DNA of 45,301 nucleotides from Candidatus Auribacterota bacterium. Its GTDB lineage: Bacteria > Auribacterota > Tritonobacteria > UBA1439. Both the position numbers and the translations under genes were made by a program. Shown here piece by piece: positions 1 to 45,301 of the stretch. The number at the start of each line of letters is the position of its first letter. The stretch's first letter is position 1. Below the pieces are notes generated by a model. It saw only the letters and a program-made list of their open reading frames with translations, made no database searches and was not told the origin of the DNA. The DNA lies in assembly GCA_026392035.1 (NCBI GenBank), contig JAPLCX010000030.1, forward strand, positions 1-45,301, written 5' to 3'.

Positions 1-131
1 TTGCACTGCCGATAGCTCACCCCAATCAGCTCTGCGGCCTTCCTCAGCCTGATCTTGCACCCTTTTACCAGCCCCATCACCCCCAACCTGTCCCGCTCCT
101 TACGGCTCATCTCCAGTATCCCCTCTCTCAT
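1..131 (-). CDS. transposase, N-terminal fragment (partial at window edge)
   Basis: Translation from the ATG at 131 gives about 43 residues that run off the window: a short acidic/basic start (MREGILEMSRKER) followed by a helix-turn-helix-like stretch (IRLRKAAELIGVSYRQCK). The wording 'RKAAELIGVSxRQ' is typical of the N-terminal DNA-binding domain of ISNCY-family transposases, which act on the ends of their own element. An internal start at M8 (position 110) is also possible. The family call rests on about 40 residues, so another HTH transposase family is possible. The gene reads out of the window towards the left. Confidence 0.55.
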   Translation of the reverse strand, partial: MREGILEMSRKERDRLGVMGLVKGCKIRLRKAAELIGVSYRQC

Positions 132-193
132 TTCCACCCCCGTGTCGGGGGCTATTATAGGGGACATTTCTACTTTGGCAGATAGGGGACATT
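1..193 (-). mobile_element. end of an insertion sequence (ISNCY-like), cut by window edge
   Basis: The left edge holds the 5' part of a transposase gene on the minus strand and the adjacent terminal DNA. Beyond the transposase start the decamer AGGGGACATT occurs twice in direct orientation, at 159-168 and 184-193, which resembles the repeated end sequences of insertion sequences. The outer boundary is not certain; it probably lies near 190-215. The other end is outside the window, so completeness cannot be judged. Confidence 0.6.
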
Positions 194-247
194 ATCATTT
201 TGGTATGACACGAAATATCTTCCCCGCGGGGAATACTACTTAGTGTT

Positions 248-407
248 CACCACGGAGGCACGGAGACCACGGAGTCAGAGTATGGATTATCGGGTATAAC
301 CACTGAGAGCACTGAGACAAAAAGAAATGTTATTCAGTGACTACTGAAGGCACTGAAACCACTAGAAGTCGATTATCTTTCTCCGCGCTCTCCGTGCCTC
401 CGTGGTG
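248..407. repeat. MITE-like inverted-repeat element, CACCACGGAGG family
   Basis: An 18-bp arm CACCACGGAGGCACGGAG at 248-265 is perfectly inverted at 390-407. The interior carries another local repeat of the 'ACTGAGAGCACTGAG / CAGTGACTACTGAAGGCACTGAAACCAC' type. No gene is visible between 132 and 423. The same arms recur at 27796-27890 and 34946-35042 with different interiors. Confidence 0.75.
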
Positions 408-423
408 AGAATCATCATTAACT

Positions 424-1686
424 CTATTCGAGTAACGTTTTTGAGGTTCGGCGCGCCGGGCTCCCCGGGAAATCTCTTCCCTTGAGATAACTCATCTCGT
501 ACACCTGCGCAACGTGCATGACGGGAGTTTTCATCTGTTGCTGCGCGAGCTGGTCCTGAAGCTGGAGGATACAACCTGGGCATGCCGTGGCAACGATATC
601 CGCCCCGCTCTCGCGCACCGCATCAACCTTTTTCTCCCCGAGGGCGCACGACACATCGTAGTGCGTCAGGCTAAAGGAGCCGCCGAGCCCGCAGCACTCG
701 CCGGCGCGCTCCATCTCCACGAAACGGCAACTCTGGCGCAGAATCTCTCTCGGCGGTTGGCTCACTCCCCTCCCCCAGCGCAGGTGGCAGGGATCGTGGT
801 AGGTAATGCGTTCATCCAGCGCGAGATTGCTGTAGCCGAGGAAGTCGTGGATGAACTCCGAGATGTCGTAGATCTTCTTTGAGAACTGCTCGGCCCCCTT
901 CAGCAGCACCGGGTAATCGCGCTTCATGGTCAGCTCACAGGATGCGCAGCCGAGCACGATCGCGTCCACCTTATCCGGTTCGAGACACTGCACATTGCGT
1001 CGGGCGAGCGCGCGCGCCGCCTCCATGTCGCCGTAGGCAAGCACCGGCGTGCCGCAGCACAGCTGTGAGCGGGGAAGGATGATATCCACGCCATGGAGCT
1101 CGAGGATATGCATGATTGAGGCGGCAATCTCAGGAAAGACGTAGTTGAGCATGCATCCGAGGAAGAGTGAGACCTTGATATCGCCGCGGCCCTTGATGAT
1201 CTCGGGCAGCCTCCGGAGTGCGGGTCGTGCGGCGATGCGGGGAATATTTCGTTTCCCCTTGAAGAACAGGGGGAGATGTCTCAGCGGCTGGCTCCTGCTC
1301 TTCCGCAGAAACTTCTGCAGGAACCGCGCCGCACTGATCGCGCTGTCGTATACCCTGCGCCGGGGAAGAACCCGGCGGAATATGAAGCGGGCGAACCGGC
1401 TCAGCCCCATCTCTCTCGCGAGCATCTCCCTGGCGCTCCGGACAATCAGGTCTATCCGGACGCCGCTCGGGCATGCCTCGCTGCAGCGCATGCAGCCGTA
1501 GCAGCTCATGAGGATTTCCCTGCCGTAATTGGTGGGAATGGCCCGCCCTTCCAGGATCGCCTCCAGCAGGCTGATCCTCCCCCGGGCAACTTTCGTCTCG
1601 TCCCTGCTCACGAGGAACGTGGGACACACGGCGCGGCACTTTCCGCACTTCGCGCAGCGCTGAATCTCGTGAACAAGGTCTGTCAT
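424..1686 (-). CDS. glcF: glycolate/D-lactate dehydrogenase-type Fe-S subunit (GlcF-like)
   Basis: A 420-residue cytoplasmic or membrane-peripheral electron-transfer subunit. Two 4Fe-4S motifs lie near the N-terminus: CAKCGKCRAVCP (about residues 11-22) and CYGCMRCSEACP (about 62-73). Two CCG (DUF3400-type) cysteine domains follow, with LFLGCMLNYVFP...LCCGTP and HDPCHLRWG...GECCGLGGSF...CPGC. This is the usual GlcF/LutA-like arrangement and length. I start it at the ATG at 1686 (MTDLVHEIQRCAKC). The open frame continues upstream to 1740, but that part is translated from an intergenic repeat and its palindrome (residues LPAGGQ), so it is not credible protein. The FAD partner lies just upstream (1893-3275), separated by about 200 bp of repeats. 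Substrate (glycolate, D-lactate or another 2-hydroxy acid) cannot be told from sequence. Confidence 0.88.
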   Translation of the reverse strand: MTDLVHEIQRCAKCGKCRAVCPTFLVSRDETKVARGRISLLEAILEGRAIPTNYGREILMSCYGCMRCSEACPSGVRIDLIVRSAREMLAREMGLSRFARFIFRRVLPRRRVYDSAISAARFLQKFLRKSRSQPLRHLPLFFKGKRNIPRIAARPALRRLPEIIKGRGDIKVSLFLGCMLNYVFPEIAASIMHILELHGVDIILPRSQLCCGTPVLAYGDMEAARALARRNVQCLEPDKVDAIVLGCASCELTMKRDYPVLLKGAEQFSKKIYDISEFIHDFLGYSNLALDERITYHDPCHLRWGRGVSQPPREILRQSCRFVEMERAGECCGLGGSFSLTHYDVSCALGEKKVDAVRESGADIVATACPGCILQLQDQLAQQQMKTPVMHVAQVYEMSYLKGRDFPGSPARRTSKTLLE

Positions 1687-1698
1687 AGTTATGCTTTC

Positions 1699-1889
1699 AC
1701 CACGGACCTGCCCGCCGGCAGGCAGGGACACGGAGGTCACGGAGATCTTTAAAACAGCAACAACAGTTTCTGGTTTCTGGAAGAATATTTGATCTGTGTT
1801 TATCTGTGGTTAAAACTAATCCGCATCATCAGCTTAATCCGTGGTTAAACTCTTGAGTTTCTCTGTGTGCTCTGTGTGCTCCGTGGTAA
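1699..1889. repeat. composite repeat: CACCACGGAGG-type arms with nested palindrome and ACCACAGAT-type unit
   Basis: This gap between the two dehydrogenase genes is wholly repetitive. The left arm (from 1699) is CACCACGGA, then a 20-bp palindrome, then GACACGGAGGTCACGGAG. The right arm (about 1861-1888) is CTCTGTGTGCTCTGTGTGCTCCGTGG. Between them sits a GATCTGTGTTTATCTGTGGTT unit of the second interspersed family. I see no gene or promoter that stands out. Confidence 0.7.
1707..1726. repeat. 20-bp palindrome (variant copy 1)
   Basis: CCTGCCCGCCGGCAGGCAGG, one mismatch from the perfect palindrome. It interrupts a CCACGGA|GACACGG repeat arm; removing it restores the arm exactly. Confidence 0.85.
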
Positions 1890-1892
1890 AAA

Positions 1893-3275
1893 TCAATCAA
1901 TAAAAATCTTGCCGGGGTTGAGGATATTGTTCGGATCCAGGAGCCTCTTGATCCCGCGCATCAACGCGATCTCCTTCTCCCCCACTTCCCAGCTCAAGAA
2001 TCTTGCCTTCGTGGTGCCGATGCCGTGCTCGCCCGAGATACTGCCGCCCAGAGCGAGTACGTGTTTGAAGATATCCTCGACCGCCCTATCTGCCCTCGAT
2101 CGCTCGGCTTCGTCCGCACTGTCGTACAACACGTTCACGTGGATGTTCCCGTCTCCGGCGTGACCGAAACAGGCAATCGCCACCTCATGCCTGCGCGAAA
2201 TTTCCGAGATGCCATCAAACAGCTCGAGCATCCTGCTGCGGGGGACACACACGTCCTCGTTCAGCTTCCCCGGGCTCAGGGAATAGAGGGCCGGGGACGC
2301 CGCCCGGCGTATCTCCCAGAGTAAATCGGCCTCAGCCACGTCTCGCGGCGAATCGACCTGAGCCGCTCCAGTCGCACCGCAGATCTCGGCCATGCGCGCG
2401 GCCTCCCTCGCGACACTCGATTCGGGGCCGTCAGACTCGGCGAGGATGATCGCCTTCGTGGACGGCGGTATTGCGAACGGCTTGTAGTTCTGGATGCAGC
2501 GGATGGTCAGCTCATCCATGATCTCCAGCGTCCTCGGTATAATTCCCTCGGAGACAATGGTGGTGGCCGCGCGCACCGCATCGCCGATCTGAGCGAAATA
2601 CGCCATCAGCGTCCGGACGCTCTCGGGAAGCGGGAGGAGTCTCAGCGTGGCCCTGGTGAAGACGCACAGTGTACCCTCCGAGCCGATCAGCAGCCTCCCC
2701 AGGTCGTACCCCACCACGCTCTTCATCGTCTGGCTCCCCGTGTGGATTATCTCTCCCGTCGGGAGCACCGCTTCCGCGGAGAGCACGTAGTCGCGCGTCA
2801 CGCCGTATTTGATGCAGCGGAGGCCGCCCGCGCATTCAGCGAGATTGCCTCCGATCGTGCAGAACTCGTTGCTGGCGGGATCGGGCGGATAGAAGAGCCC
2901 TTTCCGCTCGACCGCCGATTGGAGGTCAGAGAGCACCACCCCGGCCTCCACCATTGCGGTCATGTTCGTATGATCAATTGACAGGATACGGTTCATCCGC
3001 GCCGAATCGAGGACGATGCCTCCCTTCAGGGGCAAAGCACCGCCCGTGAGGCCGGAACCCGCGCCGCGCGGATACACCGGGATGAGTTTCTCGTTGGCCA
3101 GGAGTAGGATACGAGAAACCTCCTCCGCGCTCGCCGGTTTTACGACAGCCTCCGGGAGCGCTTGCTCCTTCGTCGCATCACCGCCGTGACAAATACGATC
3201 CTCGAGGGCGCATGAGGCGTGCCCCTTGCCCACGATAGCCCTCAGCGCTGTCAGCAGCTCATTTTTCTGTTTCAA
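1893..3275 (-). CDS. glcD: FAD-binding 2-hydroxyacid oxidase/dehydrogenase subunit (GlcD-like)
   Basis: A 460-residue flavoprotein that would oxidise a 2-hydroxy acid (glycolate or D-lactate type) and pass electrons to the Fe-S subunit encoded downstream. The FAD-binding-4 (PCMH) domain shows KPASAEEVSRIL and PRGAGSGLTGGALP. The C-terminal FAD-oxidase domain shows CFGHAGDGNIHVN and, near the end, SGEHGIGTTK. The open frame continues 131 codons upstream, but that extension has no resemblance to the family and covers a repeat. I choose the TTG at 3275 (LKQKNELLTALRAIVG) because a strong ribosome site, GGGGGAG at 3287-3281, sits 5 nt before it and the length then equals the family norm. The next in-frame ATG upstream would add about 25 residues. 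Confidence 0.88.
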   Translation of the reverse strand: MKQKNELLTALRAIVGKGHASCALEDRICHGGDATKEQALPEAVVKPASAEEVSRILLLANEKLIPVYPRGAGSGLTGGALPLKGGIVLDSARMNRILSIDHTNMTAMVEAGVVLSDLQSAVERKGLFYPPDPASNEFCTIGGNLAECAGGLRCIKYGVTRDYVLSAEAVLPTGEIIHTGSQTMKSVVGYDLGRLLIGSEGTLCVFTRATLRLLPLPESVRTLMAYFAQIGDAVRAATTIVSEGIIPRTLEIMDELTIRCIQNYKPFAIPPSTKAIILAESDGPESSVAREAARMAEICGATGAAQVDSPRDVAEADLLWEIRRAASPALYSLSPGKLNEDVCVPRSRMLELFDGISEISRRHEVAIACFGHAGDGNIHVNVLYDSADEAERSRADRAVEDIFKHVLALGGSISGEHGIGTTKARFLSWEVGEKEIALMRGIKRLLDPNNILNPGKIFID

Positions 3276-3280
3276 AACTT

Positions 3281-3287
3281 CTCCCCC
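3281..3287 (-). promoter_or_regulatory. ribosome binding site deciding a TTG start
   Basis: Read on the minus strand, GGGGGAG is followed by AAGTT and then TTG AAA CAG. The spacing of 5 nt supports the TTG at 3275 as the glcD start. Confidence 0.65.
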
Positions 3288-3313
3288 GCTCTGTCGCGCA
3301 AGAAACAGTGAAC

Positions 3314-3450
3314 GTAACCCCTCAGTTATCAACGATAATGCAATCGTCATTCCCGTCCCGCTAAGCGGGAGGAATCCAGTGCTAAAGCTTTTCAAAGCCG
3401 GACTCCCGCTTTCGCAGCACAGACAGCCCCACCACAACTGAGGCATCACC
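3314..3450. mobile_element. MITE-like element, TIR GTAAC..CCTCAGTT (older copy)
   Basis: The left end GTAACCCCTCAGTTAT (3314-3329) is shared with the element at 41600-41755, and the right end AACTGAGGCATCACC (3436-3450) is its imperfect inverse. The interior carries its own hairpin, CCCGCTAAGCGGG (about 3357-3369). No flanking target duplication is visible, in contrast to the copy upstream of rpoN, so this one has probably decayed. Confidence 0.55.
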
Positions 3451-3589
3451 AACAAAACAATTTTATCACTGCTCAGTAGATTCAGCAATTCGTAAACAGT
3501 GAGGGCGCTCCACAGATGGTGACTCGTCAAATTATAAAAGGTAAGATATGGCAAGGATTTGGTGCGATTTACTGGGCAGGAATATAATC

Positions 3590-3625
3590 CGCAGCTCTGC
3601 CGGTTGAGCGACGCGTGCACTGCGC
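3590..3625 (-). pseudogene. tRNA-like relic (D-arm of a decayed tRNA)
   Basis: On the minus strand the 16-mer GCTCAACCGGCAGAGC (3594-3609) is identical to the D-arm of the intact tRNA-Thr at 43427-43502. It is followed by a weak anticodon-like stem (GCGGA..CCTGC) and a CAAATCC that recalls a T-loop. The acceptor arms do not pair, so this is not a working tRNA. Confidence 0.4.
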
Positions 3626-3697
3626 CGCACCCATGACTACCGTACGTCCCGAATATAGGCCGTAACATACTCCGCGCGTCTTAATTATGTAAAACGT

Positions 3698-4546
3698 CTA
3701 CGAACCAACCGTCGCCGATTTCTTATTCATCATGATGACATACGGGCTGTCCGGCTTGAGATCAGACAATTTCTTTATCGGCGGCTTCTTGCCCGTCTCT
3801 ATAGCAGCCGTATAGAAGGTGATCGTCTTCCCCTTCATGGATTTGGGGATCCTGACAGCCGGGCGAACTGTCTTGAAATACGGCGCATTGTACCTGCGCA
3901 CGTTCTTGTAGAGCGGTGTGATCCCCTTCTTGATCTTGCCGTTCATGTAGATCGTGTAAACACCGGCAGGCGTTTCGGCAAGGAAATAGAAGTCGAATGG
4001 CCTGGTGATATCCTCAAGCAACGCGATGCCGAGCGTGAACGGCTGTCCTGCCGTCAGCGGCCCCGGATCAAGGACCAGCGGTGGTATCGGCGTTGCCGTG
4101 GGAGCCGGAGGCGTAGTCGAAGGTGTCGACGTAGGAGACAATGTAGGAGACATCGTCGGTGTCTCTGTCAGTGTGGGGGTGATGGTCGGCGTCTCCGTGG
4201 GCGTCTCCGTCGGTGTCTGAGTGGGTGTTTCTGTAGGCGTCTCAGTCGGTGTAGGCGTAGGGGTGGAAGTAGGTCCCTGCTCGATACAGTAAAGAGCATT
4301 ATCATCCGCGCCGACATATACCCTGCCGTCACTCCCCAGCGCGGGAGATCCCATCAATGCAGCTCCGGTCGGATAACTCCAGTTGAGCGTACCGTTATTA
4401 TCGCCGTCATTACACAGCCCGGCGTTGTGTAATGGGGAGTCAATCAGATAATTGACGCCTCTTTTATTATCCAGCCTACTCCATCCAATGTCCCTCGGAA
4501 TTGGGTATTTGCAAATTTCTATCAAAAGGTAAAGCCTTTTTTGCAC
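3698..4546 (-). pseudogene. truncated PQQ-type beta-propeller surface protein with PT-rich linker
   Basis: The 282-residue frame has three parts. Residues about 50-90 ([23 protein letters not shown]) match one blade of a PQQ-like repeat. A low-complexity TPT/TET stalk covers about 91-150. A C-terminal domain of about 130 residues runs from [14 protein letters not shown] and includes [19 protein letters not shown] have seen such stalk plus domain at the end of secreted proteins, but do not know its function. A whole propeller needs several blades and a signal peptide, yet the N-terminus ([12 protein letters not shown]...) shows neither, so the 5' part of the gene seems lost. The next gene region upstream is the riboswitch on the other strand. 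It could still be expressed from an unseen start, but I think it is a remnant. Confidence 0.6.
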
Positions 4547-4632
4547 AGCCTTTTTTCCCCAGGCCTTTTTGCATCAAGGTCAACATTGCTTTCTTGCCCC
4601 CCAAACGGTAGTTAGGCAACTGAACTACGCAC

Positions 4633-4662
4633 TTGACTGACTCGTACCCCTGGGCGTATCAT
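4633..4662 (+). promoter_or_regulatory. sigma-70-type promoter upstream of the riboswitch
   Basis: TTGACT at 4633-4638 and TATCAT at 4657-4662 are separated by 18 bp. Transcription would start near 4669-4670, about 20 nt before the conserved riboswitch core, which is the expected geometry. Confidence 0.55.
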
Positions 4663-4689
4663 GTGTGCATTCTTTCATAATCGCTCTTT

Positions 4690-4836
4690 TGAGAGGGAAG
4701 GCGGTGAAAAGCCGCCGCTGCCCCCGCAACTGTAAGTGGCATAGCGCGCTGTCCACCGGCCACTGGATCAGTGAATCGTCCAGGTCGCTGTTCTGGGAAG
4801 GCCGATGGCGTAAAAGGGCCACGAGCCAGGAAACCT
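4690..4836 (+). promoter_or_regulatory. cobalamin (B12) riboswitch
   Basis: The + strand shows the conserved segments in order: GGGAAGGCGGTGAAAAGCC near 4695-4713, GCTGCCCCCGCAACTGTAAG (B12-box-like core, about 4717-4736), CCACTGGATCAGTG (about 4759), CTGGGAAGGCCGATGGC (about 4794-4810) and the 3' B12 box ACGAGCCAGGAAACCT (about 4821-4836). These are hallmark sequences of the AdoCbl-type cobalamin riboswitch. Short frames across this region are not genes. The RNA sits between a promoter and an intrinsic terminator, so ligand binding would be expected to stop transcription before the 828-residue surface protein gene. Confidence 0.95.
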
Positions 4837-4885
4837 CACGTCAATTTTTCTCCGGGGTGGGAGAAGCGGATACCGTAATGGCTAA

Positions 4886-4913
4886 GCCCTTCGCTCCGGC
4901 GGAGGGCTTTTTT
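4886..4913 (+). terminator. intrinsic terminator of the cobalamin riboswitch
   Basis: GCCCTTCGC-TCCG-GCGGAGGGC (4886-4907) forms a 9-bp stem with one T.G pair and a 4-nt loop, followed directly by six T (4908-4913). It lies 50 nt after the riboswitch core and before the first gene, as expected for a transcriptional OFF switch. Confidence 0.88.
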
Positions 4914-4925
4914 ATTGTGCACGGG

Positions 4926-5130
4926 GGATATAACCACTGAGGGCACTCGAACCACCAATGACAAAATTCAAATGACAAAACGTGATATTTGTCATTTGTG
5001 ATTTGGTATTTGCCATTTCTGCAACATTTCAGTGTCCCTGCCCGCCGGCAGGCAGGTTCAGTGGTTCAAATGCAAAGTGTGAGGAGTATAATCAGCGGTT
5101 AATAATCTATTGCGTTATCGAGTATTGGTA
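4926..5130. repeat. interspersed repeats in the leader between terminator and first B12 gene
   Basis: This stretch holds a CCACTGAGGGCACTCGAACCACC unit, an inverted pair of the AAATGACAAAA / TTTGTCATTTG type (about 4958-5000) and a CAGTG..TTCAGTGG unit interrupted by a 20-bp palindrome. No coding potential is credible here. Confidence 0.6.
5037..5056. repeat. 20-bp palindrome (variant copy 2)
   Basis: CCTGCCCGCCGGCAGGCAGG, identical to the copy at 1707. It lies between TTTCAGTGTC and TTCAGTGGTT, that is, inside a CAGTG-type repeat. Confidence 0.85.
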
Positions 5131-5178
5131 TCATGCCAATCTTGAGTTGATGAGTAGACCACGCGAGGCTGCATAGTT

Positions 5179-7665
5179 ATGAAACTTTGGAAAATTGCGC
5201 CACTGTGTCTTGCCCTTGCGCTCCTGTGGATCGCCCTAGCATATTTTCATCAGCCGGTTCAGAAGGCCCCTCAACGCCCGCTTCGCATCGAGCGCCGCAG
5301 AGAGGCCAATTCCTATCGCACGGATCGAACAAAAAACAGATCACGTAACCTCACGCCTATTCATGCCGATGCCCTGCTCGCATCTGTTTTTCATGAGGAT
5401 CGCACCACGGGTAACGCCGCCATTCCTCCGCCACAGAAGACCGAAGTCCCCCACTCTGCTCCCACGGCTGAGCGCGCGAAAGAGCCCACTCCGGGAAATC
5501 CCATTGAGCCTCGCGCGGCAGATGAAGCTGCCAGCCGCGATCATGCTGATCCTACCCCCCCGCCCTTTGTTATCGTAACCACCAAGCTCCCGACCGCTTT
5601 TGTGGGAGCGAGCTACTCTGCTTCGCTCGTCGCAGAGGGAGGCACATCCCCCTATATCTGGAGTCTTCCCGAGGGGGCTCTCCCGAAGGGGCTCTCGCTC
5701 GATGGGAGCAAGGGGATAGTGTCAGGCACTCCCCAGTCGCCCGGCACTGCGCAGCTCTCGCTCAAGGTGATCGATGCAGCCCGGCGCAGCGCCTCGGCCT
5801 CGTGTGCGCTTGAGGTTAGAGAACAGGGAGGCATACTCGTGCCGATGGTTGCCGGCCTCCACTCGCAACCCCTCTATCTCATCACCGGCACGCTCCCCCA
5901 GGCGAAGGTGGGCGAAGCGTACCGTTCTCAATTCGCGGCGACAGGCGGCACCCCTCCCTATCTCTGGTCAATCCACACCGGCAGCCTGCCTGAGGGAATC
6001 ACGCTCGAGCGCCTGACCGGCTCGCTCACGGGAACCCCTTCCACACCCCAGCTCGCCGTGTTTCAGGTAAAGGTAGTCGACAGCGAAGCGCACGCTGACA
6101 TCGCTGAAAACCGGATCGTGGTGGTGGGCCCTGAGCTGGTGATCGCCACCATTTCGATCGAAACTGGAACGGTGGGTTCTCCTTACGAGCAAAAGCTCGA
6201 GGCAACAGGAGGCGCGCCACCCTACAGTTGGAACATCTCATCGGGAACGCTCCCGGGCGGCCTTTCACTCGATGCGGGCAGCGGGCTGATCAGCGGCACG
6301 CCCACGGAGCACTGCGACACCCTCCTCGCGGTCCAGGTCTCTGACAGCCAGGGGGCGATGGCCTCGGAGGAATTGGAGCTCCTGGTAGCTTCGTCCTCCC
6401 TCGCTGTCGTCACGGAGAGCCTTCCCCAGGGTGAGCTCAACAAGGCATACGCGGCCACGCTCGCGGCGGGCGGCGGCGTGACCCCGTACAAATGGTCACT
6501 GACAGTCGGTCAGCTCCCGCCCGGTCTCACGCTGAATCAGGCGACGGGCATTATCGGCGGGACTCCTTCAGGGGGAACCGGGGATTACGGGCTCACGTTC
6601 AGCGTGACCGACCAGGAGGGAACGCAGGCCAGCCGGGCGCTCACGCTCTCAATCGTCGTATCGTCAACACTCATGGTGACCGATCTGAACGCGGTTCCCA
6701 GCGACCAGAAGGTAGGCCTCACCTGGAGCAACCCCGCCGCGAAAGACTACTCGCGCACCGTCGTCCTCAGGAGCTCCTCGTACTATCCGTCGGGCGCAGG
6801 AGATGGGACGGTGATCTACAGCGGCAGCGGCGACAGCTATCTCGACACCGGGCTTCAAAACGGCGCCTCCGTCTACTATGCCGCAATTGCCTACGCGACC
6901 TCCGGTGCGCCGGGCGTTATTGCCGAGAGCTCCAAAACCTGCGCCATGCCGCAGGCGGTCACCCTCTCAGGCGCCGCAGATCCGTTCGCCGACGCCGTGG
7001 CGTCCTTCCAGCCCCTCTCGCCCGGCGGCTTCGGGTCGGGCAACCTCTCCTGCGTCCTCGGCCCCCCGTTCGGCGGTGGAGTCATGCGCGGCTCAACACA
7101 CGTGGTATCCCTCCACGCGCGCGCCAACGAAGACGGCGGCGCCTCGGCCCCGTACGGCGGGAGCATCACGCTCCAGTTCACCAATAATATTGTGGTGAAT
7201 GGGCCGGGCCCTGATTTTATTATTTTTGAAAACGTCTTTTACGCGGGCGGGGATCCGCAGCAGCGGTGGATGGAGCCGGCGATTGTCGCCGTCAGCCGTG
7301 ACGGCTCCCGCTACTACACGTTCCCCTACGATTTCGTTCCGCACTACACCGCGAGCGGCGAGATCAACTGCTATAACCCATACTGCTACAGCAAGGGGTT
7401 CGCGGGCGTCAATCCCGTCTTCAGCAATGGCGGCTCGCCTGACCCGCGCGCTCCATCCGCGGCAGGGGGTGACGCGTTTGACCTCAGCAAGATCACCCAG
7501 GTCAGCCTCGACTGGATCCGCTACGTGCGGATCACCGCCACGGGCGACAACTGGCTCACGGACATGAATGGGGACCGGGTGCGCCATGTGAGGGACACTG
7601 GAGCGTGCAGCGGGGGCGGCTCCTCAGGTTTCGATCTGGACGCGATATGCGCGATTAACTACTAG
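5179..7665 (+). CDS. large secreted/surface protein with four putative-Ig domains, under the cobalamin riboswitch
   Basis: The 828-residue protein starts with a single hydrophobic segment (LCLALALLWIALAYF, about residues 9-23), then a basic, Pro/Ala-rich linker to about 128. Four putative-Ig (He_PIG-like) domains follow at about 130-212, 232-316, 318-403 and 405-493, each with the pattern 'G..Y...L.A.GG..PY.W....G.LP.GL.L....G...GTP'. A fibronectin-III-like module covers about 498-592. The C-terminal domain (about 598-828) has GPGPDFIIFENVF, VSRDGSRYYTFP, AGGDAFDLS and a final GFDLDAICAIN. I know this C-terminal pattern from 'cell surface protein' annotations, but no function is established. 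Because it is the first gene after the riboswitch, I infer a role in capturing cobalamin outside the cell; no cobalamin-binding residue can be pointed to. The weak GAGG 10 nt before the ATG is the only ribosome site. Confidence 0.85.
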   Translation: MKLWKIAPLCLALALLWIALAYFHQPVQKAPQRPLRIERRREANSYRTDRTKNRSRNLTPIHADALLASVFHEDRTTGNAAIPPPQKTEVPHSAPTAERAKEPTPGNPIEPRAADEAASRDHADPTPPPFVIVTTKLPTAFVGASYSASLVAEGGTSPYIWSLPEGALPKGLSLDGSKGIVSGTPQSPGTAQLSLKVIDAARRSASASCALEVREQGGILVPMVAGLHSQPLYLITGTLPQAKVGEAYRSQFAATGGTPPYLWSIHTGSLPEGITLERLTGSLTGTPSTPQLAVFQVKVVDSEAHADIAENRIVVVGPELVIATISIETGTVGSPYEQKLEATGGAPPYSWNISSGTLPGGLSLDAGSGLISGTPTEHCDTLLAVQVSDSQGAMASEELELLVASSSLAVVTESLPQGELNKAYAATLAAGGGVTPYKWSLTVGQLPPGLTLNQATGIIGGTPSGGTGDYGLTFSVTDQEGTQASRALTLSIVVSSTLMVTDLNAVPSDQKVGLTWSNPAAKDYSRTVVLRSSSYYPSGAGDGTVIYSGSGDSYLDTGLQNGASVYYAAIAYATSGAPGVIAESSKTCAMPQAVTLSGAADPFADAVASFQPLSPGGFGSGNLSCVLGPPFGGGVMRGSTHVVSLHARANEDGGASAPYGGSITLQFTNNIVVNGPGPDFIIFENVFYAGGDPQQRWMEPAIVAVSRDGSRYYTFPYDFVPHYTASGEINCYNPYCYSKGFAGVNPVFSNGGSPDPRAPSAAGGDAFDLSKITQVSLDWIRYVRITATGDNWLTDMNGDRVRHVRDTGACSGGGSSGFDLDAICAINY

Positions 7666-8081
7666 CCCATGGTCCACAGTCGATGGTCCATGGCATGGAG
7701 GAAGAAAATGCGAACCGAGAAGATAACGGGGCGCTTCAAAGTACTCACCCTGCTCATATAGTGCAAACCACAGATGAACACAGATAAAATATGATATGAA
7801 ACAGGATGCACGCAGATGAACGCAGATGAACAGTTATTTCTCCCTCACCCCCACCTAACCTCCCCCCTCGGAGGGGGAGGAATCTTTAATATGTATTCCC
7901 ACAAAATGGAAGACACCCATTTTTATCAGGTGTATCTGCGTACATCTTGTTCCCTCAAAAATAATCCGCGTAATCAGTATAAATCCGCAGCTTTAAATGT
8001 AATATCTGTGTGTATCTGCGTGCATCCTGTTTCAAAATACGTAGTGGTTATATGTTAATTCCCTTATTTGGTTCAAAATAG
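7666..8081. repeat. 416-bp repeat-filled gap
   Basis: It contains a CCATGGTCCACAGTCGATGGTCCATGG duplication just after the stop codon of the upstream gene (about 7667-7693). An ACCACAGATGAACACAGATA unit starts at about 7768 and has partly inverted counterparts (TGTATCTGCGTGCATCCTGTTTC near 8008-8033 and GTGGTT near 8043). A C-rich CCTCCCCCCTCGGAGGGGGAGG hairpin lies near 7859-7880. No promoter or gene stands out. Confidence 0.6.
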
Positions 8082-9005
8082 ATGAAGAAAATGCTGATCT
8101 GGACAACTATTCTCCTGGGCATCGCCACACAGGGCGTCTATGCCGCGGGTGAAGGCTATGTGACGCTCCGCGTGGGCCGCGATTTCCGCAACCCTCCCCT
8201 CCTCGAAAAAAGGGTGAGTTTCTCGGGCCAGTCCGTCATGAAGCTTTTACAGTGTTGTGCGACCGTTGAGACCGCTTTCGGGGGCGCGTTCGTGCAATCC
8301 ATCAATGGGTTGCGCGCCGGGAAAAACAGGGGGGCGGGCCGCTCCTGGTTCTACTATGTCAATGGCCTGATTGCCGGCGTGGGCGCCGCGCAGTACGTTC
8401 CCGAAAATGGCGATTGTGTATCGTGGGACCTGCACGCGTATGAAGGGGTGGGCGCCATCCCCGCCCTGATCGGCTGTTTTCCCCACCCATTCCTCAGCCC
8501 CCAGAGATCGCGCGCCGCGTTTCCGCTCATCCTCCACGACAGCGCCTCGCGCGAGAAGGCGTGCGCCCTCGCGCGTGTGCTGGAGCGGCAGGGGGTCAAG
8601 GGAATCCGCGTGCAGATGATTTCAGACGGCCCCATCCCGGACAATACCCCCTCAATAATCATCGGGAGATGGGACGAAATATCCCGCAGCAGCACGGTGA
8701 AGCGCGTCTACGAACACAGAGATGCATGTGGCGTTTTTGTTGAATTCAATAGCGAGGGGCTGCGCATCCTGGCCCTGGATCGCACGCCGCGCACATGCCT
8801 CCCCCGGGCAGGGGCTATCCTCGCCGCGAGGGGAGGCCGCGCGACAGCGGTTCCGATCTGGCTCATCACGGGGACCGACCATGCGCGAACCTCGGAGGCA
8901 GCGGATATTCTCATACATGAACCGGGGAGGATAAAGGGCATGGTCTCTGCCGCTATTTCGGGAGGGAGGCTCTATCCGGTTCCGATAATAGATATGACCG
9001 AATAG
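8082..9005 (+). CDS. secreted DUF4430 (transcobalamin-C-like) protein
   Basis: The 307-residue product begins with a classical signal peptide (MKKMLIWTTILLGIATQGVYAAG). Residues about 25-125 match the DUF4430 pattern: VTLRVGRDF, SVMKLLQCCATVET, FVQSINGLRAG, SWFYYVNGLIAGVGAAQYV, GDCVSWDLHAY. This domain is related to the C-terminal domain of animal transcobalamin/intrinsic factor, which touches cobalamin. The remaining about 180 residues (from HPFLSPQRSR) form a second domain, perhaps alpha/beta, that I do not recognise. Its place between a B12-riboswitch gene and an ECF transporter with a CbrT-like S component suggests a periplasmic or surface cobalamin binder. ECF systems normally lack a separate binding protein, so its exact partner is open. 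No cysteine lipobox is seen. Confidence 0.82.
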   Translation: MKKMLIWTTILLGIATQGVYAAGEGYVTLRVGRDFRNPPLLEKRVSFSGQSVMKLLQCCATVETAFGGAFVQSINGLRAGKNRGAGRSWFYYVNGLIAGVGAAQYVPENGDCVSWDLHAYEGVGAIPALIGCFPHPFLSPQRSRAAFPLILHDSASREKACALARVLERQGVKGIRVQMISDGPIPDNTPSIIIGRWDEISRSSTVKRVYEHRDACGVFVEFNSEGLRILALDRTPRTCLPRAGAILAARGGRATAVPIWLITGTDHARTSEAADILIHEPGRIKGMVSAAISGGRLYPVPIIDMTE

Positions 9006-9455
9006 TACAGCTACCATAATAACCACAGATAAACACAGCGCGGCCGTTGGCCGCAACCAATTTTTACCACTGAAGACACTGAATTCACTGAACACAACAT
9101 TCTACGGTAAAGAAAGTTACGAATACCAAGCGAAAAACTTTCTCAAATTAAAAAGTTTTGCACACTTGTAGTACAGATGAACGCCGATACAAATTGCGAA
9201 ACTGGATTCACGCAGATAGGACTACAGTTACTAATGGGAGCACATTATTCTTTGCGCTTTATGATATTGTCATTGCGAGCGAAGCGAAGCAATCTCCTGC
9301 TGCGCATAGAGTTGAGATTGCTTTGTCGCTGCGCTCCTCGCAATGACATGTCAAGTATTTTATGCTCCCCTTAATAAAAGCGCAAAGTTGAAGGTGTCCA
9401 GGGAAATAATATCTTCGAACGGTGGGCGTTACACATTTGGCCGTAGTATTCATCT
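9006..9455. repeat. 450-bp repeat-filled gap
   Basis: It holds, in order: an ACCACAGATAAACACAG unit (9022), a CACTGAAGACACTGAATTCACTG unit, an ACAGATGAACGCCGATAC-type unit, a large inverted repeat (9271-9345, listed separately) and CATCTGTGGTTTACC just before ecfT. No gene or clear promoter is seen. Confidence 0.6.
9271..9345. repeat. inverted repeat CATTGCGAGCGAAGCGAAGC...TCGCAATG
   Basis: The left arm 9271-9296 (CATTGCGAGCGAAGCGAAGC and following AATCTC) and right arm 9314-9345 (GAGATTGCTTTGTCGCTGCG and following) fold into a long hairpin with a short loop. Very similar hairpins are widespread as intergenic repeats in uncultivated bacteria; this is from memory. Confidence 0.75.
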
Positions 9456-10379
9456 GTGGTTTACCATATGTCAATATTCACTATTGTTGATAATCTGATG
9501 AATGAACGAACAGTGAGCCGCCATTTTCACCCCATCGCCGCCTTGTGCTACGCCGGGGCGCTCTTCGTCCTCGCGATGTCCTGGTCGAATCCGCTGTGGC
9601 TCATCCTCCTGCTCACGTTCACCGCGACATGCCTCCTCGTCATTTCCGACTGGCGCGCATGGAGGAATGCTCTCGTGCTCTCCCTCTCCATGGCGCTCGT
9701 CGTCTGCCTGGTGAATGCGTTTTTCGCTCCTGCGGGCGCAGCAACCGTCGTCAGGGGACCGGTAATGCTCCTCCTCGGGCGGTTTCGCCTCTGCCCCGGG
9801 GCGCTCCTGTTCGGCCTCGCCGCGGGACTCAAGATCCCTCTCGCCGTCAGCATATTTGTTCTCTGCGGGGAACTCATGGACCAGGATGAGGTGCTTTCCT
9901 TCCTCTCGCGTTTCGCTCCAAAATCCTCCCTCGTGGCGACACTTGCGACACTGATGATCCCGAGACTGAGGCGCGAGCTCGAGAGGATCCGCACGGTGAT
10001 GAGCATGCGCGGCGCGAGTCTCGATGACCGCCGGCTGATCGCCCGCATCAAGGCATCGCGTCCGCTCCTCCACGTGCTCCTGCTCTCGTCCCTCGACGGC
10101 GCGTGGGATACCGCAGCTTCTCTCAGTTGCCGGGGGTTCGGCTCGGGGAAACGGAGCTCGTACGGGAAGCGGCCGTGGTTGGCGCGTGACTGTTTCCTCC
10201 TCGCCGGAGCGCTGCTCGCGCTTATCCCCTTCGCGATCGGGCTCGCCGCGGGCAAGGGCTGCTATCATTTCTATCCCCGGCTCGATCCGGTGGTGAATAT
10301 GTCGGACATCCCATCCCTTATCCTGATTCTCTCCCTCCTGTCCCTGACCTTCTCTCTCGCATGGAGATCGACGCGATGA
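9456..10379 (+). CDS. ecfT: ECF transporter transmembrane (T) component
   Basis: A 307-residue inner-membrane protein with about five to six hydrophobic helices (such as LWLILLLTFTATCLLVI and LVLSLSMALVVCLVNAFF). The cytoplasmic coupling region carries the two Arg-Gly motifs of EcfT, MSMRGASLD (about 183-191) and SCRGFGSG (about 224-231), which contact the ATPases. It joins the ATPase subunits to the substrate-specific S component. The ATPase gene starts within its stop codon (ATGA overlap at 10376-10379), so the two are translationally coupled. Several starts are possible (GTG/ATG codons at 9456, 9468, 9501); none has a strong ribosome site, and the DNA just upstream is an interspersed repeat. 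Confidence 0.9.
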   Translation: MVYHMSIFTIVDNLMNERTVSRHFHPIAALCYAGALFVLAMSWSNPLWLILLLTFTATCLLVISDWRAWRNALVLSLSMALVVCLVNAFFAPAGAATVVRGPVMLLLGRFRLCPGALLFGLAAGLKIPLAVSIFVLCGELMDQDEVLSFLSRFAPKSSLVATLATLMIPRLRRELERIRTVMSMRGASLDDRRLIARIKASRPLLHVLLLSSLDGAWDTAASLSCRGFGSGKRSSYGKRPWLARDCFLLAGALLALIPFAIGLAAGKGCYHFYPRLDPVVNMSDIPSLILILSLLSLTFSLAWRSTR

Positions 10380-12007
10380 GCCTTTATGAGATCGAGCAAT
10401 TGACATACTATTACCCGGAGACGGCCCGGCCGGCGCTCGACCACGTCAACCTTCTCCTCGACGAGGGAGAGCTCGTGCTCATCACCGGGCCCTCCGGCGG
10501 CGGGAAAACGACGCTCGCGAGGGCGCTCTCGGGCCTCGTGCCGCATTTCTTCGGCGGCAAGATCGGCGGCCGCGTGAGTTACCGCGGGAATCCCCTGGAC
10601 AGCCTTGACCGCCGCGCGCTCAACGCCGAGATCGGCGTGGTGACGCAGGATCCCGAGAAGCAGATCCTCATGAGGGGCGTTGAGCGAGAGCTCTGCTTCG
10701 GGCCTGAGAACCTCGGCCTCCCCCCCGAGCAGATTGCGCGCCGTGTCATGGATATGGCGGGCCTCCTCGGGCTCTCGGGGCTCCTCCGCCGCCGCACCGA
10801 TGAGCTGTCGGGGGGCATGAAGCAGCGGACCGTCCTGGGCGCCGTCATGGCCATGGGCGCGCGCGTCATGATTCTCGACGAGCCGACATCACAGCTCGAT
10901 CCCGCGGCCGCTGACGATCTGCGGGGATTTCTCTCCCGCGCGCGGGATGAGCTCGGCTACACCATACTGCTCATCGAACAGAGACTCGAGCACTGCCTCC
11001 CTATGGCCGACCGCGTGCTCTTCATCGATCGCGGCCGCCTGAATTTTGACGGCACGCCGCGCGACTTCCGCCGCTGGGCAGCGACGCAGGCGCCCTATGT
11101 CCTGCCGCGCGGGCCAGGTATCTCTTTCGTCGGCAGCCCTGACGATGCGACGCCCAGCGCGAGCGGCGAGCTCTGCCCCCCGCCCGCTCCCGGATCCCAC
11201 GCGCCCCCCCCGCGCGCTGAGCCCCTCGCCGAGCTCAACAATGTCTCATTTACCTACGGGAGCGACGGCCCGGCGCTCAGGGAGGTCACACTCGCTGTCG
11301 GGCAGGGTGAAGTCATCTCGATCCTGGGGCCGAACGGCTCGGGCAAGAGCACGCTCCTGAAAATCATCTGCGGCCTCCTCCCCCCCTCACGGGGGACGGT
11401 CACTGTCGCGGGCAAGAAACCATCCCAGCGCCCAAACCGCGAGAAGGCTTCTCTCTGCGGCTACCTCTCGCAGAATCCCGATGATTTCCTCTTTCACGAA
11501 ACTGTCTTTGACGAGGTCGGCTACACCCTCCGCAATCTCGGCCGATATGACGAGGACAGCGTGCGTGCGGCCCTCGCGCGGTGGGGGATTGCGCATCTGG
11601 CCGACAGGAACCCGAGGGAATTGAGCGCCGGGGAACGCCAGTGCGTCGCCCTCGCCGCAGCCACGATCGCATCGCCGCCGCTCCTGCTGCTCGACGAACC
11701 GACGCGGGGGCAGGATGGCCGGCTCAATGAGCAGACGGGCAGGCAGTTCGCCGCCTTCGCGCGCGAGCGCAATGCCGCGGTGATCGTGGTCACCCAGGAC
11801 GTCGAATTTGCGGCATCGTGGTCTCATCGCATCGTCCTGCTCTTGAACGGCACGATCATCGCCGACAGGCCGAACCGGTCAACCCCCGCCGGCGCGCCGT
11901 TCGACCCCTCTCAGATGAGCAGTCTATTTCGCGGCGTGTGGATATCGGGGGGGCATGAGGAGTGCAGCATGCCTCGCGGCGCTGAGCCTGATCGAGAGCG
12001 CTCATGA
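10376..12007 (+). CDS. ecfA: ECF transporter fused double ATPase (EcfA-EcfA')
   Basis: A 543-residue protein with two complete ABC ATPase domains in one chain; most ECF systems encode them as two genes. Domain 1 has Walker A GPSGGGKT (38-45), signature LSGGMKQR (144-151) and Walker B VMILDEP (164-170). A Pro-rich linker lies near 255-283. Domain 2 has Walker A GPNGSGKST (318-326), signature LSAGERQ (416-422) and Walker B LLLLDEP (436-442). Together they power uptake through EcfT. I start it at the ATG at 10376, overlapping the ecfT stop by ATGA; an in-frame ATG at 10361 would add five residues. The next gene again overlaps by ATGA (12004-12007), so T, A and S form one tightly coupled unit. 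Confidence 0.93.
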   Translation: MSLYEIEQLTYYYPETARPALDHVNLLLDEGELVLITGPSGGGKTTLARALSGLVPHFFGGKIGGRVSYRGNPLDSLDRRALNAEIGVVTQDPEKQILMRGVERELCFGPENLGLPPEQIARRVMDMAGLLGLSGLLRRRTDELSGGMKQRTVLGAVMAMGARVMILDEPTSQLDPAAADDLRGFLSRARDELGYTILLIEQRLEHCLPMADRVLFIDRGRLNFDGTPRDFRRWAATQAPYVLPRGPGISFVGSPDDATPSASGELCPPPAPGSHAPPPRAEPLAELNNVSFTYGSDGPALREVTLAVGQGEVISILGPNGSGKSTLLKIICGLLPPSRGTVTVAGKKPSQRPNREKASLCGYLSQNPDDFLFHETVFDEVGYTLRNLGRYDEDSVRAALARWGIAHLADRNPRELSAGERQCVALAAATIASPPLLLLDEPTRGQDGRLNEQTGRQFAAFARERNAAVIVVTQDVEFAASWSHRIVLLLNGTIIADRPNRSTPAGAPFDPSQMSSLFRGVWISGGHEECSMPRGAEPDRERS

Positions 12008-12618
12008 TGAATAAGGGATTGTTGAGCCTCGCTGCGGCGATGGCCGTTGTGTGTTATGCGTTCTATCGTTTTGAAAAGGGTAGGTTCTCGTCAAAGGAAA
12101 TATCGCTCATCGCCGTCCTCGCCGCGATCGCGGCGGTCGGCCGGATCCCGTTCGCCGCGCTCCCGAACGTTCAGCCAACTACATTCTTCGTCATGATTTC
12201 CGGTTTTGTCTTCGGCCCGGCGGCGGGCTTCCTCGTCGGCGCCGTGGCGGCATTCAGCTCCAATCTCTTTCTCGGGCACGGCCCCTGGACAATCTGGCAA
12301 ATGCTCGCATGGGGGGCGTGCGGCGCCTCTTCCGGCGTCCTGGGGCTCCTCATGCCCCGGGCGGGCAGGATGACGCTCGCCGTGTTTTCGGTGCTCTGGG
12401 GCTACCTGTTCGGCTGGGTGATGAATTTCTGGTACTGGTACTCTTTTGTCTATCCCCTGACCATATCGTCATGGGTCGCGGTCAATGCCGCCTCGTTTTA
12501 TTTCGACACACTCCACGCCGCCGGGAATGCCGCCTTCTTTCTCTTCCTGGGCAATGGGTGCATCAGCGCGATGCGCTATTTCAAGAAACGGCTTGAATTG
12601 TCGTACATTACAGGTTAA
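12004..12618 (+). CDS. ECF transporter S component, CbrT-like (cobalamin)
   Basis: A 204-residue membrane protein with about six hydrophobic helices. The segment AAVGRIPFAALPNVQPTTFF, followed by GFVFGPAAGFLVGAVAAFSSNLFLGHGPWTIWQMLAWG, reads like the CbrT-type S components that bind cobalamin for ECF transporters (family recalled, not searched). The substrate call is supported by the neighbouring riboswitch and DUF4430 protein. The start ATG at 12004 overlaps the ATPase stop (ATGA); a second ATG follows directly at 12007. Alternatives would be an S component for another vitamin, but the local context argues for B12. Confidence 0.85.
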   Translation: MMNKGLLSLAAAMAVVCYAFYRFEKGRFSSKEISLIAVLAAIAAVGRIPFAALPNVQPTTFFVMISGFVFGPAAGFLVGAVAAFSSNLFLGHGPWTIWQMLAWGACGASSGVLGLLMPRAGRMTLAVFSVLWGYLFGWVMNFWYWYSFVYPLTISSWVAVNAASFYFDTLHAAGNAAFFLFLGNGCISAMRYFKKRLELSYITG

Positions 12619-12669
12619 ACTATTTCCAGCGGCCGTCTCTTGGCCAACCTGGCGCAGCGTGGTAACACA

Positions 12670-13281
12670 ATGAAAACAATACTCGCCGTCACCATCTCTG
12701 CTGTTCTTTCGCACGTCTGTGTTTCACTCACCGCCGGAGCGGAAGGCACGGAACTCAATAAGGGGGGGTATGAGATCAGCTGCGACGGAGGGAAGGTAAC
12801 CGTTCTCGCAAATGATGCGAATGTGGTGCAGCTCCTCAAGGAGTTTTCCCAGAAGAGCGGCATCACCTTCAATAAGTACATTGGCAAGACACAAACGGTC
12901 ACGCTCGATCTCAGCGGCGTCACGGTCGAGGAGTTCCTCGATCGGCTCCTCGGGAGCTACGTGGCGACGTCAAAGAAGAAGAACGGCACCACGCGCATCA
13001 GCTCGGTCACCATTATGGACGAGGGGGGCGAGAAACCTCAGGCTCCGCATGAACCGCCGCCGCCACGCGAGCCGGAGGATCCCAACGCGGGGCGGGGAAT
13101 GATGCCTCACGGCCCCGGGCAAGAGGGACGGGAGTCCCCGTGGCGAAAAGATCGCTCGTCAAAGTCACCCCGCAGGCGGATACCCCATGACTCACGGCCG
13201 CCTGATTCGCCTCCTCAACCGGCCGAAGAATCAGGGCTGGTGCCTCCGCCGCCAGACCCAGCGCAGCAGCCGGAACCATGA
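12670..13281 (+). CDS. secreted protein with secretin/TonB short N-terminal (STN)-like domain and proline-rich tail
   Basis: A 203-residue protein with a signal peptide (MKTILAVTISAVLSHVCVSLTAGA). Residues about 30-105 fit an STN/secretin_N-like fold: YEISCDGGKVTVLANDANVV, LLKEFSQKSGITF, VTLDLSGVTVEEFLDRLLG. The last 90 residues are rich in Pro, Glu and Arg (PPPPREPEDP and similar) and look disordered. The STN domain elsewhere contacts secretins or TonB systems; here its role is unknown. It begins only 51 bp after the S-component gene and may be in the same transcript. I start it at the ATG at 12670 rather than 12640, since the signal peptide begins there. It ends the + strand block. Confidence 0.7.
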   Translation: MKTILAVTISAVLSHVCVSLTAGAEGTELNKGGYEISCDGGKVTVLANDANVVQLLKEFSQKSGITFNKYIGKTQTVTLDLSGVTVEEFLDRLLGSYVATSKKKNGTTRISSVTIMDEGGEKPQAPHEPPPPREPEDPNAGRGMMPHGPGQEGRESPWRKDRSSKSPRRRIPHDSRPPDSPPQPAEESGLVPPPPDPAQQPEP

Positions 13282-13305
13282 TCCCAGGGTGGGGAAATAG
13301 CAGAT

Positions 13306-13411
13306 GGTTTGAATCGTTTGAACTGTTTGAGCCGTTTGAACCGTAAAGAGGCTCAGACTTTTGAAGCTCCTTGCGGCGCAAACGATTCAAACTGCTCAAG
13401 CTGTTCAAACC
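13306..13411. repeat. inverted arrays of a 10-bp GTTTGAACCG-like unit
   Basis: 13306-13343 contains four degenerate tandem units (GTTTGAATC, GTTTGAACT, GTTTGAGCC, GTTTGAACCG). 13381-13411 holds the inverse array (CGATTCAAACTGCTCAAGCTGTTCAAACC). The two could fold into one large hairpin and lie between converging genes, so they may also act as a terminator. Confidence 0.7.
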
Positions 13412-13417
13412 TATCTT

Positions 13418-14353
13418 CTATTTCGCCCAATCGGGATAACGGGTATAATCATTGTGGTAGGTCAGGCGGATTTCGTTTGAGCCGTCGCGGTCCATCACGT
13501 AGAGCTCGTAGCAGCCGGTCCTGTTCGACGCGAATATGATCTTCTGGCCATCTCGCGAATAGGTGGGATCATAGTCGCTCCCCCGGTCCTCCGTCAGGCA
13601 TCTCTTATTTCCGCCGTCGGCATCCATCTCCCAAATGTCCACGTTCTTGCGGAGAGAATAGCCCCCATCCGAATAGGCGATCCGCCGGCCATCCGGCGAC
13701 CAGCGCGGGCGGCACGCTCCCCTGGGGTTGCCTGTCAGTCGCTTCTCATTTTTTCCCGTCACGTCAATCATGTAGATCTGATGGCTCAGGTATCTGTCCG
13801 AGGTGAAGACGATTTTCCCTCCATCCGGCGACCATGCGGGAACACGCCGCGTCCCCTTCTCTGTGTGCGTGATATTGATCATCCCCGTCCCATCCTTGTT
13901 GATTATGAAGAGATTCTCCGGCGCCTTTTTGTCCGGCTGCGCCCAGAAGCAGAGCCTCGTGCCATCGGGAGACCAGCTAGGGTCTTCGTTGATGGGGTAT
14001 TGCCGGGTCACCGTACGCACATTCTTCCCATCGGCGTCCATGAGGTAGATCTGCCTCGTCCCATCCCTGTCAGAGTAGAAGGCGATCTCTCTGCCGTCGG
14101 GAGACCAGCGGGGGTATTCGTCCAGGGCGCTGTTCTCCGTCAGCCGCCTGCTCCCATACGAAGCGAGGTCCATCACCCAGATCTCGCTCTTCTTCCCCTC
14201 CCCCCTCTGGTACACCAGCCTTCCCGCGAGCGACGGGCGCTGCTGCCCGCCTCTCGCTTCAGATGACGCGTCGCGGCTGCCGCAACCATGGGCCGCGAGG
14301 AGAGCCGCAAGGAGTACGCCGCCCGATCGCGCGATGACTGTTTTCATGTCCAT
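13418..14353 (-). CDS. TolB-like beta-propeller lipoprotein (PD40 repeats)
   Basis: A 311-residue predicted periplasmic lipoprotein. The signal sequence MDMKTVIARSGGVLLAALLAAHGC ends in a cysteine with a loose lipobox (AAHGC). About six PD40/WD40-like repeats of about 42 residues follow, each with 'P.WSPDG..I.F.S.R.G...IY.MDADG' (for example PRWSPDGREIAFYSDRDG). They would make a six-bladed propeller as in TolB. Unlike TolB, no separate N-terminal domain is present, so it is a stand-alone propeller with a binding role that cannot be named. I chose the ATG at 14353 because GGAGG sits 5 nt upstream; the frame extends to 14446 without signs of coding. It is the last gene of the minus-strand block. 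Confidence 0.8.
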   Translation of the reverse strand: MDMKTVIARSGGVLLAALLAAHGCGSRDASSEARGGQQRPSLAGRLVYQRGEGKKSEIWVMDLASYGSRRLTENSALDEYPRWSPDGREIAFYSDRDGTRQIYLMDADGKNVRTVTRQYPINEDPSWSPDGTRLCFWAQPDKKAPENLFIINKDGTGMINITHTEKGTRRVPAWSPDGGKIVFTSDRYLSHQIYMIDVTGKNEKRLTGNPRGACRPRWSPDGRRIAYSDGGYSLRKNVDIWEMDADGGNKRCLTEDRGSDYDPTYSRDGQKIIFASNRTGCYELYVMDRDGSNEIRLTYHNDYTRYPDWAK

Positions 14354-14636
14354 CCCTACCTCCACAAGGAGTAAAATCCGAACGGTCAACAAAACCCAAG
14401 AACGCGGGGACCCGTATTTTGAATAACCAAACCTAAATCTAACCAAATATTGAAATTATAATATAACCACAGATGAACACAGATAAATACTACGGCAGAA
14501 AGTGCAAGGCTTAAAGTTGAAAGAAATTATGTCACTGTAAACCTTCAACTTTAAACTTTCAACTGTGGTCCTATTTATGTGTATCCCTGCCTGCCGGCAG
14601 GCAGGTGCGTGCATCTGTGGTGTGCCACGTTCGTAT
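14354..14636. repeat. 283-bp repeat-filled gap
   Basis: It carries an ACCACAGATGAACACAGATAAA unit (about 14466), a pair of inverted CTTAAAGTTGAAAG / CTTTAAACTTTCAACTG units, and a TGTGTATC..TGCGTGCATCTGTGG unit split by the palindrome at 14586-14605. No gene is seen. Confidence 0.6.
14586..14605. repeat. 20-bp perfect palindrome (copy 3)
   Basis: CCTGCCTGCCGGCAGGCAGG is its own reverse complement. It separates GTGTATC from TGCGTGCATC, which are contiguous in the intact repeat near 8008-8028. Confidence 0.88.
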
Positions 14637-15551
14637 CTAGTGTGCCGAGTCTACCAAGGCCTGGTGAAATTTATCGACCGCGCAGAGACGATTGCAGAGG
14701 GACGCCAGCTCTTCCATGCCCAGCTGCTCCGGGCGCGACAACGGGCTGATCCCGGCAGCCGAAAATATTCCGGCGAGTGTTCCCTCTCCCTCCAGTCCCC
14801 GCAACGCCTGCCTGAGCACCGTATTGATTGCCTTGCGGCGATGTGAAAAAAGGAGGCGGACCATTGAGAAAAATGCCTCGCCGTCGATGAGGCTGACGGG
14901 CGGCCGTGCCCGCGGTGTGAACACGACTACCGCTGACATAACCTTCGGCCGCGGGTAAAAGGCTGACGGCGGTATCGTGAAAACCTTTTTTACGTCAGCG
15001 TGGTACTGGCAGAATATCGTGAATGCGCCGTAGTCCTTGCCGCCGGGGGGGGCGGTGATCCTCCCGGCAAGCTCCTCTTGGACGGTGAGCACGAGGAGCG
15101 CCAGCGCCTCTCGCGCCTCCAGGAGATCCCCTATGAGCGGGCCGCTGATGGAATAGGGGATAGTGGAGACCACCTTGACCGTACGCCTCCCCTCCCCCAT
15201 TCTATGCGCCAACTCGCGAAGATCGATTCTGAGCGCATCCCCTTCGATGAGTTCGAACCGATCCACCCTCCCGAAACGCCTGCGCAGCCATGCGACGAGC
15301 CGCGCGTCACACTCGATAGCGACCAGGCGGCCCGCCTCCCGCAGAATTTCCTCCGTGAGCGCTCCGAGGCCCGGCCCGATCTCAAGGACGGCATCCCCTT
15401 TCGTGAGCCGGGCGGCGTGGACGATTCTCGCCGCGGCGTGCGGGCTCGCGAGAAATGACTGCCCGCGCCACTTGCGGGGACTCACGCCGAGAGAGCCGAG
15501 CAGCCTCTTTACAGAACCGGGACCCCTGACGGGCGCGTATAGTTCACTCAT
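14637..15551 (-). CDS. rsmA: 16S rRNA (adenine-N6,N6) dimethyltransferase KsgA/RsmA family
   Basis: A 304-residue SAM-dependent methyltransferase of the family that dimethylates two adjacent adenines near the 3' end of 16S rRNA. Visible motifs are GQSFL near the N-terminus, SAM motif I VLEIGPGLGALTEEIL (about 55-70), an acidic residue in AIECD (about 78-82), GDAL (about 104-107) and the C-terminal HRRKAINTVLRQAL helix. In motif IV, where the family has N-L/I-P-Y/F, this protein reads TIPY (Thr130), so the catalytic Asn is replaced. It overlaps pdxA by 8 nt (ATGAGTGA, 15544-15551), as often seen for the pdxA-ksgA pair, and ends before a repeat-filled gap. Confidence 0.88.
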   Translation of the reverse strand: MSELYAPVRGPGSVKRLLGSLGVSPRKWRGQSFLASPHAAARIVHAARLTKGDAVLEIGPGLGALTEEILREAGRLVAIECDARLVAWLRRRFGRVDRFELIEGDALRIDLRELAHRMGEGRRTVKVVSTIPYSISGPLIGDLLEAREALALLVLTVQEELAGRITAPPGGKDYGAFTIFCQYHADVKKVFTIPPSAFYPRPKVMSAVVVFTPRARPPVSLIDGEAFFSMVRLLFSHRRKAINTVLRQALRGLEGEGTLAGIFSAAGISPLSRPEQLGMEELASLCNRLCAVDKFHQALVDSAH

Positions 15552-16542
15552 GGGTGCGGCGGCACAATCGCGCGGCGAGCGTGATTGCCTCCACCATGCT
15601 GGCCGGGTCGGCGATCCCCCTCCCCGCGATATCGAACGCGGTGCCGTGGTCGGGAGACGTCCTCACGATCGGCAGGCCGAGGGTGACATTGACCCCGACG
15701 TCGAAGGCGAGCATCTTGAGCGGTATCAGGCCCTGGTCATGGTACATGGCGACGATGACATCAAAGTTCCTGCGGTGAGGCTCGACAAAGATCGTATCGG
15801 CGGGGAATGGGCCGCGCGCACGAATCCCCTCACGGACTGCCGCCGCAATCGCCGGGGAGATCTCCTCGATCTCCTCCCTCCCGAACGCACCTCCCTCGCC
15901 GGCATGGGGGTTGGCCCCGCAGACTCCCACTCTCGGCCGCCGTATGCCGAGCCGGACGCATGCGCCATGGGCGAGCCGTATCGTAGTGAGGATCATCGCG
16001 CGGCCCAGGCGGCGGTGCACCTCCGCGAGCGGAATATGGATAGTCACGAGCACGACCCTGAGGCCCCGCCCCGTGAGCATCATGGCGTGCCGCGCGGCTC
16101 CGGTCAGATGCGCCAGGCAGTCCGTGTGCCCCTGATAGCGGTAGCCCGCCCGATGGATCGCTTCCTTGCAGATCGGAGCCGTGACGATACCGTCAACCCT
16201 TCGCGAGAGGGCCGCGTCCACGGCGAAGCGGATATATCCCATTGCCGCCTCGCCATATGCCCTCCGGATCATCCCCCAGCGATGCTCCCTGATTCGGCGG
16301 CACGGGTTGATCACCGGGACGGCCGAGGTTCCAGGAGGGATCTCGGAGAGATCGCGCACGGGGATGAAGCGCACCGCGCGGCTCGTGAACGCGCGGCACT
16401 TTTCGAGCAGCGCCATATCGCCGATAACCAGCGGACGGCACACCTTCCTGACGGCACTCTCGGAAAGGGCCTTCACGGTAACTTCCGGGCCGATGCCGCC
16501 GGCATCGCCCATGGTTATGGCAAGGAGCGGCTTTTGTTTCAT
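15544..16542 (-). CDS. pdxA: 4-hydroxythreonine-4-phosphate dehydrogenase
   Basis: A 332-residue enzyme of the DXP-dependent pyridoxal-phosphate pathway; it oxidises 4-phosphohydroxy-L-threonine with NAD(P). The start MKQKPLLAITMGDAGGIGPE carries the GDxxGIGPE motif. HTDCLAHLTGA supplies one metal-ligand histidine, and the C-terminal segment YHDQGLIPLKMLAFDVGVN with RTSPDHGTAFDIAG is diagnostic. Length is normal for PdxA. No partner pyridoxine-synthesis gene (such as pdxJ) is in the window. It sits between the peptidyl-prolyl isomerase gene and ksgA, the classical surA-pdxA-ksgA order known in Proteobacteria, here also transcribed in the same direction. Confidence 0.95.
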   Translation of the reverse strand: MKQKPLLAITMGDAGGIGPEVTVKALSESAVRKVCRPLVIGDMALLEKCRAFTSRAVRFIPVRDLSEIPPGTSAVPVINPCRRIREHRWGMIRRAYGEAAMGYIRFAVDAALSRRVDGIVTAPICKEAIHRAGYRYQGHTDCLAHLTGAARHAMMLTGRGLRVVLVTIHIPLAEVHRRLGRAMILTTIRLAHGACVRLGIRRPRVGVCGANPHAGEGGAFGREEIEEISPAIAAAVREGIRARGPFPADTIFVEPHRRNFDVIVAMYHDQGLIPLKMLAFDVGVNVTLGLPIVRTSPDHGTAFDIAGRGIADPASMVEAITLAARLCRRTHE

Positions 16543-16588
16543 GTCATCAATCTCTCGCGGTCACTTTCCCGCCATCGTCTTCGTGCCT

Positions 16589-17617
16589 CTATTTCACCAC
16601 CGATATGTACGCCTTGTTCTTCAGCCTCGTGATCCACTCGTCACGCTTTGTGCTCGCCTTTTCGTTGAAGAGCTTTCCCTCTATCTCCGCATAGACCTGG
16701 GTGAGTGGCTTGACGGAGGATGGCTTCTTCTCATGGAGCATGATAATGTGGTAGCCGAGTGAGGACTTGACGATCCCGCTGTGCGCTCCCGGTTCCAGCG
16801 CGAACGCCGCATCCTCCAGCTCTTTGTTCCAATGCCCCCGCCCGATGAATCCCCAATCCCCTCCCCTGCTCGCGTAAGGGCAGTGCGAGTATTTTTTCGC
16901 CAGCTCCGCGAACGGCTCCCCCGCGTTGAGCCTGCCGAGGATCTCTTTCGCCACCCGCTCCGCTTCTCCCGGCTTCTCGGGCTTCTCCCTGATCCATATC
17001 TGGCTCACGTGTATCTTCTCGCTCTCCGTGAACTCCTCCTTGTGCGAATCGTAATATTCCCTCACCTCCATCGGGGAGACACTGCACTTCGAGGAAGCCT
17101 CCTTGATGAGCATCGCCTTCACCAGGGTGCGATCCTCCTGCTGGGCGCGGAACCGCTCCATCGTGGTTCCCTCCCGCTTCATCTGCTTGAGAAACTCCTC
17201 CTCCGAAGGAAACTTAGCCTTGATCTGGGCGATTGATTGTTCCACGTCCTTCGCGAACTCGTCACCCAGCAGCCCCTTGATATTCTGCTTTTTAGCTTCC
17301 TGCAAGATGAGCTTCTCCTCGATGAGATGGTTGAGCACGTCGCGCCTCGCCTTCTGGAGCATCGAAAAGAGCTCAGCACCCGAGTAGATCCGCTCGTACT
17401 GTTCGAAGATCGGGGCGAGAATTCTCTCCAGCTCGGAGTAGGTGATGATCTCGTCGTTGATTACCGCCACGATCTGCTCCTTGATTTCCCCCGCGGCAAT
17501 CCGTGCGGAGAGCATGAGGACGATCACGAGGGACAGCCGTCCGAGAGCGGCGAGGAACGCCCCTCCGGCAGGTCGGCGGCGGCAATACGCATCAGATGAT
17601 GGCGCGGTGAAATTCAT
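16589..17617 (-). CDS. surA: SurA-like periplasmic peptidyl-prolyl isomerase (PpiC domain)
   Basis: About 342 residues. A hydrophobic signal (AFLAALGRLSLVIVLMLSARIAAG) is followed by a SurA N-terminal domain (EQIVAVINDEIITYSELERIL). A single parvulin-type rotamase domain runs from KIHVSQIWIREKP through FAELAKKYSHCPYASRGGDWGFIGRGHW to SSLGYHIIMLHEKKP. SurA chaperones outer-membrane proteins, so an outer membrane is implied. E. coli SurA has two rotamase domains; this one has one, as in many other phyla. The start is uncertain: the ATG at 17617 has no clear ribosome site and gives an unusually long n-region. Gene order with pdxA and ksgA supports the SurA name. Confidence 0.85.
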   Translation of the reverse strand: MNFTAPSSDAYCRRRPAGGAFLAALGRLSLVIVLMLSARIAAGEIKEQIVAVINDEIITYSELERILAPIFEQYERIYSGAELFSMLQKARRDVLNHLIEEKLILQEAKKQNIKGLLGDEFAKDVEQSIAQIKAKFPSEEEFLKQMKREGTTMERFRAQQEDRTLVKAMLIKEASSKCSVSPMEVREYYDSHKEEFTESEKIHVSQIWIREKPEKPGEAERVAKEILGRLNAGEPFAELAKKYSHCPYASRGGDWGFIGRGHWNKELEDAAFALEPGAHSGIVKSSLGYHIIMLHEKKPSSVKPLTQVYAEIEGKLFNEKASTKRDEWITRLKNKAYISVVK

Positions 17618-17678
17618 AGATTGGCTTGAGCAGGATCGGCCAGGCGATTGCGGAGACACCGGTGAACATTGGCAGCAT
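17592..17678 (-). CDS. possible 28-residue hydrophobic micro-ORF
   Basis: An ATG at 17678 opens a frame of 28 codons (begins MLPMFTGVSAIAWPILLKPI, ends with TGA at 17592-17594) that overlaps the first codons of the surA-like gene. The product is short, hydrophobic and ends in charged residues. A stop lies just upstream in frame and only a weak AGGG precedes it. It may be chance, or a leader peptide coupled to the isomerase gene. Confidence 0.22.
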   Translation of the reverse strand: MLPMFTGVSAIAWPILLKPIYEFHRAII

Positions 17679-17729
17679 GAGGCCCTGCGGTATCCGGTAC
17701 TCCGCTCATCAGCTTCCCGTGGGGCGGCG

Positions 17730-17810
17730 CTACTTCTTGGCCTGTTTCGCCCTCGCGGCAATCAAAATCAGGAGGACAATGGCAATGATAATTATAATGG
17801 CAGCTTGCAT
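17730..17810 (-). CDS. small single-span membrane peptide (26 residues)
   Basis: The ATG at 17808-17810 is preceded by GGGAGAGG with an 8-nt spacer, a convincing ribosome site. The 26-residue product is a run of Ile/Ala/Leu/Val (MQAAIIIIIAIVLLILIAA) with a basic tail ending KQAKK, so it would be a single N-out transmembrane helix. It lies between mfd and the surA-like gene on the same strand. I do not recognise a family. Peptides of this kind are often missed by gene callers; conservation in related genomes would decide. Confidence 0.45.
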   Translation of the reverse strand: MQAAIIIIIAIVLLILIAARAKQAKK

Positions 17811-17918
17811 CGTGTGCCTCTCCCGCATTGTTACAGTGGGTTTATGTCTCTCTCCTCATTATAAAATATGCGGCTTGAAAGGCAATGGAATAATTGAGCG
17901 GGCGTCATCTCCCCCCTC

Positions 17919-21239
<3,321 letters not shown>

Positions 21240-21470
21240 ACAGTAAAAATAGCATATCCGCAATCTAATTACAAACTGCGGGATAATGGGTCATTTATGG
21301 TAGGGCATAGGTAACATCTTTATAGCCCCACAACTGATCCATTGCGCTGCGGGAACATATAAGGCTCTCGCACACGGCTCGACACTGGCAGGATTCAGCG
21401 ATGAGATGAAAAAGAGGAGCCAAAATATATGAGAGTGCAGAAACTCTATTAAAAGGCCGTCATTTTTTTA

Positions 21471-21498
21471 TTGCACATCACTGCAATTTTGATATAAT
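21471..21498 (+). promoter_or_regulatory. strong sigma-70-type promoter in intergenic DNA
   Basis: TTGCAC (21471-21476) and a consensus TATAAT (21493-21498) are separated by 16 bp. Transcription would start near 21505, ten bases before a long structured hairpin and with no gene downstream on this strand. Confidence 0.65.
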
Positions 21499-21504
21499 GT
21501 AAGC

Positions 21505-21601
21505 ATAATATAAAGGGTGCCCCTGGGCTGGTTCGAGATATCCTGAGCTTTTTAGGCTTTGTGAGGAAATCAGTAACCGAGCCCCGAGCACCCTATGTTT
21601 T
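21505..21601 (+). ncRNA. candidate structured small RNA, family unknown
   Basis: From 21515 to 21593 the DNA folds into one long irregular hairpin. It has an outer stem GGGTGC/GCACCC, a CCCT/CGA internal loop, then GGGCT+GGTT paired with AACC-G-AGCCC. A CGA/AGT internal loop follows, then GATATCCT/AGGAAATC with one A.A mismatch and a short apical stem. A TTTTT run follows at 21597-21601. Together with the upstream promoter this is the layout of an independent small RNA. I could not match it to SRP RNA (no GGAA apical motif), 6S, tmRNA or a known riboswitch. No gene is credible in 21240-21814; the rest of this gap has a CACCACGGAGACACAGAG arm at 21707. Confidence 0.55.
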
Positions 21602-21814
21602 TCTTATCTCCCATCGCATTTGATATTACACTATTTTTAGCCCTCAGTCAAGCAGGGATCGCGTAAAAATCCCCCGTCGCATAACCACTACGGTAGTTTT
21701 TCACCACGGAGACACAGAGAGCACGGAGAGGATGACATCGGAAGCAACCACTGAGGGTACTGAATGCACTGAGAGAATCTTTGTAGGGCAGCACTTCACA
21801 ACGTCTACAGCGTG

Positions 21815-23251
21815 CTACAACCTACGCTTCGGATCGCTGGCTGTCTTGATTTTTTCCAAATCACCTTCCTTAATTATGTAGAAATACCAGACTTCCGTAC
21901 CATCCCTCTTTAAGATAACATGCTCGTCGGGATTTATACCGGACCTTAGAAACAATCGCCTCAGTCCATGCGCCGATCTTTTGGGGGAATATCTGGACAT
22001 GTGGACTATGTACACATTGCCGACTTGATCATAGTCATAGAAGAGTGGATTTATTATCTGGATACCCTCTCTGCTCATGCCTTGGAAAAAGAGGCCGTCA
22101 GCCCTCGGAATAAACCCAATGTGCGTGTGATGGTGAGGAGAGCATCGCGACTTCAGCGTTGCCTGTATCGTCTTAATGTCGGAGTTGGTTATGTAAGGTA
22201 CATCATCATGTCTTGGCATCTGCATTTCATGCCATTTGGGATGAGCTGCGTAATTGAACGGGTTTTCAATCCAATGGATCGCATAGCCCCACCAGATAAG
22301 CTGGATCACCAACGCTGCCATTGTTATCCGTCGAAAAAGCGCAGTCAAAGCGGCAGCGAGGTTATACGCCACATGCACTATTAGGATGAATAAGATTAGA
22401 TGGCCGATACCATCAAATACGTCATACCACATTTCGGCGCCGACTAACTTGACGAGCAACGCAGGCACCCCGAGAAACAAGAGGAATACAGCACGGATGT
22501 CTTTTTTGACGCAGTAAAAATAACAGAGCAAGATTAGGAATAGGATTGATAGATTGTATCGGTTAAACATACGCCGAGGCGCGCTGCTTTTTAATTTTCT
22601 CGCGAATTGCGTTGCCATGTCAGACCAAAACCATTGCCATTGGAGAATGACGTATAGGAGGTAGCCGAGGAGAAGAGCAATGGCTAGTGAAATAATTGCG
22701 AGATCGGATTTTGTGAAATCCCTTCCCCTCAATTGTCCTCGCCCGTTGGTGAAGTAATACATACACGCCCCCGCGATGAAATACAGGCCGTTGGGGTGTA
22801 TAAGCGGTGATAATAACAGTAGGGCCAGCCCTTTATAGATCATTTTCCTCTGTAACATCATGAAACCGAGACATATCACGCATAAGAGCATAGCCTCCAT
22901 GCGGGCGACATTACCGGCGGCGATGAAATACCTATTGAGAAAGAAGAGGCCGCACACCAGCACTGAAGGTGTGTCGAGGCCGTAATGCCTGGTAAGGAGA
23001 GTGAGCAGGATGAAGGAAATCACCATGGATACAAGAGATATCGTCCGTGCGGACACGAAGGAGAAACCAACAATCTTGAATAACGTCCCCGTCACAATCA
23101 TGTAGCCGGGGGGCATCCACATGATAGTGCGCTGTGGGTTGAGGGCCGGGGAGAACAAAGAGTTGGTGTCCTTGAACGCTATCGCCTGCCAGAGAAAATT
23201 CGGCTCATCGGGCCATGGCAGGGGAAAAATAAAAGAGGCGCGGTGACACAA
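21815..23251 (-). CDS. GT-C-type (GT39/ArnT-like) integral membrane protein with disrupted start
   Basis: A 478-residue protein with about ten hydrophobic helices. The luminal WPDEPNF motif near the N-terminus is the Asp-Glu signature of GT-C glycosyltransferases, which move sugars from lipid-phosphate donors. A soluble C-terminal tail of about 110 residues follows. The first usable start in frame is a TTG at 23251. However, the frame continues upstream with a convincing first transmembrane helix (LTLFFIICYILL) to a TGA at 23285-23287, and beyond it to an ATG at 23326 (MRVKLSSNLFLPR). This suggests that the original gene began at 23326 and now has a nonsense codon at position 14, or that it starts late. 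Substrates are unknown. It lies between folD and mfd. Confidence 0.75.
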   Translation of the reverse strand: MCHRASFIFPLPWPDEPNFLWQAIAFKDTNSLFSPALNPQRTIMWMPPGYMIVTGTLFKIVGFSFVSARTISLVSMVISFILLTLLTRHYGLDTPSVLVCGLFFLNRYFIAAGNVARMEAMLLCVICLGFMMLQRKMIYKGLALLLLSPLIHPNGLYFIAGACMYYFTNGRGQLRGRDFTKSDLAIISLAIALLLGYLLYVILQWQWFWSDMATQFARKLKSSAPRRMFNRYNLSILFLILLCYFYCVKKDIRAVFLLFLGVPALLVKLVGAEMWYDVFDGIGHLILFILIVHVAYNLAAALTALFRRITMAALVIQLIWWGYAIHWIENPFNYAAHPKWHEMQMPRHDDVPYITNSDIKTIQATLKSRCSPHHHTHIGFIPRADGLFFQGMSREGIQIINPLFYDYDQVGNVYIVHMSRYSPKRSAHGLRRLFLRSGINPDEHVILKRDGTEVWYFYIIKEGDLEKIKTASDPKRRL

Positions 23252-23520
23252 TAGTATGTAGCAGATTATGAAAAACAGAGTGAGTCAACGTGGGAGAAAT
23301 AGGTTGCTTGATAGTTTTACACGCATCTTGGAAACTGTTCCGTCATCCGAAGATATGCACACGCATTTTAGAACATCACACCCTCATGAAAGTTCAGAAT
23401 CTTATTTGAATTCGGAGCGATCAGGTAAATCGGTGCTCAAGAAATATTTTTCAAGCCCTTTCCCGAAGGGATCCCTTGGGAGCGTGTCCTTCGTGGTGAA
23501 AAAAAGTTTCTGGGGTGCGG

Positions 23521-24414
23521 CTAACGGCCGTTAGCCTGGCAGGATTGGGCGGCGGCCTTCAGGGTGTTCCGAAGCAGCATGGCGATCGTCATCGGGCCGA
23601 CTCCGCCCGGCACGGGGCTTATGGCAGCCACATTAGGGGCGACCTCGTCAAAATCCACATCCCCGACGAGCCGGTATCCGCGTTCTACAGTTTTGTCCTC
23701 CACCCGGTTGATGCCGACATCTATGACCGCCGCGCCTTCGCCCACCATATCGGCTTTGATGAAGCGGGCCTTCCCGATGGCCGCGACCAGTATCTCCGCC
23801 CGCCGCGTATGCGCGGCCAGGTCGCGCGTTCCTGTATGGCACAGCGTCACCGTCGCGTTCGCCTCGCGCCGCCGCTGCATGAGCAGCGCCGCGAGCGGTT
23901 TCCCCACGATAGTGCTCCTCCCGACGATCACCACATCCTTCCCGCGCCATGACATCCCCGACCGGATGAGGAGCTCCACGATCCCCATGGGCGTGCACGG
24001 GCAGAACCCCTCCTGGCCGAGCAGCAGTTTGCCCATGTTCACGGGATGGAAACCGTCCACGTCTTTTTCTGGAGAAGCGGCGGCGAGTATTGTGTGCGTG
24101 TCAAGACCCGCGGGGAGAGGGAGCTGGACAAGAATCCCGTGCACCTCTGGGCTGGCATTCAGCTCTTTGATTTTGGCGAGGAGCTTCTCCTCCTTTGTCA
24201 ATGCGGGAAAGGAGAATTGCCAGGAGCGAATACCCGCCTCTTCGCACGCCCGCTCCTTCATCGTCACATACGCTCGGGATGCCGGATCGTCGCCGGCCGT
24301 GATAAAGGCAATGCCGGGGACAACGCCTTTCTCAAGGCGCAGCTTCCCAACCGCTTTCTTTATCTCCTGCGTGATTTCGGCGGCAATCTTTTTACCATCC
24401 AGAATCTTAGCCAT
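23521..24414 (-). CDS. folD: bifunctional methylene-THF dehydrogenase / methenyl-THF cyclohydrolase
   Basis: A 297-residue cytoplasmic C1-metabolism enzyme. It interconverts 5,10-methylene-THF, 5,10-methenyl-THF and 10-formyl-THF. Motifs seen: SRAYVTMKERACEEAGI (catalytic Tyr and Lys), GILVQLPLPAGLD, the DGFHPVNMGKL segment, PCTPMGIVELL, VIVGRSTIVGKPLAALLMQR (nucleotide-binding loop) and the C-terminal PVPGGVGPMTIAMLL. Length is normal. The start MAKILDGKKIAAEI is typical. It stands alone between two repeat-bearing gaps, downstream of rnfB by about 240 bp. Regulation is not visible. Confidence 0.97.
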   Translation of the reverse strand: MAKILDGKKIAAEITQEIKKAVGKLRLEKGVVPGIAFITAGDDPASRAYVTMKERACEEAGIRSWQFSFPALTKEEKLLAKIKELNASPEVHGILVQLPLPAGLDTHTILAAASPEKDVDGFHPVNMGKLLLGQEGFCPCTPMGIVELLIRSGMSWRGKDVVIVGRSTIVGKPLAALLMQRRREANATVTLCHTGTRDLAAHTRRAEILVAAIGKARFIKADMVGEGAAVIDVGINRVEDKTVERGYRLVGDVDFDEVAPNVAAISPVPGGVGPMTIAMLLRNTLKAAAQSCQANGR

Positions 24415-24652
24415 GGGTCACCTAATCTTAACCAGAAATGCAACTTAACTTACAACCACAGATAAACACAGGTTAACACAGATACGTATTTTGAAACAGG
24501 ATGCACGCAGATACACACAGATTAAAATGATATTTCTAGAAACGCGAAACTAGAAACCGATACCCGTTTTTTGCATCTGTGTTCATCTGTGGCTATCCAA
24601 CTAACGTTGGCGTTAGTTCGATAAATTCAAGTCTGACCCAAGGCGCGAGCAC
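24415..24652. repeat. repeat-filled gap between folD and rnfB
   Basis: ACCACAGATAAACACAGGTT at about 24456 faces CATCTGTGTTCATCTGTGGC at about 24574-24593, an inverted pair. Between them lies a GAAACAGGATGCACGCAGATACAC unit also present near 7800 and 8010. No gene is visible. Confidence 0.65.
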
Positions 24653-25456
24653 TCACACCTTGCGAATGATAAAGCATCTCGATGGGCACTTCTCCGCCGC
24701 CGCCGCAAAGTCATCCCAGTCCGGAGGGAATTCCGGCAAGTTATTTTTCATGACCACCTTGCCTGAAGGTGTAATCGCGGGAAGAGCGCAGAGGCCGCAC
24801 GCGGTGCAGCCAACCGTGCAGACCTGTTTTACCTTCTTCCCCTTCTCCCTCGACACACAGCCGAGGTACACCCTCTGCCGGCGCGGGATGAGCGCGATGA
24901 CATTGCGGGGGCACATGGCGGCGCATTTGCCGCACGCCGTGCACTTCGCTTCTACGATCTCAGGCAACCGGTTTGCGGTCATCCGGATCGCGCCGAACGG
25001 GCAGGAGCCCACGCACGACCCCATGCCGAGGCACCCATAGATACAGGACTTCGCGCCCGCATCGAGAACCTCAATCGCCACGCAGTCCTCAACACCCCTG
25101 TATCTCGCCTTCTCCCTCGCCTCATCCCTCCCCCCCCGGCACTTCACAACCGCCACGCGCGGCTCGGCGGGGAGCTCTTCCCTCCCGAGTATCTGCGAAA
25201 CCTTCTTTACCGCCGCGGCGCCGCCGGGCGTGCACTGACGCGCGTGCGCCTTCCCCGCCACGAGCGCCTCAGCCATCGCGTTGCACCCCGCATAGCCGCA
25301 CACGCCGCAGTTGAGCCCCGCCAGGGCACCCGCGACTTCTTCAATCCGCGGGTCGATCCTGACGGCGAAGATACGGCTGAATATTGCCAGGATCAGCCCG
25401 AGGCACAAGCCCATGAGGCCGAGCACCAGCAGCGATAACATCACGACATTATGCAT
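24653..25456 (-). CDS. rnfB: Rnf complex subunit B (ferredoxin-side Fe-S protein)
   Basis: A 267-residue subunit that accepts electrons from reduced ferredoxin. An N-terminal membrane helix (VVMLSLLVLGLMGLCLGLIL) is followed by the 4Fe-4S ligand set C50-x2-C53-x4-C58-x16-C75 (LNCGVCGYAGC...RQC). Two ferredoxin-type clusters follow, in CTACGKCAAMCP and CTVGCTACGLC, with further cysteines (CIYGCLGMGSCVGSCP) between. This is the canonical RnfB layout. It is the last gene of the rnfC-D-G-E-A-B set and is separated from rnfA by 73 bp of degenerate AAATCCCAAATTCC repeats. Confidence 0.95.
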   Translation of the reverse strand: MHNVVMLSLLVLGLMGLCLGLILAIFSRIFAVRIDPRIEEVAGALAGLNCGVCGYAGCNAMAEALVAGKAHARQCTPGGAAAVKKVSQILGREELPAEPRVAVVKCRGGRDEAREKARYRGVEDCVAIEVLDAGAKSCIYGCLGMGSCVGSCPFGAIRMTANRLPEIVEAKCTACGKCAAMCPRNVIALIPRRQRVYLGCVSREKGKKVKQVCTVGCTACGLCALPAITPSGKVVMKNNLPEFPPDWDDFAAAAEKCPSRCFIIRKV

Positions 25457-25529
25457 CTTTCAAATCCAAAACCCCAACAATCCTGCGAAATCCCAAATCC
25501 CAAATTCCAAATCCCAAAATCATATAGGA
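25457..25529. repeat. degenerate AAATCCCAAATTCC repeats inside the rnf operon
   Basis: TTTCAAATCCAAAACCCCAA followed by AAATCCCAAATCCC and AAATTCCAAATCCC. The same low-complexity unit fills the pgk-gap interval at 36241-36310. Confidence 0.6.
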
Positions 25530-26126
25530 TTAGAACGACAGACCTGCAAAACCAAGAAAGCCGATCGCCGTCAGGCCCGCCGTGATGAGCGCTATCGGAA
25601 TACCCCTGAGCGATTGCGGGACATCCGCAAAATCCAGTCGCTCCCGTATTCCCGCCATGATCAGCATCGCGAGGGTGAAACCGACGCCGCCCCCGAATCC
25701 CTGGACGATGCACTTGATCAGGCTGCCGGGCGTTCCGAACAACTGCTGCTTGTTCAGCGTCGCCACGCCGAGCACGGCGCAGTTCGTGGTGATGAGCGGA
25801 AGATATATCCCGAGCGCGCGGTAGAGAGCAGGGACCGACTTCTGCAGGAACATCTCGACCAGTTGCACGAATGCCGCGATGACCAGGATGAAGGCGATAA
25901 TGTAGAGATAGGTGATCCCGCACGGCACGAGGACCCATTCGTAGATCGCCCAGGTGATCACCGAGCTCAGCGTCATCACGAAGATGACCGCCATCCCCAT
26001 CCCCATCGCGGATGAGGTTCTCTCCGTGACCCCTATGTAGGGGCAAAGGCCGAGGAACTGGCAGAATATGAAATTATTCACCAGCACGACGCCGATAAAA
26101 ATAGAGAACAGCTCAAACAGGTTCAT
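25530..26126 (-). CDS. rnfA: Rnf complex subunit A (integral membrane)
   Basis: A 198-residue membrane protein with six predicted helices, homologous to NqrE. It begins MNLFELFSIFIGVVLVNNFI and continues FCQFLGLCPYIGVTERTSSA, the family-typical first segment that carries a cysteine involved in the shared intramembrane FeS site with RnfE. A second half-repeat holds TTNCAVLGVATLN, the matching Cys motif. It forms the ion-channel core with RnfE and RnfD. It overlaps rnfE by 14 nt. Confidence 0.96.
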   Translation of the reverse strand: MNLFELFSIFIGVVLVNNFIFCQFLGLCPYIGVTERTSSAMGMGMAVIFVMTLSSVITWAIYEWVLVPCGITYLYIIAFILVIAAFVQLVEMFLQKSVPALYRALGIYLPLITTNCAVLGVATLNKQQLFGTPGSLIKCIVQGFGGGVGFTLAMLIMAGIRERLDFADVPQSLRGIPIALITAGLTAIGFLGFAGLSF

Positions 26127-26778
26127 GGTCCCCTCTTTTCGCCTTCACGTGCCGGAACAGCCCCATGAAGAGGCCAAACGTGAGCAAGGCGCCCGGGGCA
26201 AGGGTCATAATCAGCATCGGCTGATAGCCGGCTCCAAAGACGAGATAGCCATAAAATTTTCCCGCGCCGATAATCTCTCTCACCGTCGAGAGCAGGAGCA
26301 AGGCGAGGGTGAAGCCCACCCCCATGCCAAGCGCGTCGAGAACTGCGGCGAGCACCCCGCTCGTCGCCGCGAATGCCTCCGCTCGTCCCAGGATGATGCA
26401 ATTCACCACGATGAGCGGAACATAGATGCCGAGGCGCGCGTACAGCGCCGGCGCGAAGCCGTGCATGACGAGGTCAACGATCGTTACGAATGAGGCGATG
26501 ATCACGATGTAGATGGGGATGCGTATTTTCTGAACCTGCTTGATGAGCTCGGGGGGGAACACCCTGTCGAGAAACCGCATGAGCGCGGCGATGACGATGT
26601 TTGAGCCCAGGAGGACAAACGTGGCCGCCGCCCCCATGCCGAGCGCGTTCGATATGCTCACTGAAACCGCGAGCGTCGGGCAGAGGCCGAGGACGATCAC
26701 GAATATCGGATTGAGGGTCACAATCCCTTTCGTGAACTCCTTCCAGTGGCTTGTCTTCTCTGCATTCTCGCGGGCCAT
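26113..26778 (-). CDS. rnfE: Rnf complex subunit E (integral membrane)
   Basis: A 221-residue paralogue of RnfA/NqrD with six helices. The characteristic segments are WKEFTKGIVTLNPIFVIVLG, LCPTLAVSVSISNALGMG (Cys in the first half) and VPLIVVNCIILGRAEAFA (Cys in the second half). With RnfA it makes the antiparallel membrane pair that holds the central cluster. It overlaps rnfA by 14 nt, while 333 bp of repeats separate it from rnfG upstream. Confidence 0.96.
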   Translation of the reverse strand: MARENAEKTSHWKEFTKGIVTLNPIFVIVLGLCPTLAVSVSISNALGMGAAATFVLLGSNIVIAALMRFLDRVFPPELIKQVQKIRIPIYIVIIASFVTIVDLVMHGFAPALYARLGIYVPLIVVNCIILGRAEAFAATSGVLAAVLDALGMGVGFTLALLLLSTVREIIGAGKFYGYLVFGAGYQPMLIMTLAPGALLTFGLFMGLFRHVKAKRGDHEPV

Positions 26779-27111
26779 TACTCCCCCCTATCTCATAGCG
26801 GTAATGTCAAAAGTTTCTCTAAAGCAACCACAGATTTCTCTGATTACTTATGCCTTTTCTGAGTAAATCAGTGGTGATTTATCTGCGGTAATATGCCTGT
26901 AATTAACCCACTGTATGGAAATTCTTTCCCTTCTCCATTTACCACAGATTTATTCACCACAGATTAGCGCGGATTCCCTCCCCCCAAAAAATCTTTACAA
27001 CTATCTGTGCAATCTGTGGTTGCATTTAGTTTTTTCATAAAACTTTTGACACTACCCTCATAGCCGCCACGCGACCTGCCTGCCTTCGTGCAAGGCCGGC
27101 TCGATCGCTTC
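26779..27111. repeat. 333-bp repeat-filled gap inside the rnf gene set
   Basis: AACCACAGATTTCTCTGATTAC (about 26825) faces AATCAGTGGTGATTTATCTGCGG (about 26864-26886). A second pair is ACCACAGATTTATTCACCACAG (26940) and CTGTGCAATCTGTGGTTGC (27003). No promoter or gene is obvious. Confidence 0.6.
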
Positions 27112-27759
27112 TTATGATTTCCGCGCGCCCCTCGCTTTGAGGAACGCCTCGATCGAATCCCTGACCGCCTGCGTGAGGGCGCGGCTCGTAATCGTCGCCC
27201 CCGTCAGCGCGTGGATTCCCTTTCCACCCTGAGACGGCCTGAGCAGCGTGATCTCACCCGCCGCGAGCCCGCGGTACTGTTCCTGAAACCACGGCCGCTG
27301 ATCCGCGGCACCGGCGTTTTTCTTGTTGAAGAGATTCGCAATGCATGTCCAGATTGTCTCACTGACCTTGAGCTCATCAATGCGCGAGCCAAGCCCGGGC
27401 GTCTCTGCCTGCTCCAGCACCTTGACCCCCTGAATGACCCCCTGGGGGTTGATGCCGACGAGAACCTTGAGGACGCTCTGATATCCCTGCCGCTCGCTCG
27501 CGAGTGCGTACCCGATGAGCTCGCCGCTTCTGGAATACGCCTCACGGTAGGCGATCGCCCGGCCGCCCGCCAGGGGGCATTCTTTTTTCTCTGAGAATCG
27601 ATCGGCTTGAGGGACCACCAGTTTCAGAGATTCGGCGACCGTGCGCGCCGCCGTCTTCGCGATTGCCCCTCTCGTCACCTCATAGACCAGCCCCAGGGCG
27701 AGGCCGTTCAGCAGGCACACGACCGTGAGCAGCACCGTCAGTTTCAGCACATCCCGCAT
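27112..27759 (-). CDS. rnfG: Rnf complex subunit G (covalent FMN)
   Basis: A 215-residue subunit with one N-terminal membrane helix (LKLTVLLTVVCLLNGLALGLV) and a periplasmic FMN-binding domain. The flavinylation motif is present at HALTGATITSRA, with Thr189 as the expected site for covalent FMN attached by ApbE. Supporting motifs are YALASERQGYQS, VLEQAETPGLGS and WFQEQYRG. ApbE itself is not encoded in this window. Gaps with repeats flank it on both sides (333 bp to rnfE, 136 bp to rnfD). Confidence 0.94.
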   Translation of the reverse strand: MRDVLKLTVLLTVVCLLNGLALGLVYEVTRGAIAKTAARTVAESLKLVVPQADRFSEKKECPLAGGRAIAYREAYSRSGELIGYALASERQGYQSVLKVLVGINPQGVIQGVKVLEQAETPGLGSRIDELKVSETIWTCIANLFNKKNAGAADQRPWFQEQYRGLAAGEITLLRPSQGGKGIHALTGATITSRALTQAVRDSIEAFLKARGARKS

Positions 27760-27795
27760 ACAATATCCTTATCAGATAAAAATAGTATATATTTT

Positions 27796-27890
27796 CACCA
27801 CGGAGGCACGGAGATCACGGAGGCAGTGTATAGAAAAATTATTGCAAAAATTCTAATCGCTTTCTCCGTGTCCTCCGTGTCTCTGTGGTG
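27796..27890. repeat. MITE-like inverted-repeat element, CACCACGGAGG family
   Basis: Left arm CACCACGGAGGCACGGAG (27796-27813) and imperfect right arm CTCCGTGTCTCTGTGGTG (27873-27890), 95 bp in all. It fills the rnfG-rnfD gap and could form a stem in the operon transcript. Confidence 0.75.
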
Positions 27891-27895
27891 GAAAC

Positions 27896-28843
27896 TTAAC
27901 TTCGCTTTGCGCGGCTTCCGAATCTCCTCGGCGGCGTGTAGCGGTCTATGACCGGGGTGAACGCGTTCATGAGCAGGATCGCGTAGCACACCCCCTCGGG
28001 GTACCCTCCCCAGGCCCGGATCACACCGGTGATCACTCCGCAGCCGCCGCCGAAAATCAGCCTCCCCCTCCCCGAGATCGGCACAGTCACCATGTCCGTG
28101 GCCATGAAACAGGCTCCCAGCACCGCGCCCCCGGCGAGAATCGCGAACAACGGATCACGGCCGCTGAGCCAGCTCATGAGGGCCAGCGCTCCGAGGAATG
28201 AAACGGGCGTGTGCCAGGTGATATCGCTCTTGACAAGCAGGAAGGCCGCACCCAGCAGGAGCAGCAGCGTGGATGTTTCGCCGATACATCCTCCGATCCG
28301 CCCCAGGAACATGTCCATATATGAGGGGAGTTGGATAGCGAGCTTTTCTTTGACAATCCCCAGCGGCGTGGCGCCCGTCACGTTATCCCAGGCTCCGTAG
28401 GGCCTCCACGTGGTCATCTGCACCGGATAGGACGCCATCAGGAACGCCCTCCCGATGAGGGCGGGGTTGAATATATTGTAGCCGAGGCCGCCGAACGCGT
28501 GCTTCGCGATCGCGATTGCGACGCCGCTACCCACGGCGGGCATCCAGAGCGGCACGCCTGGGGGGAGATTGAAGGCGAGGAGGAGGCCGGTTACCACCGC
28601 GCTGCCGTCGCTCACCGTCACCTGTTTCCTGAGCAGCCTCTGGACGATGGCCTCGACAACCACGCAGCTCACGACGCAGGCAGCCGTCACGCGCAGCGCA
28701 GCGAGACCGAATGACCAGATGCCCCAGCCGAGCGCGGGGAGCAGCGCAATGGTCACGCGCCACATGATCCTCTCTACCGACTCATCGGAGCTGAGATGCG
28801 GCCCGGGCGAGAGGATAAAAAGCCGTTGGTCGTCAGCTGACAT
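27896..28843 (-). CDS. rnfD: Rnf complex subunit D (covalent FMN, integral membrane)
   Basis: A 315-residue membrane protein with about eight to ten helices. The motif VTGATPLG places Thr159 as the site for covalent FMN, as in RnfD/NqrB. Other family segments are FNLPPGVPLWMPAVGSGVAI, KHAFGGLGYNIFNPALIGRA and FMATDMVTVPISGRGRLIFG. It is the main ion-translocating subunit. It overlaps the rnfC 3' end by 11 nt, so the two are coupled. Whether Na+ or H+ is pumped cannot be read from sequence alone. Confidence 0.96.
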   Translation of the reverse strand: MSADDQRLFILSPGPHLSSDESVERIMWRVTIALLPALGWGIWSFGLAALRVTAACVVSCVVVEAIVQRLLRKQVTVSDGSAVVTGLLLAFNLPPGVPLWMPAVGSGVAIAIAKHAFGGLGYNIFNPALIGRAFLMASYPVQMTTWRPYGAWDNVTGATPLGIVKEKLAIQLPSYMDMFLGRIGGCIGETSTLLLLLGAAFLLVKSDITWHTPVSFLGALALMSWLSGRDPLFAILAGGAVLGACFMATDMVTVPISGRGRLIFGGGCGVITGVIRAWGGYPEGVCYAILLMNAFTPVIDRYTPPRRFGSRAKRS

Positions 28844-30158
28844 GGCTGCCCCTTTTCTTCAGCTCCAGCTTCGCCCTCTTATACAGCTGTATCTGGTTCT
28901 TGCTCGTCGTGCACACATACGCGCAGGCGCCGCACTCCATGCACTCGGCAATGCCGTACTGTTCGGCGAGGTCCCACCGTCCCTTTTCCGCCGCCTGCCG
29001 GATGAGCGCGGGCGAGAGACCCATAGGGCACACGCGGAGACAGAGCCCGCAGCGGAGGCACGCGCGCGGCTTCGTCTCCGACGCCGCGCACTCCGGGAGG
29101 GCAATAATCCCTGATGTCCCCTTCACCACGGGCACGTCCGTGGTCCACTGCGCCACCCCCATCATCGGCCCTCCCATGATGAGCACGGCGGCGTCAGGAG
29201 TCAGGCCGCCGCTCTGCTCGATGATATCCTTAAAGGGCGTCCCTATGCGCACGAGCCAGTTCGCCGGCTCGCGCACGCCCTGGCCGGAGACCGTGATCAC
29301 CCGCTCAACGAGCGGCTTCCCCGCACTGCACGCCTCCCAGACCGCCACAGCGGTGCCCACATTCTGCACCACCACCCCCACATCCGCGGGGAGCCCCCCG
29401 GGAGGGACCTCACGCTTCACAATGGCCGAGATGAGCTGTTTCTCCGCCCCCTGGGGATACTTGACCCTGAGGAGCACCGGCGTGATATCAGGCATCGCCG
29501 CCGATGCCTCCCGTATCGTCTCGTACGCGTCCCTCTTGTTATCCTCGATGCCGATAAACGCGCGCTCCACACCCGCAGCTCGCATGATGAGGCGGGTGCC
29601 CGCGATCACGTCCCCCGGCATTTCCAGCATGAGGCGATGGTCGGCGGTGAGGAATGGCTCGCACTCTGCGCCGTTGATAATCACCCACTCAAGCTTCTTC
29701 TCCGGCGGGGGCGACAGTTTGAAATGCGCAGGGAATTCGGCCCCCCCCAACCCGACGACCCCTGCGTCTCTGATGCGCGCGACAATCTCTTCCCTCGACA
29801 GCGCGGATGGATCACCGCCCGCCACGCTCCCCCACACCCGCTCGTCCTTTCCGTCCCCCTCGATCTCCGCCGCCAGCCCCACCCCGCCGTAAGGGACGGG
29901 TACATTCTCGATGCGGGTGATGGTTCCGGAGATGCTCGCGTGGAGAGGAACCGAGACCGGCCCTGAAGCCTCCGCTATCTTCTCGCCCGTGCGGACATGC
30001 TGCCCCGCGCTCACCATGAAGCGCGGAGGCTCGCCGGCGTTCTGGACGAGCGGGATGCGGACAACCGGGGGCAGGGCGGCGCGCCTGATCGGGCAGTCCT
30101 TCGTCATCCCCTTGCGCTCGGGAGGGTGGATACCACCGCGGAATGTGCCCAGTCGCAT
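28833..30158 (-). CDS. rnfC: Rnf complex subunit C (NADH/FMN and Fe-S)
   Basis: A 441-residue cytoplasmic subunit that exchanges electrons with NAD. The N-terminal barrel has MRLGTFRGGIHPPERKG, and GVVGLGGAEFPAHFKLS with VIINGAECEPFLTADHRLM form the NADH/FMN region (Complex1_51K-like). Two C-terminal 4Fe-4S motifs are CLRCGLCLRVCP and CMECGACAYVC. The tail is short compared with proteobacterial RnfC, as usual outside that group. The ATG at 30158 has AGAGG 8 nt upstream and gives the typical beginning; upstream in-frame starts at 30176 and 30203 are less likely. It is the first rnf gene, 31 bp after the SH3-domain gene, and may share its transcript. Confidence 0.96.
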   Translation of the reverse strand: MRLGTFRGGIHPPERKGMTKDCPIRRAALPPVVRIPLVQNAGEPPRFMVSAGQHVRTGEKIAEASGPVSVPLHASISGTITRIENVPVPYGGVGLAAEIEGDGKDERVWGSVAGGDPSALSREEIVARIRDAGVVGLGGAEFPAHFKLSPPPEKKLEWVIINGAECEPFLTADHRLMLEMPGDVIAGTRLIMRAAGVERAFIGIEDNKRDAYETIREASAAMPDITPVLLRVKYPQGAEKQLISAIVKREVPPGGLPADVGVVVQNVGTAVAVWEACSAGKPLVERVITVSGQGVREPANWLVRIGTPFKDIIEQSGGLTPDAAVLIMGGPMMGVAQWTTDVPVVKGTSGIIALPECAASETKPRACLRCGLCLRVCPMGLSPALIRQAAEKGRWDLAEQYGIAECMECGACAYVCTTSKNQIQLYKRAKLELKKRGSHVS

Positions 30159-30189
30159 CACTATATCCTCTTCCATGGTGATAACCGCA

Positions 30190-31080
30190 TCACTGCACCT
30201 CAATGCGCCTCACGTCGAGCACCGGTATCCCTGACGTGGACCGGCCCATCTCATATCCCCACACCTTCACGCTGTCGCCTTCATAGTAGGAGAGGTTGGT
30301 CGCCCTCGACTTGAGGAGGCACAGAACCCGCATGCGCAGAAATCCCGCGACGAGGCTGTGGTCCGCTCCCGAAATGGCGCTCTCTTCCGACCTCACTATT
30401 CTGCCCTCGTAGGCGCGGGGGATTCCGGCCATCTCCAGCCGTATGGTTGCGGGGGCCCCTGGCTGCCCCTCGATCATCGCCCCCTCCACCCTCGGCGGTG
30501 CAGAAGCGACTGGCTGCTCCTCTACCTCCATGGCTTTCTCCTCCTCATCCTCCTCCTCGGAAGACAGCTTCTCCGGCTTCTCGCTCCCCTTCTCGTCGGG
30601 CAGAAGGTCAATGAGCTCGGAACTCACCCATAGGTATGTCCCGCGGGGCGGACTGATCGAAGTCCACTCCCCTCGCTTCTCGATTTCCTCAACCCGCTCA
30701 CCCCTCGAGAGCTGGCAGACCACCGTTGAACTCGCCGACGGCTTTGCGCGGACATTGAGGCGGCCGGTGAGCACGCTCCCTCCGGAGATATAACGGCTCG
30801 AGACCCAGAACGGGACATCCCTGGGCGGCATGACGCAATACCAGCCCGAGACCCGGCCGCACACGGTCACTCGCGTGTCCCTGTCGAGCCGCGCGAGGAT
30901 TTCGTAGTTCAGACTCCTCCCCGCGCGCAGGTTGACACGGTCAGTGTTTATCTCCCCGACGCAGGGGAAACCGATCTGCCCCGCGAGCGAAATGCCTGGA
31001 TTGCATGCCGCAACGCCGGCCACGCACGCCGCAACACGAAAGATAGAGACACCCCCTTGCTGCAATATGTTCGTCCTCAT
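30190..31080 (-). CDS. secreted protein with two SH3b domains
   Basis: A 296-residue protein with a signal peptide (VSIFRVAACVAGVAACNPGISLAG). Two bacterial SH3 domains follow, at about 42-100 (NTDRVNLRAGRSLNYEILARL) and about 104-165 (GRLNVRAKPSASSTVVCQL). A Glu/Lys-rich linker (about 168-190) leads to a C-terminal domain (about 210-296: YEGRIVRSEESAIS, YYEGDSVKVWGYE) that I do not recognise. Such SH3b pairs often bind peptidoglycan peptides, so a cell-wall role is likely. It overlaps the pseudouridine synthase gene by ATGA (31077-31080) and runs into rnfC, but I see no reason to link it to Rnf function. Confidence 0.78.
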   Translation of the reverse strand: MRTNILQQGGVSIFRVAACVAGVAACNPGISLAGQIGFPCVGEINTDRVNLRAGRSLNYEILARLDRDTRVTVCGRVSGWYCVMPPRDVPFWVSSRYISGGSVLTGRLNVRAKPSASSTVVCQLSRGERVEEIEKRGEWTSISPPRGTYLWVSSELIDLLPDEKGSEKPEKLSSEEEDEEEKAMEVEEQPVASAPPRVEGAMIEGQPGAPATIRLEMAGIPRAYEGRIVRSEESAISGADHSLVAGFLRMRVLCLLKSRATNLSYYEGDSVKVWGYEMGRSTSGIPVLDVRRIEVQ

Positions 31081-31841
31081 TGCGCGCTCCTCCGTATGCG
31101 ATGCGTTCGTGAATGTGCCCCCGACGACTCCTTTCGCTCGAATAGCTTATCCAATTCCTCTTCCCCGAGGAACCGGTATCCGCCCACCGGGAGCGCCCCG
31201 AGTTTCAGTTCGCCGATCGCGATCCTCCGCAACCGCTTCACGGGACATCCCACCGCGAGAAACATCCTCTTGAGCTGACGCTTCCTCCCCTCCCTGATCC
31301 TTATGGTGATCATCTCTCCCCTGCCCGACCGCTCCCGCTTCAGCACGCTCGCGGGGAGGGTTTTTCTGCCATCGAGGAATACGCCTCGCTCCAGGACCTC
31401 CCTCGCCTTCGGCGAGAGCGGCCGCTCTATGCATACCTGGTATGTTTTGCCGACACCGCCGCGCGGGTGCGCGACGCGATGGGTAAAATCCCCGTCGTTG
31501 GTGAGCACCACGAGGCCCTCCGCATCCAGGTCGAGACGCCCCACGGCGTACAACCTCTGCGGGACCCGCCGCAGGAGATCGAAAATTGTCCTCCGCCCGC
31601 GCTCGTCGGAGTTCGTGCAAAGATACCCTCGCGGTTTATTGAGTGCACAATACACCTTTTTCTCGAGCCTGACCCTTTCCGCGTCGAGGGTGATTGTATC
31701 CTGTGACGCATCGGCGCGGGTTCCAATATCACTCACCCGCATCCCATTGACGCAGACGCGACCCTGGACAATGAGCTCTTCGCACGCACGCCGCGACCCA
31801 TACCCCGCCTCAGCCAATATTTTTTGGAGTCTTTGCATCAT
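31077..31841 (-). CDS. rluB: 23S/16S rRNA pseudouridine synthase, RsuA/RluB family
   Basis: A 254-residue enzyme that isomerises a uridine in rRNA. The N-terminal S4 domain (MQRLQKILAEAGYGSRRACEELI) is followed by the catalytic domain with GRLDLDAEGLVVLTNDGDF, where the Asp of RLDxDxxG is catalytic. Later GKTYQV, IREGRKRQLKRMF and PVKRLRRIAIGEL are family motifs. RluB, RluE, RluF and RsuA cannot be separated with confidence by eye; RluB fits best on length. The start is the first of two adjacent ATGs (31841); codons further upstream lie in repeats and do not look coding. Its stop overlaps the SH3 gene start by ATGA. Confidence 0.9.
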   Translation of the reverse strand: MMQRLQKILAEAGYGSRRACEELIVQGRVCVNGMRVSDIGTRADASQDTITLDAERVRLEKKVYCALNKPRGYLCTNSDERGRRTIFDLLRRVPQRLYAVGRLDLDAEGLVVLTNDGDFTHRVAHPRGGVGKTYQVCIERPLSPKAREVLERGVFLDGRKTLPASVLKRERSGRGEMITIRIREGRKRQLKRMFLAVGCPVKRLRRIAIGELKLGALPVGGYRFLGEEELDKLFERKESSGAHSRTHRIRRSAQ

Positions 31842-31918
31842 AAAAAAAAGGTTGATGGATGAGGGTTCGGGGTTGAGCGGACACACCTTTACATTTGAAC
31901 CCTCAGCCCTCAACCAAG

Positions 31919-32074
31919 TTACTCCGTCACCTTCGTCTTGGGCAGGCCGAGCGGGGAATCCCCTTCTTTTAATTTTCCCTTGGCCTTGAGAATGTCAATG
32001 CGCTCGAACCTCTTGAGGACATTCCTCCTCGCCTTAACCTTCCCGCTCCCGCCGAAGCTCGGATGTCTGCTCAT
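31919..32074 (-). CDS. small basic protein of the Planctomycetes/Verrucomicrobia type
   Basis: A 51-residue, Lys/Arg-rich protein beginning MSRHPSFGGSGKVKARRNVL and ending in LGLPKTKVTE. The pattern 'RNVL.R.ERI..LK..GK.KEGDS..GLPK' fits the small basic protein family (TIGR04137-type, recalled) found in Planctomycetes, Verrucomicrobia, Chlamydiae and Omnitrophota. Function is unknown; ribosome association has been suggested by its charge. A strong ribosome site, GGGGAGGT, precedes the ATG by 7 nt. It is too short for many gene callers. It is the main lineage marker in this window. Confidence 0.82.
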   Translation of the reverse strand: MSRHPSFGGSGKVKARRNVLKRFERIDILKAKGKLKEGDSPLGLPKTKVTE

Positions 32075-32145
32075 ACCATGGACCTCCCCTCATTGTGTGA
32101 AACGCGGCACACCCGGCGCCATTGCCGTAGGCGATATTCCCGCGT

Positions 32146-32586
32146 TCAGTTTTGATCACGGTGCAGCAAGTTATCGAGCCCCTTCAGGTAACGCGCGCGA
32201 TCGAAGGGGCGGTGTGCGCCCATGATCTCATATATCTCGTTGATCAGCACGGAGCCTATCATATGAATGGCCTCGTGACGGTCAATCCCCTTCCTCTGGA
32301 GCTCGCCGAGAACGACGCTCACCCCTGGCGGGTCGCCACCCCGCAACTGATTCTCCACGGCAACATGGATGTGCACGTGGAGAAAAGGATTCGCACCGTT
32401 GACCGTGCAGTGCTCGTCCGGGGCCGCGCTGCCCGCCTCCCACGCGCTCTTGTACTCATCGTGCTCGCGAAGCGCCCCGGCGATATGCTCCTCCTCTGGA
32501 AGCGTGAGGCCCCGCTGAAACCTTTCCCATATGGAGCACATGATCTCCCGTGAGATCCACACCATTTCTTTCATTTGATCAGGCAT
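32146..32586 (-). CDS. DUF1841 family protein
   Basis: A 146-residue soluble, acidic protein. The segment NPFLHVHIHVAVENQLRGGDPPGV and a later RHEAIHMIGSVLINEIYEIM fit the DUF1841 family, which is conserved but uncharacterised. The clustered histidines (HVHIH, RHEAIH) might bind a metal, which is my inference. The start is uncertain: ATGs at 32586, 32574 and 32565 are in frame and none has a clear ribosome site. It is on the same strand as its neighbours, 59 bp downstream of the OppD-like gene. Confidence 0.75.
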   Translation of the reverse strand: MPDQMKEMVWISREIMCSIWERFQRGLTLPEEEHIAGALREHDEYKSAWEAGSAAPDEHCTVNGANPFLHVHIHVAVENQLRGGDPPGVSVVLGELQRKGIDRHEAIHMIGSVLINEIYEIMGAHRPFDRARYLKGLDNLLHRDQN

Positions 32587-32645
32587 TTCACTACGGCCAA
32601 AAGCTAAAGGCTAAAAGTGCAAAGTATAAAATCCATGTCCTCCAG

Positions 32646-33638
32646 CTAGCGCGCTGCCGCCGGGATCCGCTCGGCAAAATGACACGCGGTGCGATAGCCC
32701 GGGGCGCACTGGCTCAATTCCGGCTCTCGCTCGACACAGACACGCTGTGCCATGCCGCATCGCGGATGGAAACGGCATCCGAGAGGATACTCGGTCGGGT
32801 TGGGGACGCTCCCCCTGATCGCCTCGAGACGCGCTCGCCGCGCTCCCCCCAGGAGCGGCACTGACCTCAGCAGCGCGCGCGTGTACGGATGCGCGGGTGA
32901 GGCGAGGAGTTGCCGGGCCGGCCCCTCCTCGACGATTTTTCCGGCGTACATGATCGCGATGCGGTCGGCGAGCTCCGAGATGACGCCCAGATCGTGGCTG
33001 ATGAGCAGGAGCGCCATGCCAGAGCTCCTCTGTCTCTCCTCCAGGAGATCGAGTATCTGCGCCTGGATGGTCACGTCCAGGGCCGTTGTCGGCTCGTCCG
33101 CGATGAGCAATCGCGGATTGCATAAGAGCGACATGGCGATCATCACCCTCTGCTGCATCCCGCCTGACATCTGGTGCGGATACTCGTGGAGCCGCATCTC
33201 GGGTGAGGGGATGCGCACGCGCGCGAGTGCCTCTCGCGATTTCGAGAGCGCTTCCCGCCGTCCGGCGCCCTGGTGAATCCTCACCGATTCAGAGAGCTGG
33301 TTGCCGATCGTGAAGACGGGGTTGAGCGACGCGAATGGATCCTGAAAAACCATCCCGATCTCATTGCCGCGGACAAGCCGCATCTCCCGCTCGGAGAGGG
33401 TGAGCAGGTCCCTCCCCCGCCACCGCACACGCCCGCCGACCACTGCCCCCTGACGGGGATCAATGAGCCTCAGGATCGAAAGCGCGGTGGCGCTCTTGCC
33501 GCACGCGCTCTCGCCCACAAGGCCGAGTGTCTCTCCCTCGCTTATGCTCAGGGAGACGCCGTCCACAGCCCTGACGACGCCCTCGTCAGAAAAAAAGTGC
33601 GTCCTGAGGTCAACAACATCGAGCAAGGGTTTAGCCAT
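32646..33638 (-). CDS. oligopeptide/dipeptide ABC transporter ATP-binding protein (OppD/DppD-like)
   Basis: A 330-residue ATPase of peptide importers. Walker A GESACGKSAT (about 40-49), signature MSGGMQQRV, Walker B LLIADEPTTALDV and the H-loop ISHD are all present. The C-terminal oligo_HPY region with PLGCRFHPRCGMAQRVC and CAPGYRTACHF carries four cysteines that in relatives hold a 4Fe-4S cluster. OppD normally sits with a binding protein, two permeases and OppF; none of these is within the window, so the partners are either elsewhere or the gene is an orphan. It lies 156 bp downstream of secG, with a short hairpin (TCCACC...GGTGGA, about 33742-33768) in between. Confidence 0.93.
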   Translation of the reverse strand: MAKPLLDVVDLRTHFFSDEGVVRAVDGVSLSISEGETLGLVGESACGKSATALSILRLIDPRQGAVVGGRVRWRGRDLLTLSEREMRLVRGNEIGMVFQDPFASLNPVFTIGNQLSESVRIHQGAGRREALSKSREALARVRIPSPEMRLHEYPHQMSGGMQQRVMIAMSLLCNPRLLIADEPTTALDVTIQAQILDLLEERQRSSGMALLLISHDLGVISELADRIAIMYAGKIVEEGPARQLLASPAHPYTRALLRSVPLLGGARRARLEAIRGSVPNPTEYPLGCRFHPRCGMAQRVCVEREPELSQCAPGYRTACHFAERIPAAAR

Positions 33639-33794
33639 ATGCTTCCACGCATCCGAGGTGAGGGAGTGGCTCCGCGATGAACGGTTGCTCTCCCCTCGTA
33701 TAAAATATCCATGGGTGAAAGCCGGTGCCCACGCAAAGAATCCACCAACGCTGGACAGTCGGTGGATGCGCGCGATCTCCCCTTCCTCTTGCGT

Positions 33795-34160
33795 TTACTT
33801 TGCAGCGGCGTTCTTGCGCTCCGCGCCGGTATCCTTTTGTGCATCTGACGGGAGCGTGGGTTTCTCCACTGCCCCTGCCGGCGCCGCCTTCTTCTCCTCA
33901 GCGACCGCGCTCACTATGGACCTTCCGCCGCCGGGCCGGACCCTGGTGAGGAGCAGGCAGGTGGCGATAAACGTCACTGCGAAGACGACGGTTGCCTTGC
34001 TGAGCACGTCGCCGGCGCGCGCGCCGAATATCGTCTGCCCGCCGCCCCCAAGGCCGAACGCCCCCGAGAGTCCGGCATCCTTGCCCGATTGAAGCAGCAC
34101 GGCGACAACCAGAAGAACGCAACTCGCTATATGCACGATCACCACTATTATGAACAGCAT
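33795..34160 (-). CDS. secG: preprotein translocase subunit SecG
   Basis: A 121-residue inner-membrane protein. The pattern MLFIIVVIVHIASCVLLVVA, VLLQSGKDAGLSGAFG and TIFGARAGDVLSKATVVFAV with two membrane helices is diagnostic. It assists SecYE in protein export. The C-terminal about 45 residues are an Ala/Lys/Glu-rich extension (EEKKAAPAGAVEKPT and onward), longer than the E. coli protein. It starts 12 bp after the tpiA stop, a common tpiA-secG pairing. Confidence 0.95.
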   Translation of the reverse strand: MLFIIVVIVHIASCVLLVVAVLLQSGKDAGLSGAFGLGGGGQTIFGARAGDVLSKATVVFAVTFIATCLLLTRVRPGGGRSIVSAVAEEKKAAPAGAVEKPTLPSDAQKDTGAERKNAAAK

Positions 34161-34172
34161 TTCTCTTTCTCC

Positions 34173-34928
34173 TTACCTGTCGTATCTCACAATCCCGCAA
34201 AACGAATCCGCGTCAAGGCTCGCGCCCCCGACGAGGGCCCCGTCAATGTCCTCCTGCGCCATCAATTCTTTAATATTGCCGGGGGTGACACTCCCGCCGT
34301 AGAGGATGCGCAGCTTCTCTCCCGCCCCCCTGTGGTAGCGCTCCCTCGCCCACAGACGGATCGTCGCGTGGGCCGCCGCCGCCTGCTCCGGCGTTGCGGT
34401 ACGTCCGGTCCCGATCGCCCACACCGGCTCATAGGCGATGAGGCATTTCAGGAAATCCCCCTCGTCAAGCGCGGCACACGCGCCGTCCATCTGTTTTCTC
34501 AGGACTTCGTCGGTGACTCCGTGCTCCCTTTTATCGAGCGTCTCTCCCACACACACGATCGGCGTGAGACCGGCCGAGAGCGCCGCGCCAATCTTCCTTC
34601 GCACCGTTTCGTTCGTTTCTCCGAAGAGCCGCCGCCGTTCTGAGTGGCCAACGATCACAAAACCGCAGCCGACATCCCTGAGCATCGCCGCGCTGATCTC
34701 GCCCGTGTAGGCGCCCTCAGCCTCCCAGTAGAGATCCTGGGCCCCCATCTGTATGGTGCTCCCCTCGAGTATCTCCCCGATCGGGCTGAGCGCGGTGAAC
34801 GGCGGGCAGACGACGATTTCGGTCGCCCGTTCGTCGAAGAGCTCCCGCTTCAGGGCCCCCACGAGCTCGATGGCCCCCCCGACCGTCTTGTGCATCTTCC
34901 AGTTGCCCGCTATCAGTGGCCGTCTCAT
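34173..34928 (-). CDS. tpiA: triosephosphate isomerase
   Basis: A 251-residue glycolytic enzyme that interconverts dihydroxyacetone phosphate and glyceraldehyde-3-phosphate. The catalytic residues are visible: Lys in GNWKMHK, His in GHSERR and Glu in AYEPVWAIGTG, with the phosphate-gripping GGSV near the end. I prefer the ATG at 34928 (MRRPLIAGNWKMHK), typical of the family, over one three codons upstream. A CACCACGGAGG repeat separates it from pgk. Its place in gap-pgk-tpiA-secG is a classical order. Confidence 0.97.
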   Translation of the reverse strand: MRRPLIAGNWKMHKTVGGAIELVGALKRELFDERATEIVVCPPFTALSPIGEILEGSTIQMGAQDLYWEAEGAYTGEISAAMLRDVGCGFVIVGHSERRRLFGETNETVRRKIGAALSAGLTPIVCVGETLDKREHGVTDEVLRKQMDGACAALDEGDFLKCLIAYEPVWAIGTGRTATPEQAAAAHATIRLWARERYHRGAGEKLRILYGGSVTPGNIKELMAQEDIDGALVGGASLDADSFCGIVRYDR

Positions 34929-34945
34929 AGTTACCATTCAACTTT

Positions 34946-35042
34946 CACCACGGAGGCACGGAGTGCACGGAGAACTTCTTAATCGTAAAAATTGTTTCTA
35001 CGTTAGCTCCTCTGACTCCGTGTACTCTGTGTCTCCGTGGTA
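34946..35042. repeat. MITE-like inverted-repeat element, CACCACGGAGG family
   Basis: Left arm CACCACGGAGGCACGGAG (34946-34963), right arm CTCTGTGTCTCCGTGGTA (35025-35042). 97 bp. It fills the pgk-tpiA gap almost completely. Confidence 0.75.
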
Positions 35043-35052
35043 AGAAATATAA

Positions 35053-36240
35053 TCACTTGTCAGTCAATGCGGCGATGCCGGGGAGCTCCCTCCCCTCCAG
35101 GAACTCGAGCGAGGCGCCGCCGCCCGTGGAGATATGCGTGATCCTGTCCGCGAGGCCGAATTTGTTAATCGCGGTCACGGAATCTCCGCCGCCGACCACG
35201 CTCACCGCTGTGGAATCCGCAATCTTCCGCGCGATCGCTTCAGTCCCCTTCGCAAACTCGTCGATCTCGAACACGCCCATCGGCCCGTTCCAGAATATCG
35301 TTCTCGCTGCGGCGATCCTCTCTCCGTAAATTGCGATAGTGCGCGGGCCTATATCAACCCCGATCCATCCGTCCCCGATACCGTCTCTCCCGACCAATTT
35401 CGTCTCGCTCCCCCTCTCTACTTTCTTCGCGATGAGGTGGTCAACAGGCAGCATGAGCTCCTTCCGCCGATCGGCGGCCGTGCGCATGAGCGAGGATGCG
35501 AGCGCCAGCCTGTCCATCTCGACGAGCGACGACCCGACTGGAACCCCCTGCGCCTTGAGCAGCGTGTAACTCATCGCTCCGCCGATCAGCACATCGTCGG
35601 CCTTTTCCATCAGCTTCTCGATCACCGCGATTTTCGTGGAGATCTTCGCGCCGCCGAGGATTGCCACGAAGGGGCGTCGGGGATTCGCGAGGAGATCGCC
35701 GAGATGCCTGATCTCGTCCCGCATCAGGTAGCCCGCGGCGGCCTTCGCGATATAGTGCGTCACCCCGACGGTCGAGGCGTGCGCCCGGTGTGCGGTGCCG
35801 AACGCATCGTTCACGTACACATCGCCGAGGGAAGCGAGCGCCTTACTGAAGGCCTCGTCATTCTCCTCTTCCTCCGGGTGGAACCGCACGTTCTCCAGGA
35901 TCGCGATATCGCCCGCCTTCATCCCGCTGACGAATTTCTCGACCTCGGCTCCCACACAATCGCCGAGCTGGGCAACGGGCCTGCCCAGTATCTCGGAGAG
36001 CCGCATGGACACGGGTTTCAAGCTCAGTGACGGGACAACCTTCCCGTCAGGCCTCCCCAGATGAGACATGAGAATCAGCGCGCCGCCGTGCTCCACCACG
36101 TATCGGATTGAGGGAATGCTCGCCCTGATCCGGCTGTCATCGGCGACACGCCCATCCGTGCCCATCGGGACGTTGAAATCAACCCGCATGAGCACCCGCT
36201 TCCCTTTGACGTCTAGATCTTCGATAAAAAGCTTCGGCAT
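35053..36240 (-). CDS. pgk: phosphoglycerate kinase
   Basis: A 395-residue enzyme that makes ATP from 1,3-bisphosphoglycerate. N-terminal RVDFNVPMG, DDSRIRASIPSI and LMSHLGRPDGK form the phosphoglycerate site. AILGGAKISTKIAV and the C-terminal VVGGGDSVTAINKFG and HISTGGGASLEFLEG form the nucleotide side. All are standard, and the length is normal. It follows gap and precedes tpiA on the same strand. Confidence 0.98.
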   Translation of the reverse strand: MPKLFIEDLDVKGKRVLMRVDFNVPMGTDGRVADDSRIRASIPSIRYVVEHGGALILMSHLGRPDGKVVPSLSLKPVSMRLSEILGRPVAQLGDCVGAEVEKFVSGMKAGDIAILENVRFHPEEEENDEAFSKALASLGDVYVNDAFGTAHRAHASTVGVTHYIAKAAAGYLMRDEIRHLGDLLANPRRPFVAILGGAKISTKIAVIEKLMEKADDVLIGGAMSYTLLKAQGVPVGSSLVEMDRLALASSLMRTAADRRKELMLPVDHLIAKKVERGSETKLVGRDGIGDGWIGVDIGPRTIAIYGERIAAARTIFWNGPMGVFEIDEFAKGTEAIARKIADSTAVSVVGGGDSVTAINKFGLADRITHISTGGGASLEFLEGRELPGIAALTDK

Positions 36241-36321
36241 ACCCTCTGAAATCCCAAATCCAAAATCCCAAATCCCAATTTAAAATTTACAATTCACAAT
36301 TTCCAATTTCCAATTCTTGTG
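36241..36321. repeat. low-complexity AAATCCC / AATTTCC repeats between pgk and gap
   Basis: Degenerate tandem copies of AAATCCCAAATCC followed by AATTTACAATTCACAATTTCC. They recur in the rnfB-rnfA gap. Confidence 0.6.
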
Positions 36322-37368
<1,047 letters not shown>

Positions 37369-37380
37369 TCACTGTAGTTA

Positions 37381-37469
37381 TGGTGCGGAAGGGGGGATTT
37401 GAACCCCCATAACCCGTTAGGGTCACAAGGCCCTCAACCTTGCGTGTCTGCCAGTTCCACCACTTCCGC
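37381..37469 (-). tRNA. tRNA-Leu (anticodon GAG)
   Basis: Read on the minus strand: acceptor GCGGAAG pairs with CTTCCGC, then discriminator A and an encoded CCA. The anticodon stem-loop is CAAGG-TTGAGGG-CCTTG, giving anticodon GAG. A long variable arm (GACCCTAACGGGTTAT) marks a class II tRNA, and the T-loop is TTCAAAT. Confidence 0.96.
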
Positions 37470-37579
37470 ACATATTGGGCAGATGGAGACATTCGCAAAT
37501 AATCCACAAGTTTATCTGTAATTTTGCTCCGGCGCCACTATAAAGTGCGCACACGCGGCGCAGGTACCGAGCGGCGCCA

Positions 37580-39346
37580 TCACGACGCCGGGCGCCGCGG
37601 CCCCTCGACCCTGATGTACATATCCGATTTCTCATTCTCATTCCGGGCATACATGGTCTCAAAGAGATGGCCATAGTAAAACGGATCGGGGATATTATTC
37701 ACCGGATAGTCATACACCGGGAAAGAAACCTTCACGTAGTTCCCTTGCTGCAAGAGCCGCCTGAAGACACCGTGTGTCCGGCCATACGCCTTCCGTTCGA
37801 CCAGTATGTCAGGCTGATACCGCAGATCCTCATCGAGGTTCTTGCCGGTGAGGCCGACCGTCACCCTGCAGCCCAGGTAGTACATATACGAGCACTCTTC
37901 ATAATTTGTCGCAACCACAAGCCGCTCCGTGTCTCCCCTATTCTCTTTGATCCATGGGATTATATAATCGAGCGGCCCTTTATATTGATGGGTCAGCTGG
38001 TAGATATATCCTTTGGTATATGCGGATGTGTGATAAAAAACTACCAGGGAGAGTGCTGTTACCACTGTGGCGAGACAGGTTCCCGCCGGCAGCCTCCTGC
38101 CTGTCGGAACCAGCGTATTGACGTACCCGATCACTATGAAAAGATCCGTGATCATCATTGCCGCCATGACCGGCTGGAGCACAATGTAGTATCTCACGAA
38201 GAGGTAACTGGGTATATTCGCGATCAGCAGGCTGTAAATCACAATGAATGAGGTGAGCAAAAATGAAAACTTCTGCATCCTGCTGTTCTCCACACGCCAT
38301 CCGGGATAATCCACGCCGGGGCCGCCCGCTGCCCTCGTATATATCCATCCGATCAGCGCACATATTTTCAATGCGAGGGCCACATAGAGCAATTCCAGCT
38401 CTGAAAAATATTTCACAATCAGCGTGAGATGCGAGAGGTACGTCTCGAAGGTGAAATTGTACATCTGCGCGAGGAGCGCCGAGGTCTTGAAGGTCTCGTA
38501 GAACACGAACAGCGGCGCGAGCAGGGCCGCCGCAACCAGCACCGGAGCCACTGCACCCAGCAACTCCAGGCACCACCTCCGCGGTTCAAACGGCTCCCCT
38601 GATTCACCCGGAGCTCTCGCGAGAATGGTACCCGCAGAATTGACTGCCTGAACAAAGAGGAGCGCCGCGCAAAAAATATAGAAGAGAACAAAGCTCACGT
38701 TGAAGGCGATCACAAGCAGCAGGGTCATGGAGGCAAGATAGCCGCCAAAATGATATTCCCCATGGATGAACCGGCGCGTGCATACGTATAAAAAGCAGGC
38801 GCTCAGTAAGATAACCAAGGAGTAATATCGCGCTTCCCGCATGTGCAGGAGCAGGAATACCGAGCATAGCTCCACACAGGCAAATATGGCGAGGAATATC
38901 CTGTAACGGAGCGGGCTCGGGAAAATGCCCCTCGCCGACAGTGCCAGGACAATCAAACCGATCAATCCGGCGGTAGCAAACGGCACCCGCACCAGAGCTG
39001 TCTGGAGATAGATATCCCGGGTCAGTTTTGCGAGGAGGACGCCGATAGTGGCAAAGTAGTAGTTAGCCCAGCCGATACTTATGTTCGCATCGCATGGTGC
39101 CTTATATCCCACCCACTGCCGCATCAGAGGGAGAAAGATCACGTTTATGCCGTCGTGAACCTTGGGATAGCCATATTGGAGGATTTTTGCCGCGGTCATG
39201 GCCGTCTCTGACTCGTCATTCCAGAGGAGGGGATATGATATGTTCTTATACAGGCTCACGCACAAGAGCAGCGACAGGACGACAATCGCCCTGTTGAGCA
39301 CAGATGCGGCCCAGATGTATCGCGTATCCTCATGGTCAGATCGCAT
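37580..39346 (-). CDS. GT-C-type (GT39/ArnT-like) integral membrane protein
   Basis: A 588-residue protein with about twelve hydrophobic helices and a soluble C-terminal tail. The first extracytoplasmic loop carries LLWNDESETAMTAAKI, an Asp-Glu motif as in GT-C glycosyltransferases that use polyprenyl-phosphate sugars. The following NISYPLL and YPKVHDGINVIFLPL fit this family. Substrate and acceptor are unknown; surface polysaccharide or protein glycosylation is a fair guess. A second protein of the same type is encoded 66 bp upstream, and the pair may be co-transcribed. It ends about 110 bp before tRNA-Leu. Confidence 0.8.
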   Translation of the reverse strand: MRSDHEDTRYIWAASVLNRAIVVLSLLLCVSLYKNISYPLLWNDESETAMTAAKILQYGYPKVHDGINVIFLPLMRQWVGYKAPCDANISIGWANYYFATIGVLLAKLTRDIYLQTALVRVPFATAGLIGLIVLALSARGIFPSPLRYRIFLAIFACVELCSVFLLLHMREARYYSLVILLSACFLYVCTRRFIHGEYHFGGYLASMTLLLVIAFNVSFVLFYIFCAALLFVQAVNSAGTILARAPGESGEPFEPRRWCLELLGAVAPVLVAAALLAPLFVFYETFKTSALLAQMYNFTFETYLSHLTLIVKYFSELELLYVALALKICALIGWIYTRAAGGPGVDYPGWRVENSRMQKFSFLLTSFIVIYSLLIANIPSYLFVRYYIVLQPVMAAMMITDLFIVIGYVNTLVPTGRRLPAGTCLATVVTALSLVVFYHTSAYTKGYIYQLTHQYKGPLDYIIPWIKENRGDTERLVVATNYEECSYMYYLGCRVTVGLTGKNLDEDLRYQPDILVERKAYGRTHGVFRRLLQQGNYVKVSFPVYDYPVNNIPDPFYYGHLFETMYARNENEKSDMYIRVEGPRRPAS

Positions 39347-39412
39347 GCTGAAATCACCATCTCTCAGGCGCGTCGGTAACTGCTGCGCCGTGGGTTGTGT
39401 ACGCCGCTGCCG

Positions 39413-40624
39413 TCACCCGGCCGGGATGAGCCGCCGCTCCTGGAGCAGATACATGCTCACAGGGTCGTAGAGGTTGTGGAGGACAAAAATGTTATAGAAA
39501 AGGATGTAGTCAAACACGCTTATGGCAGCGACGCAGAGGGCACACACGACAATCGCGTGCCGGGGAGTATAGGTCTCCGCGATCCTCTGGATCATCAATA
39601 CGGCAAACAGCCGCAGCGGGGTATCCAGGAGCATTGCATACCGTACGTTCTTTACGAAAAATATCAGGGAAAATAAGTAGCACACACCGAGCACGGAAAA
39701 GTACCGGTCCCCCTCCCTGCGCTGAGGCATGCACATCTGGCTGAAGAAATAGCCTATGGCGAGTATGCACACCCATGGCGAGAGCAATATGAAATCCACG
39801 AGGTAGCTGATCCAGGCGCCCGAACAGTATAGATTCGCATACCTGTTCGCCGCCGGCGAGGTCATGATGATCTGTATAACCTTAAAAACATCCGCCGCGT
39901 TGCCGGAGGCAAGGATGCAGACCCCGAGCGCCAATAAGGGCGGACATACGGTTATCAACAGGATATCGCGCAGGGACACCTGTTGTTTTTTCACGTATTT
40001 CAAGATCCCCAGATAAATAGCGAACACAGGCGCCAGCAATACCAGAACCTCTTTCATGAGAATGGTGATTGCATAAACACCTACGAACAGAGCCCGCCGC
40101 ATCCCGTTCCCCTCATCCACCGCATCGAATAGCAGCCATACGGCCACGATCGCGCACATATTTGCGGGGCCGTCAACGAGTGCGCGCCGCGCCATCGCCA
40201 TGTTGAGAGGGGAAAATGCGATGAGCATGGAAAAAAAGAAGGCGGTGGTCTCGCCGTAATATTTTCTGCAGAAACAATACGAGACGGCGAGCGCGCCGCA
40301 GTAGCAGCAGAGCGACAGCCATGACAGCGCGATATATGAGGGCCCGAACAGGCTTACCCAGGCGCCCGCGAGTGTGATATACGCCACCCTCAGCGGGCTT
40401 GGAAAAATCCAGTGAGCTCTATTATGTACATAGTCGCTGAACATCCCAGGGAATGAGCTGATGCCTTCAGTGCTCATGCGCGTGGCGTAGTTCAGATAGT
40501 AACCCTCGTCAGCGCCTGGTTTGTATGCCACTCGGGGAAGGCTCGAATAGACGAGAAATGCGGCAACGCAAAGGAGTATGAGGAAAAAGCGGCCGTCTAG
40601 GATCGGTCTTGCGTGAGGATTCAT
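39413..40624 (-). CDS. GT-C-type (GT39/ArnT-like) integral membrane protein
   Basis: A 403-residue protein with about nine to ten hydrophobic helices. GADEGYYLNYATRM after the first helix supplies the GT-C Asp-Glu motif, and SPLNMAMARRALVDGPANM resembles the second conserved loop with an acidic residue. It is shorter than the neighbour at 37580-39346 and lacks its large C-terminal tail. The two proteins differ in sequence beyond these motifs, so they are not a recent duplicate. Function is inferred to be sugar transfer at the outer face of the inner membrane. Confidence 0.8.
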   Translation of the reverse strand: MNPHARPILDGRFFLILLCVAAFLVYSSLPRVAYKPGADEGYYLNYATRMSTEGISSFPGMFSDYVHNRAHWIFPSPLRVAYITLAGAWVSLFGPSYIALSWLSLCCYCGALAVSYCFCRKYYGETTAFFFSMLIAFSPLNMAMARRALVDGPANMCAIVAVWLLFDAVDEGNGMRRALFVGVYAITILMKEVLVLLAPVFAIYLGILKYVKKQQVSLRDILLITVCPPLLALGVCILASGNAADVFKVIQIIMTSPAANRYANLYCSGAWISYLVDFILLSPWVCILAIGYFFSQMCMPQRREGDRYFSVLGVCYLFSLIFFVKNVRYAMLLDTPLRLFAVLMIQRIAETYTPRHAIVVCALCVAAISVFDYILFYNIFVLHNLYDPVSMYLLQERRLIPAG

Positions 40625-40723
40625 CGCGGCGCTTCAGTCGATGGGTTGAGCAGGTGCATACCTATCGGATCTCTACGCGCGGCGGCAGATGTGCGGAGAT
40701 CCCGGAATGTAGGGCGCATCGAT

Positions 40724-41386
40724 TCACCTTCTCGGCGCAGAAAGGAGGCCCACGCGCTGCGTCGCCCCTGTTTTCATAGCGGTATTTGTCCTCAGCGCTG
40801 CGGAGGGGAGCGGCATATGGAGCGCCGGGGATGAGGGTTTTGCTTTCAACCGCTCCTTAAATTTCTTCATCGGGAAGTTGTATCCAGGGCACATGGTGTG
40901 TTCCCCCGTGAAATCGCCGTGACCCTTTATGCAACTCAGGGGTATATCATACGTCGCGCGCAGCTTGTTCACCAGGTTGACAAGCGAATCCATCTGTTTC
41001 TTACTCATCGTCTGCCGGTTAAAATTGCCCACGAGGCAGATCCCGATGCCGGATTCATTGAGCCACGGCTGCTTGGCGTGCCCGCCGGGAAGCTGTGCTC
41101 TCCAGCGGTGGCTCTCCTCTACCTCCCCGTCCCCACAACCAGAGGTGCCGTTTCCGATCACGAAATGATAGGCGAGGCCGTTTACCATATGTCTGAGCTT
41201 GCTGTGGTATCGATCCATGATCGCAGCATTCCCCTTACGGGTGGCGCTGTGGTGGATGACGATGTATCTCCAACGGCATGGCTTTTTAGAGGGGGCCGAT
41301 TCCGCTCCATTGGAAAACACCAGCGGAAAAATGGCGATTGCGATCAACAGAACGCTGACACGGTTAGATAGTCTGCGGAGCTGCAT
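40724..41386 (-). CDS. secreted N-acetylmuramoyl-L-alanine amidase (amidase_2/PGRP-like)
   Basis: A 220-residue protein with a signal peptide (VSVLLIAIAIFPLVFSNGAESA) and a zinc amidase domain that cuts the bond between muramic acid and the stem peptide. The zinc ligands are visible as His in YIVIHHSAT, His in KGHGDF and Cys in TMCPGYNFP. NGLAYHFVIGNG and GIGICLVGNFN are also typical. A basic, Ser/Pro-rich tail follows the domain. I start at the ATG at 41386, which gives a standard signal peptide; the frame goes on upstream to 41440. It precedes the two GT-C genes on the same strand. Confidence 0.9.
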   Translation of the reverse strand: MQLRRLSNRVSVLLIAIAIFPLVFSNGAESAPSKKPCRWRYIVIHHSATRKGNAAIMDRYHSKLRHMVNGLAYHFVIGNGTSGCGDGEVEESHRWRAQLPGGHAKQPWLNESGIGICLVGNFNRQTMSKKQMDSLVNLVNKLRATYDIPLSCIKGHGDFTGEHTMCPGYNFPMKKFKERLKAKPSSPALHMPLPSAALRTNTAMKTGATQRVGLLSAPRR

Positions 41387-41591
41387 CGATATAATTGATA
41401 TAGAAACCTCCAACCCCAGGAGCGTATAATAGAATACCATATCACTTCAGGGGTGCAATACATTTTTGCCTGATCCACATCATGAGGGCCTGCGCTCAGT
41501 GCATAACTGTCGCACTCGCAAAGAGCTACTCAACGGGAGCAATTCACAACTTGCCGACAGGTTCTTCCTCTTGCCAGGGAGAGCGGTAACT

Positions 41592-41763
41592 CTCCCGCGG
41601 TAACCCCTCAGTTATGGGTGGTATTACTGTAGGGGCTTGATTTATCAAGCCCGCAGTAAGCCATACGGGTCGGATAAAACTTGTCCTGAGCCTGCCGAAG
41701 GATCCGACCCCTACAGATTGGAGGGTCCGCTCACCACCCAAGACTGAGGCATTACCTCCCGCG
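41592..41763. mobile_element. MITE with 8-bp target site duplication
   Basis: The element 41600-41755 (156 bp) has terminal inverted repeats GTAACCCCTCAGT and ACTGAGGCATTAC (11 of 13 match). It is flanked by exact 8-bp direct repeats CTCCCGCG at 41592-41599 and 41756-41763. Inner sub-terminal arms (TTATGGGTGGT / ACCACCCAAGA; TGTAGGGGC / ACCCCTACA; GGGTCGGAT / ATCCGACCC) make a nested hairpin. A TTGTCCTGAGCCTGCCGAAGG segment forms the apex. It has no coding capacity, so its transposase must act in trans. A diverged copy lies at 3314-3450. Confidence 0.8.
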
Positions 41764-41821
41764 GGAATATCCTGTTGACTGACCAATTCAAACATAGTAT
41801 TCTTAATTAGAGGTAACACTT

Positions 41822-43282
41822 ATGGTAATCCGCCTTGAGCAGGTTCAGCGGCAGACGCAGAAACTCATTCTCTCCCCCCAGATGCAGCAGGCGATCAAAC
41901 TGCTGCTGCTCCCGCTGCCGCTCCTCCAGCAGACCATCCGCCAGGAGATGGCGCAGAATCCGGTCCTTGAAGAAGAACTCCTCCAGGAAGAAGAGCAGGA
42001 AGAGGCCCAGGAGACTGAGCAACAGCAGGAATCGGAAAGAGAGGAAGACTCAAAGCGGGATGAGGCCGGCGAGCTCAACTTCGAGGAGGAATTCAACAGG
42101 CTCCTGAAGATCGACGAAGAGTGGAAGGAATATTTCCGCCAGAGCGGCAGCTACCGCAAGTACTCCGAGGAAGACGAGGAGAAGCGGCGCTTTCTTGAAG
42201 CATCGGTGGTGAAACCGGAGACGCTTCAGGAAAATCTTCTGAACCAGCTTGGACTCGCCCTTCTCACCGATGAGGAGAAGAGGATCTGCGAAGCGCTCAT
42301 CGGGAACATAGACGACAACGGTTACTTCCGAGGCGCCATCGAGGACATTGCCCAGCAGCTCGGGGCTCCCGTGGATGAGGTCGCGCGCATGCTGGCGCTC
42401 ATCCAGACCCTCAGCCCCGTGGGCGTCGGGGCCCGGGATCTCCGCGAGTGCTTGCTCATCCAGCTCAGGCGCCTGGCGAAACAAGACAGCATGGCGTACA
42501 GGATCGTCGAGCAGCATCTTGAGGAGCTCGGCGCGAGGAAATACCGTCAAATCGCGAAAGCACTCAAGGTGTCTCCGCTACAGGTTCAAAAAATAGCCGA
42601 GTTTATCGAGACGCTGGATCCCAAGCCGGGGAGGATCTTCTCGAGCGAGCTCGCCCAGTATAGCACCCCTGATGTCTTTGTCGAAAAAGATGCTGAGGGC
42701 TACAACGTCATCCTCAATGACGACCGCATCCCCCACCTGCGCATCAGCAACCTCTACAAGCAGATGGTCCTGAATCCCGATGCCGACAAGGATACAAAAT
42801 CATACATACGGGAAAAGATCAAGGGGGGGCAATGGCTGCTGCGCAACATCAGGCAGCGCCAGCAGACGATATACAACATCGCCTCGGAAATCGTGAAGAA
42901 GCAGCGGGGATTCTTTGACGAGGGCATTCCCCGCCTCACGCCGCTCACGCTCCAGCAGGTGGCGGATTCTCTGGGCATCCATGAATCAACAGTGAGCCGC
43001 GCAATCGCCGGCAAGTATATCCAAACTCCCCACGGCCTCTTTGACATGAAGTATTTCTTCAGCGCGGGTATCGCGTCGGAGGGCGGCGGGAGTGTCGTGA
43101 CCGGTAATATTAAAACCATGATTCAGCAGATGATCGGCCAGGAAGATCCAAAGAGCCCGCTGAGCGACCAGCAGATAATAGAGAAGCTGAAGGGAAAAGG
43201 GCTCACCCTCGCACGGCGCACGGTCACCAAGTATCGGAAGGAGCTCGGGATCCGCTCATCCAACAAGCGCCGCAAGTTTTAA
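41822..43282 (+). CDS. rpoN: RNA polymerase sigma-54 factor
   Basis: A 486-residue alternative sigma factor that needs AAA+ activators to open promoters. Region I is Gln/Leu-rich (RQTQKLILSPQMQQAIKLLL). Region II is a strongly acidic linker (EEELLQEEEQEEAQETEQQQ). The core-binding domain has NIDDNGYF and QTLSPVGVGARDLRECL. The DNA-binding part has LTLQQVADSLGIHESTVSRA, and the RpoN box ARRTVTKYRK lies near the C-terminus. AGAGGT stands 6 nt before the ATG. It is alone on the + strand between an amidase gene on the other strand and tRNA-Thr. No -24/-12 promoter or sigma-54 activator was identified in the window. Confidence 0.98.
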   Translation: MVIRLEQVQRQTQKLILSPQMQQAIKLLLLPLPLLQQTIRQEMAQNPVLEEELLQEEEQEEAQETEQQQESEREEDSKRDEAGELNFEEEFNRLLKIDEEWKEYFRQSGSYRKYSEEDEEKRRFLEASVVKPETLQENLLNQLGLALLTDEEKRICEALIGNIDDNGYFRGAIEDIAQQLGAPVDEVARMLALIQTLSPVGVGARDLRECLLIQLRRLAKQDSMAYRIVEQHLEELGARKYRQIAKALKVSPLQVQKIAEFIETLDPKPGRIFSSELAQYSTPDVFVEKDAEGYNVILNDDRIPHLRISNLYKQMVLNPDADKDTKSYIREKIKGGQWLLRNIRQRQQTIYNIASEIVKKQRGFFDEGIPRLTPLTLQQVADSLGIHESTVSRAIAGKYIQTPHGLFDMKYFFSAGIASEGGGSVVTGNIKTMIQQMIGQEDPKSPLSDQQIIEKLKGKGLTLARRTVTKYRKELGIRSSNKRRKF

Positions 43283-43295
43283 TTTTCACCACGGA

Positions 43296-43315
43296 CCTGC
43301 CTGCCGGCAGGCAGG
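43296..43315. repeat. 20-bp perfect palindrome (copy 4)
   Basis: CCTGCCTGCCGGCAGGCAGG inside CACCACGGA|GGCACGGAGGACACGG just after rpoN. The insertion point in the host repeat is the same as for the copy at 1707. Confidence 0.88.
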
Positions 43316-43370
43316 GGCACGGAGGACACGGAGAAATAGTAGGAGGTTGTTCAAGCAGCAGGCAGAAACA

Positions 43371-43393
43371 AAGGGAGCCATTTCGGCTCCCTT
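43371..43393. terminator. probable bidirectional terminator between rpoN and tRNA-Thr
   Basis: AAGGGAGCC-ATTTC-GGCTCCCTT, a perfect 9-bp stem with a 5-nt loop, lies between the 3' ends of two converging genes. No strong T-run follows on either side, so termination is likely but not certain. Confidence 0.5.
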
Positions 43394-43426
43394 CCACTTT
43401 CCACTGTTCACTCTTCACTGCAGTAC

Positions 43427-43502
43427 TGGAGCCAGCGATCGGAATTGAACCGATAACCTGCGCATTACGAATGCGCCGCTCTGCCGGTTGAGCTACGCTG
43501 GC
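43427..43502 (-). tRNA. tRNA-Thr (anticodon CGT)
   Basis: Minus strand: acceptor GCCAGCG/CGCTGGC, TA, D-arm GCTC/GAGC, anticodon stem-loop GCGCA-TTCGTAA-TGCGC (anticodon CGT), T-arm ATCGG-TTCAATT-CCGAT, discriminator T and encoded CCA; 76 nt. Its 5' end lies 7 bp from the stop codon of a tyrosine integrase. Confidence 0.96.
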
Positions 43503-43509
43503 TATATGT

Positions 43510-44607
43510 TCACTCGGAAGGAGTTACAGCAAGTGCTCCGGGGACCGAAATGATGCTAGTGTCCATATAGTGTCTATCTTTTCCCACTTTTCGCCCTTCC
43601 AGTACCTCAACCGCTTCCCTCTTGCTCTCCGGTGTAGGATGGGCGTATCTCATTGTTGTCTCTATTGAAGCATGGCCCAGGATTTCCTTCACTACCGGAA
43701 GGCTTACCCCTGCCAGGACCATCTTGGTAGCCACAGTATGCCTTAGATCATGAAAGCGGCATCTTGCAATCCCGGACCGCCTCAGCGCATTATGAAAAGC
43801 CGTCTTCACTGATCCGAAGGATTTACCATTATTGTCGAACACAAATATACCATCTCTCTTGTGCCCATTCAATACCTTACGGACTTCTCCGTTGATAGGT
43901 ATTTGCCGCTGTTTCCCACTCTTGGTCTTTATCACAGTAATATAGCCATGTGGTAGGTTGATCTGCTCCCATGTGAGATTGAGTATCTCCCCGAGCCTCA
44001 TGCCGGTGTTTAGGGCAATTATGACTATATCCCTCAAATGACCGTTGCACGAATCCAGAAGCGCCTTAATCTCCTCATCGGAGAGAATCCGCTGCATGAG
44101 GTTATCTACTTTATAGAACTGGACCTGCCTGGCGGGATTTTTCTCAGCCCTCCCCCACTTGATTGCCATGTTGAACATGTTTTTCAGGCAGGCGAGTTCC
44201 CTGTTCGCGGTGGACATCGGCACATCCCGGGGATCCCTGTCCCTGTACTTGGGCCGCGACAGGATTTCCTGCCGCCTCTGTAACTTGTACTTCTCCACCA
44301 CCTCCGGAGTGACCTGGTCCAGCCGGTAACTGCCCATCACCCTGTTCAGATGCTTAATGATGTCAATGTCTCTTCTCCATGACCGCTTCGTGGCTTTTGA
44401 GTGTTCCAGGTATTGGGTTGAGAATTCTGCAAGCGTGGGACACTTTCGCCGTTTCTTAATCTCAAATCTCCCCTGGAGTATCGCCGCCTTCCGGATGGCA
44501 AGCATCTGCTCAGCCTGTTTCTTACTCGGCCCTATTTTCTGCCGGAACCTTATAAGGTCGCAATAATAATCTATGTACCAGTTACCGTTTTTCTTAAAAA
44601 GCGCCAT
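43510..44607 (-). CDS. tyrosine recombinase / phage-type integrase
   Basis: A 365-residue site-specific recombinase. An N-terminal Arm-binding-like part (MALFKKNGNWYIDYYC) and a SAM-like core-binding domain (FSTQYLEHSKATKRSWRRDI) precede the catalytic domain. The full catalytic set is present: Arg204 (TGMRLGEIL), a Lys near 229-232 (TKSGKQRQIPI), His286 and Arg289 (FHDLRHTVAT), His312 (LGHASIETTMRYAH) and nucleophile Tyr321. A 25-residue tail after the domain ends at a stop just 7 bp before the 5' end of tRNA-Thr. AGGGA precedes the ATG by 8 nt. It probably belongs to an element extending right, beyond the window. Confidence 0.93.
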   Translation of the reverse strand: MALFKKNGNWYIDYYCDLIRFRQKIGPSKKQAEQMLAIRKAAILQGRFEIKKRRKCPTLAEFSTQYLEHSKATKRSWRRDIDIIKHLNRVMGSYRLDQVTPEVVEKYKLQRRQEILSRPKYRDRDPRDVPMSTANRELACLKNMFNMAIKWGRAEKNPARQVQFYKVDNLMQRILSDEEIKALLDSCNGHLRDIVIIALNTGMRLGEILNLTWEQINLPHGYITVIKTKSGKQRQIPINGEVRKVLNGHKRDGIFVFDNNGKSFGSVKTAFHNALRRSGIARCRFHDLRHTVATKMVLAGVSLPVVKEILGHASIETTMRYAHPTPESKREAVEVLEGRKVGKDRHYMDTSIISVPGALAVTPSE

Positions 44608-44665
44608 AAAAATGTCCCTTTAGCATCATAGTGACCAATATGGTCCACATCGCATGGCGACATCA

Positions 44666-44980
44666 CTATTTTGGCTCAATAGGTCGATATGCCCATTCCC
44701 CGTCAACTTGCACTCGTTCAAAAGCTTTGACCCATTCCGATTTGCTTACTGATATGCGCTGACTGAACCATGCAACCATGTTGCTCCCAATCCATCTCAA
44801 CGGTGGCATAGTAGGCAGCTGTTGCTGTGCCTCTTCAATAAGAAGTCTACCTTCAGCATCGCGTAATAAACGAGCGGCAATGCTATGAGAAGAAATATAG
44901 CCTTTGCGGTTACAGCAGGCATGTCGGATAACCCGTGCGATAATAGGAAAGACTATTTCTTGCTTCCAAACAGGAGTCAT
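44666..44980 (-). CDS. hypothetical protein of integrated element
   Basis: A 104-residue, probably soluble protein that I do not recognise. Possible helix-turn-helix or winged-helix features appear in HSIAARLLRDAEGRLLIEEA, and conserved-looking aromatic residues in WIGSNMVAWFSQRIS and GEWAYRP. AGGG lies 8 nt before the ATG at 44980. It is upstream of the integrase gene on the same strand, 58 bp away, so both may belong to the same element. A DNA-binding or restriction-associated role is possible but not supported by a motif I can name. Confidence 0.55.
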   Translation of the reverse strand: MTPVWKQEIVFPIIARVIRHACCNRKGYISSHSIAARLLRDAEGRLLIEEAQQQLPTMPPLRWIGSNMVAWFSQRISVSKSEWVKAFERVQVDGEWAYRPIEPK

Positions 44981-45076
44981 ACAATATCCCTATAAAAAAC
45001 GGCTCATGACACTTTTTTGTGAAGAATTTGCACGGAGTTAGCGAGACTGCATTTATGAAGCCCGACGTATCCTACT

Positions 45077-45121
45077 GGCTGGCTTGAGCTTGAGCCTTCA
45101 AGGGCTCCGCTCAAGCCAGCC
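45077..45121. repeat. 45-bp hairpin, GGCTGGCTTGAGC / GCTCAAGCCAGCC
   Basis: A perfect 13-bp inverted repeat encloses a 19-nt loop that itself contains GAGCC/GGCTC, so the whole forms one long stem. It precedes the cut-off gene at 45241 by about 120 bp and might be an attachment-type or terminator structure. No T-run follows. Confidence 0.55.
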
Positions 45122-45240
45122 GGACAGGTCAAAAAGGTAGTTTCATGCCGAGGAGTGCAAGAAGTAGGTAAAAAAGAAGGCATCAGGTAGTATATCCTCG
45201 CGTTGAAATCCTGCAAGAAATCGACGAGAGGAGCTACCCG

Positions 45241-45301
45241 ATGCGAAGCAATCTTACCACACTTCTCGGTATTCAAAGCTATAGAATTGCCGGCTTGGCT
45301 G
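45241..45301 (+). CDS. start of an unidentified gene, possibly a transposase (partial)
   Basis: The ATG at 45241 is preceded by AGAGGAG 7 nt upstream, a good ribosome site. Twenty codons are visible before the window ends: MRSNLTTLLGIQSYRIAGLA. The 'LLGIQ....' beginning recalls the N-terminus of ISL3-family transposases, but twenty residues are too few to be sure. It might also be another mobile-element gene, given its neighbour integrase. Confidence 0.35.
   Translation, partial: MRSNLTTLLGIQSYRIAGLA

Follow-up and report, generated by a model that had tools for sequence, protein, structure and literature searches.

A probable B12-acquisition operon with BtuH-like and DUF4430 proteins and an ECF-CbrT importer in a Candidatus Auribacterota bacterium

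Analysis of the window (the whole stretch of 45,301 nt that was studied) indicates that it carries a B12/cobamide acquisition operon in which BtuH-type and DUF4430 capture proteins would feed an ECF-CbrT importer, a reading to which we assign a probability of about 0.82. The cobalamin riboswitch, the match of the S component to a solved transporter (6FNP), and a DUF4430 protein and a C-terminal domain that are both linked to B12 in other genomes all agree with the B12-acquisition locus proposed in a preliminary description of this DNA (Table 1). In the proposed mechanism, low intracellular cobalamin would let the riboswitch permit transcription, and the BtuH-type protein would be exported, with its four Ig domains as a stalk bearing the B12-binding C-terminal domain. 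The DUF4430 protein, presumably a relative of transcobalamin's small domain, would likewise be exported and serve as an additional factor for capture or handover. Both exported proteins are expected to bind B12, and the ECF importer with CbrT would carry the cobamide across the inner membrane, replacing BtuCDF. The outer-membrane route, perhaps a single TonB receptor encoded on contig C90, is inferred here, as are the envelope location of the exported proteins and the handover to CbrT. This would show a possible route for cobamide scavenging by a probable B12 auxotroph that lacks BtuCDF.

Table 1. Features of the locus, in window coordinates.
Feature	Position	Strand	Evidence
Sigma-70-like promoter TTGACT-18-TATCAT	4633..4662	+	Pattern scan, 10/12 matches; consensus match only
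Cobalamin riboswitch aptamer	4694..4836	+	Rfam RF00174, 85.7 bits, E=7e-20
Intrinsic-terminator-like hairpin, likely riboswitch expression platform	4884..4909	+	11-pair stem, then TTTTATT
Ig-repeat protein of 828 aa, exported; N-terminus hydrophobic, four He_PIG domains, BtuH-like domain at the C-terminus	5179..7665	+	Pfam E=2e-45 (He_PIG), hydropathy
C-terminal BtuH-like domain, residues about 589-828 of the Ig protein	6943..7662	+	Profile and fold comparisons
Predicted secreted DUF4430 protein, 307 aa, C-terminal alpha/beta domain like part of BcsB	8082..9005	+	PF14478 E=1e-13; Foldseek
EcfT (CbiQ family) transmembrane coupling subunit	9456..10379	+	PF02361 E=3e-8
Fused EcfA-EcfA' ATPases	10361..12007	+	Two ABC_tran domains; ECF ATPase models
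CbrT-type ECF S component	12004..12618	+	PF12822 E=3e-11; phmmer to 6FNP E=2e-16
Small exported protein, weak STN (secretin/TonB short N-terminal) match	12640..13281	+	PF07660 E=0.049, sub-threshold

The riboswitch with promoter and terminator that had been described from the sequence was recovered. Since promoter-like and terminator-like patterns are as classes barely more frequent than expected from shuffled sequence, these two elements serve as supporting context. The Ig protein is the first gene after the riboswitch, an arrangement conserved in the relatives G002 and G003, where riboswitches were found at the corresponding loci. The same arrangement of genes is seen in two families of this class, conserved in G003, G004 and G006 and lacking DUF4430 in G002, with EcfT orthologues at the equivalent position in all four genomes. 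The span given in the preliminary description, which ends at 13281, includes a sixth gene; it is kept after CbrT in G002 and G003 with 48–50% identity. The host itself is a little-known bacterium of lakes and sediment.

The CbrT-type S component and its fused ATPases were likewise borne out. In a phmmer search of the PDB, the S component matched 6FNP, the ECF-CbrT of Lactobacillus delbrueckii, over 172 residues, and the next solved S component followed at E=0.04. ECF-CbrT of L. delbrueckii imports cobalamin and cobinamide (PMC5997447), and the CbrT homology together with the riboswitch suggests cobalamin transport by the window system. Both systems comprise an S component, EcfT and two ATPases; whereas one ECF module is common to several S components in L. 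delbrueckii, the window encodes a dedicated fused module, placed, unlike its counterpart, in one putative operon with exported capture proteins.

The C-terminal domain of the Ig protein was at first considered to be of unknown function. Profile and fold comparisons show it to be remotely related to the domain with which BtuGH and BtuH2 of Bacteroides bind B12. A profile of the domain retrieved residues 391–498 of 8BLW_B from the PDB (E=0.0012), a piece that itself matches BtuH2 (7BIZ) with E=3e-17, and HHalign against a BtuH-type profile gave E=8e-7 (probability 92%, 94 columns). The AlphaFold2 model (pLDDT 86) had 8BLW_B as its top PDB fold match in Foldseek (E=2.9e-6). A single C-terminal domain had no phmmer match in the PDB; only many-member profiles reached BtuGH. 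Among 31 C-terminal domains, a Pfam scan revealed no family beyond chance matches, and no DUF4465. NCBIfam NF033170 (LIC_13355 family lipoprotein) was matched by 31/31 aligned members, the window domain scoring 49 bits, below the curated cut-off of 120 bits.

Both halves of BtuGH bind B12, as does BtuH2, in which three Ig-like PKD domains stand ahead of the binding domain (PMC12751083, PMC8941943). Like BtuH/BtuGH of Bacteroides thetaiotaomicron (BT1956, BT1488, BT1490; 7BIZ, 8BLW), the window protein is predicted to be exported, ends in a B12-binding-type domain and is encoded in a riboswitch-controlled B12 locus, and the four He_PIG domains, which agree with the four putative-Ig domains noted before, take the place of the N-terminal Ig-like (PKD) or propeller domains. 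In contrast to the Bacteroides proteins, which are lipoproteins with BtuB and BtuCDF as partners, it lacks a lipobox, its operon contains no BtuB but an ECF importer and DUF4430, and its domain sequence is strongly diverged and groups with LIC_13355-like proteins. For LIC_13355 of Leptospira, no B12 role is reported in PMC11891782. BtuJ/DUF4465 proteins are likewise riboswitch-linked, exported B12-binding beta-sandwich proteins of several phyla (PMC13398666), and constitute a sequence family separate from the window domain. Because the N-terminus of the Ig protein is a hydrophobic segment in which neither hydropathy nor inspection by eye revealed a lipobox cysteine, the protein may equally well be anchored in the inner membrane and face the periplasm as sit on the outer surface.

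Linkage of the domain to B12 extends far beyond the host. In a diverse sample of 384 genomes we found 39 copies in 38 genomes (about 10%) of 27 families, and 33 of the 39 follow a same-strand cobalamin riboswitch at a distance of up to 7 kb, where 0.07 would be expected. Many of the copies stand next to BtuB-like (TonB receptor) or BtuG-like propeller genes, and propeller and C-terminal domain are fused in G088, G101 and G233. A contig scan for the domain, made with strict patterns, recovered no more than five close relatives. The domain carried by the Ig protein thus does travel with B12 genes, as the preliminary description required. This points to a likely function for an exported, riboswitch-linked domain that is missing from Pfam and present in distant bacteria, and would extend BtuH-like B12 capture beyond gut Bacteroidetes, its main described setting.

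The DUF4430 domain of the second exported protein was confirmed (51.9 bits for PF14478 with a cut-off of 23.8), and the N-terminus has a cleavable-looking signal peptide. DUF4430 is located in B12 loci in most genomes possessing it, so that its expected association with B12 genes stood as well. PF14478 also describes the small domain of transcobalamin and intrinsic factor; unlike these carriers, the 307-aa protein has no Pfam match to an alpha/alpha-toroid and continues instead into the C-terminal alpha/beta domain, the confident half of the AlphaFold2 model (four sequences), in which the DUF4430 half reached a pLDDT of about 35. The top PDB match of a bacterial DUF4430 profile was the transcobalamin-2 beta domain over its full length, at a non-significant E=0.33, and phmmer with the protein itself gave no PDB match. 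In two unrelated genomes, G095 and G238, DUF4430 proteins also adjoin ECF-CbrT; these combine SLH, toroid-like and DUF4430 parts, unlike the window protein. DUF4430, common to human transcobalamin and intrinsic factor, would thereby be linked to bacterial B12 import, and the question whether the animal B12 carriers came from bacteria or have a parallel there becomes directly testable.

These two genomes qualify the view that the combination is undescribed, and there is a published precedent in Eubacterium siraeum, where a BtuH homologue is mentioned close to an ECF-like transporter for cobamides (PMC8941943). That locus, like ours, has a BtuH-type protein adjoining an ECF cobamide transporter. 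It is the one published mention of BtuH near an ECF gene, given in one sentence of a paper on gut species, in which no DUF4430, diderm context or conservation is described (PMC8941943).

The host is probably a B12 scavenger that depends on the window ECF importer, since its genome gave no match to FecCD (BtuC family; the control was positive in 13/14 genomes), has one siroheme-type TP-methylase and contains about 30 matches to B12-binding domains. It seems unable to make the corrin ring or B12, as far as gene content tells, the sole TP-methylase in the assembly being of the CobA-HemD type; B12-using proteins include a MetH-like protein and a methylmalonyl-CoA mutase with MeaB. These absences refer to a 96% complete assembly of 122 contigs, with other B12 genes covered by a few family searches. 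The earlier statement that BtuB and BtuCDF are not visible is correct for the locus, and for FecCD in the genome as a whole, but one TonB-dependent receptor, the only Plug-domain protein of the genome, is encoded on contig C90. BtuB models are its best NCBIfam matches (E=1e-36; 126 bits, cut-off 836) and a TonB gene adjoins it. As it falls below the BtuB cut-off, is not preceded by a riboswitch and lies among CbiMQO, a second ECF system and XdhC-like genes, a substrate other than B12 is suggested.

Several other readings were weighed. Cobalt-transport and riboflavin S-component readings of the ECF system were rejected on the 6FNP match: that EcfT belongs to the CbiQ family and that the S component also matches a riboflavin S-component Pfam model would fit import of cobalt or another vitamin, but this is highly improbable given that the nearest solved S component, by a wide margin, belongs to a demonstrated B12 transporter, that the locus is under riboswitch control and that a CbiMQO system is present elsewhere in the genome. 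Between the Ig and DUF4430 genes, and again between DUF4430 and EcfT, lie gaps of ~415 and ~450 bp that contain inverted-repeat elements and render co-transcription in the window uncertain; together with the terminator-like hairpin these gaps could mean that the riboswitch controls the Ig gene alone and that separate, constitutive DUF4430 and ECF genes are adjacent by chance. We regard this as unlikely, since the same genes are no more than 70 bp apart or overlap in G004 and G006 and the order is kept in five genomes, so that the gaps resemble later insertions. That the exported proteins have a ligand other than B12, be it cobalt, a glycan or some partner at the surface, and are merely co-regulated with B12 uptake is quite unlikely, with a cobalamin binder, the BtuGH/BtuH domain, as top match in both fold and sequence; nevertheless, the predicted fold is also like F5/8 type C and CBM32 carbohydrate-binding domains, BtuL of B. 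theta, encoded in such an operon, bound no cobalamin (PMC12751083), and laminin and plasminogen are reported ligands of LIC_13355 (PMC11891782).

Within the preferred reading of a B12 acquisition operon, the path of the cobamide can be drawn in two ways. BtuG and BtuH serve BtuB in Bacteroides, and the Ig protein might correspondingly sit on the outer surface and serve the C90 receptor, with ECF-CbrT only replacing BtuCDF and no direct handover. We consider this a real possibility at somewhat less than even odds: genomes of sister families in the same phylum (G033, G028) have an orthologous Ig protein placed after both a riboswitch and a TonB receptor, and BtuB models and TonB gene speak for the C90 receptor, but its score and surroundings, and the missing lipobox of the Ig protein, argue against it. 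Alternatively, the BtuH-type and DUF4430 proteins may hand cobamide directly to the ECF S component inside the envelope, which we find doubtful. If true, the ECF importer would depend on binding proteins and use a bacterial handover of the transcobalamin type, a trait that we know from no characterised ECF system. The protein linked to the second riboswitch of the host genome, for which a PDB search did not match BtuG, appears beta-propeller-like by weak NHL-type matches.

The window is a complete contig (C30, 45,301 bases) of a 2.8 Mb assembly (96% complete, 122 contigs). Within the named collection it is closely related to metagenome assemblies of Candidatus Auribacterota (JAPLCY010000235) and of Candidatus Tritonobacter lacicola (JAVCDC010000142). 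Database searches and pattern scanning recovered all elements of the preliminary description: a cobalamin riboswitch accompanied by promoter-like and terminator-like sequences, a first gene encoding an Ig-domain protein, a DUF4430 protein and a CbrT-type ECF transporter with fused ATPases.

Cobalamin riboswitch and the gene set behind it
Feature	Position	Strand	Evidence
Promoter-like site	4633-4662		
Cobalamin riboswitch	4694-4836		85.7 bits
Terminator-like hairpin	4884-4909		
Exported Ig protein, 828 aa	5179-7665	+	four He_PIG domains; downstream of riboswitch
DUF4430 protein, 307 aa	8082-9005	+	downstream of riboswitch
EcfT	9456-10379	+	CbiQ family; downstream of riboswitch
EcfAA', 548 aa	10361-12007	+	two ABC domains, ECF-type
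S component	12004-12618	+	nearest solved relative: CbrT in 6FNP, a B12 transporter from L. delbrueckii; E=2e-16, 172 residues
Small protein	12640-13281	+	weak STN match; last of the gene set

The C-terminal domain of the Ig protein, previously described as of unknown function, indeed matched no Pfam family when 31 aligned members were scanned, but it is remotely homologous to the C-terminal domain of BtuGH and BtuH2, B12 capture proteins of Bacteroides. The sole meaningful chain in a PDB search with the domain profile was 8BLW_B, the B. theta protein BtuG1 (BtuGH), with E=0.0012 for residues 391-498. This region is homologous to the BtuH2 C-terminal domain (7BIZ, E=3e-17), and HHalign of the domain profile against a profile from the 8BLW/BtuH2 side gave E=8e-7 at 92% probability. 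8BLW_B was also the best Foldseek match in the PDB (E=2.9e-6) to an AlphaFold2 model of the domain (pLDDT 86, pTM 0.84); with a TM-score of only 0.44 by query length and a two-domain target chain, this fold match backs the assignment without proving it. In BtuH2, the C-terminal B12-binding domain is preceded by three PKD (Ig-like) domains (PMC8941943); in BtuGH, each of the two halves binds cobalamin (PMC12751083). With its Ig domains and remotely homologous end domain, the window protein thus has a BtuH architecture and is a predicted B12 binder. The NCBIfam model LIC_13355 (NF033170) matched 31/31 aligned members, with the window copy under its cut-off. The cobalamin-riboswitch family and this Leptospira lipoprotein family thus share one domain, at a distance; work on the latter has addressed its role as an adhesin, and a B12 role is not considered in PMC11891782.

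Of 384 genomes searched with a profile built from four copies (A1), 38 contain the domain, representing 27 families. The expectation that it travels with B12 regulation was borne out by a riboswitch scan of these genomes and two relatives: 33 of 39 copies lie at most 7 kb downstream of a same-strand cobalamin riboswitch, whereas ∼0.07 would be expected given the number of riboswitches and the sizes of the genomes (as the copies are related to one another, the tail probability is nominal). One of the 33, in G033, has a riboswitch under the RF00174 cut-off and over that of the AdoCbl family (L040). Among the six exceptions, the copies of the relatives G004 and G006 are located at contig ends, and the G028 locus is split over two contigs, with an AdoCbl riboswitch and a TonB receptor on the half that lacks the domain; the scan detected no cobalamin riboswitch near the G013 copy and none in the whole genomes of G239 and G370. 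The domain's locus includes a TonB receptor in at least 11 genomes and a BtuG-like propeller in about 10, and in three genomes propeller and domain are fused in one protein, the layout of BtuGH. In a Thermodesulfobacteriota genome, the domain is encoded immediately behind a riboswitch. The G006 Ig protein (L016 129-2867) carries a zinc-ribbon-like insertion (UPF0547) inside the BtuH-like domain.

DUF4430 (PF14478) is present in 11 of the 384 genomes, and its predicted association with B12 genes held in most of them, but no riboswitch was found near it in G076 and G339. In four genomes it is part of the Ig protein-ECF operon; in G052 and G200 it follows a riboswitch, TonB receptor and BtuG-like propeller; and in G149 it precedes two genes, one for a membrane protein weakly resembling CbrT and one that, by eye, looks like a cobalamin adenosyltransferase. 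In G095 and G238 it is found near cobalamin riboswitches, adjoins EcfT-EcfAA'-CbrT and occurs with SLH and prenyltransferase-like toroid domains (large proteins at L018 8501-17843 in G095, and in L126 and L135 in G238); both domain types of transcobalamin, toroid and DUF4430, are found in these bacterial proteins. DUF4430 forms the C-terminus of transcobalamins (PMC4350170); the top PDB match of its profile, the transcobalamin-2 beta domain, spans the full profile length and is not significant (E=0.33). The C-terminal half of the window DUF4430 protein (8490-9005) is modeled as a well-predicted alpha/beta domain resembling part of the cellulose-synthase subunit BcsB (Foldseek E=1e-5). A DUF6580 membrane protein, a candidate for an unrecognised B12 membrane component, is encoded near or next to DUF4430 in G052 (L019 8427-8954), there within the riboswitch-BtuB-BtuG-like locus, and in G076 (L137 3799-4320).

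The order Ig protein-DUF4430-EcfT-EcfAA'-CbrT is conserved in G003, G004 (truncated by a contig end) and G006, which belongs to another family of the class, while G002 has all genes except DUF4430. A cobalamin riboswitch precedes the cluster in G002 and G003, where the STN-like gene follows CbrT; the G004 and G006 clusters are cut by contig ends, and their genes overlap or are almost contiguous. The gaps of ∼415 and ∼450 bp between operon genes in the window (7666-8081, 9006-9455) are absent from the relatives. They contain inverted repeats, whose arms at 7797-7827 and 8004-8034 are 90% complementary, and, at position 9270, a REP-like TCATTGCGAGCGAAGCGAAGCAATC element; we read them as probable later insertions into an ancestral operon.

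De novo corrin synthesis requires several TP-methylases; the genome encodes one, of the uroporphyrinogen-III methyltransferase/synthase type. FecCD (BtuC family) had no match in it, the control being positive in 13 of 14 genomes. B12-binding domains, on the other hand, gave 30 matches, and the genome encodes a MetH-like protein that lacks the reactivation domain as well as methylmalonyl-CoA mutase and MeaB. The organism thus very likely scavenges cobamides, with ECF-CbrT as the sole importer candidate found. Gene content, regulatory element and homology outline a probable capture and import route: upon cobalamin scarcity the riboswitch would open, the exported BtuH-type and DUF4430 proteins would capture cobamide, presumably outside the cytoplasm, and hand it over to ECF-CbrT for import. 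In sister families (G033, G028) the Ig protein occurs together with a TonB receptor, suggesting that this class either coupled the same capture module to an ECF importer or relocated the receptor. BtuH-type capture and ECF-CbrT are each already known, and PMC8941943 mentions one BtuH homologue close to an ECF gene. The literature searched, covering few subscription papers, yielded no description of the DUF4430-ECF pairing, of a riboswitch-linked family of LIC_13355-like domains or of the operon as a whole.

The single TonB receptor of the genome, on another contig (C90; L035 4468-17306), has a BtuB match far under the cut-off and no riboswitch was found at its locus; its neighbors are TonB, ExbB-like, CbiM-CbiQ-CbiO and XdhC-like genes and a second ECF system with a 192-aa membrane protein. 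A second cobalamin riboswitch, on contig C92, is followed by an exported protein of 443-478 aa and a Diphthami_syn_2 gene (PF01902; whole locus L021 11329-13821). The exported protein, which G002, G003 and G005 also encode downstream of cobalamin riboswitches, is probably a beta-propeller and may represent a BtuG-like partner. Upstream of this riboswitch (L021 9336-10134) lie CbiQ and CbiO reading frames that appear broken, possibly reflecting a decayed cobalt ECF system.
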